From NCBI RefSeq assembly GCF_011303555.1, contig NZ_CP049868.1, forward strand, positions 4,588,001-4,652,000: a stretch of DNA of 64,000 nt, given 5' to 3'. Source of the DNA: Pedobacter sp. HDW13 (GTDB taxonomy: Bacteria; Bacteroidota; Bacteroidia; Sphingobacteriales; Sphingobacteriaceae). Made by a program: the position numbers and the translations under genes. How positions within the stretch are numbered: position 1 is the first letter of the stretch; each line of letters begins with the position of its first letter. The notes under the pieces were generated by a model that saw only the letters and a list, made by a program, of their open reading frames with translations, was not told the DNA's origin and searched no databases. Of the stretch, positions 1 through 64,000 are shown in pieces.

Positions 1-515
1 ACATTAAAGGCGGTTCAATATCCCGGTCAAAAATTCCAATATTTATTATTTTGTAGTATTTATACGTCCACTTATTTTAATAAAAAGTGCTTCGCTATTT
101 TCTGTTTTTAATATAAAAAGGGCTTAATATGTGCATTTTTGCGGGTATTAGTCAAATTTGATAGTATTTTAAACAAATTCGAAACCCAGTTTTTATATCG
201 ATTGCTAAATTCGTTTCCGTCGATTTAACCAGATAGGTAAAAACTTAAACTAGGCAGGTTTCTAATAACTACCTGAAAGGAAAAAATGAGTAAACACAAT
301 TGTAAGTGTTTAACAAAGGTTTAAGCGATAACCAACAAATTAAAATAACTAACCAAACAATGGCAGGAGATCATGAAAAAACTGAAAATATCGCCTTAAT
401 TTTCTTAGCAGATAAGATGCGGCGATGGCAATTTTTTAAATACAAAGGAATTACCAAAACTATAATCTAAACTAACTTACGCTTGCACTTTATTTCCAAC
501 TAACCAAAACCAAAA
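1..515. other. Intergenic region upstream of the glycan-utilization locus
   Basis: AT-rich non-coding DNA before the SusC gene. I see no tRNA, clear terminator or canonical TAnnTTTG box. A 36-codon open frame at 360-470 has no recognisable product and is probably chance. By position this should hold the promoter and binding site used by the hybrid sensor-regulator at 9826-13877, but I cannot point to a specific site. Confidence 0.5.
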
Positions 516-3500
516 ATGAAAAGGATTATAATATTAATAGGCTTACTCTGCTTTTTTAAGGGATTACATGCACAAAATGTAATTACCGTAAAAGGAGTGG
601 TAAGAGATGGATCCAACCAGCCAATTCCCGGGCTACCATAACCGAAAAAGGGACTAAAAACATTACGGTTTCTTCTAATTTCGGAACTTATCAAATTAAT
701 GTGAAAACCGATGCTGTATTGGTTTTTAGTTATTTAGGTACGAAAACAGTAGAACAGAAAATAAACGGCCGTACTACAATTGATGTAAAATTACAGGACG
801 ATGCCAACAACCTGAATGATGTAGTGGTAATTGGTTATGGGCAAACCGTACAACGTAAAGATTTAACGGGAGCCATTGCATCTTTAAAAGGGAGCGAAAT
901 TGCAAAGACACCGGTAGCTAATGTTGCCCAGGCCTTACAAGGCCGTATGGCAGGCGTACAGGTAACCATGCCAAGTGGCGATCCGGGTTCTACACCGCAG
1001 ATTAAAATACGTGGAGGTTCGTCAATTACACAGAGCAACGAACCGCTGTATGTGGTAGATGGTGTGCCTCAAACCGATGGTTTGGCGTTTTTAGATCCAA
1101 CCGATATTGAGTCGGTTGATGTGATGAAAGATGCTGCATCAACAGCTGTTTACGGCGCCAGGGGAGCTAATGGTGTAATTCTAATTACCACAAAACAATC
1201 GAAAGGCGGAAAAACCACCATCAGTTACGATGGTTATGTAGGAGTGCAAAAAGCGCCTAAGTTTTTACCTGTATTGAGTCCGTATGAATATATGCTGTAT
1301 ACCTACGAAAACTCTACACGAGATGCAACCAGGGCACAAAAGTTTTTAACCAGTTTTGGTACTTTCGAATCGCTCGCCACCACTTATGGCAATAGAGAAG
1401 GGATTAACTGGCAGGATGAAATATTTGGTGGATCAGCCTCAAGCCAGTATCATAAAATTGGTATAAACGGCGGGAGTGGCGATACCAAATATAATTTATT
1501 TTATTCGCGCAATATTAACGATGGTTTGATGCTTAAAAGTGGTGCCAACCGCGATATCGCTAAGCTAGCGGTAACCAATAATCCCAGCAAAAAAATAAAG
1601 TTGAACGGGATTGTTAATTATTCTAATCAGAAAATATATGGTTCGGGTGGTACACAGGAAGGTGGCAATGCACGCTTAAGCATGTTACAAACTTTACTGC
1701 AATACCGTCCGGTAAATTTACCAAATGTTTCGGATGTAGGCCTGATTGACGATGTTTTAGACCCATTGGATGATGCAGGTAACCCTGCTTTTCAAAGCCC
1801 AATTGTAACCATAAATACCCGTTTGCGCGATCAACGTATCCGTTCGTTAAATGCTAACGCTACAGCCAGGTATGCCATTAGCAATAAATTTACCTATAAC
1901 GGATTGGTAGGTTTTACCAATACCTCGCGGGTTGATAAAACTTTTAACGATTCGGAATCGATTACCGCAATCCGGAATAAAGGAGCTTCGGGAGGCATAA
2001 TTACTACTTTTAATAACCGGTTTAACTATAATAATACCCTTACTTATAGCGATGTTTATGGTAAAGACCATAAGTTCGATATTACTATAGGTCAGGAGTA
2101 TATTTATAACTATTCGGAAAGCGTAAATGCAAATGCTACTAATTTTCCGAATGTAAATAGCGGCTGGAATAATCTGGGTTTGGGTACCGTTGCAGGTTTC
2201 CCTTCTTCTTTTGCCGAAGAAGATAAGCTATTGTCGTTCTTTACACGCGCCAATTACAGCTACAAGGGCAGGTATATTTTTGCCGGAACATTAAGGGCCG
2301 ATGGTTCTTCTAAGTTTGGAGAGGAAAACAGATGGGGTTATTTCCCTTCAGGGTCTTTTGCCTGGAAAGTAACCGAAGAAAACTTCATGAAATCGTTAAA
2401 CTTTTTATCTGATTTGAAATTAAGGGCCAGTTATGGTACCTCTGGTAATAACAGGATTGCCAATTATGCCGCATTGGGCATTTTTACTTCAGGCCAATAC
2501 GCTTCGAATACCAGTATTTTACCAACTGTGTTTCAAAATAGTTTAGCTAACCCTTTTCTTAAATGGGAGGCGGTTAAAGCAACCAACATTGGTTTGGATA
2601 TCGGTTTATTGAAACAACGCATTGCCTTAACGGTTGATTGGTTCGATAACCGTTCTAAAGACCTGTTGTACAACACCCGGATTCCGGCAAGTGCTGGTTT
2701 TACCCGTCAGTTTCAAAATATTGGCTCTACATCAAGCAAGGGGATCGAGTTTACTTTAAATACGGTAAACATTAAAAAAAGTGACTTTAACTGGAGTACC
2801 AATTTCAATATTACCTTCAATAAAACTAAAGTATTGAAATTGAGTGATGGCGAAAATTCATTAATGACCAGCAGTTACAACAATAGCTATCAGGATTACA
2901 TTTTACAGGTTGGCCAGCCGGTAGGTACCATGTTTGGTTATCAGCAGGATGGGCTTTACCAGGTTAGCGATTTTAATTATGATGCCACTGCCAAAACCTA
3001 TAGCTTAAAACAAGGCGTTGTACAAGATGCCATTGCCGTACAGCCGGGCTATATTAAATTTAAAGACCTTAACGGCGACGGCAAAATTACCGATGCCGAC
3101 CGTACCATTATTGGTAATGCCAATCCTAAATTTTCGGGCGGTATTAACAATACCTTTGCTTATAAGGGTTTTGATTTGAGCATATTCCTGAACTTTACGC
3201 AAGGCAATAAAATTTTTAACGCCAATGTTAAAAATAACTTAGCCATTGCCAGCGACTTTAGTAATAACCTGGCTTTCCAGGCTGATAGATGGAGAACCAT
3301 TAATGCAGCAGGGCAGGTGGTTACCGATCCGGCCGAACTAACGGCACTTAATCAGGGTAGAAACTCGGTAGCATCTATATTGGGCAATACCAGCGGCCGC
3401 ATGTACGACAATGTAATTGAAGATGGTTCTTTTTTGAGAATCAGCAATGTAAATCTGGGTTATACTTTCCCGAAAAGATGGCTTGAAAAGGTTAAAATAG

Positions 3501-3667
3501 CCAACGCCAGGATATATGTTACCGCTTATAACCTTCACGTATTTACCAATTACTCGGGCTACGATCCGGAGGTTAGTGTTATCGATAATGCGATTACACC
3601 GGGTGTAGATTTTAGTGCCTACCCAAGACCGCGATCATTTGTAGCGGGAATTAATCTCTCTCTATAA
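516..3667 (+). CDS. SusC/RagA-family TonB-dependent outer-membrane transporter (frameshifted near 630)
   Basis: Outer-membrane channel that, with the SusD partner downstream, imports oligosaccharides using TonB energy. The start at 516 gives a signal peptide (MKRIIILIG... ending HAQ) followed by a carboxypeptidase-D-like regulatory domain. The reading frame breaks at the GGG at 630-632 and continues in another frame to 3667. Adding one G restores the expected 'IPGATITEKGT' and a 1050-residue protein. The plug domain follows, with the typical segment DVMKDAASTAVYGARGANG, then a long beta barrel. SusD begins 18 bp downstream, so the two form an operon. The break is more likely a sequencing error than a real pseudogene, because six genes in the window carry the same kind of lesion. 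If the frame were real, translation could only restart internally without a signal peptide. Confidence 0.9.
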
Positions 3668-3685
3668 CCAAAACTGTATTCCGTT

Positions 3686-5560
3686 ATGAAAATTTTAACA
3701 TCAAAAATAAAAACATGTGCCTTAGCAACAGCGTTATTGGCCGTGTCGTTTACCTCGTGTAAAAAAGCTACAGAGGCCACTCCATACTCTTATTTTACTA
3801 CAGCCAATTTTTTTAGTACTGTAGATGAGGCCCAACTGGCTACTACCGGGGTTTACGAAATTATGAAATACCCGTCTACTTATGCCTGGTATGTACCGCT
3901 TATATATGATAATGATTCAGACATCCAGTTTATTAGTGATGGTGTTACGCCCGACTGGAGAATTATTCCGCACTATTTAGGAATTCCTGAAACCCCGTTC
4001 TTGTACGAAACCTGGAGTGCCTATTACAATGGTATAGACAGGGCAAACCTGGTAATAGACCGTATTCCGAAAATGAATTTGTACAATAATGGCAGCAGCG
4101 AACAAAAAACAGCGCTGAACAGGATGCTGGGCGAAGCTAAATTTTTACGTGGTTTCTACTATGCTGAATTGGTGAGGTTATGGGGCGATGTGCCTTTTAA
4201 ACTTAAAAATTCGGAAACTGGCGATGATTTAAAACTGCCATTAACCGATCGTTATCAAATTTATACGCAGATTATTAAAGACATGCAGGAAGGAGCCGAT
4301 TTGCTGCCTGCTGCACTGCCAACCGATGAACGTATAAATAAATATGGTGCCAAAGCCATGCTGGCCAGGGTTGCCTTAGCTGCCGGAGGCTTTTCGTTAA
4401 GGGCAGATGGAACCATGCAACGACCTGCAGACTATAAAGATTATTACAAACTGGCGCAAACACAAATTAACGATGTAGTGGGTTCGGGCTTGTACGCCCT
4501 TAACCCCGATTATTCGATGGTTTTTAAAAATCAAAGCATACAAAAGTTTGAGCCAAAAGAAAGTCTTTTCGAAGCAGGTGTTTATACCCCCACACTGGCC
4601 ACAACCAATCAATCCAGTTATGGAACATTTAATGCACCACAAACCGCCAGCAATGCCACTTCTCCTTATGGTAATACGCAAAACCGTTGCTTTGTAACCA
4701 AAACTTTTTACGATACTTTTAAAGATGGCGATTTAAGAAGGGATTTTTCGATTGCGAAATACAGTATTGATGCCAGCGGTAACCGGCTTAGCCTGCTTAC
4801 CAACAACCGGATTTGGGCACCAGCCAAATGGAGCAGGGAATACCAGAACAACTCTAATTTAGAAAGGGTAAATACGAACATTAATACTGTATTAATGTGT
4901 TATTCGGATGTACTGCTAATGCGGGCAGAGGTTGAAAATGAATTAAACGGAGGCCCTAATACTTTGGCTTACGATGCCATTAACACTGTACGCCGCCGTG
5001 CTTACGGACAGGCGCTTGGTGGTAGCAGGGTTACCGTTGCGCTTACCAATGGTGGTACCGGTTATACTACTATTCCGGTAATTAAATTTACAGGCGGGGG
5101 CGGTACCGATGCATCTGCGGTGGCTACCATTAGTGCTGGCAAAATAACCGCCATTACTATGCTGAATAATGGTTTTGCTTATACTACTGCACCCTCAATT
5201 ACCATTACCAATACCGGAACCAGCACAGGTAGTGGCGCAGTAGCTACTGTTACTTTAATGACAGGTGCTACCGGTGTTGATTTGCCCCCTGCTTTAAGTC
5301 AAACTGCTTTCTTTCAGGCTATACAAGATGAACGTGCCTGGGAGTTGTGTTTTGAAGGCACCAGGAAAGCCGATTTAATCAGATGGAACTTGTTAGGCGA
5401 TAAGATTAAGGCAACCCAGGCTGCGTTAAAAATTATCAATACAGCTTATCCATATAATGCAGCCAATAATTTTGTTTCGGGCAAGCACGAATTATATCCT
5501 ATTCCACAAAATGAAAGAGATGTAAACAGTGGCATTACCAGGAATAATCCTAAATATTAA
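3686..5560 (+). CDS. SusD/RagB-family starch-binding-type lipoprotein with an unusual insertion
   Basis: Surface lipoprotein that lids the SusC transporter and binds the glycan. It has a lipoprotein signal ending in FTSC with Cys as the lipidation site, an N-terminal SusD-like helical (TPR-like) region, and a C-terminal RagB/SusD domain containing the usual 'DERAWELCFEGTRKADLIRW' stretch. At 624 residues it is longer than a typical SusD. The extra length is an insertion at about residues 443-530, rich in Gly, Thr and Ala with two diverged copies of a 'TNGGTGYTT..P' beta-strand motif, placed between the 'NTVRRRAYG' helix and the conserved DERAWEL segment. It lies directly after susC and before a sulfatase and a lyase, so it belongs to the same locus. 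Family assignment is firm; the glycan is inferred from the neighbours. Confidence 0.95.
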   Translation: MKILTSKIKTCALATALLAVSFTSCKKATEATPYSYFTTANFFSTVDEAQLATTGVYEIMKYPSTYAWYVPLIYDNDSDIQFISDGVTPDWRIIPHYLGIPETPFLYETWSAYYNGIDRANLVIDRIPKMNLYNNGSSEQKTALNRMLGEAKFLRGFYYAELVRLWGDVPFKLKNSETGDDLKLPLTDRYQIYTQIIKDMQEGADLLPAALPTDERINKYGAKAMLARVALAAGGFSLRADGTMQRPADYKDYYKLAQTQINDVVGSGLYALNPDYSMVFKNQSIQKFEPKESLFEAGVYTPTLATTNQSSYGTFNAPQTASNATSPYGNTQNRCFVTKTFYDTFKDGDLRRDFSIAKYSIDASGNRLSLLTNNRIWAPAKWSREYQNNSNLERVNTNINTVLMCYSDVLLMRAEVENELNGGPNTLAYDAINTVRRRAYGQALGGSRVTVALTNGGTGYTTIPVIKFTGGGGTDASAVATISAGKITAITMLNNGFAYTTAPSITITNTGTSTGSGAVATVTLMTGATGVDLPPALSQTAFFQAIQDERAWELCFEGTRKADLIRWNLLGDKIKATQAALKIINTAYPYNAANNFVSGKHELYPIPQNERDVNSGITRNNPKY

Positions 5561-5577
5561 AATTTAGTTAATCAAAG

Positions 5578-5642
5578 TGAAGCAGCTATCTCTAAAGTGA
5601 AAGATTGATATCGCCCGTGATGTTATGAGATAGTTCGCTTCA
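5578..5642 (+). promoter_or_regulatory. Long imperfect stem-loop between susD and the sulfatase gene
   Basis: The arms at 5578-5592 (TGAAGCAGCTATCTC) and 5627-5642 (GAGATAGTTCGCTTCA) are complementary apart from a one-base bulge and one mismatch. It lacks a T run, so it is not a standard intrinsic terminator. In glycan-utilization operons a stem-loop after susCD often stabilises the upstream mRNA so that enzymes are expressed at lower levels; that role is inferred here. Confidence 0.5.
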
Positions 5643-5664
5643 TTAGGTTACGTATATTCATACT

Positions 5665-7035
5665 ATGAAATTCATCCTCGTTTACCTAAGCTTTTTTATT
5701 TGCCTGCATACGGTTTCTGCGCAACAGCAATCGCGGCCCAATATCCTCATTATCATGACCGACCAGCAAACGGCCGAAGCCATGAGTATTGCCGGTAACA
5801 AGGACCTGAATACCCCGGCTATGGATAAGCTGGCCAAAAATGGTGTGCGGTTTACCAAAGCTTATTGTGCACAGCCTTTATGTACACCATCGCGTACGGC
5901 CATTTTTAGTGGTAAAATGCCTTTCGAAACCGGCTTTGTTGGTAATGCACCCGAAAAAGACGGGCAATGGTCTGATAGCTTGCTCATGATGGGTAAAATA
6001 TTTCAACAAGGAGGTTATCAAACAGGTTACGTAGGCAAATGGCATTTACCGGTACCCACAAAAAAAGTAAGTCAGCATGGCTTTACCTATATCGAAAACA
6101 CCAGTTTTTTAGACTATAATGATGGTGCAACACCTTCATTTTGCGCACGTTTTATAAAAGAAAACAAAGCAAAACCATTCTTGCTGGTGGCATCGTTCCT
6201 TAACCCGCACGATATTTGCGAGTGGGCGCGCGATGAAGATTTGAAAATGGATGTGCTGGAAAATGCACCACCGCCCGATCAATGCCCCGCACTGCCGGCC
6301 AACTGGCAAATTCCGGCCAGCGAGCCTCAAATTGTACGCGATCAGCAAAAAACAGTTGGTTTACGTACCTATCCATCGGTAAATTATACACCCGAAAAAT
6401 GGCGGCAATACCGCTGGGCCTATAACCGTTTGGTAGAAAAAGTAGACCAGTATATCGAACAGGTACTTTACTCGCTCGAAAAATATGGCGTAGAAAAAAA
6501 TACCATCATTATTTTTACTGCCGACCATGGCGATGGTTATGCGGGCCACAGCTGGAACCAAAAACAGATTTTGTACGAAGAGGCGGCTAAGGTGCCTTTC
6601 ATTGTCGCCAAAATGGATGGCTCGTTGAAACCGAGAACCGATGAGATGTTGGTTTGCAACGGAACAGATATTATTCCTACCATTTGCGGCTTAACCGGTG
6701 TACAAAAACCAGCTTATTTAAAAGGTGTTGATATTAGCAAACGGTTAACCAATCCGGGGCAAAACCTGCGCGATACACTTGTTATCGAAACCGATTTTGC
6801 AGATAATGAGCAACTACTTGGCATTAATGGCCGGGCGGTAATTACTAAAGATTTCAAATACATTGTTTACAATAAAGGAGAGATTAAGGAGCAGTTATTT
6901 AATTTAACCAATGATCCGGGCGAGATCAAAAACCTGGCCGTAGATAAAACTTATAGAAAGCAGCTCATCGCCATGCGCAACTACCTGAAACGCTGGTGCA
7001 AAAACAATGGAGATAAATTTACGGTAGCGCTATAA
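5665..7035 (+). CDS. Secreted or periplasmic sulfatase (type I, formylglycine-dependent)
   Basis: Hydrolyses sulfate esters on a glycan. The 456-residue protein starts with a signal peptide ending VSAQ, then 'RPNILIIMTDQQ', whose Asp is the first calcium ligand. The sulfatase signature CTPSR lies at residues 73-77, with Cys73 as the residue converted to formylglycine. The second metal-binding motif is 'TADHGDGYAGH' near residue 285. A C-terminal segment, 'LFNLTNDPGEIKNLA', is typical of the family. It sits between susCD and a heparinase II/III-like lyase on the same strand, which points to a sulfated uronic-acid polysaccharide such as a glycosaminoglycan or a sulfated algal glycan. The exact linkage cannot be read from sequence. 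No formylglycine-generating enzyme is visible in the window, so maturation depends on a gene elsewhere. Confidence 0.93.
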   Translation: MKFILVYLSFFICLHTVSAQQQSRPNILIIMTDQQTAEAMSIAGNKDLNTPAMDKLAKNGVRFTKAYCAQPLCTPSRTAIFSGKMPFETGFVGNAPEKDGQWSDSLLMMGKIFQQGGYQTGYVGKWHLPVPTKKVSQHGFTYIENTSFLDYNDGATPSFCARFIKENKAKPFLLVASFLNPHDICEWARDEDLKMDVLENAPPPDQCPALPANWQIPASEPQIVRDQQKTVGLRTYPSVNYTPEKWRQYRWAYNRLVEKVDQYIEQVLYSLEKYGVEKNTIIIFTADHGDGYAGHSWNQKQILYEEAAKVPFIVAKMDGSLKPRTDEMLVCNGTDIIPTICGLTGVQKPAYLKGVDISKRLTNPGQNLRDTLVIETDFADNEQLLGINGRAVITKDFKYIVYNKGEIKEQLFNLTNDPGEIKNLAVDKTYRKQLIAMRNYLKRWCKNNGDKFTVAL

Positions 7036-7060
7036 TTTTTATTTTTCAAGAATCACAACC

Positions 7061-9742
7061 ATGAAATATTTTTTGATGTTAACATTTTGTGTGCTCACCT
7101 TAGGTGTGTATGCACAATACCCTGCTGTAATAACCCTTAATGCCGATAGGCTCCATGCCCGTGTGCGCGAATGGCCTTATCCTGCAAACGGCATTACCGT
7201 GCCCACCAATGCGCCCGCACTAATGTGGCCTGCAAGCAATGGCAAAACCAATGTTTTGCCGATGGAAAGCGGCAGCGAGGTACCCGAAGATGTGAATATT
7301 GGCAATGTGCGCTACCAGGTAGTACTGACCATGGATAAAGCATTTACAAAAAACACCATAAAGAGTGGTGTACAAGCCTGGGCAGTGTATCCACTCCATC
7401 AGGCTTTGCAGCCGGGCAAATGGTTTTGGAAATATGGTTACGCATTAAAAGGTACCAGCCAATGGAGCTGGAGCCCTGTATACGATTTTGTGGTCGATGC
7501 CAAATATGCAGGCGATAAAGTTTCGCCACAGGTAAGTGAAGTGCTGAAACGCAACGAAGGTGCTCATCCACACCTCTGGAATCTACATCAGATAAAAAAC
7601 GACTTTTACCAAAACAACCTGAATAATACAGAAGCCAGGAGTTTTATCTCGTTCGCAGAAAAACTCATGAAAGCGCCGCTACCCGAAGAAAAACCAATCC
7701 GCGATATAGATACTACCGGGAAAAAGGGTAAAGAACTGGAAGGCTTGATTGATAGGATGTACCATGGCTTTGGCGATATGGTGGGTAACCCTGTGCGTAA
7801 TCTTTGTATAGCTTACTATTTAACCCACGATAAGCGTTTTATAGATGATGCAAAACGAAGGGCTGTTAATTTGGTTAAAATGGATCCGGAAAAGAACCTG
7901 GCCACCAGCAGCGATTTTAATAACGGCGCAGTACTTGAGGCATTGGGCTGGTTTTACGATTTAGGCTACAACGATATCAATGCAGAAGAAAAAGCACTTT
8001 TTAGAAAGGTGATGACACAAAGGGCAAGGAAAATTTACGATCACCTGCCAAACCGTTTCGAATTGCATGTAAGCGATAACCATGTGTGGCAAATTACCCT
8101 ACGCCAGCTGGCCATAGCCACTGTAGCTTTAATGGGCGATGAACCTGCAGCCAAAGAATGGCTTACTTACATATACGAGGTTTGGAGCGCAAGGTTTCCT
8201 GTTTTGGGTACTACCGATGGTGGCTGGCACGAAGGTAACGGCTATTTTGTAGTAAACTTCCGCTCTACCATTTACCTGTCGCAGTTGTTTAGCGATTTTT
8301 CTGGTGTCGATTATTTTAAGCTGCCATGGATGCAGAACCTGCCCTGGTATTTGTTGTATAGTTACCCACCTGCCGGTACCTCAACCGCTTATGGCGATCA
8401 GTGGGAAAACTTACGCGGTGGAATAAATGCGGGTTATGCCTTGTTTGCCGATGCGCTAACCTATAAAATAAACAATCCTTATCTCAACTGGTACGTACAA
8501 CAAATAAAGGCAGATCATCCCGACTTTTTTAAAGGCACCGACGATTATCTGTTTTTCCGCTTGCTTAATTATAATCCCAAACGTAATCTAAAAGCTGAAT
8601 CGCCCGAAAAGCTGCCCCGCACTAAAACCTTTGCCGATATTGGATTGGCTGCCATGACCGACAACCTGGCTAAAGCAGGCGAAAATATTTGCAGTTATCT
8701 CATCAGTAATCCTTTTGGCTCATCGGGCCATGGGCACGCCGGGCAAAATGCCTTTACCATTAATTACAAAGGTAAAACCCTTTTTGGCGCCAGTGGGTAT
8801 TACAGTAATTTTAGCGATAGGCACAATTTATTGGATTACCGCAACACCCGTGCGTTTTGCACCATACTGGCCGATAGCCTGAGTCAGAAAATAGGCGAAG
8901 AAGGATATGGCTGGATACCCCGCTCTATGAGTGGTTTAAAAATACAATATGCCCTGGGCGATGCCAGTAATGCTTATGGCAATATCGAAAGTACTTTCTG
9001 GCTAAACCGTTTCGATCAGATTAAAACCAGGGCCGATTTGGCAAATGGCTTTGGCGATTCCGGCGTTACACTTTACCGCAGGCACATGCTGCAATTAGAA
9101 GGCGGTTATATTGTGCTGTACGATGAACTCGAAGCTAAAAAGCCGGTAAAATGGACTACCCAGTTTCATACCCCTTTTTACCGGATTGCAGGTAATAAAA
9201 CCGATAAAAGTAACCGGCAGGATTTTGAAGTAAAAACGGATTTGGGGAAAGTAACTGCGGCTGTTTTTGCTGCAGCTCCCTTACAAATGACCGTTACAGA
9301 TCAGTTTGCCGAACCTGCTGTAAACTGGATGAAGTTAACCGATGGAGATAAATTGCGGGAATACACCAACCAATGGCATGCAGCAATTACCTCGGCACCA
9401 GCTCAAAAGTTCAGGTATTTAACCGTTATTCAAATAAAGGATGGTAAAACTGAAGTAATCAGGAACCTATCTGCCACCAACGGATTGTATGATTTGCAGG
9501 TGGGAAGCTGGAATATTAAAGCCCAGTTAGATGGCAGCAAAGAAGCGGCCTTGCAAATTGTTAACGAACAGGCTAAATCTATGTTTAGCTATGGCAATTT
9601 GCCTGTGCAGTTTTTGGGTAAAACCTATCAGCACGATCGCAAAAAAAGCTCCATGTTGTTAGAAAACAACGGAACAAAGCTGAACAAAACAGAAGTAACC
9701 GATAGCCTGCCCGATGTGGCGCGATTTGATTATAAAAAATAG
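7061..9742 (+). CDS. Heparinase II/III-family polysaccharide lyase with N-terminal DUF4962-like domain
   Basis: Probable beta-eliminating lyase that cleaves uronic-acid polysaccharides. The 893-residue protein has a signal peptide ending VYAQ, an N-terminal beta-sandwich-like module, and an alpha/alpha-toroid region with 'NHVWQITLRQLAIATVALMG' and 'TDGGWHEGNGYF'. The heparinase II/III C-terminal module contains 'GSSGHGHAGQNAF' and 'GASGYYSNFSDRHNLLDYRNTRAF', the usual His-rich site followed by the conserved asparagine/arginine region. The Asn-His, Tyr and His positions match the base/acid arrangement known for this fold. It is 25 bp after the sulfatase and clearly co-transcribed, so the two enzymes probably desulfate and depolymerise the same glycan. 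The lyase (PL) subfamily and substrate are not resolved by inspection. Confidence 0.88.
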   Translation: MKYFLMLTFCVLTLGVYAQYPAVITLNADRLHARVREWPYPANGITVPTNAPALMWPASNGKTNVLPMESGSEVPEDVNIGNVRYQVVLTMDKAFTKNTIKSGVQAWAVYPLHQALQPGKWFWKYGYALKGTSQWSWSPVYDFVVDAKYAGDKVSPQVSEVLKRNEGAHPHLWNLHQIKNDFYQNNLNNTEARSFISFAEKLMKAPLPEEKPIRDIDTTGKKGKELEGLIDRMYHGFGDMVGNPVRNLCIAYYLTHDKRFIDDAKRRAVNLVKMDPEKNLATSSDFNNGAVLEALGWFYDLGYNDINAEEKALFRKVMTQRARKIYDHLPNRFELHVSDNHVWQITLRQLAIATVALMGDEPAAKEWLTYIYEVWSARFPVLGTTDGGWHEGNGYFVVNFRSTIYLSQLFSDFSGVDYFKLPWMQNLPWYLLYSYPPAGTSTAYGDQWENLRGGINAGYALFADALTYKINNPYLNWYVQQIKADHPDFFKGTDDYLFFRLLNYNPKRNLKAESPEKLPRTKTFADIGLAAMTDNLAKAGENICSYLISNPFGSSGHGHAGQNAFTINYKGKTLFGASGYYSNFSDRHNLLDYRNTRAFCTILADSLSQKIGEEGYGWIPRSMSGLKIQYALGDASNAYGNIESTFWLNRFDQIKTRADLANGFGDSGVTLYRRHMLQLEGGYIVLYDELEAKKPVKWTTQFHTPFYRIAGNKTDKSNRQDFEVKTDLGKVTAAVFAAAPLQMTVTDQFAEPAVNWMKLTDGDKLREYTNQWHAAITSAPAQKFRYLTVIQIKDGKTEVIRNLSATNGLYDLQVGSWNIKAQLDGSKEAALQIVNEQAKSMFSYGNLPVQFLGKTYQHDRKKSSMLLENNGTKLNKTEVTDSLPDVARFDYKK

Positions 9743-9825
9743 AAAGGTTAAAATGTGTAATTTTAATCTTTAACAACCATTTAACGGTTTTGAGAAGCAG
9801 GTGTTGGGATATAAACCAGAAAAAA

Positions 9826-12800
9826 ATGAAAATATTAAATAAACGTTTGGTTACGCTTTTTTGTAGTTTACTGTTGCTGGTTCAACTGGTAAACGCGCAG
9901 GAGGGTAACAAATATTTTAGGAATATTTCTGTAGAAAAAGGTTTATCGCAAAGTACTGTTTTTTCCATCAAACAAGATAGCCTGGGTTTTATCTGGATGG
10001 CCACGCAAGATGGCTTAAACCGCTACGATAGTAAAGGTTTTAAAGTTTACCGCCCGGTTGATGGGATAAGAACGGACTGCAATCGCACTATATCCGATGC
10101 CTGTTTGTCGATCATAAAGGGGTAATGTGGATTGGCGGCAACCAGGGTGTTAGCCGTTATAACTATGCTTCCGATGATTTTGTAAATTATAAACTTCCGG
10201 GCAGCCTGGGCGAGTGGTATATCTCATCAATAACAGAAGATGCCGCACACAGTATCTGGGCAACCACCATAACAGGCAGTGTGTTTAGGCTTAGCACCGG
10301 TGCGTCGCAGTTTAAGCAGGTTAATTTTGATGCCGTAGAGCATGGCATAAAAAAAATCACCTACATCAGTGCCTGGAACAAAAATATGTTAATAGGTACC
10401 GATGTTGGCCTTTTTGAATTTAACGGACAAGGCCGTCGCCTTAAAAAGCTAAATTTAGGTATAGATAAGCCTGCTATAAACGATGTAAATATAGATGGCA
10501 GTAATTTATGGGCAGCTACAGAAGGGAACGGACTAATTAAATACGAAACCCCAAATGGTAAGCTTACCTTTTTTAACCACCAGTCGGCCAAAAATAGCAT
10601 TGTCGATAACAACGTAAGGTGCGTAGGGAAAGATGATGCAGGTAACTTCTGGCTGGGTACTTTTAAAGGCTTATCCATTCTGAACCCCAATACTAATACT
10701 TTAGAAAATTATTTTCATCAAATTTCCCAGCCATACACCATCAGTCAGAATTCGGTGCGTTGTTTTTTTAAAGACCGGCAAAATGGCATTTGGTTAGGTA
10801 CTTTTTATGGTGGGGTTAGCTATTATCATATAAACGATATCAAATTTAACCTGTTAAGTCAAAATACAGGTCGGTTATCTTTAAATGATGAGGTAATTAG
10901 TGTAATTAAGGAAGATGCGAGCGGTAATTTTTGGATCGGAACCAATGATAAGGGGCTAAATTACTGGAACAGGGCAGCCAATACCATCAGCTATTTTACC
11001 AGCAATGAAAACAATGCCAATAGCTTAAGTTCGAACAACATTAAAGCCATTGCTTTTGATGATAACCAAAATCTGCTGATAGGCATGCACAATGGTGGTT
11101 TTAACATCTTAAACCCTGCAACGAGTAACGTAAAAAGGTATCGCCATAACGAGCACGATCCGAATAGTATAGCCGGCGATCTGGTATATGGTATTTTGAA
11201 AGATTATAAAAGCCGAATCTGGATCGGAACACGCTCGGGCCTGGATCAGTTTAATCCCCAAAGTCAGACTTTTACGCACATTCATTTAGACAGGGCGGGC
11301 AAACGGCCGGCATCTGATGATATTACTTATCTTTTTGAAGACAGTAAACACCGGATCTGGATTGGTACTACCAATGGTATTACACTTTTCTATCCCGATA
11401 ACATGCTGTTTGATAATGAGCTGGCCAGGCTGTTGCACGAAGAAGTAATTAGTTGCATTACAGAAGATAAGCAGGGTAGGGTGTGGATTGGCTCGCGCGA
11501 AGGACTAATTTTGTACCAGGAGGCCCAGCAAACATTTGTAACCTATAAAGACCGCAAAGATTTTGTAAAAGGCACCATTTATGGTTTGCAGCCCGATAAC
11601 GAAGGCAATTTGTGGATTTCTACCAATAGGGGGCTCATTCGCTACAATCCAGATACCAAAACAGCACAGGCTTTTGATGAAAGCGACGGCTTACAGAACA
11701 ATCAGTTTAACGATTATGCTTTTTGCAAAGCCAGCGATGGTATGCTGTTGTTTGGCGGCATTAAAGGGCTTTCTTATTTCTATCCATCGGGCATTAAGCA
11801 GCAGCAGTTACCCTTAAAACTAACTTTTACGGGCTTAGCTGTTTTTAATAAGAACGTAACCAGTGGCGATGATACCAAAATACTCGAAAACCATATCGAT
11901 CAGAGTACCAGACTTAAATTTGCAGCCGAGTATAAACAATTTACCATCCATTTCAATACCTTCAATTACATTTCGGCCAACAGGACCAGATACCTGTATA
12001 AATTAGATGGTTTGGATAAAGACTGGCAAAGTACCGAAGACTTAAAAATAACCTATAACAACCTGAGGGCAGGCAGCTATAATTTTTTAATTAAAGCAGT
12101 AGGCCCTAACGGCGAAAACAGTGCCGTTCGATCGTTAAAAATTATAATTTCTCCGCCATGGTACAATGCTACCTGGTTTTATTTGCTCTTGTTAGCTATT
12201 GCAGCTACGGGTAGTTATATTGCGTACCGCATTATTTCTGAAAGGATTAAGGCTTTACAGCAGCTTAAACTGGAGCGGGTTGATAAAGAACGGGTTCGTT
12301 ACATCAATCAGGTGAAAATGGATTTCTTTACCAATGTTTCTCACGAATTAAGAACCCCGCTTACCCTGATTCTGGCACCTTTAGAGGAGCTGATTAAAAA
12401 ACCTTCTGACGATAAGCTGGTAACAAAACGGCATGAAATGATGCTGATCAATGCTAAACGCTTGTATAACCTGGTTGATCAGTTATTCGAATTTAGAAAA
12501 ACAGAAACAGGTACGCGGAAACTCAAAGTGGGCAAAAGCGATATTGTGAGCTTTATACATGAGATTTACGAGTCGTTTAAGCCACTCTCAGAAAAAAATC
12601 AGATACAATATACTTACCACTCAACTGAGGCTAAATTATCTTTCTATTTCGATAATGATGCCATGGAGAAAATATTGTTCAATCTCTTATCCAACGCATT
12701 TAAATATACGCGGGCGCATAACAAAATCAATGTCGAATTGGCTACGCAAAACAACTTTGCCATTATTACCGTAACCGATACGGGTGTGGGTATTGCCGCC

Positions 12801-13877
12801 AATGAGATTGCAAAGGTTTTCGATCGTTTTTATCAGGTTAACAATCAGGAGATGAATTTAGGCTCGGGTGTTGGCCTGGCTTTTACCAAACGCCTGGTAG
12901 AGCTTCACCACGGGACTATTAAAGCCGAAAGTGAGCTTGGTAATGGAAGTTGCTTTACCATTGCCATTCCAATGGATGATACCGTTTATAATGATGATGT
13001 AAGGACCGAAACTACCCGTTACGAACTATCGATTGTAACAGATGAAGAAGCCCTTGCCGAAAATAACCAGATTTACGCCGAGCAAACGCTAACAACCGGC
13101 CCAGTAGAAAACGAAGGGCAAAGAAGCAGGTTGCTCTTAGTTGATGATAACAAGGAAATTTTAGACTACCTGCAGGATTATTTTAAAGAAAGTTATGAAA
13201 TTACCACTGCTTTTGATGGTAAGATGGCGCTCGATATTTTAGAGAAAGAACAATTCGATTTGGTAGTGAGTGATGTGATGATGCCTGAATTGGATGGATT
13301 GCACTTTTGTAAAAGATTGAAGCAGAATATTAATACTTCGCATATTCCGGTTGTGCTGCTCACCGCCAAAACAGAAGTTAGCCAGCAAATTAAAGGCCTG
13401 GAGATGGGTGCCGACGATTACATTACCAAGCCTTTTTCTATAGATATGCTGGGCGCTAAAATAGCCAGTCTGTTAAAATCGCGCAAACGTTTAAAAGAAT
13501 ATTACAGCGGAAGCAGAGAGGTTGTGCCGCAAAATTTAGCCTTTAACGCGCTCGACGAAGAATTTTTAAAAGAAGCAATTGAGATTGTAGAAAAATACCT
13601 GGCCGATTCTGACTTTTCTGTAGATAAATTTAGCCGGGAGATAGGCATGAGCCGTTCAAACCTTTATTTGAAGTTTAAGGCTATAACAGGCGAGTCGGCA
13701 ACCGATTTTATTAAAAGGATCAGGTTTAATAAAGCAGTCGAACTGATGCAAAGCAAACGATACACCATTGCACAAATTACCTATATGTGCGGTTTTAATT
13801 CGCCATCTTATTTCTCTACTGCATTTAAGCAGTATTATGGCTGTATGCCTAGCGAATATTTTGAAAAGAAAAGTTAA
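9826..13877 (+). CDS. Hybrid two-component system sensor/response regulator of the glycan locus (frameshifted near 10063)
   Basis: One-protein signalling system that senses oligosaccharide in the periplasm and activates the adjacent locus. The start at 9826 follows an A-rich stretch and gives a signal peptide ending VNAQ; an in-frame upstream start at 9790 would add residues before it. Domains in order: two-component-propeller repeats ('GFIWMATQDGLNRYD', 'VMWIGGNQGVSRYN' and many more), Y_Y_Y domain (about residues 700-775), one membrane helix (about 780-800), histidine kinase with 'FFTNVSHELRTPL', an ATPase module with 'TDTGVGI' and 'GSGVGLAF', a receiver with phospho-Asp in 'VVSDVMMPELDG', and an AraC-type DNA-binding domain at the C-terminus. 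The frame breaks at the GGG at 10063-10065. One added G gives 'PVDGDKNGLQSHYIRCLFVDHKG', a perfect propeller repeat, and a 1350-residue protein. The break is probably a sequencing error. Confidence 0.93.
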
Positions 13878-13917
13878 GCAGAAATAGGCGGTAGAAACGT
13901 TAAATTATTCTTTTTTC

Positions 13918-13985
13918 TACTGGCTGGTGTCCGCACCTGCCAACTTCAGGTTACCTGTTTCGGTCGGTGAGACACCAACCGGTAG
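13918..13985. repeat. Palindromic intergenic repeat (copy 1)
   Basis: The ends CTACTGGCTGGTGTC and GACACCAACCGGTAG form an imperfect inverted repeat. A second possible hairpin, TCGGTCGGTG-AGA-CACCAACCGA-like, is nested at the right end. The same element recurs at 15798, 15919 and 16040, and as a partial copy at 19744. Confidence 0.85.
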
Positions 13986-14030
13986 ATTGCGGATATTTGA
14001 AGCCTGTTTAACGAAATAGCCGCAAAACAG

Positions 14031-14060
14031 AAAAGCCTCGATTTTCATCAAGGCTTTTTG
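14031..14060 (-). terminator. Terminator-like hairpin after tRNA-Leu copy 1
   Basis: AAAAGCCTCGAT-TTTC-ATCAAGGCTTTT, with one mismatch in the stem. Transcription of the tRNA pair runs on the minus strand, so this hairpin lies immediately downstream of tRNA-Leu. The second tRNA block has the perfectly paired version at 16131-16159. Confidence 0.75.
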
Positions 14061-14074
14061 TTCGATTTTTGTTG

Positions 14075-14158
14075 TACTCGGGGCGGGAATCGAACCCGCA
14101 CGCCTTTGAAAGCACAGGATTTTAAGTCCTGCGTGTCTACCAGTTCCACCACCCGAGC
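14075..14158 (-). tRNA. tRNA-Leu (anticodon TAA), copy 1
   Basis: An 84-nt minus-strand tRNA. Acceptor stem GCTCGGG pairs with CCCGAGT. The anticodon stem CAGGA/TCCTG holds loop CTTAAAA, giving anticodon TAA. A long variable arm identifies a class II tRNA, and the T arm is GCGGG-TTCGATT-CCCGC. The 3' CCA is not fully encoded (CAA follows the discriminator A). The cloverleaf is complete, unlike the second copy at 16177-16259. Confidence 0.97.
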
Positions 14159-14226
14159 ATTAGCCGCTACCGATCTCCATCGGCTTGGTTAACTTTAAAA
14201 TAAATGCCTTCGGTTAGGAAGGCATT

Positions 14227-14302
<76 letters not shown>

Positions 14303-14338
14303 AATTGAATACTGATGTGTTGTATTCCGTTGGGGTTG

Positions 14339-14369
14339 CAAATATAGAAATATAAATATCACTTTCAAA
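14339..14369 (-). promoter_or_regulatory. Promoter of tRNA block 1 (Bacteroidota type)
   Basis: Read on the minus strand, TTTG (14366-14369), exactly 19 bp, then TATATTTG (14339-14346), which fits the -33 TTTG / -7 TAnnTTTG consensus. It lies 37 bp upstream of the tRNA-Gly 5' end. The second tRNA block has the equivalent promoter at 16448-16477. Confidence 0.8.
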
Positions 14370-14691
14370 AATAATTTTATTTTTTTTGCGCTGATTGGTA
14401 AACTGAGGGGCTTTTTGCCCTAAATTAACAAGGGTGAGCCCTTATGTTTTTCTCTAATTTTTGATCTAAAATTTAAAGATTATCAGCGAGTTAAAAGCTG
14501 GCTTAACGAACGCAAATGTATGGGCTTATCAAGCTTGAAAAAAAATGAAATTATTTTTTTAGCCTGGTAAAAAGAACCGAAAATTTGTTCCGCTGTTTAG
14601 CGCATTTGCAACAATTGGTAGTTTTTTGAGTAATATTGGTGCCTTTGAATGATCAATATCTGTTAAAAAAACTAAAATAAATTAACCAGCC

Positions 14692-15144
14692 ATGAAATAC
14701 CATACCGTTGTTAAAGCCTTTTACGATTTAAGCCCGGATGAACTTTATCAGATTATGCGGCTTCGGATTGAGGTTTTTGTAATCGAACAACAGTGCTTTT
14801 ATCAGGATGCCGATAACAAAGACCAGCATTGCCACCACTTAATGCTTTTGAAAGATAACGAACTGGTAGCCTATGCGAGGATTGTTCCGGCAGGGCTTTC
14901 ATTTGAAGAAGCCTCTATTGGAAGGGTAATTACCAGTGCGCAGGTGAGGGGTACCGGAGCAGGAAAAATATTAATGAAAGTAGCAATTCAAACCTGCAGG
15001 CAGCTTTTCGGTAATGTTCCGATCCGTATTGGTGCCCAAACTTATGCCAAAGCATTTTATGCGTCGCTGGGTTTTGAAGCATCGGGTAGTGAGTTTATGG
15101 AAGATGGGATACCACATATCGAAATGGTGACTAAACCGCTATAA
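14692..15144 (+). CDS. elaA: ElaA-family GNAT acetyltransferase
   Basis: A 150-residue GNAT-fold acyl-CoA N-acyltransferase. The N-terminal pattern 'LRIEVFVIEQQCFYQDADNKD' is the ElaA signature, followed by 'LVAYARIVPAG', then the acetyl-CoA binding loop 'SAQVRGTGAGKILM', and a C-terminal 'AKAFYASLGFEASGSEFMEDGIPHIEM'. The physiological substrate of ElaA is not established. It lies alone between two copies of a tRNA-Gly/tRNA-Leu block, so recombination between those copies would remove it together with the next gene. Confidence 0.9.
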   Translation: MKYHTVVKAFYDLSPDELYQIMRLRIEVFVIEQQCFYQDADNKDQHCHHLMLLKDNELVAYARIVPAGLSFEEASIGRVITSAQVRGTGAGKILMKVAIQTCRQLFGNVPIRIGAQTYAKAFYASLGFEASGSEFMEDGIPHIEMVTKPL

Positions 15145-15336
15145 AGGCTTTTGTTTGGTGGTTTGATTGCCTTTATCACCAAATACCTTATTAACAGAAA
15201 GATTCTCTAACCATGTAGAATATTTATGGACTACAATAAAGTATATCCCTTTATATAATTAGTATTTTTATTCATGCTTATCTGTTGCTGCCCAGGCAGT
15301 AAACCTGAGGATGGAGTTTAATAAATAGCTAAGATT

Positions 15337-15789
15337 ATGGTAAAAAATAAATTACTACGAATGGACAATGTGGGCATTGTTGTAGAATCACTGGATAATG
15401 CCATCTCATTTTTTTCTGAATTAGGCCTTAAGCTCGAAGGGCGGGGTATGGTAGAAGGAGAGTGGGCAGGGAATGTTACCGGGCTGGGGTCTCAAAGTGT
15501 TGAGATTGCAATGATGGTTACTCCTGATGGTCACAGTAGGCTTGAAATTTCGCGGTTTCTTAGTCCGCCTACTATTGCCGATCACCGAACTGCTCCTGTA
15601 AATGCGCTCGGTTACTTACGCGTTATGTTTACTGTTGAAAATATTGATGAGGTAGTTTCCAGACTCATTAAGCACGGTGCTGAGCTGGTTGGCGAGATCG
15701 TGCAGTACGAAAATTCTTATCGCCTTTGCTACATCCGGGGAACTGAAGGAATACTCATAGGTCTGGCCGAACAGCTGGGTAATAAATAA
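15337..15789 (+). CDS. VOC-superfamily (glyoxalase/dioxygenase-fold) protein
   Basis: A 150-residue protein with the vicinal-oxygen-chelate fold: 'MDNVGIVVESLDNAISFFSELGLKLEGRG' at the start, a central 'LEISRF', and a C-terminal half with 'RVMFTVENIDEVVSRLIKHGAELVGEIVQYENSYRLCYIRGTEGILIGLAEQ'. The usual first-metal His of glyoxalase I is replaced by Asn in 'MDNVGI', so the metal site may be incomplete. Members act on varied small molecules (glyoxalase, antibiotic resistance, isomerases), and function cannot be set from sequence. It lies between the duplicated tRNA blocks. Confidence 0.85.
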   Translation: MVKNKLLRMDNVGIVVESLDNAISFFSELGLKLEGRGMVEGEWAGNVTGLGSQSVEIAMMVTPDGHSRLEISRFLSPPTIADHRTAPVNALGYLRVMFTVENIDEVVSRLIKHGAELVGEIVQYENSYRLCYIRGTEGILIGLAEQLGNK

Positions 15790-15797
15790 GCTGTTAC

Positions 15798-16108
15798 CTA
15801 CTGGCTGGTGTCTGCACCTGCCAGCTTCAGGTTGTCTGTTTTGGTCGGTGAGACACCAACCGATAGGGCACGGATATTTGAATGTTGTTCAGGCATGGAG
15901 AAAGTTTGTTCTATGTACCTACTGGCTGGTGTCTGCAGCTGCCAGCTTTAGGTTGCCTGTTTCGGTCGGTGAGACACCAACCGATAGGGCACGGATATTT
16001 GAATGTTGTTTAGGCCCGGCGAAAATCTGTTCGATGCATCTACTGGCTGGTGTCCACACCTGCCAGCTTCAGGTTATCTACTTCGGTCGGTGAGACACCG
16101 ACCAATAG
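15798..16108. repeat. Tandem repeat with 121-bp period built on the palindromic element
   Basis: The palindromic element starts at 15798, 15919 and 16040, exactly 121 bp apart. The linker 'GGCACGGATATTTGAATGTTG' is also conserved between copies 1 and 2. The third copy runs straight into the terminator and the second tRNA block. An 81-codon open frame across it simply reads the repeat twice and is not a gene. Confidence 0.9.
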
Positions 16109-16130
16109 ATCGAAAACGGCTATAAAACAC

Positions 16131-16159
16131 AAAAGCCTTGATTTTCATCAAGGCTTTTA
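16131..16159 (-). terminator. Intrinsic terminator after tRNA-Leu copy 2
   Basis: AAAAGCCTTGAT-TTTC-ATCAAGGCTTTT, a perfect stem. It lies just downstream of tRNA-Leu copy 2 on the minus strand and is the better-paired counterpart of the hairpin at 14031-14060. Confidence 0.8.
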
Positions 16160-16176
16160 GTTCGATTCTTTTGTTG

Positions 16177-16259
16177 TACTCGGGCGGGAATCGAACCCGC
16201 ACGCCTTTGAAAGCACAGGATTTTAAGTCCTGCGTGTCTACCAGTTCCACCACCCGAGC
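16177..16259 (-). tRNA. tRNA-Leu (anticodon TAA), copy 2, lacking one base of the acceptor/T-arm junction
   Basis: Identical to the copy at 14075-14158 across the body of the tRNA except that the plus-strand GGGG at the acceptor/T-arm junction is GGG (16182-16184). On the tRNA strand CCCGCCCCGAGT becomes CCCGCCCGAGT. Without that base either the acceptor or the T stem loses a pair, which should impair folding and charging. The lesion is the same kind as in six protein genes of this window, so an under-called G run is the likelier explanation; real decay of a redundant copy is possible. Confidence 0.9.
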
Positions 16260-16333
16260 ATTAGCCGCTGCCGATATCCATCGGCTTGGTTAACTTTAAA
16301 ATTAAATGCCTTCTGGTAGGAAGGCATTTTTTT

Positions 16334-16409
<76 letters not shown>

Positions 16410-16447
16410 ATTTACAAAACTGATGTTGTTGTTTCGTTTTGGTGATG

Positions 16448-16477
16448 CAAATATAGGCAGATTTATATATCTGTCAA
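16448..16477 (-). promoter_or_regulatory. Promoter of tRNA block 2
   Basis: On the minus strand, TTG (16475-16477), 19 bp, then TATATTTG (16448-16455). This is the same spacing and position relative to tRNA-Gly as in block 1, so both copies should be transcribed. Confidence 0.75.
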
Positions 16478-16503
16478 GAGATTTTTTATTAAAAATTTAA
16501 TAT

Positions 16504-16992
16504 TTAGTTTAAATTGCTGGCTTTCAGTACTAGTAAAATTAAATCAGTTTCAAATCCTTTTGCCTGAAGGTAGCTCATCAGCTTCATTTTTCTTTTAAAG
16601 GGATCATTTTCGCTCAAACTTTCTGCTTTTTTTACCGCTAGTTTTTCTAAAGTAAGCAGGTAATCGTCTTCATCCAAACTATAAATTGCTTTTTGCAGCA
16701 TCTTATCCGGAACGCCTTTCAGCTTTAAACCCTGTTTAATTTTTACCCGGCCCCAATGTTTAATGTTAAATTTACCCGAAGCATAATTGAGAGCAAACCT
16801 TTCTTCATTTAAAAAATTATTTAAAATAAGCTCGGTAATTATTTCTTCCAGCTCGTCGCCCCGCATGCCCAGGTCTAACAATTTGCTACGCACTTCCTTT
16901 TGTGAGCGTTCCTGGTAGGCGCAAAAACTTTCGGCCTTGGCCAATGCCTGCTTTTTATCTAATATTATGGTGTCTTGTTTACCGCTTTTCAT
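16504..16992 (-). CDS. recX: Regulatory protein RecX
   Basis: Modulator of RecA filaments. The 162-residue alpha-helical protein has the RecX three-helix repeats: 'AYQERSQKEVRSKLLDLGM', 'ELILNNFLNEERFALNYASGKFNIKHWGRVKIKQGLKLKGV', and 'FKRKMKLMSYLQAKGFETDLI'. Length and the 'LNEERFA' core are typical. recA is not in the window, and RecX genes are often unlinked from recA in this phylum. It is divergent from murF-alr, with 61 bp between them. Confidence 0.92.
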   Translation of the reverse strand: MKSGKQDTIILDKKQALAKAESFCAYQERSQKEVRSKLLDLGMRGDELEEIITELILNNFLNEERFALNYASGKFNIKHWGRVKIKQGLKLKGVPDKMLQKAIYSLDEDDYLLTLEKLAVKKAESLSENDPFKRKMKLMSYLQAKGFETDLILLVLKASNLN

Positions 16993-17053
16993 AATTAATT
17001 ACTGAAATTCGTAAAAATATAAACGATTACCCTATTTTCTGAATAAAAATAGC

Positions 17054-19513
17054 ATGCAAAACCCGATATACACCATTGCCAGAATAGCCGAAATTTTAAA
17101 TGCAGATGCCAAATTGATTGACAAAGAGGTGCTTATCCAGTATTTGGTAATCGATAGCCGCTCCGTGCTCGTTCCGGAAAATTCTATATTTTTTGCCCTC
17201 GCCGCGCATCGCGATGGCCATGAGTTTATAAAAGATGCTTATGCTAAAGAGATCCGTAATTTCGTAATTACTGACGAAAAGTATATTTCACAATATCCAG
17301 ATTGCAATTTTTTAAAGGTTAACGATGCACTGGCAGCCTTGCAACAACTGGCAATTGAACACCGCAGGCAATTTAACCTTAAAACCATTGGTATTACCGG
17401 CAGTAACGGCAAAACCATTGTGAAAGAATGGCTGTACCAGCTCCTGGCCGCCGATTTTAATATTGTTAAAAGCCCTAAAAGTTATAATTCGCAAATTGGT
17501 GTACCGCTTTCGGTATGGCAAATTGAGGAGAGTCATACTTTAGGCATTTTTGAAGCAGGTATTTCTGCCGTAAATGAAATGGAAAGTCTGGCAAAGATTA
17601 TTCAGCCCCAAATTGGGATTTTAACCAATATTGGCGAAGCACATGCCGAAGGTTTTAGTTCGAAAAAGGAAAAGCTGACTGAAAAACTCAGGCTTTTTAA
17701 AGATAGTGAGCTTTTTATCTATTCGCCCGAGTATGTAAGCGAAGTGAGTTTTAAAGAGTTGCCCGGGAAAAAACAATTTAGCTGGAGCAGTAAACAAGCT
17801 GCCGATTTACAGATAATTGCGGTAGAACCTATTAAAGGTAACTGTTACTTAAGGGCCATTTACCAGGATAGGGAAATAGAATGCATGCTGCCTTTTAAAG
17901 ATAAGGCTTCGATTGAGAACGGCATGATTTGCTGGGCTACTTTGCTTGCTTTGGGCTACACGCCCGAACAGGCCGATTTGCGTTTAGAGAAACTGAGCCA
18001 TGTGAGCATGCGCCTCGAACTGAAGAATGGCATTAACCAGTGTTCCATTATCGACGATTCGTACAGTGCCGATATTTCTTCGCTTGCCATTGCCCTCGAT
18101 TTTCTGAACCAACAGAACCAACATGCACGGAAAACTGTTATTCTTTCCGAATTATTCGAAACCGGAAGAGATGACCTCGATTTATATACCGAAATAGCCG
18201 AATTGCTATTGCAGAAAAAGGTAAATCGCTTAATCGGGATCGGAACACACATTGCACGTTTTGCCGATCTTTTTAAGTTCGAAACCCAGTTTTTTGACTA
18301 TACCAATGCCTTTGTTGAAGCTTTTCCAGGCTTGCAGTTTAGTCACGAAACCATTTTGGTAAAAGGAGCGAGGCGCTTCGAATTTGGCCGGATTAGTAAA
18401 CTCCTCACGCAGAAAATACACGATACGGTTTTAGAGATCGATTTGAACGCCATGGTGGGTAACCTCCAGTTTTACCGCTCTAAAATTAAACCTGGCGTTA
18501 AAATGATGGCCATGGTAAAAGCCTTTTCGTATGGTAGCGGTAGTTTTGAGATTGCCAACTTACTGCAATTTCATAAAGTAGATTACCTGGCGGTAGCTTA
18601 CGCTGATGAGGGTATAGCCCTGCGCAAAGCAGGAATTACTTTGCCGATTATGGTAATGAGTCCCGAAGAATCTGCTTTCGAAGCCATTATTAAACATCGG
18701 CTAGAGCCCGAAATTTACAGCATCGAAATTCTGAACAGTTTTATAAATGTGCTTTCTGATTACGATTTCGATTATCCCATTCACATTAAGATTGATAGCG
18801 GGATGCACCGTTTAGGTTTCGATCAAGCAGAAATTACCACCTTAACCGGCTTGTTAAAAGATAATGCTAAAGTAAAAGTACAAAGCATTTTCTCACATCT
18901 CGTGGCCAGTGGAGAGGCCGAGCATGATGGTTTTACCCAACAGCAAATAGCGCGGTTTAAAGAAATGGCCAAACAATTAACCGATGTTTTAATTTACAAA
19001 CCTCTATTGCATATCGCCAATACCTCGGGCATTTCGCGCTGGCCCGAAGGCCAAATGGATATGGTACGCCTGGGCATTGGTTTGTATGGCTTCGATTCTG
19101 CATTGCCCAATAATCGTGGCCTGCAAACCGTTATGGTGCTTAAAACTACGGTTAGTCAGGTAAAAACACTCGAACCCGGCGAAACAGTAGGTTATAGCCG
19201 GAAAGGAATTATGCCTGAGGGTGGAAAGATTGCAACCGTAAAAATTGGCTATGCCGATGGTTATAGCAGGGCTTTTGGTAATGGGGTAGGTAAAATGCTC
19301 ATTAATGGTAATCTGGTGCCCACAATAGGTTCTATTTGCATGGATATGACCATGCTCGATATTACAGGGATTGATGTTAAAGCCGGCGATGAAGCCATCG
19401 TATTTAATAAAGAGCACACCATTATGCAGTTAGCCAGCGAGGTAAATACCATTCCCTACGAGATTTTAACCAACATTTCGCAAAGGGTTAAGCGTGTTTA
19501 TTTTTACGAATAG
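17054..19513 (+). CDS. Bifunctional UDP-MurNAc-tripeptide:D-Ala-D-Ala ligase / alanine racemase
   Basis: Fusion of MurF and Alr, a known arrangement in Bacteroidota that couples making D-alanine to adding D-Ala-D-Ala to the peptidoglycan precursor in the cytoplasm. The N-terminal half is MurF: ATP-binding loop 'GITGSNGKT' near residue 112, then 'GIFEAGISAVNEM', 'GILTNIGEAHAEGF' and 'IIDDSYSADISSL'. The C-terminal half is a fold-type III alanine racemase: PLP lysine Lys489 in 'MMAMVKAFSYGSG', then 'IHIKIDSGMHRLGF', 'HIANTSGI' and 'GYSRKG...KIGYADGYSR' with the catalytic tyrosine, and 'GSICMDM'. The MurF half has 'GKTIVKEW' where many MurF proteins have GKTTTK. The full length of 819 residues fits the fusion. 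Confidence 0.95.
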   Translation: MQNPIYTIARIAEILNADAKLIDKEVLIQYLVIDSRSVLVPENSIFFALAAHRDGHEFIKDAYAKEIRNFVITDEKYISQYPDCNFLKVNDALAALQQLAIEHRRQFNLKTIGITGSNGKTIVKEWLYQLLAADFNIVKSPKSYNSQIGVPLSVWQIEESHTLGIFEAGISAVNEMESLAKIIQPQIGILTNIGEAHAEGFSSKKEKLTEKLRLFKDSELFIYSPEYVSEVSFKELPGKKQFSWSSKQAADLQIIAVEPIKGNCYLRAIYQDREIECMLPFKDKASIENGMICWATLLALGYTPEQADLRLEKLSHVSMRLELKNGINQCSIIDDSYSADISSLAIALDFLNQQNQHARKTVILSELFETGRDDLDLYTEIAELLLQKKVNRLIGIGTHIARFADLFKFETQFFDYTNAFVEAFPGLQFSHETILVKGARRFEFGRISKLLTQKIHDTVLEIDLNAMVGNLQFYRSKIKPGVKMMAMVKAFSYGSGSFEIANLLQFHKVDYLAVAYADEGIALRKAGITLPIMVMSPEESAFEAIIKHRLEPEIYSIEILNSFINVLSDYDFDYPIHIKIDSGMHRLGFDQAEITTLTGLLKDNAKVKVQSIFSHLVASGEAEHDGFTQQQIARFKEMAKQLTDVLIYKPLLHIANTSGISRWPEGQMDMVRLGIGLYGFDSALPNNRGLQTVMVLKTTVSQVKTLEPGETVGYSRKGIMPEGGKIATVKIGYADGYSRAFGNGVGKMLINGNLVPTIGSICMDMTMLDITGIDVKAGDEAIVFNKEHTIMQLASEVNTIPYEILTNISQRVKRVYFYE

Positions 19514-19873
19514 TTTATTGGTTCACTTGTTCATTGGTGCCAGGCAAAATGCCACATAGGGTACCTTTTAGCCCTTCCTGTATCGTCATTTCGAGCGAAG
19601 TGCAACGTAGTCGAGAAATCTGTATCTATAGATTTCTCTCAGTCTGTACTGGGAGGTATTCTGCCAAATGTATCGTCCACGTTTGTAACGTGGACGGGAG
19701 AGACAAGCGATTGTATCGCTTTATATGGCCCTTTTTGTTCATCTGTTTCGGTCGGTGAGACACCAACCGATAGGGTGGGACTATGGGTTTCACTAATGAA
19801 CCAATGCCTAATGAACCAATGAACAAACAGGGATAGCGCGTGGGGTTTCACTATTTTTACCTAAATTTGCCGC
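19514..19873. other. Intergenic region with dispersed repeats and a promoter
   Basis: No gene. It holds a 'TCATTTCGAGCGAAG' repeat (19584-19640), a perfect 9-bp hairpin GTCCACGTT-TGT-AACGTGGAC (about 19675-19696), a partial copy of the TCGGTCGGTG palindrome (19744-19774), and a low-complexity 'AATGAACCAATG' stretch. The -7 box TAAATTTG at 19862-19869 ends four bases before the next start codon. Confidence 0.7.
19862..19869 (+). promoter_or_regulatory. -7 box TAAATTTG of the DUF502 gene
   Basis: Matches TAnnTTTG and ends four bases before the ATG at 19874, which predicts a transcript with almost no 5' leader. No convincing -33 TTTG is seen at 19-20 bp upstream, so confidence is moderate. Confidence 0.5.
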
Positions 19874-20464
19874 ATGAACAAAGTAGGGAAAGCCATTTTA
19901 AACTATCTGATTAAAGGTTTATTAATAGTTGTGCCTATTGCTGTAAGTATTTTTATTGTAGTTTGGGCGGTTACAACTGTTGATAGCTGGTTAAACGTAA
20001 AGAATATACTTGGTGTAAATCCGCTAACAGGCGAAAGTAGAAACATACCTGGTCTGGGTTTGTTAACCGTTGTTACCATTATTTTGCTGGCGGGTATTTT
20101 TGTAACCAATTTGGTTACTGAACCCATGTACAATTGGTTTCAGCGGATGATGCACCGCCTGCCTTTGCTTAATTTCATTTACTCTTCGATAAAAGATTTA
20201 ACCGAAGCTTTTGTGGGCGACGAAAAGAAATTTAACCATCCCGTATTGGTAGAGGTAGAAGGAGGTTTAAAGAAGATTGGTTTTTTAACCCAGAACGATT
20301 TGCATAAATTGGATTTGCCCGATGAGGTAGCGGTTTATTTTCCGCTTTCCTATTCATTTGCCGGGCAGTTGTGTATTGTACAACGCAATAAGGTTACCGA
20401 TTTAAAAATGACTGCTGCCGATGCCATGAAGCTGGTAGTAAGCGGTGGTGTAAGCGGATTATAA
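19874..20464 (+). CDS. DUF502-family inner-membrane protein
   Basis: A 196-residue membrane protein. An N-terminal helix (about residues 10-35, 'LIKGLLIVVPIAVSIFIVVWAV') and a second (about 55-80, 'LGLLTVVTIILLAGIFVTNLV') are followed by 'PLLNFIYSSIKDLTEAF', 'VLVEV' and 'EVAVYFPLSYSFAGQLCIV', the conserved soluble part of DUF502. The molecular function of DUF502 is not established. The start at 19874 is directly preceded by a promoter box. It ends 12 bp before the arsC-like gene and they probably form an operon. Confidence 0.88.
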   Translation: MNKVGKAILNYLIKGLLIVVPIAVSIFIVVWAVTTVDSWLNVKNILGVNPLTGESRNIPGLGLLTVVTIILLAGIFVTNLVTEPMYNWFQRMMHRLPLLNFIYSSIKDLTEAFVGDEKKFNHPVLVEVEGGLKKIGFLTQNDLHKLDLPDEVAVYFPLSYSFAGQLCIVQRNKVTDLKMTAADAMKLVVSGGVSGL

Positions 20465-20476
20465 ACAGCATTCATA

Positions 20477-20821
20477 ATGATTACCATTTATCACAATAAC
20501 AGGTGCACCAAAAGCCGTTGCGCTTTACAGGAACTCGAAAAAAGTGGAAAAGCCTTTGAAGTAGTGTACTACCTGGATACCCCACCAAACAAGGCCGAAC
20601 TTACAGCAATTGTAGCCAAACTCGGTATTAAACCACTGAAACTGATTAGGAAAGGAGAGGCCGTTTTTGTTGAAAACTACAAAGGCAAAACACTAACGGA
20701 CGAGGAGTGGATTGAAGCCATGGTTAAGCACCCTATTTTAATTGAACGACCAATCGTTATTTCTGGCGACCAGGCCGTTATTGCCCGCCCAACCGAGAAA
20801 ATACAGGAAATTTTAGGGTAG
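20477..20821 (+). CDS. ArsC-family protein (arsenate reductase-like, glutaredoxin type)
   Basis: A 114-residue thioredoxin-fold protein with 'ITIYHNNRCTKSR' at the N-terminus, so the reactive Cys is residue 10 within the HxxxCxxxR pattern. A 'HPILIERPIV' segment near residue 90 corresponds to the ArsC region that binds the oxyanion. The family reduces arsenate to arsenite with glutaredoxin/GSH in some members, while others (YfgD/Spx-like) have different roles. No arsenic transporter or ArsR regulator is next to it, so an arsenate role is not supported by context. Confidence 0.88.
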   Translation: MITIYHNNRCTKSRCALQELEKSGKAFEVVYYLDTPPNKAELTAIVAKLGIKPLKLIRKGEAVFVENYKGKTLTDEEWIEAMVKHPILIERPIVISGDQAVIARPTEKIQEILG

Positions 20822-20885
20822 CTTACGAAGTTTAAAGGGGAGCGAACGGAGAAAGACTTTTTAAGTCTTAGCTTGGCCGTTGAAC

Positions 20886-21386
20886 CTAAAAAATATTTCT
20901 ACAGCTGATCAGGATGATTATCAAAATGATCATGCCAAACAGTAGTCTCGAATAATACTCACGGATAAAAAGCCCGGTAAGTACCAGCATATCATCGTTT
21001 ACATTGCTGTGGATGTTTCCGTTTCCGGCCGATGCACTGAACAGGATCTGTTTATCTTTGAGGTTGTTGAGCGACCAGCGGCTTAACCAGCTATTCTGGT
21101 AACGCCAGTCTAATGTTTCGCCTGAGGCAAAAACAACCCTGGCCTTAAACCCAAGCCAATCATAGGTAATGGTAGCCAAAGTCTCGTTCTGGTTATTTAG
21201 AATCCTGGTTTCAGGCTTTGAAAAACCCTCGCTCTTTAGGAGGTAAATTCCGCTTTGCGTAGTGGCAATGGCAGAGTTTTGCCAAGAACTAAAATTCATC
21301 GAAAATTTCAGCTGCTGCTCATAAAATACCTGATAGTTGCTATCAAATAAACCTTTTCTCCAATATAATACCTGTTCCATCGCCAA
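20886..21386 (-). CDS. Hypothetical protein with C-terminal membrane anchor, paralogue of the next gene
   Basis: A 166-residue protein I cannot assign. It has a beta-rich soluble domain (residues about 1-135: repeated 'W..G', 'ATITYDWLGFKARVVFASGETLDWRYQNSWLSRWSLNN') ending in one hydrophobic helix, 'LLFGMIILIIILISC', at the extreme C-terminus with no signal peptide, the layout of a tail-anchored cytoplasmic protein. It is clearly homologous to the gene 16 bp upstream (21403-21909) with the same motif order. The overall beta pattern is reminiscent of tubby/LURP-like scaffolds, but that is a guess. Confidence 0.75.
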   Translation of the reverse strand: MAMEQVLYWRKGLFDSNYQVFYEQQLKFSMNFSSWQNSAIATTQSGIYLLKSEGFSKPETRILNNQNETLATITYDWLGFKARVVFASGETLDWRYQNSWLSRWSLNNLKDKQILFSASAGNGNIHSNVNDDMLVLTGLFIREYYSRLLFGMIILIIILISCRNIF

Positions 21387-21402
21387 AAAGATTAATTAAT
21401 GC

Positions 21403-21909
21403 CTAACCGTGGTGACGGGTAAGGGTTGCGGTAATAACTGGAACCAAACAAGCCACCATTACCGCTGTTTTCTTATTGTAAATCTGTTTAATAAACAAAC
21501 CCGAAACAATTAATAAACTGTTGTCTGCTTCGGTAGAAATAGCACCAGTATTGCTCGAAGCCTGGTAATAAATGTGCGTGTCTTTGTTGTTCGAAACCGT
21601 CCATTCTGAGCGCCATGAACTGGTTGCTTTCCACTCATATTGCTCACCCGATTTTAAACTGATAATGGCTTTCGATTTCCAGCCGTCGTAAGTGATGATG
21701 GCTACCACTTCATTCGTTTTACGGTCGGTTACCGTTGTAGTTCTTTGCCAGAAACCTTTATTTTCAAAAGCATAGTCTTTATCCTCGAATAAGGTATAGG
21801 CATTGCTTTTCCACATTTCAAATGTTAAAGCACCCTTCTGAATCCCGTCAACAAACAGTTGTAAGTTGCCGTTCAACCAGTCCCTTTTCCAATTAATAAA
21901 CTTTGCCAT
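21403..21909 (-). CDS. Hypothetical protein with C-terminal hydrophobic segment, tandem paralogue
   Basis: A 168-residue protein of unknown function. Shared features with the downstream neighbour include 'IITYDGWKSKAIISLKSGEQYEWKATSSWRSEWTVSNNKD' and 'LLIVSGLFIKQIYNK', followed by a hydrophobic segment 'AVMVACLVPVITATL'. The two genes are 16 bp apart and co-oriented, so they arose by tandem duplication and probably act together. No signal peptide is visible. Confidence 0.75.
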   Translation of the reverse strand: MAKFINWKRDWLNGNLQLFVDGIQKGALTFEMWKSNAYTLFEDKDYAFENKGFWQRTTTVTDRKTNEVVAIITYDGWKSKAIISLKSGEQYEWKATSSWRSEWTVSNNKDTHIYYQASSNTGAISTEADNSLLIVSGLFIKQIYNKKTAVMVACLVPVITATLTRHHG

Positions 21910-21970
21910 ATGTATGCTGTTTTATTTTAGATGGCAAGAGACTTAAGTTGTTACAATTTATTTGGGCATA

Positions 21971-21997
21971 AAAAAAGTGCTCATCTTGTGAACACCT
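21971..21997 (-). terminator. Terminator after the LOG-family gene
   Basis: On the minus strand GTGTTCA-CAAGA-TGAGCAC followed by a run of seven T. The stem has one G-T wobble. It lies downstream of the symporter/LOG operon on the minus strand. Confidence 0.65.
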
Positions 21998-22141
21998 CTT
22001 TATTAATATTCAATAACCAGTTATCAGTTTTAAGTTAGCTTAATGGATATTGGCTATCAACCATAAGCCATCGACTATTGAGCAATTACTCCTGGATAAT
22101 GGAAGCCCTGCTATAGATTATTAGCCATGAACTTCTATGAA

Positions 22142-22849
22142 CTAGAAATTTGGCTTCAGCACATACTTATCGTAGAAACGGAAGATATGTTCAGCAGCTT
22201 CTTCGGCAGTATCAACCAAGCGGAAAAGGTTTAAATCTTCTTCGTGGATATTGTGCTCTTTTTGCAGCATAGTGCCTTTAATCCATTCAATTAATCCGCC
22301 CCAATAATCAATGCCTACCAATACAATTGGGAAACGGGCAATTTTACCGGTCTGGATCAGGGTTAAGGCTTCGAAAAGCTCGTCCATAGTGCCAAAACCA
22401 CCAGGTAACACCACAAACCCCTGACTGTATTTCATAAACATTACCTTGCGTACAAAAAAGTAATCGAACTCCAGTAATTTGTTATGATCGATATATTTAT
22501 TGTGGAATTGCTCAAAAGGTAGTTCGATGTTTAAACCAACCGATTTACCACCATTGGTATGTGCACCTTTGTTACCTGCTTCCATAATACCAGGACCACC
22601 GCCTGTAATTACACCGTAACCGCGGTCGGTTAATAATTTACCACACTGCTCTGCCAATTGGTAGTAGCGGTGGGTTTGGGCGGTACGGGCCGACCCGTAA
22701 ATTGTAACACATGGGCCAATTTTAGCCAGTTTCTCAAAACCATCTACAAACTCGGCCATAATTTTAAAAATTTGCCAGGAGTCTGTTACTTTAATTTCCT
22801 GCCAGTCTTTATTCTCAAAAGCGCTTCTTATTTTTTCTTCACTCGTCAT
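22142..22849 (-). CDS. LOG-family (TIGR00730) nucleotide phosphoribohydrolase-like protein
   Basis: A 235-residue Rossmann-fold protein with 'VTIYGSARTAQTHRYYQLAEQCG', 'YGVITGGGPGIMEAGNKGAHTNGGKSVGLNIELPFEQ' and the active-site motif 'VVLPGGFGTMDELFEALTLIQTGK'. LOG proteins release the base from cytokinin-type nucleoside 5'-monophosphates; some bacterial relatives act on AMP or on pyrimidine/purine nucleotides (PpnN). The substrate here is not determined. Its start is 17 bp after the symporter gene, so the two are co-transcribed. Confidence 0.9.
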   Translation of the reverse strand: MTSEEKIRSAFENKDWQEIKVTDSWQIFKIMAEFVDGFEKLAKIGPCVTIYGSARTAQTHRYYQLAEQCGKLLTDRGYGVITGGGPGIMEAGNKGAHTNGGKSVGLNIELPFEQFHNKYIDHNKLLEFDYFFVRKVMFMKYSQGFVVLPGGFGTMDELFEALTLIQTGKIARFPIVLVGIDYWGGLIEWIKGTMLQKEHNIHEEDLNLFRLVDTAEEAAEHIFRFYDKYVLKPNF

Positions 22850-22866
22850 ATACGTAATGCTAAATA

Positions 22867-24375
22867 TTAAAACCTGGTTTGCGCATCAGTTTTTTTGCTA
22901 ATGAATAACAAACCTATAAATGTGATTAAACCGTTAATTAAAATCAGTTCAACACTAAAAACATATCCGCCCAATATTGCAGCCGAATTGCTTGCAAGCA
23001 AGTAACATAAAAAAGGCGATAATATGCAAACTATCGGTACTAATTTATCGTGAAGTCCGCGTTTTTTTACAAACAATCCAAAACTATACAAGCCTAAAAG
23101 CGGACCATAGGTATAAGAGGCAATGGTGAAAATTAAGCTCACAACCGACGAACTGTTTAATGCATTAATTACAATAATGACCAAAAACATTAAAACTGAA
23201 AAAGCCACGTGCACGGTATGGCGCTTTTTAACCGCACTTTTTTCGTCTATGTTTTTGGCTTTATCCATGCCTAAAAAGTCTACACAAAACGAAGTGGTTA
23301 GGGCGGTCAAGGCCGAATCGGTAGTGGCAAAGGTAGCGGCTGTTAAACCCAGCATAAAAATAATGGCGGGTACCGAACCCAGGTTATTCAGGGCAATTTC
23401 AGGAAACAGTAAATCTGTTCGCGGTTTGCCTGTAATGTGATCTAAAGGGATATCGATACCGTTTTTACTTGCGAAAATGTATAACAATGCACCTACACTT
23501 AAAAAGAAAACATTTAAGATCACAAATACCCCTGTAAAGGTGAACATGTTTTTCTGCGCTTCCTTAATGGTGCTCATGCTCAGATTTTTCTGCATTAAAT
23601 CCTGATCAAGACCAGTCATGGCGATGGTTACGAAAATACCGCCTATAAACTGTTTGCTGAAATAGAACTTGTTGGTAAGGAAATCATCCAGAAAGAATAT
23701 TTTAGAATAACTGCTGTTTTTTATGGTTTCAAACGCTTGTGGAATGCTGAAATCGAGACTATTACAAATAAAATAAATAGTTAAAAAAACAGATAATACC
23801 AGGAAAAACGTTTGCAGGGTATCGGTAATAATAATGGTTTTTAAGCCTCCTTTAAAGGTGTACGACCAGATTAAGGCCAGTGAAATTAAAACCGTTAACC
23901 AAAACGGAATACCATAATTATCAAATATAAAGCGTTGTAATACAATTACTACCAGATAAAGCCGCGTGGCCGATCCAAGTGTTCTGCTTAACAGAAATAT
24001 CGATGCAGCTGTTTTGTAACTGTAATGGCCCAACCGTTTTTCGATATAACTGTAAATAGAAGTTAAATTCATCCGGTAGTAAAGCGGCAACAAAACAGTG
24101 GCAATAATGATAAAGCCCACCGCATTGCCCAGTACAAACTGAAAATACTGAAACTGGTTTCCGCTGGGCGCGCCAACCTCGCCGGGTACCGAAATAAAAG
24201 TTACCCCCGAAAGCGCCGTTCCAATCATGCCAAAGGCTACTAAATACCATTTAGAGTTTCTGTTGGCAACAAAGAACGTATTATTGTCTGACGATTTTTG
24301 AGACGTTACAAACGAAATGATAATCAGTAGCAGGAAGTAACCAATTAGAAAACACAAGAGGATGGTTGGTGACAT
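22867..24375 (-). CDS. Sodium:solute symporter (SSS family)
   Basis: A 502-residue inner-membrane transporter with about 13 hydrophobic helices. It starts 'PTILLCFLIGYFLLLIIISF', then 'ALSGVTFISVPGEVGA' (the conserved G-x-T-F-x-S-x-P region of SSS helix 1), 'YLVVIVLQRF', 'YTFKGGLKTIIITDTLQ' and 'FATTDSALTALTTSFCVDF' (SSS signature). Members import sugars, amino acids, proline, pantothenate or sialic acid with Na+. The solute is not predictable here, and the linked LOG gene gives no clear hint. Confidence 0.9.
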   Translation of the reverse strand: MSPTILLCFLIGYFLLLIIISFVTSQKSSDNNTFFVANRNSKWYLVAFGMIGTALSGVTFISVPGEVGAPSGNQFQYFQFVLGNAVGFIIIATVLLPLYYRMNLTSIYSYIEKRLGHYSYKTAASIFLLSRTLGSATRLYLVVIVLQRFIFDNYGIPFWLTVLISLALIWSYTFKGGLKTIIITDTLQTFFLVLSVFLTIYFICNSLDFSIPQAFETIKNSSYSKIFFLDDFLTNKFYFSKQFIGGIFVTIAMTGLDQDLMQKNLSMSTIKEAQKNMFTFTGVFVILNVFFLSVGALLYIFASKNGIDIPLDHITGKPRTDLLFPEIALNNLGSVPAIIFMLGLTAATFATTDSALTALTTSFCVDFLGMDKAKNIDEKSAVKKRHTVHVAFSVLMFLVIIVINALNSSSVVSLIFTIASYTYGPLLGLYSFGLFVKKRGLHDKLVPIVCILSPFLCYLLASNSAAILGGYVFSVELILINGLITFIGLLFISKKTDAQTRF

Positions 24376-24659
24376 AGTTTTGTTTTAAGCTGATAAATGT
24401 AATAAATTCAAAGTTAAAGTCAATGGCTTTAGTTTTTACTGCTTTTGTTTAATGGTTTATAGCTGATTGTTAATAGTCATTACACCTAAGCCGGCGAGCC
24501 ATTAATATTCAATCGTTTTTCTAAAACATCGCATTGGACTATAAGTAATCGACCATTAACTTAGAAATGCTTCGGAACATTGGTTATCAACTATGAGCCA
24601 TTAACTATAACCCCATGAACTATTGAACCAATGACTAATGAACTAATAAACCTTTTACC

Positions 24660-24667
24660 TATTTTTG
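24660..24667 (+). promoter_or_regulatory. -7 box TATTTTTG of recR
   Basis: Matches TAnnTTTG and ends four bases before the recR ATG at 24672, giving a predicted leaderless or near-leaderless mRNA. I do not see a good -33 TTTG at the right distance. Confidence 0.45.
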
Positions 24668-24671
24668 TATT

Positions 24672-25289
24672 ATGAATTTTTCATCCAAACTACTTGAGGA
24701 TGCAGTAAACGAATTTTCGAAACTGCCTGGTGTAGGACAAAAAACGGCTTTGCGTCTGGTGTTGCATCTTTTAAGCAAAGAACAAGAGGAGGTAAACCAG
24801 TTTGGTAACACATTTATTAAACTCAAACAACAGATTAAACACTGTACCACCTGTCACAATATTTCTGACTATACAATTTGCGAAATCTGTACCTCGCATA
24901 AACGCGATAAAGAAACCATTTGTGTGGTAGAAGATACGCGTGATGTAATGGCGATTGAAAACACCGGACAGTACTTTGGTGTTTACCACGTTTTGGGCGG
25001 TTTAATTTCGCCAATGGATGGGGTAGGACCATCTGATCTGTTTATTGATGGTTTGGTTACCCGTGTTGCAGCTGGCGGAATTAAAGAAATTATTTTGGCC
25101 TTAAGTCCCAATATGGAAGGCGATACCACTTTGTTTTACCTCTACAAAAGACTAAAAGAATTCAATGTGCCGGTTACTACCATTGCGCGTGGTATTGCCT
25201 TTGGTGGCGAACTCGAATATGCCGATGAAATTACCCTGGGGCGTTCGATTGTTACCCGTGTACCTTACGAAACTGCGATGATGAAATAA
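24672..25289 (+). CDS. recR: Recombination mediator protein RecR
   Basis: Loads RecA at gaps with RecF/RecO in homologous recombination. The 205-residue protein has the N-terminal helix-hairpin-helix '[17 protein letters not shown]', a Cys4 zinc finger with Cys58, Cys61, Cys70 and Cys73, and a Toprim domain beginning '[28 protein letters not shown]' and containing '[19 protein letters not shown]'. The C-terminus '[25 protein letters not shown]' is the conserved Walker-B-like end. Its stop codon overlaps the next start by one base (TAATG). Confidence 0.97.
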
Positions 25290-26020
25290 TGGCAAAGCAT
25301 TTTTTATTCTTATCAATGATTTTTTTTTCGGGATGGTTTGATCAAACGCCGATCAGGATCCATTCCCACAACGATTATACCCACAACAAACCTTTTTACG
25401 AAGCCGTTCAGAACAAGGCTTTTTCGATAGAGGCCGATGTATTTGTAGTTGGCGATTCATTAATGGTGGCACACAGTAAAAAAGAAATCAAAGCTGGGAA
25501 TACCTTAGATAAAATGTACCTCCAGCCGATCTTGGCCTTTTCTAAAACTAAAGATTTTTATAGTTTCCAGTTGATGATCGATTTTAAAGAAAGCTGGGAT
25601 ATAACCTATCCTGTTTTGCTGAAAACATTGAAGCCCTACGAAAAACTATTTTCAAAAAGAGGCAAAAGGGTAAGCATTGTGATCAGCGGAAACCGGCCGC
25701 CGCACAATACTTTTCATCTTTATCCCGAAATGATCAAGTTTGATGGCTTGCCAGGCGTAAACTATGCCCTTGAAGATTTAAAAAAGATAACGATGATCAG
25801 TGCTAATTTTGCTGATTATTCCAAATGGAAAGGAATAGGTGAAATACCGGAAGCTGATCAAGACAAATTATCTGCACTTGTACTTGCCGCTTATCAAATC
25901 AATAAACCTTTCCGTTTTTGGGGAGCACCAGATAACGAAAACTACTGGAAGCAATCCCTATCAGGCATCATAAATACGGATAAAGTTACTGAAGCTACAA
26001 ACTACTTTAAAACAAAATAA
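25289..26020 (+). CDS. Secreted phosphodiesterase-fold protein (PI-PLC/GDPD-like, AIM6 type)
   Basis: A 243-residue protein with a short hydrophobic start ('FLFLSMIFFSGWF') that may be a signal peptide. 'IRIHSHNDYTHNKPFYEAVQNKAFSIEADVFVVGDSLMVAHSKKEI' resembles the catalytic start of the TIM-barrel phosphodiesterases: His-Asn for acid/base, Glu-Ala-Asp for the metal, and a second His. 'FQLMIDFKESW' and 'KRVSIVISGNRP' follow the barrel pattern. The closest architecture I recognise is the AIM6-like branch, whose substrate is unknown. It overlaps recR by one base, so it is translationally coupled, but no shared pathway is apparent. Confidence 0.75.
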   Translation: MAKHFLFLSMIFFSGWFDQTPIRIHSHNDYTHNKPFYEAVQNKAFSIEADVFVVGDSLMVAHSKKEIKAGNTLDKMYLQPILAFSKTKDFYSFQLMIDFKESWDITYPVLLKTLKPYEKLFSKRGKRVSIVISGNRPPHNTFHLYPEMIKFDGLPGVNYALEDLKKITMISANFADYSKWKGIGEIPEADQDKLSALVLAAYQINKPFRFWGAPDNENYWKQSLSGIINTDKVTEATNYFKTK

Positions 26021-26027
26021 ATATAAG

Positions 26028-26062
26028 AAGTATCAAGTCTCAATACTTATATCTTGATACTT
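26028..26062. terminator. Hairpin between the phosphodiesterase and SDR genes
   Basis: Perfect 10-bp inverted repeat AAGTATCAAG ... CTTGATACTT with a 15-nt loop. There is no strong T run, so it may be a dispersed repeat acting as a weak terminator. Confidence 0.45.
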
Positions 26063-26084
26063 AATACTCAAACCTTGCTACTAA

Positions 26085-26903
26085 ATGAATCTAAAAAATA
26101 AAGTAATCGTCATTACAGGCGCATCAAGCGGAATTGGAAAAGCCTGTGCCGAAGAATTTGCAAAACGTGGTGCCAATCTGGTTTTAGCTGCGCGCCAATA
26201 TGTAACCTTATGCGAAATCACAGCCGACCTGGAAAAACAATATGGTATCAGGGCAGTGGCCGTTCAGGCTGATGTAAGTAAAGAAGCCGATTGCGAGCTG
26301 ATTATTAAACAAGCTCTGGTTTCCTTTCAAAAAATAGATATCCTGGTTAATAATGCCGGTTTATCGATGCGTGCCCTTTTTAAGGACCTTGATTTATCGG
26401 TGCTTAAAAACCTGATGGATGTGAATTTCTGGGGTACCGTTTATTGTACAAAATATGCCCTGCCCGAAATTCTAAAAACCAAAGGAACAGTAGTTGGCGT
26501 ATCATCAATTGCAGGTTACCGCGGTTTACCGGGCCGTACAGGTTATTCGGCTTCTAAGTTTGCCATGAATGGTTTTATGGAATCGTTGCGTACCGAACTG
26601 CTTAAAACCGGCGTAAATGTAATGGTGGCCTGTCCGGGGTTTACCGCTTCGAACATCCGTGTAACAGCCTTATCAAAAGATGGTGCAGCCCACGGCGAAA
26701 CCAGTATGGATGAAGGTAAAATGATGACCTCAGAAGAAGTCGCCAGCATTATAGCCGATGGTATTGAAAAACGTAAACGTACTTTAGTAATGACCGGACA
26801 AGGAAAATTAGCAGTATGGATGAATAAGCTTTTCCCGGCTTTTGTAGATAAAAAGGTATTTGATCTGTTTGCGAAAGAGAAAAACCCGTTGATTAAGGCT
26901 TAG
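26085..26903 (+). CDS. Short-chain dehydrogenase/reductase
   Basis: A 272-residue classical SDR. The NAD(P)-binding motif is 'VIVITGASSGIGKACAEEFAKRGANLVLAAR', with an Arg after strand 2 suggesting NADP(H) preference. 'DILVNNAGLSM' and the catalytic Ser ('VSSIAGYRGLPG') plus Tyr-x-x-x-Lys ('YSASKFAMNGF') are present. The C-terminus ends in 'NKLFPAFVDKKVFDLFAKEKNPLIKA', a layout common in bacterial DHRS7-like proteins. The substrate is unknown. Confidence 0.9.
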   Translation: MNLKNKVIVITGASSGIGKACAEEFAKRGANLVLAARQYVTLCEITADLEKQYGIRAVAVQADVSKEADCELIIKQALVSFQKIDILVNNAGLSMRALFKDLDLSVLKNLMDVNFWGTVYCTKYALPEILKTKGTVVGVSSIAGYRGLPGRTGYSASKFAMNGFMESLRTELLKTGVNVMVACPGFTASNIRVTALSKDGAAHGETSMDEGKMMTSEEVASIIADGIEKRKRTLVMTGQGKLAVWMNKLFPAFVDKKVFDLFAKEKNPLIKA

Positions 26904-26918
26904 CATTTCTTGAAAAGT

Positions 26919-27029
26919 CGTCATCTCGACCGAAACACAGTGGAGCGGAGAGATCTGTCTCGAGATAGATTTAGCTTCGCTGAGCACTTCGTGGTTCTCG
27001 ACTGCGTTGCACTTCGCTCGAAATGACGA
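26919..27029. repeat. Dispersed palindromic repeat (TCATCTCGACCGA / TCGCTCGAAATGACGA type)
   Basis: The ends read CGTCATCTCGACCGA and TCGCTCGAAATGACG, with internal 'GAGATCTGTCTCGAGATAGATTT'. Related partial copies lie at 19584, 34050, 42345, 56246, 57223 and 58063, all outside genes. Confidence 0.8.
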
Positions 27030-27108
27030 TCAAGCAGCCTGTCGTGCTCCAAAAATCCACCTTTACAACAATTTCGTTTATTTATATAGAGAAGAAAAAT
27101 CTTGTTTT

Positions 27109-27969
27109 ATGTACAAACCCTTTGTTTTATTCATGCTCTTATTTCAAACCATCGTTTCACCTGCTCAGGTAAAAAAGGCGAAAAACATCAATTACGCCGG
27201 CAATACCGATGAGGCAAATACGCTAAACATTTTTTATAAGAACGACAGTATAAAAGATAAACCCGTTTTGGTTTTCATTCACGGTGGTTCATGGAGCAGT
27301 GGAAAAAAGGAGACCTATTGGTGGTTGGGTAGAAATTTTGCGCGTAAAGGTGTGGTTACGGTAATCATCAATTATCCCCTGGCTCCAAATGTGCAATACG
27401 AAAAAATGGGCGATGATTGTGCTTTGGCCGTAAAATGGGTGAGCGAAAATATTGCCACTTATAAGGCAAGCGCCGATAAGATTTTTGTAATGGGGCACTC
27501 TGCCGGTGCGCATTTGGCCGAGCTTATTAACGCCGACCCAAAATATTTTAAAAATGCAGGGATTAAAAACCCAATTAAAGGTGTAATCCTCAACGATCCC
27601 TTTGGCCTGGATATGCACGAATATTTAACCACAGCTGAAAAAGACCATTTTTATTTCGATTTCATCAGAACTTTTACCGAACAGGCTGAAGTTTGGAAAA
27701 CAGCTTCGCCGATGGATTATGTAAGCAATATCAAAAATCCACATCTACTTTTTTATGGGAGTAAAACTTACGGCGCTATTAAGTTGCAAACGCCTAAGCT
27801 ATACGAGAAACTAAAAGCCAAGGGTGTTCAGGCAGAAATAAAAGAAATTAAAGGTAAAAGCCATGTACCTATGATTAGCCAGATGATTTTTGGCGGGAAC
27901 CAGTTGTATGAGGATATTTTGGGTTTTATACAAGAGGTATCGTCATTGCGAGGTACGAAGCAATCTTAA
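27109..27969 (+). CDS. Secreted alpha/beta hydrolase (BD-FAE / carboxylesterase-like)
   Basis: An esterase-type hydrolase. I chose the ATG at 27109 because it gives a signal peptide (MYKPFVLFMLLFQTIVSPAQ); an upstream in-frame start would read through a repeat. The oxyanion motif is 'VLVFIHGGSWSSGKK', the nucleophile elbow is 'VMGHSAGAHLAEL' (G-H-S-A-G), an Asp candidate is in 'LLFYGSKTYG', and the His is in 'IKGKSHVPMI'. The C-terminal nine residues, SSLRGTKQS, are encoded by an inserted GTCATTGCGAGG-type repeat, so the original stop has been lost or moved. Substrate not predictable. Confidence 0.88.
   Translation: MYKPFVLFMLLFQTIVSPAQVKKAKNINYAGNTDEANTLNIFYKNDSIKDKPVLVFIHGGSWSSGKKETYWWLGRNFARKGVVTVIINYPLAPNVQYEKMGDDCALAVKWVSENIATYKASADKIFVMGHSAGAHLAELINADPKYFKNAGIKNPIKGVILNDPFGLDMHEYLTTAEKDHFYFDFIRTFTEQAEVWKTASPMDYVSNIKNPHLLFYGSKTYGAIKLQTPKLYEKLKAKGVQAEIKEIKGKSHVPMISQMIFGGNQLYEDILGFIQEVSSLRGTKQS
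27946..27967 (+). repeat. Half copy of the GTCATTGCGAGG repeat inside a coding end
   Basis: CGTCATTGCGAGGTACGAAGCAATC forms the last codons of the hydrolase. The full palindromic form of the same element is at 32414-32499. Confidence 0.8.
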
Positions 27970-28058
27970 TGCGGTAGCTAGGCTTTTCTTTGTTCGGTTG
28001 CAGCCCTAAACCCGCTAGTAGCAAAAATCCTTGTTGTTTGCAGCAACCCTGAATGCCC

Positions 28059-28121
28059 TGTCATGCTGAGGTACGAAGCATCTGTTTCATAGTTGTAGAT
28101 GCTTCGTGCCTCAGCATGACA
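28059..28121. repeat. Near-perfect palindrome between convergent genes
   Basis: TGTCATGCTGAGG and CCTCAGCATGACA end a 63-bp inverted repeat with inner arms ACGAAGCATC/GATGCTTCGT. It sits between the convergent hydrolase (+) and potassium channel (-) genes and could serve as a bidirectional terminator. Confidence 0.85.
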
Positions 28122-28136
28122 AATAACAAAAGCTAC

Positions 28137-29078
28137 CTAAACCGTCCGCGTAACCTCATCCAGTTTACTATAATCCATTACCATTTTACCAGCCTCGTTG
28201 TGGTGATACATTTTCTCAAAACGGGCGTCCATTTCAATTTCTTCATCCTGGTAGCTGGTGCGTGTGTGGATGGTTTGGGCAAAAGTATCATCGAAGGCCT
28301 TTAACATAACAAAAACCTCAACCTCTGCCAGCTGCAATTCGATAAGCGATTTTTCGAACAACGGACTTTCTTCATTAATTGGGTGCACTAAAGTCCAGTT
28401 TAAAGAAAGGATGCTTATTTTATCGCGTTCGAGATGAAGCGGGTAAAAACGCCTCACTTGTTTATCATCAACCATTTCGTTGTACGACATTACCATCTGC
28501 ACTTCTACTTCAATTAGCTGGTTGCGCCGTAAATTAACCAAACGGCACATTAAGCCATGACCACCCTCATAAGGGGCAATTACCATTTTCTTGCTGAAAC
28601 TAACTTTAGAAGTTGGCCGGCTAAAGCGCCCGTACAATAAACCGGTTGCCAAAGCAAAAGCGAGCAGGCCGAGCATACTTTCGAATGCTGCCAGTACGCT
28701 TGTTACAAAACCTTGTGGCGCAATGTGGCCATAACCAACGGTAGAGATGGTTTGTGCTGAAAAGAAAAAAGCATCGAAAAACTGATCGCGGAGGGTAAGG
28801 CCCTTTGCGCCAACTAAATTTTCAATCCCAATCAGGTTGTACAGAATGGCAAATAAAGTATTTACAAGGAGATAGGTTATGAGAATAACCAAAAAGAAAC
28901 GCGGCCAGCTCATGGTAACCAAACGCGTATAAGTATCATCGAACTTAAACCAGGGCAAGCCCGTACGCTCTATATTGGCCGAACCATCGGGATTGAGCAT
29001 ACGCTGATTTTTGGTTACCGGATTAGACCCGAAACCGAAATCATCATTAAACTGTACTTTTCTTTTGAAGAAAGACAT
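28137..29078 (-). CDS. Inward-rectifier (KirBac-type) potassium channel
   Basis: A 313-residue channel. An N-terminal slide-helix region ends at 'WPRFFLVILITYLLVNTLFAILYNLIG' (TM1), then the pore helix and selectivity filter 'TVGYGHIAPQG', TM2 'SVLAAFESMLGLLAFALATGLLYGRFSRP', and a beta-rich C-terminal cytoplasmic domain with 'LMCRLVNLRRNQLIEVEVQMVMSYNE' and 'LSLNWTLVHPINEESPL', as in KirBac1/3. It transports K+ across the inner membrane. It is divergent from the trp leader; the 60 bp between its start and the leader peptide contain the trp promoter. Confidence 0.93.
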   Translation of the reverse strand: MSFFKRKVQFNDDFGFGSNPVTKNQRMLNPDGSANIERTGLPWFKFDDTYTRLVTMSWPRFFLVILITYLLVNTLFAILYNLIGIENLVGAKGLTLRDQFFDAFFFSAQTISTVGYGHIAPQGFVTSVLAAFESMLGLLAFALATGLLYGRFSRPTSKVSFSKKMVIAPYEGGHGLMCRLVNLRRNQLIEVEVQMVMSYNEMVDDKQVRRFYPLHLERDKISILSLNWTLVHPINEESPLFEKSLIELQLAEVEVFVMLKAFDDTFAQTIHTRTSYQDEEIEMDARFEKMYHHNEAGKMVMDYSKLDEVTRTV

Positions 29079-29094
29079 ATATTTTTAGAAAGAT

Positions 29095-29126
29095 TTTGGA
29101 ATTTTAAAAAACTATATCAATATTTG
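29095..29126 (+). promoter_or_regulatory. Probable promoter of the trp leader/operon
   Basis: TTTG at 29095-29098, 20 bp, then AATATTTG at 29119-29126 (one mismatch to TAnnTTTG). It lies 12 bp before the leader peptide start. Confidence 0.55.
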
Positions 29127-29138
29127 CTTTATACAAAC

Positions 29139-29192
29139 ATGATAATTAAAAACTTAAATAACAATTGGTGGTGGCATAACGAAATTCGTTAG
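29139..29192 (+). CDS. trpL: trp operon leader peptide with three consecutive Trp codons
   Basis: A 17-codon open frame, MIIKNLNNNWWWHNEIR, ending TAG at 29190-29192. Three adjacent TGG codons (29166-29174) are highly improbable by chance in AT-rich DNA. They are followed by the nested hairpins expected of an attenuator and, after the intrinsic terminator at 29240-29269, by trpD. Ribosome stalling at the Trp codons when charged tRNA-Trp is scarce would cover the start of the AACGAA/TTCGTT hairpin (29178-29190) and free the following segment for antitermination. No Shine-Dalgarno is obvious, which is normal for Bacteroidota. Function is inferred from layout, with strong internal consistency. 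Confidence 0.88.
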   Translation: MIIKNLNNNWWWHNEIR

Positions 29193-29269
29193 GCAAATTC
29201 TATTGTTATATATTTTAAAATATTTTATACACAACGAAGAGGATTGCCCAAAAAGCAATCCTTTTTTTT
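29178..29269 (+). promoter_or_regulatory. trp transcription attenuator (alternative hairpins)
   Basis: Hairpin 1:2 is AACGAA (29178-29183) with TTCGTT (29185-29190). Segment GGCAA (29192-29196) can pair with TTGCC (29244-29248), which would open the terminator; a second option is TTCGTT with AACGAA at 29233-29238. The terminator stem is AGGATTGC (29240-29247) with GCAATCCT (29255-29262) and a run of eight T. This is the 1:2, 2:3, 3:4 logic of classical trp attenuation, read from the sequence by hand; folding energies were not computed. Confidence 0.8.
29240..29269 (+). terminator. Intrinsic terminator of the trp leader
   Basis: AGGATTGC-CCAAAAA-GCAATCCT followed by T8. It has no upstream plus-strand gene other than the leader peptide, so it acts as a premature terminator in front of trpD. 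Confidence 0.88.
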
Positions 29270-29297
29270 GTGGTATTTTTTAACAACGCCCCGTTTA

Positions 29298-29439
29298 GTG
29301 TCTTCACGGAACGGAGTTTAAATAAATGGTTCGTGAAGACACGAACCATAATGAAATAAAGATATAAATGAAAAATGAACCACAGATGGACACAGATACA
29401 CAGAGATTTTATCCGTGTTCATCCTTTTTATCTGTGGTT
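29298..29439. repeat. Two palindromic repeats between the trp attenuator and trpD
   Basis: The first is GTGTCTTCACG (29298-29308) with CGTGAAGACAC (29332-29342). The second is AACCACAGAT (29378-29387) with ATCTGTGGTT (29430-29439), enclosing 'ACACAGAT' and 'ATCCGTGTTCATCC', a dispersed repeat type seen in many bacteria. They occupy most of the space where trpE and trpG would be in a complete operon. Confidence 0.75.
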
Positions 29440-29459
29440 AAATAACATTGGCAATAAAC

Positions 29460-30449
29460 ATGAAAAAAATATTAAACCATTTATTCGAGAACAAGAGCTT
29501 TAGTAGGGAAGAGGCAAAAAACATACTGATCTCCATATCAGAAGGTGCTTTCAATTCTTCGCAAATTGCCGCTTTTATAACCGCTTATGCCATGCGCAAC
29601 ATTACCGTGCAGGAGTTACAGGGCTTTAGAGATGCCATGCTGGATATGTGCGTGAAAGTTAACCTTTCGGCTTACGAACTGATTGACCTTTGCGGTACCG
29701 GTGGCGATGGCAAAGACACTTTTAACATTTCTACCTTATCATCGTTTGTGGTGGCAGGTGCAGGTCATCATGTAGCCAAACATGGTAATTATGGTGTTTC
29801 CTCAGGCTGCGGTTCATCAAACGTAATGGAGTACCTGGGCTATAGTTTTACCAATGATGAGGATACTTTGAAACGCAATTTAGATGCCGCCGGTATTTGC
29901 TTTCTGCATGCACCACTTTTTAACCCGGCCATGAAAATAGTAGCGCCGATTAGAAAAGAGCTGGGCGTGAAAACCTTTTTCAATATGCTGGGACCAATGG
30001 TTAACCCGGGGCAACCCAGGCACCAGATGGTTGGCGTGTTTAGTTTAGAACTGGCCCGTTTATATGCCTATTTATATCAGGATACCGATAAAAACTATAC
30101 CATTATGCACGCGCTGGAGGGCTACGATGAAATTTCGCTAACCTGCGATGTGAAAACCTTTAGCAACAAAGGCGAACAGATTTTAACCCTCGATGATATG
30201 GGCTTTGAAAGGGTAGATGTAAATGCGATTAAAGGTGGCGATACGGTAGAATCATCAGCTAAAATATTTATGGATGTATTAAATGGTGAGGCAACAAGGG
30301 TACAGAACGATGTAGTGCTGTGCAACTCGGCACTGGCCATCAGGACCATAAAGCCTGAACAGTCATTCGCCGATTGTTATTACGAAGCTGAGGAATCGCT
30401 GATGAGCAAAAAAGCACTTAACAGTTTTAAACAACTACTGGCATGCTAA
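29460..30449 (+). CDS. trpD: Anthranilate phosphoribosyltransferase
   Basis: Second step of the tryptophan branch: anthranilate plus PRPP to phosphoribosylanthranilate. The 329-residue protein starts at the ATG at 29460 (an upstream TTG at 29448 is less likely). It has the N-terminal helical domain 'LFENKSFSREEAKNILISI', the PRPP site 'DLCGTGGDGKDTFNISTLSSFV', 'HGNYGVSSGCGSSNVMEYLGY', 'FLHAPLFNPAMKIVAPIRKELGVKTFFNMLGPMVNP' and 'LEGYDEISL'. It is the first gene after the attenuator and overlaps trpF by seven bases. No trpE/trpG lies upstream. Confidence 0.96.
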   Translation: MKKILNHLFENKSFSREEAKNILISISEGAFNSSQIAAFITAYAMRNITVQELQGFRDAMLDMCVKVNLSAYELIDLCGTGGDGKDTFNISTLSSFVVAGAGHHVAKHGNYGVSSGCGSSNVMEYLGYSFTNDEDTLKRNLDAAGICFLHAPLFNPAMKIVAPIRKELGVKTFFNMLGPMVNPGQPRHQMVGVFSLELARLYAYLYQDTDKNYTIMHALEGYDEISLTCDVKTFSNKGEQILTLDDMGFERVDVNAIKGGDTVESSAKIFMDVLNGEATRVQNDVVLCNSALAIRTIKPEQSFADCYYEAEESLMSKKALNSFKQLLAC

Positions 30450-31075
30450 AGTTAAAAGTTTGTGGCATGCGTTTGGCGGCAAATATTGCTGCGGTTGCAG
30501 AGCTGCAACCTGATTATTTGGGCTTTATCTTCTATGATAAATCGCCGAGATTAATCAGCGATGTTTCTGCAGAACTGATCAAATACATTCCTGCTGAAAT
30601 TAAAACCATTGGTGTTTTCGTAAATGAAGATATCGAAAAGGTAAAAGAGAAAGTAAGTACTTTTAAGTTGAAAGCCGTTCAGTTGCATGGGAACGAATCG
30701 CCGGAGTATTGTGCAGGGTTAAAGGCCGGTTTTCCAGATGTAGAGGTGATTAAAGCTTTTGGCATAGATGAAGACTTCGATTTTGCCGTTTTGGCAGCTT
30801 ACTTAGATGTAGCAGATTATTTTCTGTTCGATACCAAAACAAAAGCACATGGCGGATCGGGGAAAACATTTAATTGGTCTGTTTTAGACCGGTATACTTA
30901 TAACAAACCCTACTTTTTAAGCGGTGGAATTGATTTAGAACATGCCACAGCGATAAAAAATATAAGCGACGATCGTTTATATGCACTAGACATCAATAGC
31001 CGCTTCGAAACCGAGCCCGGGCTGAAAGATGCAGTGAAGATTAAAGAATTTATAAAAGAAATGAGCACGAAATAA
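30443..31075 (+). CDS. trpF: Phosphoribosylanthranilate isomerase
   Basis: Converts phosphoribosylanthranilate to CdRP (third tryptophan step). The 210-residue (beta/alpha)8 protein begins 'LKLKVCGMR' with the catalytic Cys, and has 'DYLGFIFYDKSPR', 'IGVFVNED', 'AVQLHGNESPEYC', the catalytic Asp in 'FLFDTKTKAHGGSGKTFNW', and 'PYFLSGGIDLEHA' for phosphate binding. The ATG lies inside the end of trpD (7-bp overlap), so translation is coupled. The normal intervening trpC is missing. Confidence 0.96.
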   Translation: MLKLKVCGMRLAANIAAVAELQPDYLGFIFYDKSPRLISDVSAELIKYIPAEIKTIGVFVNEDIEKVKEKVSTFKLKAVQLHGNESPEYCAGLKAGFPDVEVIKAFGIDEDFDFAVLAAYLDVADYFLFDTKTKAHGGSGKTFNWSVLDRYTYNKPYFLSGGIDLEHATAIKNISDDRLYALDINSRFETEPGLKDAVKIKEFIKEMSTK

Positions 31076-31110
31076 TGTCATCATGAAGTTGATTAAAATA
31101 TAAGTTGATC

Positions 31111-31180
31111 CGTCATTCCCAACTTGATTGGGAATCGTAATGCATGTGCTTTGAGATTCCCCGCCTGCGCGGGAATGACG
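31111..31180. repeat. Palindromic repeat GTCATTCCC...GGGAATGAC in the trpF-trpB gap
   Basis: The ends are CGTCATTCCC and GGGAATGACG, with internal AACTTGATTGGGAATC and GAGATTCCCCGCCTGCGC. It fills most of the 151-bp trpF-trpB gap. Confidence 0.85.
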
Positions 31181-31226
31181 ACTTATCTTTAAAAGCTATC
31201 GATGTGACAATTTAGTAGAAAAGAAA

Positions 31227-32408
31227 ATGAAATACAAAGTAAACGAAAAAGGATATTACGGAGATTTTGGAGGCGCTTACATCCCCGAAATGCTTTATCC
31301 GAACGTAGAAGAATTGCGTCAAAACTATTTAAAGATTATTGATGATGCCGATTTTCAAAAGGAATTTCATCAATTGTTAAAAGATTATGTTGGGCGCCCT
31401 TCGCCACTGTATCTGGCAAAAAGATACTCTGAAAAGTACGGCGCTAATATTTTTCTTAAAAGAGAAGATTTAAACCACACCGGTGCGCACAAGATCAACA
31501 ATACCATCGGACAGATTTTGCTGGCCGAAAAACTGGGTAAAAAGCGGATTATCGCCGAAACAGGTGCTGGTCAGCATGGTGTAGCTACCGCAACGGTTTG
31601 TGCTTTGCGTAACCTGGAGTGTGTAATTTATATGGGCGAGGTAGATATCGAACGCCAGGCACCAAACGTAGCCCGCATGAAAATGCTGGGTGCAAAGGTA
31701 GTTCCGGCAAGTTCGGGTAGTAAAACCTTAAAAGATGCCACTAACGAGGCTATGCGCGATTGGATTAACAATCCGGTTGATACGCATTACATTATCGGTT
31801 CGGTAGTTGGACCACATCCTTACCCTGATATGGTGGCTATTTTTCAATCGATCATCTCAGAAGAAACCAAAAAACAGTTAATAGAGCAAACCGGAAGCGA
31901 TCAACCTGATTACGTTTTAGCTTGTGTAGGTGGTGGTAGCAATGCCATGGGCATGTTCTATCATTTTATGGATGATGAAAATGTGAAACTAATTGCTGTA
32001 GAAGCTGCGGGTAAGGGTGTTTCGAGTGGATTTTCGGCCGCAACAACTTATTTAGGTAAGGAAGGCGTTTTACACGGTAGCCGAAGTATTTTAATGCAAA
32101 CAGAAGACGGGCAGGTGGTAGAGCCGCATTCGGTTTCTGCCGGACTGGATTATCCGGGTATTGGTCCGCAACATGCCCATTTGTTTAAAACAGGTCGCGG
32201 GCGATATGTTTCTATTACCGACGAAGAAAGTTTAGAAGCGGGTTTATTGTGTACGCAACTGGAAGGGATTATTCCGGCGATTGAAAGCGCACACGCATTG
32301 GCTTACCTCGAAAAAATGGAATTTAAAGGAGGCGAAAATGTAGTGGTTTGCCTATCTGGCCGTGGCGACAAGGATCTGGATACTTATATTAAGTACTTTA
32401 ATTTATAG
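31227..32408 (+). CDS. trpB: Tryptophan synthase beta chain
   Basis: Condenses indole with serine. The 393-residue PLP enzyme has '[13 protein letters not shown]', the PLP lysine Lys89 in '[15 protein letters not shown]', '[27 protein letters not shown]', the phosphate loop '[15 protein letters not shown]', and '[17 protein letters not shown]'. Sequence and length are those of the TrpB1 type that works with TrpA. It is separated from trpF and trpA by palindromic repeats but transcribed in the same direction. Confidence 0.97.
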
Positions 32409-32413
32409 AAAGC

Positions 32414-32499
32414 CGTCATTGCGAGGCACGAAGCAATCTTAATGCTTTGGGTTAACGTGTAGCGATTGTAGTAGGATTGCTTCGTGCCTCGCAATGACG
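32414..32499. repeat. Palindromic repeat GTCATTGCGAGG...CCTCGCAATGAC between trpB and trpA
   Basis: The ends CGTCATTGCGAGGCACGAAGC and GCTTCGTGCCTCGCAATGACG are 21-bp perfect complements. The right end runs into the first codons of the longer trpA reading frame. Confidence 0.88.
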
Positions 32500-32514
32500 A
32501 AAATGATAGAAAAA

Positions 32515-33282
32515 ATGAACAGAATTAAACAACTCTTCCAGGAGAAGAAAAATATATTATCAATTTACTATACCGCTGGTTACCCTAACCTAGGCGATAC
32601 CATTCAGATTGCTGAGGCCTTGCAAAAATCGGGTGCTGATATCCTGGAAATCGGATTTCCTTATTCGGATCCTGTTGCCGATGGTCCGGTGATTCAGGCG
32701 AGCAGCAAGCAATCTTTAGATCAGGGTATGACCTTAAAGGTGCTTTTCGAACAGCTTAAAGATTTACGTAAAAATGTTACCATCCCTGTTTTACTGATGG
32801 GTTATGTAAACCCTGTGCTGCAGTTTGGTGTAGAAAATTTTTGTAAGGCTTGCGCCGAAGTAGGGGTAGATGGTTGTATTGTGCCCGATTTACCGATGGC
32901 GGAATATGAGGAGCTTTATCAGGATTGCTTTGAACAACACAACCTGAGCAATGTATTTCTGATTACGCCACAAACGGCAGAAGAGCGCATCCATAAAATT
33001 GACGGCTTAACCAATGGATTTATTTATTTGTTATCATCGTCGGCTACAACAGGTAAGAATTTAGAAGTGGGCAATACCACCGAAGCTTATTTTAGCCGTA
33101 TAAAAGAGATGAACCTGAAAAATCCGACTATGATTGGCTTCGGGATCAGCGATAAACAAACTTTCGATAAAGCCTGCTCGTACGCGAATGGTGCAATTAT
33201 CGGTACTGCTTTCGTTAAAGCTATTGCTGATGGCAATTTAGAAGAAAGTGTAAGTAGTTTTATGAAGAAGTTTAGGGACTAA
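32515..33282 (+). CDS. trpA: Tryptophan synthase alpha chain
   Basis: Cleaves indole-3-glycerol phosphate and channels indole to TrpB. I chose the ATG at 32515 ('MNRIKQLFQEKKN...'), because in-frame starts at 32494 and 32503 lie in or next to the inserted repeat. The 255-residue barrel has the catalytic Glu and Asp in 'ILEIGFPYSDPVADGPVIQ', 'VLLMGYVNPVLQFG', 'DGCIVPDLPMAE', 'FIYLLSSSATTGK' and 'IGFGISDKQTFDKA'. It is the last gene of the trp operon. Confidence 0.96.
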   Translation: MNRIKQLFQEKKNILSIYYTAGYPNLGDTIQIAEALQKSGADILEIGFPYSDPVADGPVIQASSKQSLDQGMTLKVLFEQLKDLRKNVTIPVLLMGYVNPVLQFGVENFCKACAEVGVDGCIVPDLPMAEYEELYQDCFEQHNLSNVFLITPQTAEERIHKIDGLTNGFIYLLSSSATTGKNLEVGNTTEAYFSRIKEMNLKNPTMIGFGISDKQTFDKACSYANGAIIGTAFVKAIADGNLEESVSSFMKKFRD

Positions 33283-33304
33283 TGTTTTCTCTTTTTCTAT
33301 AAAT

Positions 33305-33401
33305 CGTCATTGCGAGGAGGAACGACGAAGCAATCTTTTATACTGGTAATCTTTGCTAAAAAGATTGCTTCGTCGGCTGAAAAAGCCTTCTCGCAATGAC
33401 G
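33305..33401. repeat. Palindromic GTCATTGCGAGG repeat between trpA and a GNAT gene
   Basis: The ends are CGTCATTGCGAGGAGG and CCTTCTCGCAATGACG, with inner arms CGACGAAGCAATCTT and AAGATTGCTTCGTCG. It lies between convergent genes and may terminate both. Confidence 0.85.
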
Positions 33402-33416
33402 AAATCTCGAAAGAAT

Positions 33417-33854
33417 TTATCTATTTACCCAATCGGCATAAGTCATTTCGAATTTTACTTCACCTTTATTTACCATACCTGCTTTTTGCCAGCCTTGCCT
33501 GGTGTAAAATTCTTCGGCACAGGTATTAGGCGATGTACCCAACCATACGGTTTCGTGGGTTTGTTCGAAATACCAATCCATCATTAGCTTGTGCAGTGCT
33601 TTACCAATGCCTTTGCCTTCGTATTCCGGACGGAGAAACAAGGCCCAGATATTATGCTCCTGTAAATCTACAATTGAAAAGCCAATCACTTTACCATCTA
33701 CTTCGCATATCCAGCCTTTACCACGGCGGGTAATAAAGTCTTCACAATCGGCATTGGTTACCAAAGCAGGGTTGGATAGCGTGTTTTCTTTAACGGTATG
33801 CCTTACCACCTGAATTTGCGGAATGTCGGTTATGGCTGCTTCGCGGTATATCAT
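33417..33854 (-). CDS. GNAT-family N-acetyltransferase
   Basis: A 145-residue GNAT protein: 'YREAAITDIPQIQVVRHTVKENTL' at the start, 'GWICEVDGKVIGFSIVDLQEHNIWALFLRPEYEGKGIGKALHKLM' with the acetyl-CoA loop (E-G-K-G-I-G-K-A), and 'VWLGTSPNTCAEEFYTRQGWQKAGM'. It has no signal peptide. The acceptor substrate is unknown. It is convergent with trpA. Confidence 0.9.
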   Translation of the reverse strand: MIYREAAITDIPQIQVVRHTVKENTLSNPALVTNADCEDFITRRGKGWICEVDGKVIGFSIVDLQEHNIWALFLRPEYEGKGIGKALHKLMMDWYFEQTHETVWLGTSPNTCAEEFYTRQGWQKAGMVNKGEVKFEMTYADWVNR

Positions 33855-34312
33855 GATACTAAGATAATGGATTTAGGAAATGATTGAATGTCAAATTTTG
33901 AGTGATTGAATTATGAATGATTGAATTGTGAATTTTGAGTGATTGAATGTTTCAGACATGGTGGCATAAAATAATGTTAATTAAAATTCTTACGTGTACT
34001 AAGTTGTCTGAAGTGGTGATAAAAGCTTAAAGTAAATTTTACCACCTAAAGATTTAGCTTCGCTGAGCACTGCGTGGTTCTCGGCTCCGTTGCTCTGCGC
34101 TCGAAATGACGATCCGAGAAGGTGGTGTAAGGCTATTGGCAGAGCTATACTGACAAAAGATCACTGCCATGACTTATCCTGAATGTCTGCTTGTCAGGCT
34201 CTAAAAATTAGGATAAAAATATTCGTTAGGATATTAATAAAACTGAAAAACCTCATTTAAATGCAATAGGAGTACTTTTTAACGTCGCAAAATTCTATAT
34301 GACAATTGCATG

Positions 34313-34343
34313 ATTGTGAATTCTGGAATTGGTTCTACATTTG
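34313..34343 (+). promoter_or_regulatory. Promoter of the tetR-efflux operon
   Basis: ATTG at 34313-34316, exactly 19 bp, then TACATTTG at 34336-34343, matching the -33 TTG / -7 TAnnTTTG consensus. It is followed immediately by an operator-like palindrome. Confidence 0.75.
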
Positions 34344-34357
34344 CTTAACGGTGTTAG
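34344..34357 (+). promoter_or_regulatory. Operator-like site at the tetR start point
   Basis: CTTAACGGTGTTAG matches 10 of the 13 central positions of the palindrome TTAACACTGTTAA found downstream of tetR. It lies one base after the -7 box, where a repressor would block transcription. Confidence 0.55.
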
Positions 34358-34382
34358 ATTATTTACACCTTATATTCCAGTC

Positions 34383-34988
34383 ATGGGAAGCAAAGAAAGA
34401 ATACTACGTTTAAAAGATGAAACCAGAACAAAAATTCTGGATGCTGCCTTGAACATTGTTCAAACAGAAGGCTGGCAGGCATTGAGTATGCGTAAAATTG
34501 CCGATCAGATCGAATATACTGCACCGATTATTTACGAATATTTTTCGAACAAAGAAGGAATCCTGCTCGAGTTAACCAGAAGAGGTTACCTGATGCTGGC
34601 CAAAGACATCCGCGAAGCGCGCGACCAACATGAAGCACCTGCTGACCAGATGGAAGCGATGTGGATTGCCTACTGGAATTTCGCCTTTGCCCACAAAGAA
34701 TTTTATCAGTTGATGTACGGTGTGGATATGGTTTGTTGCACTGTTAAGAATTCGTTGCCCGAAGCAGAAAATGTAGGGCACATGCTTGGCGATGTAATTG
34801 AATCATTATTCGATAAAAAACCGGTATCAGACGATGATATCTGTAGAAAGTACTACACCTATTGGTCGATTATACACGGTTTGATATCCATCAACCTGGT
34901 ACGCCCCGACGGGAGAACAACCAACGAGCTGAACCAGCAAATTTTAAAAGACGCTATTAAGGGAATTACCTTATCTATTAATAGTTAA
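34383..34988 (+). CDS. TetR-family transcriptional regulator of the RND efflux operon
   Basis: A 201-residue repressor. I start it at the ATG at 34383; a TTG 54 bp upstream overlaps the promoter. The N-terminal helix-turn-helix is 'RTKILDAALNIVQTEGWQALSMRKIADQIEYTAPIIYEYFSNKEGILLEL', followed by an all-helical ligand domain ('MWIAYWNFAFAHKEFYQLMYGV'). It precedes, on the same strand, genes for a periplasmic adaptor, RND pump and outer-membrane channel. Nearby palindromes (TTTAACA-C-TGTTAAA) are its likely binding sites. The inducer is unknown. Confidence 0.93.
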   Translation: MGSKERILRLKDETRTKILDAALNIVQTEGWQALSMRKIADQIEYTAPIIYEYFSNKEGILLELTRRGYLMLAKDIREARDQHEAPADQMEAMWIAYWNFAFAHKEFYQLMYGVDMVCCTVKNSLPEAENVGHMLGDVIESLFDKKPVSDDDICRKYYTYWSIIHGLISINLVRPDGRTTNELNQQILKDAIKGITLSINS

Positions 34989-35003
34989 TTTTTTTTTACC
35001 CTG

Positions 35004-35024
35004 CTATTTAACACTGTTAAATAG
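35004..35024. promoter_or_regulatory. Perfect palindromic operator between tetR and the adaptor gene
   Basis: CTATTTAACA, a central C, then TGTTAAATAG: ten-base arms with no mismatch, typical of a TetR-family operator. Its core recurs inside the start of the next gene and, degenerate, at the tetR promoter. Confidence 0.8.
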
Positions 35025-35060
35025 TTTATACATCTTAAATCCATTATAATTTAAAATCAT

Positions 35061-36263
35061 ATGAAATCTCTACATCGTTTGTTTTTATTATTTAACACTG
35101 TTAAACGATTTACATTTGTTAAATATGCCTTCGCTCTCGCTTTTGCCACAATTGTACTGGCCAGCTGTAAATCTGCCCCACAGCAAGCTGCAACTGCACC
35201 ACCGCCGCCCGTTTTACCGGTAAGCGCAATTAATCAAGGCTCTGAAACCACCTTTATCGAATATCCGGCCGCTATACAAGGCGCTGTTGATATTGATGTA
35301 CGCCCGCAGGTAAGCGGTTATTTACAAAGTGTACTGGTTAACGAAGGTGCTTATGTTACTGCTGGCCAAACACTTTTTAAAATTAACGAAAACCCTTACC
35401 GCGAAGCTTTAAACAATGCCAAAGCCAGTTTACATGCTGCTGAGGCCGCTATTTTAAATGCACAGCTGGAGGTAGATAAGTTAACGCCATTGGTGCAAAA
35501 CAAGGTCGTTTCTGATATCCAGTTAAAAACGGCTAAAACAGCCTACAAAATTGCACAAGCCAATGCCGAGCAGGCTAAAGCCAATGTAGCTTCGGCACAA
35601 ATTAACTTAGGCTATACCAACGTTAAGGCTACCGTGAGCGGTTATATTGGCCGGATCCCGAAAAAACAGGGAAGTTTGGTATCACCAACTGATCAGGCTG
35701 CCTTAACCCAACTATCGGATATACACGAAGTACATGTATATTTCTCGCTGGCCGAAAACGATTTCAACAGTTTCAATACCAATTACCCGGGCAAAACCCC
35801 TGCCGACAGGATTAAACATTTACCTGCGGTAGAACTGGTACTGGCAGATAATTCTACCTATCCGGTAAAAGGAAAAATCGACATGATTGATGGTCAGTTT
35901 GATAAAAACACTGGTGCCATTACGTTAAGGGCCAGTTTCCCTAATGCCAACGGCGTACTACGCTCGGGCAATACCGGTAAAATCCGCTTGGGCTTATTAC
36001 ATAATGATGCCATCCTGGTACCTCAATCGGCAACAGTTGAAATGCAGGATAAAGTGTTTGTGTTTACCCTGGGCGACAGCAGCAAGGTGAAAAAACAAGC
36101 CATTAGCATTGTTGGTAAAGCCGGCGAAAATTATCTGGTAAAAGAGGGCGTAAAAGCCGGCGATCAGATTGTGTTAAGCGGTATCGACAAATTACAGGAG
36201 GGCATGGTTATCCAACCTCAAAAAGCAGCAGATAAAGTAGCTGTTGCAAATCCAAAAAAATAA
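35061..36263 (+). CDS. RND efflux periplasmic adaptor (AcrA/MexA family)
   Basis: Membrane-fusion lipoprotein linking the pump and outer-membrane channel. The 400-residue protein has a long N-terminal region before the lipoprotein box 'IVLASC' (Cys36), then the barrel-sandwich hybrid ('VDIDVRPQVSGYLQSVLVNEGAYVTAGQTLFKI'), a helical hairpin (about residues 110-190, Ala/Gln-rich), the second lipoyl half 'TNVKATVSGYIGRIPKKQGSLV', a beta-barrel and a membrane-proximal domain. Codons 11-15 contain the operator palindrome. The RND gene begins 23 bp downstream. Confidence 0.94.
   Translation: MKSLHRLFLLFNTVKRFTFVKYAFALAFATIVLASCKSAPQQAATAPPPPVLPVSAINQGSETTFIEYPAAIQGAVDIDVRPQVSGYLQSVLVNEGAYVTAGQTLFKINENPYREALNNAKASLHAAEAAILNAQLEVDKLTPLVQNKVVSDIQLKTAKTAYKIAQANAEQAKANVASAQINLGYTNVKATVSGYIGRIPKKQGSLVSPTDQAALTQLSDIHEVHVYFSLAENDFNSFNTNYPGKTPADRIKHLPAVELVLADNSTYPVKGKIDMIDGQFDKNTGAITLRASFPNANGVLRSGNTGKIRLGLLHNDAILVPQSATVEMQDKVFVFTLGDSSKVKKQAISIVGKAGENYLVKEGVKAGDQIVLSGIDKLQEGMVIQPQKAADKVAVANPKK
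35091..35105. promoter_or_regulatory. Second operator palindrome inside the adaptor coding sequence
   Basis: TTTAACA-C-TGTTAAA repeats the core of the operator at 35004-35024 exactly and lies 30 bp after the start codon. A half-site TGTTAAATA follows at 35118. The -7-like TACATTTG at 35111-35118 is adjacent. Confidence 0.65.
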
Positions 36264-36286
36264 GACAACAATAAACTTCATAAGTC

Positions 36287-39200
36287 ATGTTTCAGAAATT
36301 TATAAACAGGCCTGTACTTTCGACCGTTATTTCCATATTGCTGGTAATAGTGGGTATACTTGGCCTAACAAAGTTGCCCTTAGAGCGCTTTCCAAATATC
36401 GCCCCTCCGTCGGTATTGGTAACTGCTGTGTATCCGGGGGCTAATGCCGAAACCATTTTACGTTCGGTAACTCCATCATTGGAGGAAGCAATTAACGGTG
36501 TGGAAAACATGACCTACATGACTTCCACTGCCAGTAACGATGGTACGCTGGGTATTACGGTTTACTTTCAACAAGGTACCAACCCCGATCAGGCCGCAGT
36601 TAACGTGCAAAACCGTGTTTCGCAGGCCACCAGCCAGTTACCGGCAGAGGTTGTACAATATGGTATAACCACCACCAAGCAGCAAAACAGCTTTATTGGT
36701 GCAATAGGTGTTTACTCAGAAGATCCTAAAAAATACGATGCTGTTTTTGTAAACAACTATGCACAGATTAATATCATTCCGGAAATTAAACGTATTCCGG
36801 GTGTAGGTTCGGCCAGTGTATTTGGTGGTATTAAAGATTATTCAATGCGCATTTGGTTAAATCCAAGTCAATTGGCTACTTACAAAATTACACCTAACGA
36901 AGTGATCAGTGCTATTCAGGATAAAAATCTGGAAGCGGCACCGGGAAGGGTAGGTGAACGTAGTAACGAGGCATTTGAATATGTAATTAAATACAAAGGA
37001 AAGCTTACCAAACCAGAAGAGTACCAGAATATTGCTATCCGTTCTAATTCGGATGGTTCTATATTGCGCTTAAAAGATGTGGCCCGTGTTGAATTGGGAG
37101 CTTACAGCTACAGTAGTGTAAACCGCTTAAACGGCCATGATGGTATTACCATTGGGGTAATTCAGTTATCGGGCTCTAATGCCAACGAAATTCAGATTTC
37201 TATCGATAAACTGATGGCAAAACTATCGAAAGATTTCCCTGCAGGGATTAAATTCAATCAGTTTTACCGTACCAAAACCGATTTGGACGAATCTATCAAC
37301 CAGGTTGAGCATACTTTGATTGAAGCCTTTTTACTGGTATTTATCGTAGTATTTATCTTCCTTCAGGATTTCAGGTCTACCTTAATCCCTGCTATAGCGG
37401 TTCCGGTGGCTATTATTGGTACTTTCTTTTTCATGCAGCTGTTCGGCTTCTCGGTTAACCTATTAACGCTGTTTGCATTGGTACTGGCCATTGGTATTGT
37501 GGTAGATGATGCGATTGTGGTGGTAGAGGCGGTGCATGCCAAGATGGAAGAAAACCCGGGCTTAGTCCGAAGGCGGCAACCACCCAGGCCATGAACGAAA
37601 TTACTGGGGCCATTATATCGATTACACTGGTAATGGCGGCGGTATTTTTACCGGTTGGTTTTATGACGGGTTCAACAGGTATATTTTACAAACAGTTTGC
37701 CTTAACCATGGCTATCGCCATCATTATATCGGCGGTTAACGCTTTAACTCTAAGTCCGGCGCTGGCTGCCTTATTTTTAAAGAACAAACATGCCGAGGGT
37801 GGCCACGCTGTACCTAAAAAAGGTTTTGTAGAAAAGTTTTATGCGGGCTTTAACGGTGGTTTTAATTACATGACCAACCGTTATATTGGGGGCTTAAAAG
37901 TGCTTATCCGAAATAAATGGATCAGCATGGCCGGCCTGGCCTTAATTGTTGCGGTTACCGTTTTATTGGTAAGCAGAACAAAAACCGGTTTTATCCCTAC
38001 AGAGGATCAGGGTTTTGTGGCCATTGCGGTTGCTTCTCCTTCAGGAACCTCGTTAGCCAATACGAATAAAATATTAAAACAGGCTGAAGCTGAGTTGAGG
38101 GCAATGCCATCGGCAAGGTTTGTAATGTCGTTGGCTGGTTATAACTTTTTAACTGCATCTAACAGTCCATCGGCCGGACAGATTTTCTTATTGTTAAAAC
38201 CGAACGACGAAAGGGGTGCGGTAAAAAATATCGATGAGATACAGAATATCGTAAGGGCTAAAATGGCCGCTATATCTGCCGGTACTTTCTTTGTATTCAG
38301 TTTCCCTACTGTACCTGGCTTTAGCAACGTTGAGGCCATGAACGTAATGTTACAGGATAAAACCAATGGCAGGCTGGATAAATTTAGTGGTGTAGCAAAT
38401 AACTTTATCGGCAAACTGATGACGAAACCGGCAATTGCTTTTGCTTTTACTTCTTACAAAGCAGATTATCCGCAATTACAGCTCGATGTGAACAATGAAA
38501 AGGCCGATCAGCTGGGCGTAAGTGTTAAAGACATTTTGCAAACCATGCAAACCTTTTTCGGTACTGCACAGGCATCAGATTTTAACCGCTTTGGTAAATA
38601 CTACCGTGTGGTGGTTCAGGCCGATATTGCCGATAGAACTGACCCGGCGAGTATAGACCGTGTATTTGTTAAAAACAAGGCAGGCGAGAGTGTGCCTATT
38701 AATACCCTGGTTAAACTAACCCGCGTTTATGGTTCTGAAACGGCTTCGCGTTATAACCTGTTTAACTCTATCGAGGTAAATGCGATCCCTAAACCGGGCT
38801 TCAGCTCTGGTGATGCCATTAAAGCGATTGAAGAAACCGCCAGGGAACAATTGCCAACGGGTTATGCTTACGAATTCTCGGGACAAACACGTGAGGAGAT
38901 TTCTTCAGGCGGACAATCGACAGTGATATTCCTGCTTTGTTTGGTATTTGTTTACTTCTTGTTATCGGCACAGTATGAAAGTTATATCCTGCCATTAGCA
39001 GTAATCTTATCTATCCCTACTGGTGTATTTGGTGTGTTTGTGGTATTGGGCTTAACTGGTATCGAAAACAACATTTATGTACAGGTAGCGCTCATTATGC
39101 TTATTGGGTTACTGGCTAAAAACGCCATCCTGATTGTAGAGTTTGCGGTGCAGCGGCGAAGGGCAGGACTGAGTTTGTTCGATTCGGCTATTGAAGCCGC

Positions 39201-39480
39201 GCGATTAAGGATCAGGCCGATTATCATGACCTCGCTTGCCTTTGTGTTTGGTTTGTTCCCAATGAGTATTGCAACGGGCCCATCGGCACAGGGTAACCAC
39301 TCTATCAGTATTGGTGCTGCCGGAGGTATGGTATCTGGTGTGGTTTTAGGTCTATTTATCATCCCGGTACTTTTTGTCATCTTCCAGGCTTTACAGGAAA
39401 AAATATCCAAAAAATCAAAAGAGGTTGTTCACCACCATGAAGAGCCTGTAAATAATCATGCAGTTTATGAAACGGTTTAA
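36287..39480 (+). CDS. RND multidrug efflux pump, HAE1 (AcrB) family (frameshifted near 37558)
   Basis: Inner-membrane proton-driven exporter, 1064 residues when corrected. It begins 'MFQKFINRPVLSTVISILLVIVGILGL' and has the TM4 proton-relay aspartates in 'ALVLAIGIVVDDAIVVVEAV', and the relay lysine region 'GLLAKNAILIVEFAV'. The frame breaks at the GGG at 37558-37560: the first part ends in a run of Arg/Pro-rich nonsense, and adding one G gives 'ENPGLSPKAATTQAMNEITGAI', the family consensus. It is probably a sequencing error, since the frame is otherwise perfect over 3 kb. The C-terminus is His-rich, and the outer-membrane gene overlaps its end. Confidence 0.94.
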
Positions 39481-40930
39481 TTTATATAGCATCCTATTCC
39501 TCGCTTTGGTTTGGAGCGGATGTTCGGTTTCGAAAGATACAGCCTTGCCCAATGTTGCGCCTGGCTTATTCAGAAACACAGCACCTCAAGACTCTTCGAG
39601 CATTGGCACTATGCCCTTGAAAAGTTTTATTAACGACCTTACTGTACAAACTTTAATTGATACAGCTTTGGTTAAAAATTACGATATGCAGATTGCTTTG
39701 AAAAATATCGATGCGGCCGAAGTATTGTTTAAACAATCGAAACTGGGCAATTTGCCCGAGCTGAAATTGCAGGTATCGGCGAGTTCGAGCCGCCCTTCTG
39801 ATAACAGTTTAAACGGATTGAGCTTAAACCAGTTTACGGGTTCGAGCCACATTGAAGATTACAGCGCTAACCTGGGCGTATTCTGGGAGGCTGATATCTG
39901 GGGGAAGATCCGTAACCAAAAGGCGGGCGCTTTGGCCAGCTTTTTGCAAACTGCCGAAGCGCGAAAAGCTGTACAAACACGCTTAGTGGCCAATGTGGCC
40001 CAGGGTTATTATAATTTGCTGATGCTGGATGCACAACTGGAAATTGCCCGTAAAAACCTTAAACTGAACGATAGTACTTTAAGGATTATTAACCTGCAGT
40101 TTGATGCAGGTCAGGTAACTTCGCTGGCCATTCAGCAGGCACAGGCACAGCAGCTGGTTGCTGCACAGCTGATTCCGCGTTTAGAGCAAAATGTAGCTTT
40201 ACAGGAAAACGCTTTAAGTGTACTGATTGGTATTTTGCCTAAAGCCATTAACCGCGCCAGCCGTTTGGATAAAATGAGTATTCCTGCCAATTTAAACGCG
40301 GGTTTTCCATCGGCTATGTTAAGTCGCAGGCCAGATATTAAGTCGGCAGAGCTGGCACTTAATGTAGCCAATGCCAAAGTTGGTGTAGCTAAAGCGAGTT
40401 TATATCCTTCGCTGGTAATTACCGCCAGTGGTGGCGTTAACTCTTTTAAAGCCAGTAACTGGTTTAATGTACCGGCTTCGTTGTTCGGGTTGGTTTCGGG
40501 TGGTATTACGCAACCTATTTTTCAACGCGGACAGTTAAAGGCCAATTTAGAACTGGCAAAAATTGACCGCGAGAAAACAGTGATCCAGTTCCGTCAGTCG
40601 GTTTTAAATGCCGTAAGCGAAGTTTCTGATGAACTGACTAAAGTAGAAAAACTGAAAGACCAGTACAGCATTGCCGAAAGAAGGGCACAAACTTTACAGC
40701 AGGCTTCTAAAAATGCAAGCTTATTATTTAAAAGTGGCATGGCCAACTATTTAGAGGTAATTACTGCACAAGGCAACTTATTGCAAAGCGAACTGGAACT
40801 GGCTACCATTAAAGCCGAACAGTTAAATGCTGTGGTAGGGTTGTACCGTTCTTTAGGGGCGGATGGAATTAAAAACGTAATTGTTTTTACCAAAAGGCAC
40901 CAAAACACTAAGAAACCTATAAGGTTGTAA
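39467..40930 (+). CDS. RND efflux outer-membrane lipoprotein (TolC/OprM, NodT family)
   Basis: A trimeric outer-membrane duct of the efflux system. The signal 'LFLALVWSGCS' gives a lipidated Cys. The two homologous OEP domains show 'DTALVKNYDMQIALKNIDAAE', 'NLGVFWEADIWGKIRNQKAGA', 'ARLVANVAQGYYNLLMLDAQLE'-like helices, 'LSRRPDIKSAELALNVANAKVGVAKASLYPSL' and 'GGITQPIFQRGQLKANLELAKI'. The start at 39467 (or 39458) overlaps the end of the pump gene. The last codons form the left arm of the terminator hairpin. Confidence 0.94.
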   Translation: MKRFNLYSILFLALVWSGCSVSKDTALPNVAPGLFRNTAPQDSSSIGTMPLKSFINDLTVQTLIDTALVKNYDMQIALKNIDAAEVLFKQSKLGNLPELKLQVSASSSRPSDNSLNGLSLNQFTGSSHIEDYSANLGVFWEADIWGKIRNQKAGALASFLQTAEARKAVQTRLVANVAQGYYNLLMLDAQLEIARKNLKLNDSTLRIINLQFDAGQVTSLAIQQAQAQQLVAAQLIPRLEQNVALQENALSVLIGILPKAINRASRLDKMSIPANLNAGFPSAMLSRRPDIKSAELALNVANAKVGVAKASLYPSLVITASGGVNSFKASNWFNVPASLFGLVSGGITQPIFQRGQLKANLELAKIDREKTVIQFRQSVLNAVSEVSDELTKVEKLKDQYSIAERRAQTLQQASKNASLLFKSGMANYLEVITAQGNLLQSELELATIKAEQLNAVVGLYRSLGADGIKNVIVFTKRHQNTKKPIRL

Positions 40931-40945
40931 TGATCTTATAGGTTT
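40913..40945 (+). terminator. Terminator hairpin at the end of the efflux operon
   Basis: AAACCTATAAG (40913-40923) and CTTATAGGTTT (40935-40945) pair perfectly over 11 bp. The stop codon of the outer-membrane channel gene lies in the loop, so the C-terminal codons double as the hairpin arm. Confidence 0.75.
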
Positions 40946-41078
40946 GTAATAAAAAACAGGGCGGAAACTATTGCTAATAGCCTGGTTCCCTCCATGTTTT
41001 TGTGGTTATAAGGGGTTTTTAGCAAGTTTTTATTACGCTGTTATAGCGGAGCGCTTGCTTTCCATGTAGAAAATAGTA

Positions 41079-41671
41079 TTACTTTCTTTTTGATAAGCCA
41101 AACGAATATCGAAAGCCAAGATTGAAACTGGTATTGTTTGCGCCCGAACCTTTTGCAAATAGCTCAATATTATCGCCTTTTTTCAAAGGAATCTGATAGC
41201 CTAATCCGTAGGCCTGATAAAATCCGTTTGTAGCTGTTGTACCATAATTGTAACTGCTACCTGAGCTGGTATATGGGAAATTAATGGTTTGAGATTCTTC
41301 CTGATAACCTAATTCTGCAGAAAGATAAAAACGGCCAATGTAGTATTTTGTGCCTGCATATAGGGCATTTTGCCAAATTTTTATGTCTTTGGCTGGTGTT
41401 ACACTGCCGTTAGAAACGATGTAACCTACGTTTGGCTTGTTTTTTTTGATGTATGCGAGGCTCATCCCCGCGGTAAAGCCCAGTGCTTGTTTAAGCGGAA
41501 TTCGTAACCTATTTCTGCCCCAAATACAGGCGCTTTAAGTGTTGAATTATAACCAGCAAAGGGTGAAAGGTGAACGCTGTGTTTAATTAAACCTGTAGAA
41601 TCCTGCGCATGGGTTATTTTAATGCCTGCAAATCCGATTAGCAGCATTAGTATTAATGTTTTAGTTTTCAT
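41079..41671 (-). CDS. Small outer-membrane beta-barrel protein (frameshifted near 41479)
   Basis: A 197-residue secreted protein when corrected. The signal peptide ends 'ITHAQ'; the rest reads as an eight-stranded-type barrel ('HSVHLSPFAGYNSTLKAPVFGAEIGYEF', 'YYIGRFYLSAELGYQEESQT', 'SFNLGFRYSFGLSKRK' at the end with a C-terminal aromatic-rich strand). The frame is broken where the plus strand has CCC at 41479-41481 (minus GGG); one extra base joins 'EFRLNKHWGFTAGMSLAYIKK'. It probably belongs to the outer-membrane beta-barrel (OmpW/PorT-like) group of Bacteroidota. Its partner is unknown. Confidence 0.82.
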
Positions 41672-42514
41672 GAACTAAAAATACAGTAGGTAAATGTACG
41701 GTTGATTTTAATTAACGGTTTTTAACCTTGTTTACAATATTTAACTAAAAATATGTTAAAGGTTGTTAATTGGTGTGATATTTTTAACAGATTTTGAGGA
41801 AATGGAATGGTGAGATGATCAATAGGTAGTCGAAGGACCTTCTTTATTTCCTTTCTGAATCCGTTCCTATGCCGCATGGCAATGTGCAGACAAACCCTTA
41901 CCGTCAGTTGAACTTGTTTCAGCATCTCTCATTATTGTTATATCCGCTCACCGCGGCGGGGGTTCTTACTTTTGGCTTGGCCTAAAAGTAACAAAAACCT
42001 AAGGCTTGGATCCTTCCTTGTGAAAATTTACGAAAATCTTAATTGCGGCAGTCTCTAGACGCTTGCCTTTGCTCGTTCCCATACACGCGCTTGATCCTGC
42101 CTTGTGCAGTGGGGTATGAAAGGAGGTGCGAAGTTTTTCGTGCTTTTTCTGGCGAAAATCTCCTATGCCAGATAGCATGGTGCAGAGGTTTGCCGCATAA
42201 GGCTGTCATCCTGAAGGTTAATTTATTGGATAAATCAATATTAGCGATCTGCTTTCGAGGTTGCTAACCAATCGTATTTAATGCAAAATGAATTTTGAAG
42301 TATTGTCTCCGATTTCAGTTTAGCTACATATTTAAACATCTTCAAAGATTTCTCCATTCCTTTTCACTTCAGTCGAAATGACGATCATTCTACTGAAATC
42401 TTTAATTAATATTATTCTCAGGCTGAACGAAATTTAAACGAAGGCATGATGGTAATCAGTATACACCGCGTTCTTTGTGCTTCATCTTAGCGTCCTTTGT
42501 GGTTAAATATATGT
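41672..42514. other. Non-coding region with a long dispersed repeat
   Basis: Open frames here are short and overlap a repeat. About 41945-42202 is the first copy of a 250-bp imperfect direct repeat whose second copy is at 43730-43975. A TCGAAATGACGA-type element is at 42345-42386. I see no supported gene. Confidence 0.6.
41945..42202. repeat. Long imperfect direct repeat flanking nhaA, copy 1
   Basis: Shares with 43730-43975 the segments 'AATTGCGGCAGTCT', 'GCGCTTGCCT', 'GTGCTTGATCCTGCCTTG'-like and 'AAGTTTTTCGTGCTTTTTC', then 'GGCGAAAATCTCCTA', in the same order and orientation. Confidence 0.85.
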
Positions 42515-43669
42515 TTAAGCCTTTCTTACCCCTTTCAAAAACAGAAACCCCACCACTCCCGATAAAACCGATGCGGTTAAGATTGCAAACTTCGCTTCTG
42601 CAATGTGCATAGGCTCGCTAAAAGAAAGCAGCGCAATAAAAATAGACATGGTAAAGCCGATACCGGCCAGCATGCCGAGGCCTAATATGTGTTTCCAGCC
42701 TGCGCCACTGGGCAAGGCCGCCCATTTGAGCTTAACCGCCAGCCAGCTAAAAAGTGTAACCCCAATGGTTTTGCCGGCAAATAAACCAATTACAATGCCC
42801 AGACCTAAGGGTGAAAGCAGACCGCTTAACATTTCTTTTTGAAAGGTAATATTGGTATTGGCCATCGCAAACAAGGGCATGATGAAGTAATTAACGGGTG
42901 TGGTTAAAAAATGCTCGAGTTTTTCTAAAGGCGATTCGTTACTGGTGCTATTGGTTGGGATGGTAAAAGCTAGTAAGACCCCTGCAATGGTGGCGTGGAT
43001 ACCCGAATGGTGGATGCAATACCAGAGCAAAATACCAGGGATGAGGTAAAATACGAGTCGCTTTACCCCGAAATAATTCATTAAACTGAGCAGCAGTAAA
43101 ACGCCTGCAGCCATGGTCAGGTATTCGAAATGGATTTGGTTGGTATAAAAAATGGCTATGACTAAAATAGCACCTAAATCATCTACAATGGCCAGTGCAG
43201 CCAAGAAGATTTTTAAACTGGCAGGTACGTTTTTACCCAACATGGCAATAATGGCCAGCGCAAAGGCAATATCGGTAGCCATGGGAATACCCCAGCCGGC
43301 TGCGGTAGGCTGGTTATGGTTAATTACAAAATATAGGGTTGCGGGTACAAGCATGCCACCTAAAGCGGCAATTACAGGTAAACTGGCGCTTTTGATGGAA
43401 GAGAGTTCGCCCTCCAATAATTCGCGCTTAATTTCGAGGCCTACCAGTAAAAAGAAGATGGCCATCAGGGCATCGTTAATCCATGCTAAAATGCTGTAGT
43501 TTACTGCGCCGAAGCCGATTTTGGTATCCAAAAAGTGGATAAAGCTATCTTTATCGGAAGAGTTGGCAATGATGAGGGAAATGGCTACACAGATGAGTAA
43601 CAGTAGTCCACCGATTTGTTCTGAGCGGAAAAATCTTTTGAATGTTTCGAGGTTGATGGTTTTGGCCAT
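42515..43669 (-). CDS. nhaA: Na+/H+ antiporter NhaA
   Basis: A 384-residue electrogenic sodium/proton antiporter of the inner membrane for pH and salt homeostasis. It begins 'TFKRFFRSEQIGGLLLLICVAISLIIANS' and has 'AIFFLLVGLEIKRELLEGELSSIKSASLPVIAALGGM', 'GWGIPMATDIAFALAIIAMLG' (with the paired catalytic Asp region 'ALAIVDDLGAILVIAIFY', D163/D164 type) and 'AFTIPT'. The C-terminal helices include 'AGKTIGVTLFSWLAVKL'. It is flanked on both sides by long direct repeats. Confidence 0.96.
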   Translation of the reverse strand: MAKTINLETFKRFFRSEQIGGLLLLICVAISLIIANSSDKDSFIHFLDTKIGFGAVNYSILAWINDALMAIFFLLVGLEIKRELLEGELSSIKSASLPVIAALGGMLVPATLYFVINHNQPTAAGWGIPMATDIAFALAIIAMLGKNVPASLKIFLAALAIVDDLGAILVIAIFYTNQIHFEYLTMAAGVLLLLSLMNYFGVKRLVFYLIPGILLWYCIHHSGIHATIAGVLLAFTIPTNSTSNESPLEKLEHFLTTPVNYFIMPLFAMANTNITFQKEMLSGLLSPLGLGIVIGLFAGKTIGVTLFSWLAVKLKWAALPSGAGWKHILGLGMLAGIGFTMSIFIALLSFSEPMHIAEAKFAILTASVLSGVVGFLFLKGVRKA

Positions 43670-43729
43670 GGGGTAAAAGTAGTGAAATTTATATGTTTTT
43701 TCCTATGCAGGGGGCTTTCTTCCGCTCGC

Positions 43730-43975
43730 TGCCGCGAGGGCTCTTACCTTTTTCTTGATAAAAAGGTAACCAAAAATCAAGGCTTGGATCTTTGTAAAAA
43801 CCTGTGAAAAACTTAATTGCGGCAGTCTTTAGGCGCTTGCCTGCGCTCATCCCAGCTCACGTGCTTGATCCTGCCTTGGGCAATGAGGGTATGAAAGTCA
43901 GTGCAAAGTTTTTCGTGCTTTTTCCGGCGAAAATCTCCTAGGCCGGAGGGCAGGGTGCAGAGGGTTGGCGTTAAG
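43730..43975. repeat. Long imperfect direct repeat flanking nhaA, copy 2
   Basis: Same orientation as the copy at 41945-42202. The best-conserved block is 43911-43940 (GCAAAGTTTTTCGTGC..., then CCGGCGAAAATCTCC). Homologous recombination between the copies would delete nhaA. Confidence 0.85.
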
Positions 43976-44473
43976 ATTGTCTCCTTAGATTTTAGAATTC
44001 TCGAATACAAAGGAGGATTGATGACAGATTCGTAACTTTTTGACCCTTATGTAGTTTGGCTGTTTGTCAGCATAGTGCTTTTGCCTACCGATCAGGTAAG
44101 CTTTTATTCAAAGTTAAACCAATTATAAATTCAATTAATTCATAAATAAAAAACTTCTACAAGTCTAAAGGACGATCCAGGTGCGTGAAGGCTGGGAGGT
44201 AAATATTTCTCTTGAACCCTTTCCCTTTCAGGGAAAGGTGCCGATAGGGGGGATGGCGATAGAAAGGTATAGTACTGGTGTAGTGAAAGTCCTTCGACTA
44301 CCTGTCCCGATCCATCGGGAGGCTTAGGATGACAGGCTAAGAGGATTGATGCGAGGAAGTTCAATTCCGGGATTGTCTTTAGTTAGAGATGCTGACCACG
44401 AAGTAGCTATTAGAACCTACAAAACAACAAACAACGCTAATAAAATAAATTCAGCATTACGGATAAAATGCAA

Positions 44474-44502
44474 AAAGCCGCAGATGGATGGTCTGCGGCT
44501 TT
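44474..44502 (-). terminator. Terminator of the porP/sprF-adhesin transcript
   Basis: AAAGCCGCAGA-TGGATGG-TCTGCGGCTTT: perfect 11-bp stem with A/T flanks on both sides. It lies just beyond the stop of the PorP/SprF gene on the minus strand. Confidence 0.8.
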
Positions 44503-44532
44503 ATATGGAGCGTAGTTATGCTGTACGATGTA

Positions 44533-45453
44533 CTATGGTTTCTTGCCGATGTTTACACGGACATTCACTTCAAAATCGCCACCGGTATAACCACTGATGG
44601 CTGATGTTGCTGTATTGTAATAAGCCATAAGGTACAAGGTCGATTTGTAATTCATACCTAAACCAACCGTAGCATTTTGCGTATTGTGGTACATGGCCAT
44701 TAAATAGAGTTTATCGTTGGCAAAGTTGGCGTTTAAGCCGGCATCCCATAAATTCTGGTAGTTTTTAATGCCTCTGAATACGCCTTTGGGTTCTAAACTA
44801 ACGGCATCCATACCTGAGCCGAGGTTAAATTTATAACTCACCGCCGAGTAAAAGGTGGGTTTATCGGCAAAGTTTAAATCATCTTTACGGAACACGGAAC
44901 GCATATTGGGTACGGCACCTTCGATGGTTAAGTTTTTCGAAGTATACGATACACCGAAATCGCCATCGAGATAGTAACCCCTGTCGTTAAAGCGGGCAAT
45001 GGATGGATCGTTGATATCGCTGTTTCTGATGCTGCTTAAATCGAGCCTGTCCTGACTGGCGCCAAACGAAATACCAAAATTTAGTTTCTGATCTTCGCTG
45101 TTTAAGGGCAAATGGTAAGCAAAGGTTCCAACAGCTTTGGTACGCTGTATACCGCCCGACTTTTCGTTGTAGAAATTTACTCCCCAGCCCACTTTATTTA
45201 CCTTCTGATCGAGGGTAACACTTTGGGTAAGCGGTGCCCCCGGAATGTTTGACCATTGTTTGCGGAAACTGCCGTTAATGTTAAAGCCTTCGTTAATACC
45301 GGCCATAGAGGGGTTAACCAGATAGCGGTTTTGGAAATACTGGGCATTTAAGGGCAGGAGCTGTGCTTTTACCTGATTGATAAAGGAAAGGCCTGCTGCA
45401 AATAGAAACGTTACGCGACTTATTTGCTTTATGTTTTTGATGATTGCTTTCAT
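44533..45453 (-). CDS. PorP/SprF family type IX secretion accessory outer-membrane protein
   Basis: A 306-residue beta-barrel protein. Signal 'FLFAAGLSFINQVKAQ', then 'YFQNRYLVNPSMAGINEGFNINGSFRKQWSNIPGAPLTQSVTLD', the PorP/SprF signature, then barrel strands. It follows the giant type-B-sorted protein with an 8-bp gap on the same strand. In Bacteroidota, PorP/SprF partners are dedicated to the secretion or anchoring of the neighbouring CHU_C (type B) protein. That pairing is inferred here from position. Confidence 0.93.
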   Translation of the reverse strand: MKAIIKNIKQISRVTFLFAAGLSFINQVKAQLLPLNAQYFQNRYLVNPSMAGINEGFNINGSFRKQWSNIPGAPLTQSVTLDQKVNKVGWGVNFYNEKSGGIQRTKAVGTFAYHLPLNSEDQKLNFGISFGASQDRLDLSSIRNSDINDPSIARFNDRGYYLDGDFGVSYTSKNLTIEGAVPNMRSVFRKDDLNFADKPTFYSAVSYKFNLGSGMDAVSLEPKGVFRGIKNYQNLWDAGLNANFANDKLYLMAMYHNTQNATVGLGMNYKSTLYLMAYYNTATSAISGYTGGDFEVNVRVNIGKKP

Positions 45454-45461
45454 GTCTGTAA

Positions 45462-48400
45462 TTAGTTTCTAAGGATGTTGATATAACCTTTAAATGTACC
45501 TATACCGTTACCGAGATCAATGATGTAGTAATAGGTACCTTCTGAGAGCGGACTGCCGTTCAGGGTTCCGTCCCAATCGTTGGCATAGGTGCGTTTGGTG
45601 TATAAGATGCGTCCGGTTTTATCGAAAATCTTTAGAGTATTGTTGGGGTAATAATCGATGTTTTTGATGATGAACTTATCGTTATAACCATCACCGTTGG
45701 GTGTAACTACAGTACTGGCTTCGAGTTTATAATCTTCTATTACGGTAATGGCAATGGTTTGATCGCTAACACAACCGCTTGCATTGGTTACTGTAACCCG
45801 GTAAGTACCGCTTTGCTTTGGCCTGATGGTTAGGGCTGCAGTGCTTTGTCCGCTGATGATGTCGGCACCTGACCAGCCGTATTGGGTACCACCTGTTGCG
45901 GTTAAAATCAGGGCATCGCCTTTAGAAATAGAAACACCTTTATTGCTGCTGATAGCAACTACCGGTAAAACATTTACGGTTACGGTTGCCGATCCGCTCT
46001 GTAACTGGCTGGCATAGGCATCGGCCACGCTTACCAGGGTATAGGTATAGGTACCTACCGAACTGGTTGGTACACTAAGGCTTGCCATGGTGTTGTTTGT
46101 GGTGATGGTGCGGTTTGCGCCTCCATTTATGGTGTAGGTAAAGGTGTATGGTGCTGTACCTACTGAACCTGTAAAGATAATATTAGGTGTTGAAGCAAAG
46201 TTACATACGGATGCATTACCTGCGATGGTTGCCTCTGGTAGCGGACGGATAATTACGGTTGCGGAGCCGGTTTGTGGCTGACCACAGTTGATATCGGACA
46301 CGCTTACCAAATTGTAAACGAAAGTACCCACTGTACTGGTTGGTGCTGCAACTGTTGCAGTATTGCCTGTAGAGGTTACCGTGCGGTTAGTGCCGCCGTT
46401 AATGTTATAGGTAAAGGTATATGGGGCTGTTCCGTTTGCACCGGTAAAGGTAATGTTTGGTACCGCGGCTAGGTTTGGTACTGCTGTAGTGCCCGAGATG
46501 GTTGCTGTAGCCAAAGTTCTAACAGTTACTGTTGCAGTTCCGGTTTGGTTCTGCCCGGCATTTACATCGGATACGCTTACCAGGTTATAATTGAAAGTGC
46601 CGGCTACGTTGGCAGGTGCCGCTACAGTTACTGTGATGTTTGCCCCAACAGTGCTGATGGTTTTATTGGCCGCGCCGTTAATGTTATAGGTAAAGGTATA
46701 TGGGCCTGTACCGTTGCTGCCTGTAAAAGTAATGTTTGGTGCGGTTCCGTTTAAGCATAGTGCGGTTGTGCCCGAAATAGCTGCTACCGGAATAGGGTTA
46801 ATTTTGACCGTGGTAGAAATATTCTGTGGCTGCGTGCTATAAGCATCGGTAATGCTGGTAACGGTATACACAAAGGTACCTACGGTACTGGCCGGTGATA
46901 TAAGGGTTGCCGTAGCTGTTGCTGATGTTAAAGTTTGATTGGCACCACCGTTAATGTTGTAGGTAAAGGTAAAGGGTGCAGTACCTGCTGTTGCGGTAAA
47001 GGTAATGACCGGTGCAGTAGTATTTACAGGGATAGAAATATTACCGCTCAACGCTGCAACTGGTTTGGCGTAGATTTTTAAATTGGCCGGGCTGTAGTTA
47101 AGGGAATAATTGGTGGTTAATGCTAATGTTCCCTGTTGAATGGCATAATCGCCGGCGGTTTCGCCCGTAACGCGTGTTAATGCACCAGTAAAGATATCGG
47201 TGCCTATTAACGCAGGGCTAGAAACATAGGTAAATGCCGGATCAACGGTACCTTCAACCTTGGTTTTGGCATCGGCGGTTACGTTAATGGTTTTAGGGGC
47301 AATGGTTAATACCTGTTGTTTGGCTACAGCCGGATTAAAGAAGGTATCGCCGGGCTGGTTGGCCGTAATGGTTATCGTACCTGCTTTTACAATATGGATG
47401 TCGTTATTGCTGATGGTTGCAATATTCGTATCGCTGCTGGTATACCCGATATTGATGGCGGTATTATCGCTGGTAGCACCTGCAATCAGATCGGGATCGC
47501 CATAAGTAGCGGTCCTGGTAGCGGCAAAAGTAATGACCTGGTCTTTTTTAACGGTTGCATCATCTCTGGTGTACCAGATAGGTGAGGTAATAATCCTGCT
47601 TCCATCGGCCTCAACAATATCAGCATAATAATAACCAGTGGCCAGATTGGCTAAAGCATTATCGGTATAGGTTAAACTTGCGGTAGCGCTATTGGTTAAC
47701 TCAACCGGGTTGGTTCCGCTTCCTGGTGTTCCATATAAAATCCTGATGCTGGTTACCGGGCTTGTGGTAATAGAACTTACCGAAATTTGTGGTGCACCGG
47801 CAGTTTTAAATACGCTACCTACGGGCTGTTTGTTTATGTTGAAAATTACTTTGGCCGCCGAATCTTCTGATGCATAGAAACGCATCTTTTTAATGGCATC
47901 CAATAAATCGTTTTCGGTAAGGGCGGGAGCCAGTACCACCAGCCTTGCACGGGTATGCTTACCAAAGGTTAAATTGTGGTTATCGTGATCGATGGTTGCT
48001 CCAAGGTGATATCCACGGGCGAGCATGCGGTTATAATAGCTTAAATAACTCATGGAACTTGCCGGGTCGGAATAGGTAACGTTGGTAGAAAATGCGGGAC
48101 CGCTCTCTAAAGCAGCACCAACAATGGCACTATCGGCACTTAAATCGTAAGTGGCAGAAATGTTGTTAAAATCGGTGGTATTGGGGTGGGCCAAAGTTGC
48201 AATGGCATTTAAACCATGGCGGTTAATGATCCTGAATAAACCAGCCGGACCGGTATAGGTACTTTTAGGTACATAAATCTGGTTTTCGCCAGGTTCCCAA
48301 CCGATCAGTGAATCGATACCGTACACAATTACGTGTCCGCCACCGCTGATTACACCCCACTCCATACCATGCATAGCAACGAAAGTAGAGGTGGTTGCTT

Positions 48401-51205
48401 TTTTAGCAGCGTCGATACCGGGTTGCCAGTTAGCCAACGACATACCTGCCTGGGTGTGGTTATGCTCTGATATACCCAGGAAATCGAGATTCATTGCCGT
48501 TTTGGCAAAAGCATAATCATCTTCAGGTTTTTTGGTTAAATCGTCTTTATTTCCGTCCGAATAACTACTGTGACTGTGTAGGTTACCGTAATAGAAATTC
48601 AGTTTGTTTACATCAAGGATGCCTGTTTTAAAATTGCCTAAAAGTGGTTGTATGCTTAAATACAACGGACCACCACTACAGGCGCTGTTTAGGGCATAGG
48701 TAAAGAAATAGTAATTGGTGTTCTGCGTTAATCCGTTTCTGATAAACGAAGTGCCGCTTCCTCTTTTTACCACAATACCACCGCCCAGCATGTCGCCAAC
48801 ATTGTAAACGGTTTGGTTTACGGGGGCTGCGGTTAAGGTATTGCTGGTGCTCATTACTACCAGGTATTCATCGGCTGCGCTGGCTGCTGTAAAAGATGCC
48901 TGGATAAAGTTGTAGTTGGATGAGGTAATGGTAAAACCTGTAGGCTGTGCGGTTGGAGTGGCACATGGTAACAGGGTTTTGGTAGTTTGTGCCGCGGTTA
49001 AAATATTGGTGGTTAAATATTTCGGTCCGCCGGTACAGGAAAGGTTGTTCAAAGGAACAATAAAGTAATTGTAAGTGGTTGAGCTGGTTAAGCCGTTATC
49101 GATAAAAGTATTGCTTACAATTTTATTGATAACGGTACCACCGCCAAAAGAAGAGCCAATGGCATAAGCGGTACCATCAACCGGAAGTGCGCTTAATGTT
49201 GCATTTAAACTTCTGATGATGAGGTATTCGTTGGCATCGGCCGATTTGGTAAAAGCAGCCGTGATACTTCCTGTGGTTACCGCACTAAAAGTAAGGGCTG
49301 TTGCTGGGGCTGTTGGCGCGGCACAGGCAGGTAAATTTGGAGGGAAATGAACTCCTAACCTGTTGGCATCGTCATCGTCGATTGCATTTTGTACAGTAGC
49401 CAGTGGAGTTCTGGTCCAGTCATCATCCACGTAAGTAGGACTAGGTGCAGTAACGTTTAAACTTCTTACATAAGAAACATCTTTAGCGTTAACTCCCTGA
49501 CCAAAAGCATCGATAATGTTATTGTTAGCATCGAGTAAAGCCACACCGTCGTTACCATTAAAATTGATAACGGTATTGCTGTTCAATACGGCGCTTGCAG
49601 GGGTTAAATAAGGCACTTCGCTGGTGCTGTTTCCGGTATTGCCCAAAAGCACTGTACTGTGCGCAGGGATGGTAAAGTTTAAATTTACGGTTTGCGATGG
49701 CGCTCCGGTAATGTTGATATTGCCAGCATCGCCCGAAATATTATAAAGCGCGAGTTTTAATTGTGGTGATGCGGTATTAATGGGGGCATTGCTCAGGTTG
49801 GTCAGTTCGATCCATTTGTTTACGGAAGTTCCTTCGTAATACTGGCTGATGATTACAGGTGCACTTACCAAAGGCGGGTTGGCGGTAGTCGCATCAACAG
49901 TGGCCACTGCGGTCTGTAAATTGCCGGCCACATCTTGTGCAACCACATATAAGGTGTAACCTGTACCGGTTGTTAAACCTGCAATTGATGCACTGGCATC
50001 GGTATTGGCGGTATTGGCAAATGAACCCGATTTTAAAGCTGCGGCACCTGTTCCATCTTGTGCGGCTTTAACCTGTGCTGGGGTAGGTATGGTACCGCCT
50101 GATAGCGCCAGCACATAATAAGTGGTGCCCGCTTCGTTAATGTTGTTTACAAAAGCAACAGCAGTAGTGGTAACCGCAGCTATTTTTGGATAGGTTGCTG
50201 TGGTTACCGGTGGGGTAATATCAGCTGCGCCAAGGGTAGAGAAACTTAATGTAGTAGCTGAAGCTTGTAGATTTGGCGAAGTTGCTGCATCTTCGGATAC
50301 CACATATATCTTATAAGCTGTAGAAAGTGTAAGTGCTGATATGGTTGTACCCGCATCAGTATTGGTTGTATTGGCAATGGTACCAAATTTAAGTGCCTGA
50401 ACATTATTGCCATCCTTACCTGCTTTTATTTGTGCAGTTGTTGGGGCTGTTCCTGCAGCTGGTAATAAAACATAATAAGTATTTCCGGTTTCATTGATAT
50501 TGCTGATCAGGTTTACCGTAGTGCTGGTTATTAAGGCGGTTTTAGGGTAACCAGAAGCATTTGTTGGTGGTGTTGTATCAATCGTGCCAGAGCTTGTTAC
50601 CGAACCCCAATGTTGAAACCGATTCTTCCGGCAGCAGGAGAGTTAAAGCCCCAGCCACCAGTAGCTGTTTGTCCTGAAGCGTAATAGCGGATGGTTATAG
50701 TGGTACCTGTTGCTACATTTTGTAATGCCGTTATTCCCGATAGGTTAACCGTAGGAGATGCATTTGGGGCAACAGTTGTATTTGTTATCGATGATGGACT
50801 TCCTATTAAGGTAAAGGTTGTTCCGTCTAAGCTATAAGCATATTGCGAGCTAACACCCGCGTTTGCATAATAAGTAGCTGTTCCGGCAAAAAGGGCATCA
50901 ATAGAGCTAAGTGAAATTTTATTGCCCGCTGAAGCTGTTAATGTTACCTGAAAATAGTCAGTGTTGGCGGTAGATATGCCGTCATTTTTAAAATTAACTG
51001 TCCTAAATGAATTGTTACCTGCACTTGCTGCTGCACCTGCTCCACGGGTTATAACTGGAACGGCGGCTAAGCCTGCATCGGATGTTGTGGCTGTAGAGGT
51101 TGCCAACATACTCTGCCCTGTAAAATCCCAACTGGCAATCTGTGCCAATGTAGTTAAAGGGAAATAGAGGGTAAGAAATAAGGATAATAGTAAAAGTTTT
51201 TTCAT
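45462..51205 (-). CDS. Giant type IX-secreted multidomain protein with PHP-type metallohydrolase and gliding-motility C-terminal domain (frameshifted near 50605)
   Basis: A corrected length of 1914 residues. Order: signal peptide ending TTLAQ; a beta-sandwich (about residues 22-200); two Fn3-like repeats ('TPPTNASGYPKT...', 'TPPVTTATYPK...'); a lamin-tail-like domain ('APVIISQYYEGTSVNKWIELTNLS'); two more Fn3-like modules; a PHP metallohydrolase domain near residues 870-1110 with 'NLHSHSSYSDGNKDD', 'DFLGISEHNHT', 'AMHGMEWG', 'ATLAHP' and 'GATIDHDNH'; an MBG-type domain; four PKD-like repeats; and the C-terminal 'VTPNGDGYNDKFIIKNI...YYYIIDLG' CHU_C sorting domain. The plus-strand CCCC at 50605-50608 lacks one C: restoring it joins 'NIGGSVTSSGTID'. 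Two separate genes would otherwise be called. Likely a surface or secreted enzyme; substrate unknown. Confidence 0.93.
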
Positions 51206-51689
51206 ATAATCTGTTTTTGATATGAAATGATGAATAAATCTTTTTTAATAAGTTAGTTAAGCGAATCAAGAGTAATTGCTTTAAAATTCGGGAACGGTCC
51301 CGCAAGAATTTGGATGATTAGATTAGCGTTTTGTCATACGGGATAATAAGGATTGTTTTGTTGGAGAATTTTTTGATCATTCAGCAGGAAACAACAATCG
51401 CTATACCGTAAATAGATATAACAATACGGAGAAACCATTTGTCCGACAACGATTTTTAAACTGATGAACAGTTATTGGAGTAATTGTAGCGCCATATAGA
51501 ATAATTAGGTTGCGAAAATAGGTTTTGAATGTTAATTCAGTATTATGGGGTGATTAATTACTGGTTTGTTTGTTAAAAGCCTGGACAATACAGTATTGAA
51601 AATATAAATTTATATATTTCTTCGGCATTTTAACAAGATGTTGATAAATCCTCTTAAACCGGTAGAGTTACCGGCTTATTTTAATGTAT
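51206..51689. other. Intergenic region upstream of the giant protein
   Basis: AT-rich non-coding DNA that should hold the minus-strand promoter of the giant gene. The only clear feature is the sua5/yrdC terminator at 51664-51680. No gene seen. Confidence 0.55.
51662..51680 (-). terminator. Terminator of the Sua5/YrdC gene
   Basis: CCGGTA-GAGT-TACCGG stem with flanking A/T tracts, 10 bases below the stop codon of the minus-strand gene. Confidence 0.65.
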
Positions 51690-52310
51690 TTATAGGTAAT
51701 CCTCGATATTTCCTTTACCCTCACGGATTACTTCGAACTCGCCGGTGGTGCAATCTATCACTGTCGAAGCCTCATTGTCGCCGTAACCACCATCAATAAC
51801 GAGGTCGACCAGGTCTTCGTATTTTTCGTGGATCAGTTCGGGATCTGTTGAATATTCAATTACTTCATCGTCGTCTTTTATTGAGCTCGATAAGATTGGG
51901 TTACCCAGTTCTTTTACAATACAGCGCGCAATGTTATTATCGGGCACACGTATACCTACTGTTTTTTTGTTTGAACTTAACAGTTTGGGTACATTGTTGT
52001 TCGCATTAAAAATAAAGGTAAAAGGACCCGGTAAGGCTTTTTTCAGTACCCTGAAAGTAGTATTATCAATGGGTTTGATATAATCGGAAATGTGCTTTAA
52101 ATCGTGGCAGATAAAAGAGAAGTTGGCCTTTTCGGGTTTAATGCCACGTATACGGCAGATCTTTTCAATTGCTTTTGGATTGGTAATATCGCAGCCCAAG
52201 CCGTAAATTGTATCGGTTGGATAGATGATGAGGCCGCCTTTTTTCAGTACTTCTACAACCTGTTCAATGGCTTTTTCGTTGGGGTTTTCCGGATATATCT
52301 TAATAAGCAT
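51690..52310 (-). CDS. L-threonylcarbamoyladenylate synthase (Sua5/YciO/YrdC/YwlC family)
   Basis: Makes threonylcarbamoyl-AMP for the t6A modification of tRNAs reading ANN codons. I start at the ATG at 52310 ('MLIKIYPENPNE...'); a longer frame from 52376 adds a non-homologous leader. Residues include 'GGLIIYPTDTIYGLGCDI', 'CHDLKHISDYIKP', 'LKKALPGPFTFIF', 'TVGIRVPDN' and 'NPILSSSIK', the YrdC-domain motifs that bind ATP and threonine. At 206 residues it lacks the extra Sua5 C-terminal domain; YciO-type relatives are possible. It is divergent from the gltB-like gene. Confidence 0.9.
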   Translation of the reverse strand: MLIKIYPENPNEKAIEQVVEVLKKGGLIIYPTDTIYGLGCDITNPKAIEKICRIRGIKPEKANFSFICHDLKHISDYIKPIDNTTFRVLKKALPGPFTFIFNANNNVPKLLSSNKKTVGIRVPDNNIARCIVKELGNPILSSSIKDDDEVIEYSTDPELIHEKYEDLVDLVIDGGYGDNEASTVIDCTTGEFEVIREGKGNIEDYL

Positions 52311-52392
52311 AGCGTAAAAATAACAATTTAATGGTGTCAGTTGTTTAATAATCCTAATCTTTGTAAGACAAAACATCCGCTAATCTAATTTT

Positions 52393-54044
52393 ATGAGAAA
52401 AGCTTTCGTCGCAATTGCCGCATTTTTAATTGCCCTAACCATTATGCTGGGCCTTTATCATCCCTTTTTATGGTGGACATTTATTTTTACAGGTCCTTTT
52501 GTTATACTCGGTATTTACGATTTATACCAGCCGAAACACAGTATTGTAAGGAATTACCCTGTTTTTGGTCGCTTAAGGTATTTTATGGAAGAGTTAAGGC
52601 CAAAGGTGTACCAGTATTTTGTAGAAAGCGATACAAATGGTACGCCGTATAGCCGGTTAAATCGCTCACTTATTTATCAGCGCGCTAAAAAAGATAACGA
52701 TACCATTCCTTTTGGAACACAGTTAAATGTATACGATAATGGTTACGAATGGCTAAGCCACAGTATTGCAGCTATTTCACATCACGAATTGAACTTAGAT
52801 CCACGGGTCTTAGTTGGCGGGCCGGACTGTAAAAAGCCTTATTCGGCCAGTATTTATAATATTTCGGCCATGAGTTTTGGTTCGTTGAGTCAGAACGCAA
52901 TCCTGGCTTTAAACGGCGGTGCCAAAATGGGTAATTTTGCGCACAACACAGGCGAAGGGGGTATTAGCGATTATCACCGTCAGCCGGGTGGCGATTTAAT
53001 CTGGCAAATTGGTACGGGTTATTTCGGGTGCCGTAATACCGATGGTACCTTTAACTACGATGCTTATGCCGAGCGTGCCCAGACAGATCAGGTAAAAATG
53101 ATTGAGATCAAGCTCTCGCAGGGTGCTAAGCCAGGTCATGGAGGTATGTTGCCGGCTAAAAAGGTAACGCCCGAGGTGGCACGCATCCGTTTGGTGCCCG
53201 AAGGTAAAGATGTATTGTCGCCACCAGCGCACTCAGCTTTTAATACACCTATCGGTTTGCTGGAGTTTGTTAAGCAACTGCGGGATTTATCGGATGGTAA
53301 GCCTGTTGGCTTTAAGCTTTGTATTGGCCGTAAAAGTGAGTTTTATGCCATTTGTAAGGCGATGATCGAAACAAAAATCTATCCTGATTTTATTACTGTT
53401 GATGGGGAGAAGGTGGTACGGGTGCGGCACCACAAGAGTTTTCTAACTCGGTAGGGATGCCATTACGTGAGGGAGTAGCTTTTGTATATGATGTGTTGAA
53501 TGGTTTCGACCTGAAAAAACACATTAAAATTATTGCTTCGGGTAAGGTAGCTACCGGATTTGACCTGGTTAAAAATATAGCATTGGGTGCTGATATGTGT
53601 AATGCAGCCCGCGGAATGATGTTTGCATTAGGTTGTATACAGGCTTTAGAGTGTAACAGTAATACCTGCCCAACGGGTGTGGCTACGCAAGATCAAAGCC
53701 TGATGAAAGGTTTGGTAGTAGAGGATAAAACCGTGCGCGTTAAAAATTTCCATAACCTAACTGTTGCCAGTGCTGTAGAGTTGCTGGGGGCAGCAGGTTT
53801 AAGAGAAACTCATCAGTTAAGCCGTGCATATATTAACAGGAGGGTGAGCCCAAGTGTAATGCAAAGCTATTTAGAAAGCTTTCCATACATTCCGGCAGGT
53901 AGCTTGTTGCAAACACCTTACCCAACGCGTTACGAACTGGGGATGGCTTTAAGTACTTCGCAAAGTTTTGCTCCAACTGATTATAAGGTTTCGGCGGTTG
54001 ATTATGCGCATGCGAACCCTTATGGCGATCATGCAAGCGAATAA
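52393..54044 (+). CDS. FMN-binding glutamate-synthase-like protein with N-terminal membrane helices (frameshifted near 53404)
   Basis: A corrected 550-residue protein of the GltB-like family without the glutaminase domain. The N-terminus has two hydrophobic segments ('AFVAIAAFLIALTIMLGL', 'PFLWWTFIFTGPFVILGIY'). Then the FMN barrel: 'NISAMSFGSLSQNAILALNGGAKMG', 'NTGEGGISDYH', 'EIKLSQGAKPGHGGMLPA' and 'GADMCNAARGMMFALGC', with the Cys cluster 'CIQALECNSNTCPTGVATQ' that binds the 3Fe-4S centre in glutamate synthase. The break lies at GGGG 53404-53407; a fifth G gives 'FITVDGGEGGTGAAPQEF', an exact family motif. Reaction not certain; an oxidoreductase rather than classical GOGAT is possible. Confidence 0.9.
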
Positions 54045-54121
54045 CAAACGTTCATACGGAACATAAACGCCAATTGTACAATTGGCTACCTGGGAGTCGT
54101 CCCGATGGGACGAAATAGAAA

Positions 54122-54150
54122 AGCGGTCAGATTTTTAAAACCTGACCGCT
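54122..54150. terminator. Terminator between the gltB-like gene and asnS
   Basis: AGCGGTCAG (54122-54130) and CTGACCGCT (54142-54150) form a perfect stem, with A-rich and T-rich flanks on either side. It serves convergent transcripts, asnS from the minus strand and gltB-like from the plus strand. Confidence 0.8.
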
Positions 54151-54194
54151 ATTTTATTTAAAGGGTTTTCTTTTTTAGTTACCTGTTAAGCCTA

Positions 54195-55643
54195 TTAAAA
54201 TTCAGCGTTTTTAGGGAACCTTGGGAAAGCAATTACATCGCGGATGTTGGTCATACCGGTTACGAACAATACCAAGCGTTCAAAACCTAAGCCGAAACCA
54301 GCGTGCGGTGCTGTACCAAAACGGCGGGTATCTAAGTACCACCACAATTCATCCTGTGGAATGTTCAAAGCCTCCATGCGTTGGGTTAAACGATCTAAAC
54401 GTTCTTCACGTTGCGATCCGCCAATCATTTCGCCAATACCCGGAAACAGGATATCCATTGCGGCAACTGTTTGTCTGCCTTCGGCATCGGGTTCGTTCTG
54501 ACGCATGTAGAACGATTTAATATCGGCAGGGTAATCGGTTAGGATTACTGGTTTTTTAAAGTGTTTTTCTACCAGGTAGCGTTCGTGCTCGCTCTGTAAA
54601 TCAGCTCCCCACTCATCAATCAGGTATTTAAACTGTTTCTTCTGGTTTGGTTTAGAAGATTTTAAAATCCTGATGGCTTCTGTATAGGTTAAACGTTCAA
54701 AGTCGTTAGCTAAACAGAAATCAAGCTTTTCTATCAGGCTCAATTCGCTACGCTCGTTCTGCGGTTTTTGTTTATCTTCTTCGGCCAGGCGTGCATTTAA
54801 AAATTCAAGTTCGTCTTTGCAGTTATCTAAAGCATATTTAATTACATACTTCATCATATCTTCTGCAAGCTGCATGTTGTCTTCTAAATCTGCAAAGGCA
54901 AACTCAGGCTCAATCATCCAGAATTCGGCAAGGTGGCGTGTTGTATTCGAGTTTTCGGCTCTGAAGGTAGGTCCGAAAGTATAAATTTTACCAAAAGCCA
55001 TTGCAGCCAATTCGCCTTCTAACTGACCCGATACGGTTAGGTTGGTGGCGCGTGCAAAGAAATCTTGCGAGAAATCAATCTGTCCCTCGTCAGTACGTGG
55101 CGGATTGTCGAGATCTAAAGTAGTTACTTTAAACATTTCGCCAGCACCTTCTGCATCACTTGCGGTAATTACAGGTGTGTGCATGTAAACAAAACCACGT
55201 TCGTTATAAAACTGGTGAATAGCGAAAGCTAATGCATGACGTACCTTGAAAACAGCGTTAAAGGTGTTGGTACGGAAACGCAGGTGTGCTATTTCGCGTA
55301 AAAACTCCAGACTGTGTTTTTTAGGTTGCAAAGGGAATTTCTCCGGGTCGCTATCGCCCAAAATTTCTACACTGGTTGCTTTAATCTCCACAGTTTGGCC
55401 TTTACCAAGCGATTCGATTAATTTACCTGTTGCAGAAATTGCTGCACCTGTAGTGATTCTTTTCAACAGCTCATCGGGTAAATTATTAAAATCGATCACA
55501 ACCTGGATATTGCTCATGCAAGACCCGTCATTTAATGCAATAAACTGATTATTACGGAAAGTTCTAACCCATCCCATAACCGTTACTTCTGTGTCAAATG
55601 CTGTCGACTTTAATAAATCTTTAATTTGCTGTCTCTTAATCAT
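54195..55643 (-). CDS. asnS: Asparagine--tRNA ligase
   Basis: Charges tRNA-Asn. The 482-residue class II synthetase begins at the ATG at 55643 ('[12 protein letters not shown]...'); a longer start at 55685 adds a non-homologous leader. OB-fold anticodon domain '[25 protein letters not shown]', motif 1 region '[30 protein letters not shown]', motif 2 '[27 protein letters not shown]', motif 3 '[32 protein letters not shown]'. A TAAATTTG promoter box lies upstream at 55664-55671. Confidence 0.97.
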
Positions 55644-55663
55644 ATTGTTGTTTATAAAAGCCG

Positions 55664-55671
55664 CAAATTTA
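55664..55671 (-). promoter_or_regulatory. -7 box TAAATTTG of asnS
   Basis: On the minus strand TAAATTTG matches TAnnTTTG and predicts a short leader, about 14 nt, before the ATG at 55643. A clear -33 element is not visible. Confidence 0.5.
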
Positions 55672-55784
55672 GGAAAAAAAAGCATATCAGTTGATAGTTT
55701 AGCGCTTTCGGTTAACAGTTTTTTTAAGTATGAAGTATTTTAAATTGTTAGTGGTAGGGTTAAAGCTTTTTGTTGTGGAATTTG

Positions 55785-56080
55785 AAGTTGTATATGGTTT
55801 TAATGAATAAATTTCATTGATGTTCTTGTTTTCTTTTTTGTTTTCTTGTTTTTTAGGTTGTTTGTGGTTTTATTTTGATTTATTGTTTGTTATTTTTTTG
55901 TTTTATGTGTTATTATGATTTTTATCATTAAATTTTTATGTTTTTTTTGTTTTATTTTGTGTTTTTATTGTTTTTAATTTGATTTTTTAGGTATTTTTTG
56001 TTTGTTTATTTGTTTTTAATATTAAAATTTGAATATTTTTTATGTTTTTTATTGAAAATTGTTGTGTTTTTAAATAAAAA
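55785..56080 (+). other. Strand-biased T/G-rich tract almost without cytosine
   Basis: Over about 55861-56080 I count a single C in roughly 215 plus-strand bases; T runs are broken by G and some A. It encodes no gene. It lies upstream of a promoter (56062-56091) and of asnS on the other strand. Purpose unknown. Confidence 0.75.
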
Positions 56081-56091
56081 TAGTACTTTTG
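56062..56091 (+). promoter_or_regulatory. Strong consensus promoter without a downstream gene
   Basis: TTG at 56062-56064, 19 bp, then TACTTTTG at 56084-56091: a full -33/-7 match. About 55 bp downstream is a terminator hairpin, with no open frame between, so it may drive a small RNA. Confidence 0.7.
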
Positions 56092-56097
56092 TAATGC

Positions 56098-56155
56098 TCG
56101 TTAATTATTATTATATATTTGGTTTAAAAAGAGCGCTGGTAACGGCGCTTTTTTT
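56098..56155 (+). ncRNA. Candidate small RNA (promoter to terminator, about 58 nt)
   Basis: Predicted transcript from the promoter at 56062-56091 to the stem AGCGC (56132-56136)/GCGCT (56145-56149) followed by T8. No leader peptide is evident. A second terminator-like hairpin, AAGCTCCAA...TTGGGGCTT, follows at about 56211-56235, so read-through could yield a longer RNA of about 140 nt. I recognise no family. Confidence 0.45.
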
Positions 56156-56156
56156 A
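56132..56156 (+). terminator. Terminator of the candidate small RNA
   Basis: AGCGC-TGGTAACG-GCGCT followed by a run of T, with an A run before the stem. It could function on both strands. Confidence 0.7.
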
Positions 56157-56245
56157 TAAAAATTGAGACTTATTCATAAAATCAACATAAACTAAACAAC
56201 CTAAACTAAGAAAGCTCCAATAAATTGGGGCTTTTCTTTTTTTAG

Positions 56246-56331
56246 CGCCATCTCGACTAAAGTGCAGCGGAATGGAGAGATCTAGCTCGATAGATTTTTC
56301 GACTGCGTTGCACTCCGCTCGAAATGACGGT
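56246..56331. repeat. Dispersed repeat (CATCTCGACTAAAG / CGCTCGAAATGACGG type)
   Basis: Same element family as 26919-27029, with 'GAGATCTAGCTCGATAGATTT' in the middle and TCGAAATGACG at the end. Confidence 0.75.
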
Positions 56332-56407
56332 CATATGGGAGGAAAAACTCTTGAACAAAAAAAGCTACCCTTTTCAGGATAGCTTTTCAATATATGTTTT
56401 GTTGTTG

Positions 56408-56935
56408 TTATTCTTCTGAATAATTGATTTTGTTCACATGCTTGTCGATTTCCCATCTTCCGGTACCTTCTTCGCCAATTACGTCGAACAATTCTAAAGC
56501 TCTGCGGGCTTTGTATTCTTCTTCACGTTGTTCTTTTAAGAACCAGTTTAAGAATTCCATGGTTACAAAATCCTGCTCTTTGTGGCATTTAGCTGCAATG
56601 TTTTTGAAACTTTGGGTGATTGCAATTTCAGCTTCTAAGGCATCTTCGAAAACTTCTCTGAAGCCTGCGAAATCTGTTTTGATTCCGTTTACTTCTGGAG
56701 AGATTGCGTTTCCGCCCATATCCAATACATATTTGAATAGTTTAAGCTGGTGTACTCTTTCTTCTTCAGATTGCTTTAAGAAATAATCTGCTGAATAGTC
56801 GTAGCCATTTTGATCGCACCAAGATGACATTGATAAATATAGTGATGAAGAGTGAGCTTCTTTTTTGATTTGCTGATTTAATAATGTTTCAATATCCTGT
56901 GATATTAAACATTGATTGCGCATTAAGTCTTTCAT
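56408..56935 (-). CDS. ftnA: Ferritin (non-haem, bacterial FtnA type)
   Basis: Iron storage cage subunit. The start at 56935 gives a 175-residue protein. The four-helix bundle has ferroxidase residues in 'QIKKEAHSSSLYLSMSSWC' (Glu, Tyr), 'FLKQSEEERVHQLKLFKYV' (Glu-Glu-x-x-His), 'LEAEIAITQSFKNIAAKC' and 'NWFLKEQREEEYKARRALELF' (Gln/Glu). Frames upstream of this ATG add unconserved residues. The gene stands alone. Confidence 0.94.
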   Translation of the reverse strand: MKDLMRNQCLISQDIETLLNQQIKKEAHSSSLYLSMSSWCDQNGYDYSADYFLKQSEEERVHQLKLFKYVLDMGGNAISPEVNGIKTDFAGFREVFEDALEAEIAITQSFKNIAAKCHKEQDFVTMEFLNWFLKEQREEEYKARRALELFDVIGEEGTGRWEIDKHVNKINYSEE

Positions 56936-57601
56936 AATTCTGTGCTTTAATAACAATACAAATGTATAGTGAATTTGTTCGTCTTTATAATTTATTTGCA
57001 ATATGAAATTAGTCTAAATTGCTGATAATTAGTTATTTGTAATCAGTTTAAATAATGATGGATGAGGTAAGATGGATGATGGGAAATGGGGAGGGTAGAG
57101 GGGATAACGCTAAACGGATACTGCTTGAGGATCAGAAGTATAGTAGGAGGTTTTCTATTAGTTGTTTCAATGATAAAGTCAATGAATGGATATTATTTTA
57201 AGCATTAACAATAAAAAATGAAATAGATTTCTCCGTTTCTCTGCACTCCAGTCGAAATGACGATCAGGAAGGGGGATAGTGCGCAAGGAAAAAAAAAGTT
57301 AAAGGTTTTTAATTGATAGTTAAGCAGTTTGCAGTTTTCAATTGACAGTTTGTAGAACTCAGTTTGCCAGTTTAAGCAATTAACTGATTAACCCAATTGT
57401 ACAGTTAGCCAATCATTTTTGATCATTAAGAAGCTAAGGGGATTAAAGTTTTAGTGATTGCTGAAAATGATATGTTAAGCAGTTTGCAGTTTTCAATTTG
57501 CAGCTTGCTGTGCTCAGTTAACCACTTTAAATAATTAACCGATTTACGGTGCTAATGAACAAATGATTAATGTACGAGTGAAGAATGTACATTTTCCATC
57601 C
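56936..57601. other. Intergenic region with direct repeats
   Basis: No gene. A TCGAAATGACGA-type repeat lies at 57223-57265. Two diverged copies of a 70-bp sequence (GTTAAGCAGTTTGCAGTTTTC at their starts) lie at 57319-57388 and 57474-57543. Confidence 0.65.
57319..57543. repeat. Pair of diverged direct repeats, period about 155 bp
   Basis: Copies at 57319-57388 and 57474-57543 share the 20-base start GTTAAGCAGTTTGCAGTTTT and then CAGTT-containing segments. The intervening 85 bp are unrelated. Confidence 0.7.
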
Positions 57602-57961
57602 TTAATAAACTAATCTGTAAAGGCAGTCTTTAATCATGTGGTTTAATTTGAACATGGTGAAAGTGCCTTGTAACAGATCTTTTAACGCAATAATTTCTAA
57701 AGCATTTAAAAGATACATGTGTTCGCAGCCATTAAAGGTAACCAATTCGAAATCAGCTTTGTGGGTATTTAAAAGAAGTGCTTCGATATCTATATCTTCT
57801 ACAACCTTTTTTAATTTTTGAAGTGAAAGGCAGTTGAAGCGCGCAAACTTGCCACCAAAATCTACATAAAAGCAGTTTAACTTATCAGATTGATAAATAG
57901 AACCATGAGTATTTGAGAATACGTTAGCCAGTTGGTTGATATCGATACACGCTTTTTCCAT
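57602..57961 (-). CDS. Conserved-looking hypothetical protein (119 aa)
   Basis: Unassigned cytoplasmic protein without signal peptide or membrane helix. It has a mixed alpha/beta character: 'YVDFGGKFARFNCLSLQKLKKVVEDIDIEALLL', 'DFELVTFNGCEHMYLLNALEIIALKDLLQGTFTMFKLNHMIKDCL'. Four Cys residues are scattered and do not form a clear zinc motif. Codon use is ordinary for the window and the frame is intact, which supports a real gene. No functional clue from neighbours. Confidence 0.7.
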   Translation of the reverse strand: MEKACIDINQLANVFSNTHGSIYQSDKLNCFYVDFGGKFARFNCLSLQKLKKVVEDIDIEALLLNTHKADFELVTFNGCEHMYLLNALEIIALKDLLQGTFTMFKLNHMIKDCLYRLVY

Positions 57962-58141
57962 TGGCTACAAAAATTGTGATTATTTAGATTAAATACAAAT
58001 AAAAATGGAAATAAATTTTAGTGAGCGTGTAGCGGGTTGAGTTTGGCGTGAGGAAGGAAGGATCGTCATTCCGAGCGTAGTGTAACGGAGTTGAGGAATC
58101 TATTAAGTGTTTCCTTGTTGATGTGTTCTAGAAAAACTAAA

Positions 58142-58708
58142 TTAGTGATCCGCTTTAAGTTGAAACACCATGTGATGGTACAATCCCCCCATAAATTGTT
58201 TTTCGTTTTGGATTACAAACCCCATTTTTTCGTAAAGCTTTAATGCCTGTTTGTTATTTTGTTCGACCAGGAGCGCAATGGTTTGGTGACCCAGTTGCTG
58301 GCCCCAGCTAATGCCTGCCTTGATCAGCACTTTTCCTATTCCTTTTCCCTGAGCTTTAGGATTAACACTAATGCTATCCAGATAGAATTCGCCGCTTTGG
58401 GTTTCTGCATCCTGGTTGTTGTCGGTTTGCTTATCGTTATGGATATAAGTTAGAAAAGGCTTGCGGAGTTCGGTAAGCTTCCCTCCATCGTAGGCATTTA
58501 ATGAGCCTAGCACTTCGCCTGATTCTTCAAAAACCAAAGTGTTTTCATAACTGTATTGATTACCCTTTTGCTGAAAGAGATATTCGAAAATGTGGTTAAT
58601 TTCGCTTTGGTTTTGTGTATGGGTTAATTTGCCTGCCAGTTCACCCATCGCCTGGAGTATTAAAGGTACAACTTTGGCAAAGTCAGCAGGTTTGGCTGGT
58701 CTGATCAT
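58142..58708 (-). CDS. GNAT-family N-acetyltransferase
   Basis: A 188-residue GNAT protein. 'MIRPAKPADFAKVVPLILQAMGELAGKL', then 'LVFEESGEVLGSLNAYDGG', 'GEFYLDSISVNPKAQGKGIGKVLIKAGISW' with the acetyl-CoA loop (Q-G-K-G-I-G-K), and 'ALLVEQNNKQALKLYEKMGF'. It overlaps the metallo-hydrolase stop by one base (TAATG), so the two are co-translated. Substrate unknown. Confidence 0.92.
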   Translation of the reverse strand: MIRPAKPADFAKVVPLILQAMGELAGKLTHTQNQSEINHIFEYLFQQKGNQYSYENTLVFEESGEVLGSLNAYDGGKLTELRKPFLTYIHNDKQTDNNQDAETQSGEFYLDSISVNPKAQGKGIGKVLIKAGISWGQQLGHQTIALLVEQNNKQALKLYEKMGFVIQNEKQFMGGLYHHMVFQLKADH

Positions 58709-59547
58709 TAAATATCGCTTAAGTTAAAAGTTTCGGCTACGCGGATGCCTTTTTCGGTCCGCTGCAGGGTGCAACACTCGTTAACCGGATCGTGCTCCAG
58801 GTATAAGATATAATTGTTGCTCACTGCTTCTTCTAAAAAGGCCTGCTTTTCGGTTAATGTTTTTAACGGAAACATATCGTAAGCCATTACATAGGGCAGG
58901 GGCAAGTGACCAACCGACGGTAAAAGATCGGCCATATACACGATGGTTTTTCCTTTGTAGTTAATTTTAGGCAGCATCATGGCATCGGTATGGCCATAGG
59001 CAAAGCTGATGTTGATGTCTTTTTGCCAGGCTATATTTTCCTGTTCGGTAACAAATTTTAACTGTCCGCTTTCCTGTATGGGTAAAATGTTTTCTTTTAA
59101 AAAGGATGCTTTTTCTCTTGCATTTGGTTCTACTGCCCATTGCCAGTGCTTTTCGTTGCTCCAATAGGTTGCCTTGCTAAAGGCAGGTTTTAGTTTCTCG
59201 CCATCCCTTACCACCGCACCGCCCACATGGTCGAAATGGAGGTGCGTTAAAAATACATCGGTAATATCGCTGGTACTGAAACCTAAAGCGGCCAGCGATT
59301 TTTCTATCGTATCATCGCCATGCAGATAATAATGGCTAAAAAACTTTTCATCCTGTTTGTTCCCTATTCCGGTATCGACCAAAATAAGTTGATTGCCCTC
59401 TTCAATTAATAAGCAGCGCATGGCCCAGGTACAAAGGTTATTGGCATCTGCCGGGTTGGTTTTTTGCCAAATGGCTTTGGGTACCACGCCAAACATGGCG
59501 CCGCCATCGAGTTTAAAAAAGCCTGTGTTTATGGTGTGAAGTTTCAT
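58708..59547 (-). CDS. MBL-fold metallo-hydrolase
   Basis: A 279-residue metallo-beta-lactamase-fold enzyme. Metal-binding HxHxDH in 'FLTHLHFDHVGGAV', a further His in 'WSNEKHWQWAV', 'ISFAYGHTDAMMLP', Asp in 'IVYMADLLPSVGHLPL', and a final His in 'YILYLEHDPV'. It resembles AHL-lactonase or related quorum-quenching-type hydrolases in layout, but function is not defined. It is translationally coupled to the downstream GNAT gene. Confidence 0.9.
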   Translation of the reverse strand: MKLHTINTGFFKLDGGAMFGVVPKAIWQKTNPADANNLCTWAMRCLLIEEGNQLILVDTGIGNKQDEKFFSHYYLHGDDTIEKSLAALGFSTSDITDVFLTHLHFDHVGGAVVRDGEKLKPAFSKATYWSNEKHWQWAVEPNAREKASFLKENILPIQESGQLKFVTEQENIAWQKDINISFAYGHTDAMMLPKINYKGKTIVYMADLLPSVGHLPLPYVMAYDMFPLKTLTEKQAFLEEAVSNNYILYLEHDPVNECCTLQRTEKGIRVAETFNLSDI

Positions 59548-59593
59548 TTGATGTAAGATGTAAAATGGTTGATGTAACAGTGCTAAAAATACA

Positions 59594-59621
59594 AAACCCT
59601 TTAGGATTAACTAAAGGGTTT
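59594..59621 (-). terminator. Terminator of lpdA
   Basis: AAACCCTTTAG-GATTAA-CTAAAGGGTTT: a perfect 11-bp stem, about 60 bp beyond the lpdA stop on the minus strand, with an A/T flank. Confidence 0.8.
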
Positions 59622-59683
59622 CTGTAATAATATTGGTTTTATTGTGGCTTGGTCTTACGCCTTCAACCTTTAAACCTTTTACC

Positions 59684-61072
59684 TTATAAGTGGATTACCT
59701 CTCCGTATGCATCAGCGGCTGCTTCCATAATGGCTTCGCTCATGGTAGGGTGTGGGTGAACCGATTTAATCATTTCGTGTCCGGTAGTCTCTAATTTACG
59801 TGCCACTACAATTTCGGCAATCATTTCGGTAACGTTGGCACCAATCATGTGCGCACCTAATAATTCGCCGTATTTGGCATCGAAAATTAGTTTAATGAAA
59901 CCATCTTTAGCACCAGCAGCACTTGCTTTACCTGAAGCTGAGAATGGGAATTTACCAATTTTTAATTCATAGCCTGCTGCCTTAGCTGCTTTTTCGGTAT
60001 AACCTACCGAAGCAATTTCTGGCGTGCAATAGGTACAGCCCGGAATGTTGTTGTAATCTAAAGGCTCTGCATGCTGACCTGCAATTTTTTCTACACAGAT
60101 AATACCTTCTGCAGAAGCCACGTGTGCAAGCGCTTGTCCGCCAACCACATCGCCAATTGCATAGTAACCTTTTACCGAAGTGTTGTAGAACTCATCGGTA
60201 ACGATTTTACCTTTTTCGGTTTTGATGCCTGTTTCTTCTAAACCAATGTTTTCGATGTTGGCTACAATACCGGCAGCTGAAAGTACAATATCGGCTTCGA
60301 TGGTTTGCATACCTGAAGCAGTTTTAACCGAAACTTTGCAACCTGCACCGCTGGTATCAACCGACTCAACACTTGCTGAAGTCATTACATCGATACCGGT
60401 TTTCTTTAAGCTACGCAATAATTGTTTCGACACGTCTTCGTCTTCAACAGGTACTACGTTTTCCATAAATTCTACAATGGTTACTTTTGTTCCCATTGTG
60501 GCATAGAAATAAGCAAACTCAACACCGATAGCGCCCGAGCCTACTACTACCATGCTTTTTGGTAATTCGGGAAGTACCATAGCCTGGCGGTAGCCAATAA
60601 TTTTTTTGCCATCTTGTTTCAGGTTAGGCAATTCTCTCGAACGTGCACCTGTAGCAATGATGATATTTTTAGCTGTAAGTTCTTTTTGCGAGCCATCAGC
60701 ACCTTTAACTTCTAATTTGTTGCCTGGTTTAACTTTACCAGTACCCATAATTACGTCAATTTTATTTTTTTTCATTAAAAATTGAACGCCTTTACTCATG
60801 CCATCGGCTACCCCGCGACTGCGTTTTACCACAGCAGCAAAATCGGCCGTTGCACCAGCTGTTGTAATGCCGTAATCGGCAGCATGGTTAATATATTCGA
60901 AAACCTGAGCACTTTTTAAAAGTGCTTTAGTAGGGATACAGCCCCAGTTTAAACAAATACCGCCTAATGATTCGCGCTCAACAATTGCAACTTTTAGTCC
61001 CAGTTGTGAAGCTCTGATCGCAGCTACGTAACCACCTGGGCCGCTGCCTAAAACAATAACGTCGTAATTCAT
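59684..61072 (-). CDS. lpdA: Dihydrolipoyl dehydrogenase
   Basis: E3 flavoprotein of 2-oxo acid dehydrogenase and glycine cleavage complexes. The 462-residue protein has FAD motif 'YDVIVLGSGPGGYVAAIRASQLG', the redox-active disulfide in 'GGICLNWGCIPTKALL', the NAD motif 'MVVVGSGAIGVEFAYFYATMG', 'YYAIGDVVGGQALAHVASAEG', and the C-terminal interface with the catalytic His-Glu in 'KSVHPHPTMSEAIMEAA'. The E1/E2 subunits are not adjacent, as often in Bacteroidota. Confidence 0.97.
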   Translation of the reverse strand: MNYDVIVLGSGPGGYVAAIRASQLGLKVAIVERESLGGICLNWGCIPTKALLKSAQVFEYINHAADYGITTAGATADFAAVVKRSRGVADGMSKGVQFLMKKNKIDVIMGTGKVKPGNKLEVKGADGSQKELTAKNIIIATGARSRELPNLKQDGKKIIGYRQAMVLPELPKSMVVVGSGAIGVEFAYFYATMGTKVTIVEFMENVVPVEDEDVSKQLLRSLKKTGIDVMTSASVESVDTSGAGCKVSVKTASGMQTIEADIVLSAAGIVANIENIGLEETGIKTEKGKIVTDEFYNTSVKGYYAIGDVVGGQALAHVASAEGIICVEKIAGQHAEPLDYNNIPGCTYCTPEIASVGYTEKAAKAAGYELKIGKFPFSASGKASAAGAKDGFIKLIFDAKYGELLGAHMIGANVTEMIAEIVVARKLETTGHEMIKSVHPHPTMSEAIMEAAADAYGEVIHL

Positions 61073-61772
61073 CTGTTTTTTTTAGTTTATTTTTAATCTG
61101 TCAGATGGAGCTTGCCCTAATTAAAATAAGCTAATTAGGGTTGGTTCATATCTATTTTAAACAGATTTGTTTTTTAATCGCTTTGTGTTTGCTGTAATCT
61201 TTGGGTAAAGGAGTCTCTGTGCGTACAGATTAATCTCGTGTTGATAGTTGCCTACGTTCACCTTACAAGAAGCTAAGGAAGCTAAATCCTTTAACAATCG
61301 CTCAAAACTAAAAAAAAAATGTCAATTGACTAGACCAATGTTGAGATAGCAGTTAAAATTTACACTGGCTGAATATTACAGGCATAAATTTAACATGGTG
61401 TTTTTTGTGTTTTCGTATTTGTAAATAGGCAAATCAAATGCCCGGCATGGTAGGGCTAACTGTCTTATTTTTAAGTGAATATTATTGTTGAAAGTTATTA
61501 TTTGAAAAATATCATTGTTGTGGCTTGTTTTCTGCCTAAATAATAACCAATTCTGGGTTTTGTTATTAAAAATTTAGTTCTTTAAACAAACGTTTGATAA
61601 ACTGGAAGTTGTTGTTGCTTTGATATTTGTTAAATGTTGAAAAAATATGACCAACTTAACCATAATTTAACATTGGATGTTAAAATGTGTTAAATTTTAT
61701 TGGGTACATTTGCGGCATTAATTATCATTAGATTATTATTCAACAACAAAAAAACATTTAAAAAAAGAAAGT
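61073..61772. other. Intergenic region between lpdA and the TonB receptor
   Basis: 700 bp of AT-rich DNA without a gene that I can support. It contains promoters for divergent genes: a TACATTTG box at 61705-61712 for the TonB receptor on the plus strand; the lpdA promoter is not clear. Confidence 0.55.
61705..61712 (+). promoter_or_regulatory. -7 box TACATTTG of the TonB receptor gene
   Basis: Exact TAnnTTTG match about 60 bp before the ATG at 61773. A convincing -33 TTTG at 19 bp is not seen. Confidence 0.5.
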
Positions 61773-64000
61773 ATGAAGAAATCTTTACTTTTAAGATTAG
61801 TACTGGTTATTGTTGCTTTTGTAGGTATCACTTTTGGTGCGGATGCACAGGTTACTACATCATCGATAACAGGAACAATTAAGGATGCCAAAGGCGCCTT
61901 ACCTGGTGCAAGTGTAAAAGCTACGCATACACCATCGGGAAGTGTTTACACCGCTTCTACCAACAATGATGGACGTTACACAATTGCCAATGCCCGTGTT
62001 GGTGGCCCTTACACTATTGAAATTTCTTTTGTTGGTTATAAGCCAGAGAAATTGACAGATGTTTACCTGAAATTAGGTGATGCTTCTGTATTAAACATTG
62101 TCTTAAATGATAATTCTCAAGTACTAAGCGATGTTGTAGTAAGAGGTACTGCTTCAGCCAGTAAATCAAAAACTGGTATGGCAACTGCCATTTCTAGAAA
62201 ACAAATCGAAGAGTTGCCTGCAATTTCAAGGAGTTTAACAGATTTGACAAGATTAACTCCTCAATCAAGCTCTGCAGGTAATGGATTCTCATTCGCTGGT
62301 AGAAATGCATTATTTAATTCATTAACACTTGATGGTGCTCAAATGAATAATGTTTTTGGTCTTTCATCTTTACCAGGAGGACAAACAAATGCTCAACCGT
62401 TTACACTTGATGCATTAGAAGAATTACAAATAAATTTAGCTCCTTACGATGTTAAACAAAGTGGCTTTACCGGAGCTGGAGTTAATGCTGTAACCAAATC
62501 TGGAACGAACAAGTTTTCAGGATCAATTTATAGCTATTATAAAAATCAAAACCTTCAGGGATATAAAGTTGGTGATACGCAATTACCAAAAGGTAGTGGT
62601 GATGCTTTTTCTAACAAACAATTGGGATTTAGATTAGGTGGACCAATAGTAAAGAATAAATTATTCTTTTTTGTAAATGGTGAAATCAGCAGAAGAACTG
62701 CGCCATTCTCGACACTTCAAGTAGACAGAGGGACATCAAAAGGTGCTAATATTTCAAGAGTAACTTTTAACGATATGTTGACTGTTAAAAATTTAGTGCA
62801 ATCTAGATTTGGCTATGACCCGGGAGAAATTGATGGCTACAGTAACTTAACTGAAGCAAATAATCTTACAGCAAGATTGGATTGGAACATTAGTAATTCT
62901 CAAAGGTTAACCGTTAGGTATAATTACTTAAATTCATTTGACGATAAGGCACCAAGTGGTTCTGGGTCTAGGAACGGTCGTGGGCCAAGTCCTCAATCGA
63001 TGATTTTTTCAAATCTTAGATATAAACAATATAATAATTTAAATTCAGTAACAGCTGAATTGAATTCTAGATTTGGTAATAAGTTCGCTAATAATTTGCA
63101 ACTAATCTATTCAGGATTTAGGGATTATAGAGAACAAAATGGAGGAGCATTTCCTTTAGTGGATATAGAAGATGGAAATGGAAATAATTATATTTCATTA
63201 GGTTCTGAGCCATTTAGTGGTTTAAATAGATTAAATCAAGATATTTATACTTTAAATGAGAACTTTAACATTTTTGCTGGTAATCACACCATCACTTTAG
63301 GTGGAACTGTTGGATATCAAAAGTTTGCGAATGCTTTTGCTCAATTCTTTAGTGGTCAATTTAGATACAAAAGTTTATCAGATTTTGTTGCAGCAGCAAA
63401 TGGTAACAATTCAATCGTGCCGCTTCAATATCAGTTAACCTATTCAGCAGACGCATCGAATCCACAGCCATATGCAATATTTAGTCAGATGCCAGTTGCT
63501 TTCTACGCTCAGGATGAATGGTATATTAAACCTAATTTTAAACTATCATATGGTTTAAGATTAGATGTACCTATCTATACAGCAGATATTCAATCTAATC
63601 CTCGAGTAACCGATGCTTCTTTTAGAGATGGTGAAAAATTGGATGTTGGTCAGCTTCCAAAAACGCAATTGCTATTTTCTCCTAGATTAGGATTTAACTG
63701 GGATGTATTAAAGGATTCTAGATTAATCATTAGAGGAGGGTCTGGTATTTTCACAGGAGCTTCAACAGGCGTATGGTTAACCAATCAAGCTGGTAATACA
63801 GGTTTAATGTTCGGATCTGATCTATTGACAAATCCAACAAATCGTCCATTTAACCCTAATCCATCTGCTTATATTCCAACCAACGTAAATATACCTTCTA
63901 CTTTTGCTATTAATTTGACATCACCTAATTTTAAATTACCTCAGATTTGGAGATCAAGTTTAGCATTTGATTATAAATTACCTGGTGGTATATTGGCTAC
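61773..64000 (+). CDS. TonB-dependent receptor of the Oar-like type (5' part; truncated by window end)
   Basis: The open frame runs uninterrupted from the ATG at 61773 to the last base, about 742 codons seen. Signal peptide 'MKKSLLLRLVLVIVAFVGITFGADAQ', then a carboxypeptidase-D-like domain 'SITGTIKDAKGALPGASVKA' ending 'EISFVGYKPEK', then a plug region ('TRLTPQSSSAGNGFSFAGRN', 'FTLDALEELQINLAPYDVKQSGFTGAGVNAVTKSGTNKFSG') and the start of a barrel. The plug is the Oar/TonB type, not SusC (no 'DVMKDAS' segment). Probable surface transporter or adhesin. Real end lies beyond the window. Confidence 0.93.
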   Translation, partial: MKKSLLLRLVLVIVAFVGITFGADAQVTTSSITGTIKDAKGALPGASVKATHTPSGSVYTASTNNDGRYTIANARVGGPYTIEISFVGYKPEKLTDVYLKLGDASVLNIVLNDNSQVLSDVVVRGTASASKSKTGMATAISRKQIEELPAISRSLTDLTRLTPQSSSAGNGFSFAGRNALFNSLTLDGAQMNNVFGLSSLPGGQTNAQPFTLDALEELQINLAPYDVKQSGFTGAGVNAVTKSGTNKFSGSIYSYYKNQNLQGYKVGDTQLPKGSGDAFSNKQLGFRLGGPIVKNKLFFFVNGEISRRTAPFSTLQVDRGTSKGANISRVTFNDMLTVKNLVQSRFGYDPGEIDGYSNLTEANNLTARLDWNISNSQRLTVRYNYLNSFDDKAPSGSGSRNGRGPSPQSMIFSNLRYKQYNNLNSVTAELNSRFGNKFANNLQLIYSGFRDYREQNGGAFPLVDIEDGNGNNYISLGSEPFSGLNRLNQDIYTLNENFNIFAGNHTITLGGTVGYQKFANAFAQFFSGQFRYKSLSDFVAAANGNNSIVPLQYQLTYSADASNPQPYAIFSQMPVAFYAQDEWYIKPNFKLSYGLRLDVPIYTADIQSNPRVTDASFRDGEKLDVGQLPKTQLLFSPRLGFNWDVLKDSRLIIRGGSGIFTGASTGVWLTNQAGNTGLMFGSDLLTNPTNRPFNPNPSAYIPTNVNIPSTFAINLTSPNFKLPQIWRSSLAFDYKLPGGILA

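Follow-up and report, generated by a model that had tools for sequence, protein, structure and literature searches.

Positions 29139-29269 of the window, by which we mean the whole 64-kb stretch of Pedobacter sp. HDW13 DNA analysed here, very probably act as a ribosome-mediated transcription attenuator for the trpDFBA genes that reads charged tRNA-Trp; judging from the sequence and from modelling, we put the probability of this reading at about 0.92. The parts of the element, their order, their conservation and their mutually exclusive pairings are established by sequence and comparison. Regulatory Trp codons are followed by an antiterminator and a terminator that cannot form together, which is the arrangement that defines classical trp attenuation. 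The first-pass annotation had suggested that the layout follows this classical scheme, and the suggestion is supported by folding with simulated ribosome stalls, by conservation before trpD, by compensatory changes and by searches for TrpR and TRAP (genome) and T-box (window) in which none of them was found.

Parts of the probable attenuator

The features of the element are as follows (all on the + strand, positions of the window):

29139..29192, +, leader peptide ORF MIIKNLNNNWWWHNEIR, without a Shine-Dalgarno-like motif (from sequence)
29158..29209, +, 1:2 stem, 29158-29165 with 29202-29209, predicted by folding to tie up region 2 in ribosome-free RNA
29166..29174, +, three regulatory Trp codons, TGG TGG TGG (from sequence; W-W-W in 79/79 leaders found before trpD)
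29177..29191, +, post-Trp hairpin extending into the stop codon (from folding; two-sided compensatory change in a sister lineage)
29192..29248, +, antiterminator 2:3, GGCAA.TTCT.TTGTT.TATA with TATA...AACGA..AGGATTGCC (from folding with a simulated stall; covariation in a sister lineage)
29236..29269, +, intrinsic terminator 3:4 with T8 (terminator found in 94/94 leaders)

The ORF encodes 17 residues, from the ATG at 29139 to the TAG at 29190-29192. The leader peptide with its three adjacent Trp codons, the hairpin directly after them (by folding) and the intrinsic terminator with T8 had all been read from the letters in the first-pass annotation, and each was recovered at the positions listed. 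The terminator stem GAAGAGGATTGC/GCAATCCTTTTT occupies 29236-29266 and the T8 29262-29269. The alternative pairing that had been noted between GGCAA (29192-29196) and TTGCC (29244-29248) can also form, but it is merely the base of a longer, imperfect antiterminator that spans 29192-29248. When 29130-29285 was folded as a whole, a free energy of -35.8 kcal/mol was obtained (z = -4.6), and none of 200 shuffled sequences was as stable. In the 64-kb window just one short ORF starting with ATG has three Trp codons in a row, and a terminator lies within 110 nt 3' of it.

From the T-run to the trpD start (29460) there are 190 nt, and inverted repeats occur at 29295-29439 within this interval. Across the 79 named loci described below, the leader stop and the trpD match are separated by 72 to 471 nt, and the intervening sequence looks repeat-like in several of them.

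Conservation of the leader before trpD

Among named relatives, the TrpD sequences closest to that of the window come from Pedobacter species (best identity 97%). Within the 700 nt 5' of trpD we looked for short ORFs that begin with ATG and hold two Trp codons, either adjacent or one apart; a W-W-W leader was present in 79 of the 80 named loci, the 80th (L091) being cut by the end of its contig. The check proposed in the first-pass annotation, conservation of the Trp codons and hairpins in related genomes, was thus run and did not refute the element. The full set comprised 94 leaders, namely the 79 named ones, the window, 13 fetched loci and L037, of which the last 14 were chosen by TGG TGG TGG; some fetched loci duplicate named ones, and 82 of the 94 leaders are distinct. 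A terminator was found in all 94.

At E up to 0.01, a covariance model built from 38 leaders matched 130 of 151 genomes of the family and 20 of 25 genera, a count that includes the window's own genome and the other contributors to the model. Among the 20 listed family genomes without a match (21 in all), 16 are 2.4 Mb or smaller, and such small genomes may lack the trp pathway. In 13 other genera 14 places were read, and every one of them has a leader rich in Trp (WWW, WW, WRW or WLW); a TrpD-like start follows 13 of them, the contig of the remaining one ending too soon, and two of these downstream proteins were confirmed as TrpD. The exact 16-base pattern formed by the Trp codons and the following bases occurs in 63 of 251 family genomes, whereas the reversed pattern occurs in 1.

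These data bear on whether the structure is just a plain terminator for some other transcript, preceded by chance by an untranslated Trp-rich ORF, which we regard as very improbable. Intrinsic terminators are common, and the second match of the trpD-leader model in this genome, at C1:1095160, turned out to be such an ordinary terminator behind a gene and was rejected as a candidate. However, 150 simulated windows of the same dinucleotide make-up produced 10 such WWW ORFs, none of them with a terminator, whereas 79 of the 80 named trpD loci have the W-W-W leader, always together with a terminator. Moreover, the upstream ORF (28137-29078) is divergent, so there is no long upstream gene to end, and the compensatory changes in the pairings, to which we now turn, would be needless for a plain terminator.

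Covariation in the competing pairings

The covariation counts cover the post-Trp hairpin, the 2:3 and the 3:4 pairing, while the 1:2 stem is based on folding. Leaders were sorted into lineages by the letters of region 2, with the arms anchored on GTRA/GGC(A) and TTGC(C). Lineage A (38 distinct leaders) pairs GGCAA with TTGCC, four pairs being kept in all leaders and the fifth in 33. Lineage B (32 distinct) pairs GTAACC(C) with (G)GGTTGC; seven pairs are kept in all, the eighth in 21 and the ninth in 14. In lineage C (10 distinct), GGC(A/G)A faces TTGCC and every pair is kept. Two leaders fall outside these three lineages. Anchored pairs are paired by construction; an unanchored count was made separately on aligned lineage B sequences. 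Antiterminator pair 7, which lies outside the anchors, is kept in every one of the 32 lineage B leaders, 25 having C-G and 7 having T-A; pair 5 shows a one-sided change.

The unanchored alignment, A3, contains 17 of the 19 lineage B sequences of alignment A1 (from 32 distinct), L116 and L122 being excluded for their shifted hairpin. In A3, 97.8% of the 2:3 cells pair, as against 36-57% in slid registers, and both the covariation score and the share of paired cells lie above those of all 500 shuffles. Two-sided pairs in 2:3 were as numerous in 49 of the 500 shuffles, and in one slid register the cells with a two-sided change are equally many. For the post-Trp hairpin, 100% of cells pair and the covariation score again exceeds all 500 shuffles. 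One hairpin pair changes on both sides: the third base of a His codon and its partner around the stop codon are C-G in 10 and U-A in 7 of the 17 sequences, a single two-sided pair that was equalled by 458 of 500 shuffles. The His codon is CAC in 21 and CAT in 11 of the 32 lineage B leaders, a synonymous difference, and it is hard to explain by selection on the peptide why this third base should be coupled to its partner. The 3:4 terminator stem showed one-sided changes and no two-sided change in the A3 subset of lineage B. For all of these statistics, the sequences are related rather than independent and the counts are of sequences, not of separate events.

Pairing under simulated ribosome stalls

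To follow the pairing as the ribosome moves, the RNA covered by the ribosome was removed, its edge being placed 16 nt from the P-site codon (first base), and the transcript was stopped before region 4. In the window, the five GGCAA/TTGCC pairs form with probabilities of 0.08-0.16 in the ribosome-free RNA. These rise to 0.98, 0.99, 0.996, 0.78 and 0.52 once a ribosome occupies any one of the Trp codons; under a stall, the basal G/C pairs of the antiterminator have values of at least 0.98, compared to about 0.15 without a ribosome. The antiterminator of the stalled state is a long, imperfect hairpin of -10.5 kcal/mol. A ribosome placed at the stop codon covers the GGCAA arm. In the full-length transcript, once region 4 has been made, the terminator is thermodynamically favoured in every ribosome state, so the choice must fall during transcription. 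The switch must therefore be kinetic, as in the classical model, the kinetics being an assumption here.

Similar behaviour was obtained across the leaders. The 2:3 pairing exceeds 0.8 under a stall in all 82 distinct leaders, and without a ribosome it is below 0.5 in 74 and at least 0.5 in 8. This measure is permissive, shuffled spacers averaging 0.36-0.55 depending on the lineage; 73 of the 82 leaders were equalled by at most 2 of 40 spacer shuffles, and one (L158) by 13. With the ribosome at the stop codon, modelled with a crude footprint, the same permissive measure drops below 0.2 in 31 of 82 leaders (lineage A 27/38, B 3/32, C 0/10, D 1/2), and 0.27 is left for the window. This weak result for stop-codon masking makes us slightly less confident of the mechanism as a whole. 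Swapping region 2 between lineages was also tried as evidence, but the test saturated, discriminated poorly and was set aside.

Relationship to Bacteroid-trp and other RNA families

The first-pass annotation had allowed that the element might be a homologue of a family it could not name. The family is apparently RF01692, Bacteroid-trp, which aligns with 29119-29248 over model positions 1-131 of 131, with a score of 41.3 bits against a gathering score of 49 (E 0.0015 and 0.00073 in two permissive searches); an Rfam scan of the window at curated cut-offs called nothing at the attenuator. The attenuator is the best RF01692 place in the whole genome, and we interpret it as a diverged member of the family. 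As the score is under the cut-off, this assignment is based on the full-length alignment, the place and the architecture. At E up to 1, RF01692 matched in 27 of 59 genomes of relatives (own included), and in none of the 59 did it pass the cut-off. Of the 30 listed places (own two included), 25 fall on a Trp-Trp leader; the weak matches L003 and L029-L032 have no Trp-Trp leader by the text test and were discarded, and the weak matches L004 and L005 were judged from the ORF scan alone.

In a draw of 198 genomes from the phylum, RF01692 matched 17 genomes at E up to 0.001; in 15 of these the cut-off is passed, and all 17 belong to one family other than that of the window; the control genome, Bacteroides ihuae, also scored over the cut-off. 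All 17 have a WWW leader (for example MQTILNNTWWWNNLRQTS). The gene behind is trpE-like in 13 (10 long TrpE-like ORFs and 3 with a TrpE motif), and in the other 4 the downstream gene could not be read. The trpE model was the best for four proteins behind these matches and for three proteins behind Trp leaders in other families of the class, as it was for one protein from the window's family and for the window genome's own TrpE, each of them under its curated cut-off.

With RF01692 the window element has in common the full-length alignment, a Trp-rich leader peptide upstream of trp genes, a stem around and after the Trp codons and its occurrence in Bacteroidetes. It differs in that the stronger matches precede trpE where this could be read, whereas the window element precedes trpD; the position before trpE is a feature of the matches read and is not known to belong to Rfam's definition. 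Regions 2 and 3 are also of other sequence, and the window genome has a second Trp-leader attenuator (see below). Table 1 of Weinberg et al. 2010 (PMC2864571) lists Bacteroid-trp as a likely cis-regulatory RNA of Bacteroidetes, and a passage in a 2019 paper (PMC6414381) mentions it before the trp operon of Flavobacterium psychrophilum.

A further family, RF00513 Trp_leader, gave 21 bits against a cut-off of 41, and the element is not assigned to it. The tryptophan operon leader works through Trp codons combined with alternative 2:3 and 3:4 pairing, both of which the window element shares; unlike Trp_leader, it has no Shine-Dalgarno-like motif and a short predicted 5' UTR. The other weak Rfam matches (E up to 10) were each well under their cut-offs and were taken as chance.

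The split trp pathway and a second probable attenuator before trpE

The genes downstream of the terminator are (all on the + strand):

29460..30449, +, trpD, the first controlled gene (TIGR01245, 295.6 and 296 bits, cut-off 199)
30443..31075, +, trpF (NF002298, its best model, 170.6 bits, below the cut-off of 215)
31227..32408, +, trpB (TIGR00263, over cut-off)
32494..33282, +, trpA (TIGR00262, over cut-off)

The initial description of a complete attenuator in front of the trp operon holds in so far as an attenuator precedes trpDFBA, but the pathway is split, and these genes make up just one part of it; an attenuator also precedes the rest. From C1:2599033 onward, about 2 Mb from trpDFBA, come trpE, a chorismate-mutase-like gene, trpG and trpC. 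Upstream of trpE we found the leader MINNIHTWLWQSNSKTDCAGCV, with the motif W-L-W, followed by a strong terminator (L034 1255-1406; G000 C1:2598823 onward). The coding sequence at L034 2874-3182, between trpE and trpG, specifies a 102-residue member of the chorismate mutase / isochorismate lyase family (NF005475, over cut-off).

A leader and a terminator were seen in all 70 trpE loci read in the genus (own included; 118 genomes with a match), 69 of the leaders being found by one search and the 70th, L205, read directly from its sequence. The motif in these leaders is W-L-W, W-Q-W or W-H-W. In some close relatives the 3' part of the leader is in another frame with the RNA almost unchanged, which suggests that the RNA is kept rather than the peptide tail. 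A stretch near TTTATCAACCTAAACC, located after the leader ORF and before the terminator, is nearly invariant in most trpE leaders (e.g. L160-L229) and forms at best a weak hairpin.

In simulations, a stall at the second Trp codon drew the 5' arm of the terminator upstream in all 59 distinct trpE leaders, and with the ribosome at the stop codon this upstream draw was below 0.5 in 49. Without a ribosome it was below 0.5 in just 28 of the 59, and the default state is accordingly less clear than for trpD. The trpE leader model matched 82 of 151 family genomes and 13 of 25 genera at E up to 0.01, and each of the 10 places read in four other genera (the stronger matches) has a WWW or WW leader before a TrpE-like start. 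RF01692 was absent from the matches of the trpE leader at E up to 1, none of which reached its cut-off. In the genus g25 the trpD and trpE leaders are alike, both models matching the same stretch at 8 listed places (one of them, L258, was read as a trpE leader); from the sequences, this likeness hints at common descent.

The leader might also do more than act in cis: once terminated, its RNA, or else the peptide after release, could influence the trpEGC half in trans. The precedent is trpL/rnTrpL/peTrpL of Sinorhizobium meliloti, likewise a Trp attenuator: as described in PMC7298713, its leader RNA begins at the leader peptide ATG, trpE(G) and trpDC are on separate transcripts, and rnTrpL, the attenuated leader RNA, destabilises trpDC mRNA in trans. 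The terminated RNA would be a small RNA here too, with a predicted length of about 135-140 nt. However, in S. meliloti the attenuator RNA of one operon acts on another in trans, whereas here the trpEGC half has an attenuator of its own, so that control in trans is not needed. We consider a role in trans quite unlikely, and favour attenuation in cis for each half.

Promoter and start of translation

Two candidate promoter elements precede the leader:

29095..29098, +, TTTG, candidate -33 element (by comparison with the consensus TTTG / TAnnTTTG)
29119..29126, +, AATATTTG, candidate -7 element whose first base departs from TAnnTTTG (start site predicted)

The promoter consensus of the phylum is TTTG / TAnnTTTG, according to PMC7366714. 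AATATTTG ends 12 nt before the leader ATG, and the 5' UTR would hence be short. Every one of the 94 trpD leaders has a TTTG box 5-17 nt ahead of its ATG, and 68 of 69 trpE leaders have one 6-7 nt ahead of theirs; together with the phylum consensus, these positions predict leader mRNAs that begin with the AUG or close to it. Of the 5' UTRs in Bacteroides, only about 3.7% are shorter than 10 nt, and mRNAs of the phylum are described as being without classical Shine-Dalgarno signals (both from PMC7366714). AGGA, GGAG or GAGG within 16 nt was found in none of the 94 trpD leaders and none of the 69 trpE leaders. A sigma-70 scan gave nothing above chance, as expected for the phylum.

The divergent gene upstream (28137-29078, minus strand) is ion-channel-like, with weak matches only. 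Only 60 bp separate its start from the leader ATG, and several relatives have this gene start next to their leader as well; the promoters of the two probably overlap.

Other regulators of trp genes

TRAP, T-box and TrpR are known to control trp genes in other bacteria. If attenuation by TRAP or a T-box, or repression by TrpR, operated here, the leader ORF would be incidental. Extracts from PMC4027176 and PMC11255114 describe such systems governing trp genes in other bacteria, yet none of the three was found, the genome being searched for TrpR and TRAP and the window for T-box. At E up to 0.001, neither TrpR nor TRAP had a match in the 99.94% complete genome, whereas the controls matched Escherichia coli and Bacillus subtilis for TrpR and Bacillus subtilis for TRAP. 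A T-box was not found in the Rfam scan of the window at gathering scores, which only four tRNAs reach. We judge this alternative to be extremely improbable and retain ribosome-mediated attenuation as the preferred reading.

The four tRNA genes are on the minus strand at 14075-16409, in two pairs about 2.1 kb apart, and two of them have identical scores; the arrangement looks like a duplication.

Proposed mechanism and significance

In the proposed mechanism, RNA polymerase would start a few nt before the leader ATG with a ribosome close behind. When Trp-tRNA is plentiful, the ribosome would reach the stop codon at 29190 and cover the start of region 2 (from 29192), leaving region 3 to pair with region 4, and transcription would end at the T-run. 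When Trp-tRNA is scarce, the ribosome would stall at 29166-29174 and mask region 1 just upstream in the leader ORF; region 2, left unpaired, could then capture region 3 ahead of the synthesis of region 4, and the polymerase would continue into trpDFBA. If there is no translation, the 1:2 pairing would tie up region 2 and termination would follow. The second attenuator, of like logic, would make trpEGC answer to this signal as well.

The element before trpD is of a known kind, and the paired attenuators are the more interesting part. No trp attenuator in Pedobacter was found in the open-licence literature, which was searched mostly without the genus name, and what appears to be new is that the element stands before trpD family-wide and that trpE has an attenuator too. 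Our results extend a computationally predicted RNA family to a bacterial family that the Rfam cut-off missed, with covariation backing the post-Trp hairpin and the antiterminator.

As a tentative proposal, which we hold to be possible rather than probable, the split trp pathway across the family around Pedobacter may be linked by two related, nearly leaderless attenuators. An ancestral Bacteroid-trp would have been duplicated and the Trp-codon dosages would have drifted in Pedobacter (W-W-W for trpDFBA and W-x-W for trpEGC), so that the halves respond at different Trp-tRNA charging with no Trp repressor. Two attenuators that use the same tRNA and differ in the number and spacing of their Trp codons offer a natural case for the coordination of a split pathway. 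If the proposal is true, the anthranilate-making and the indole-making halves would answer different degrees of Trp-tRNA charging.
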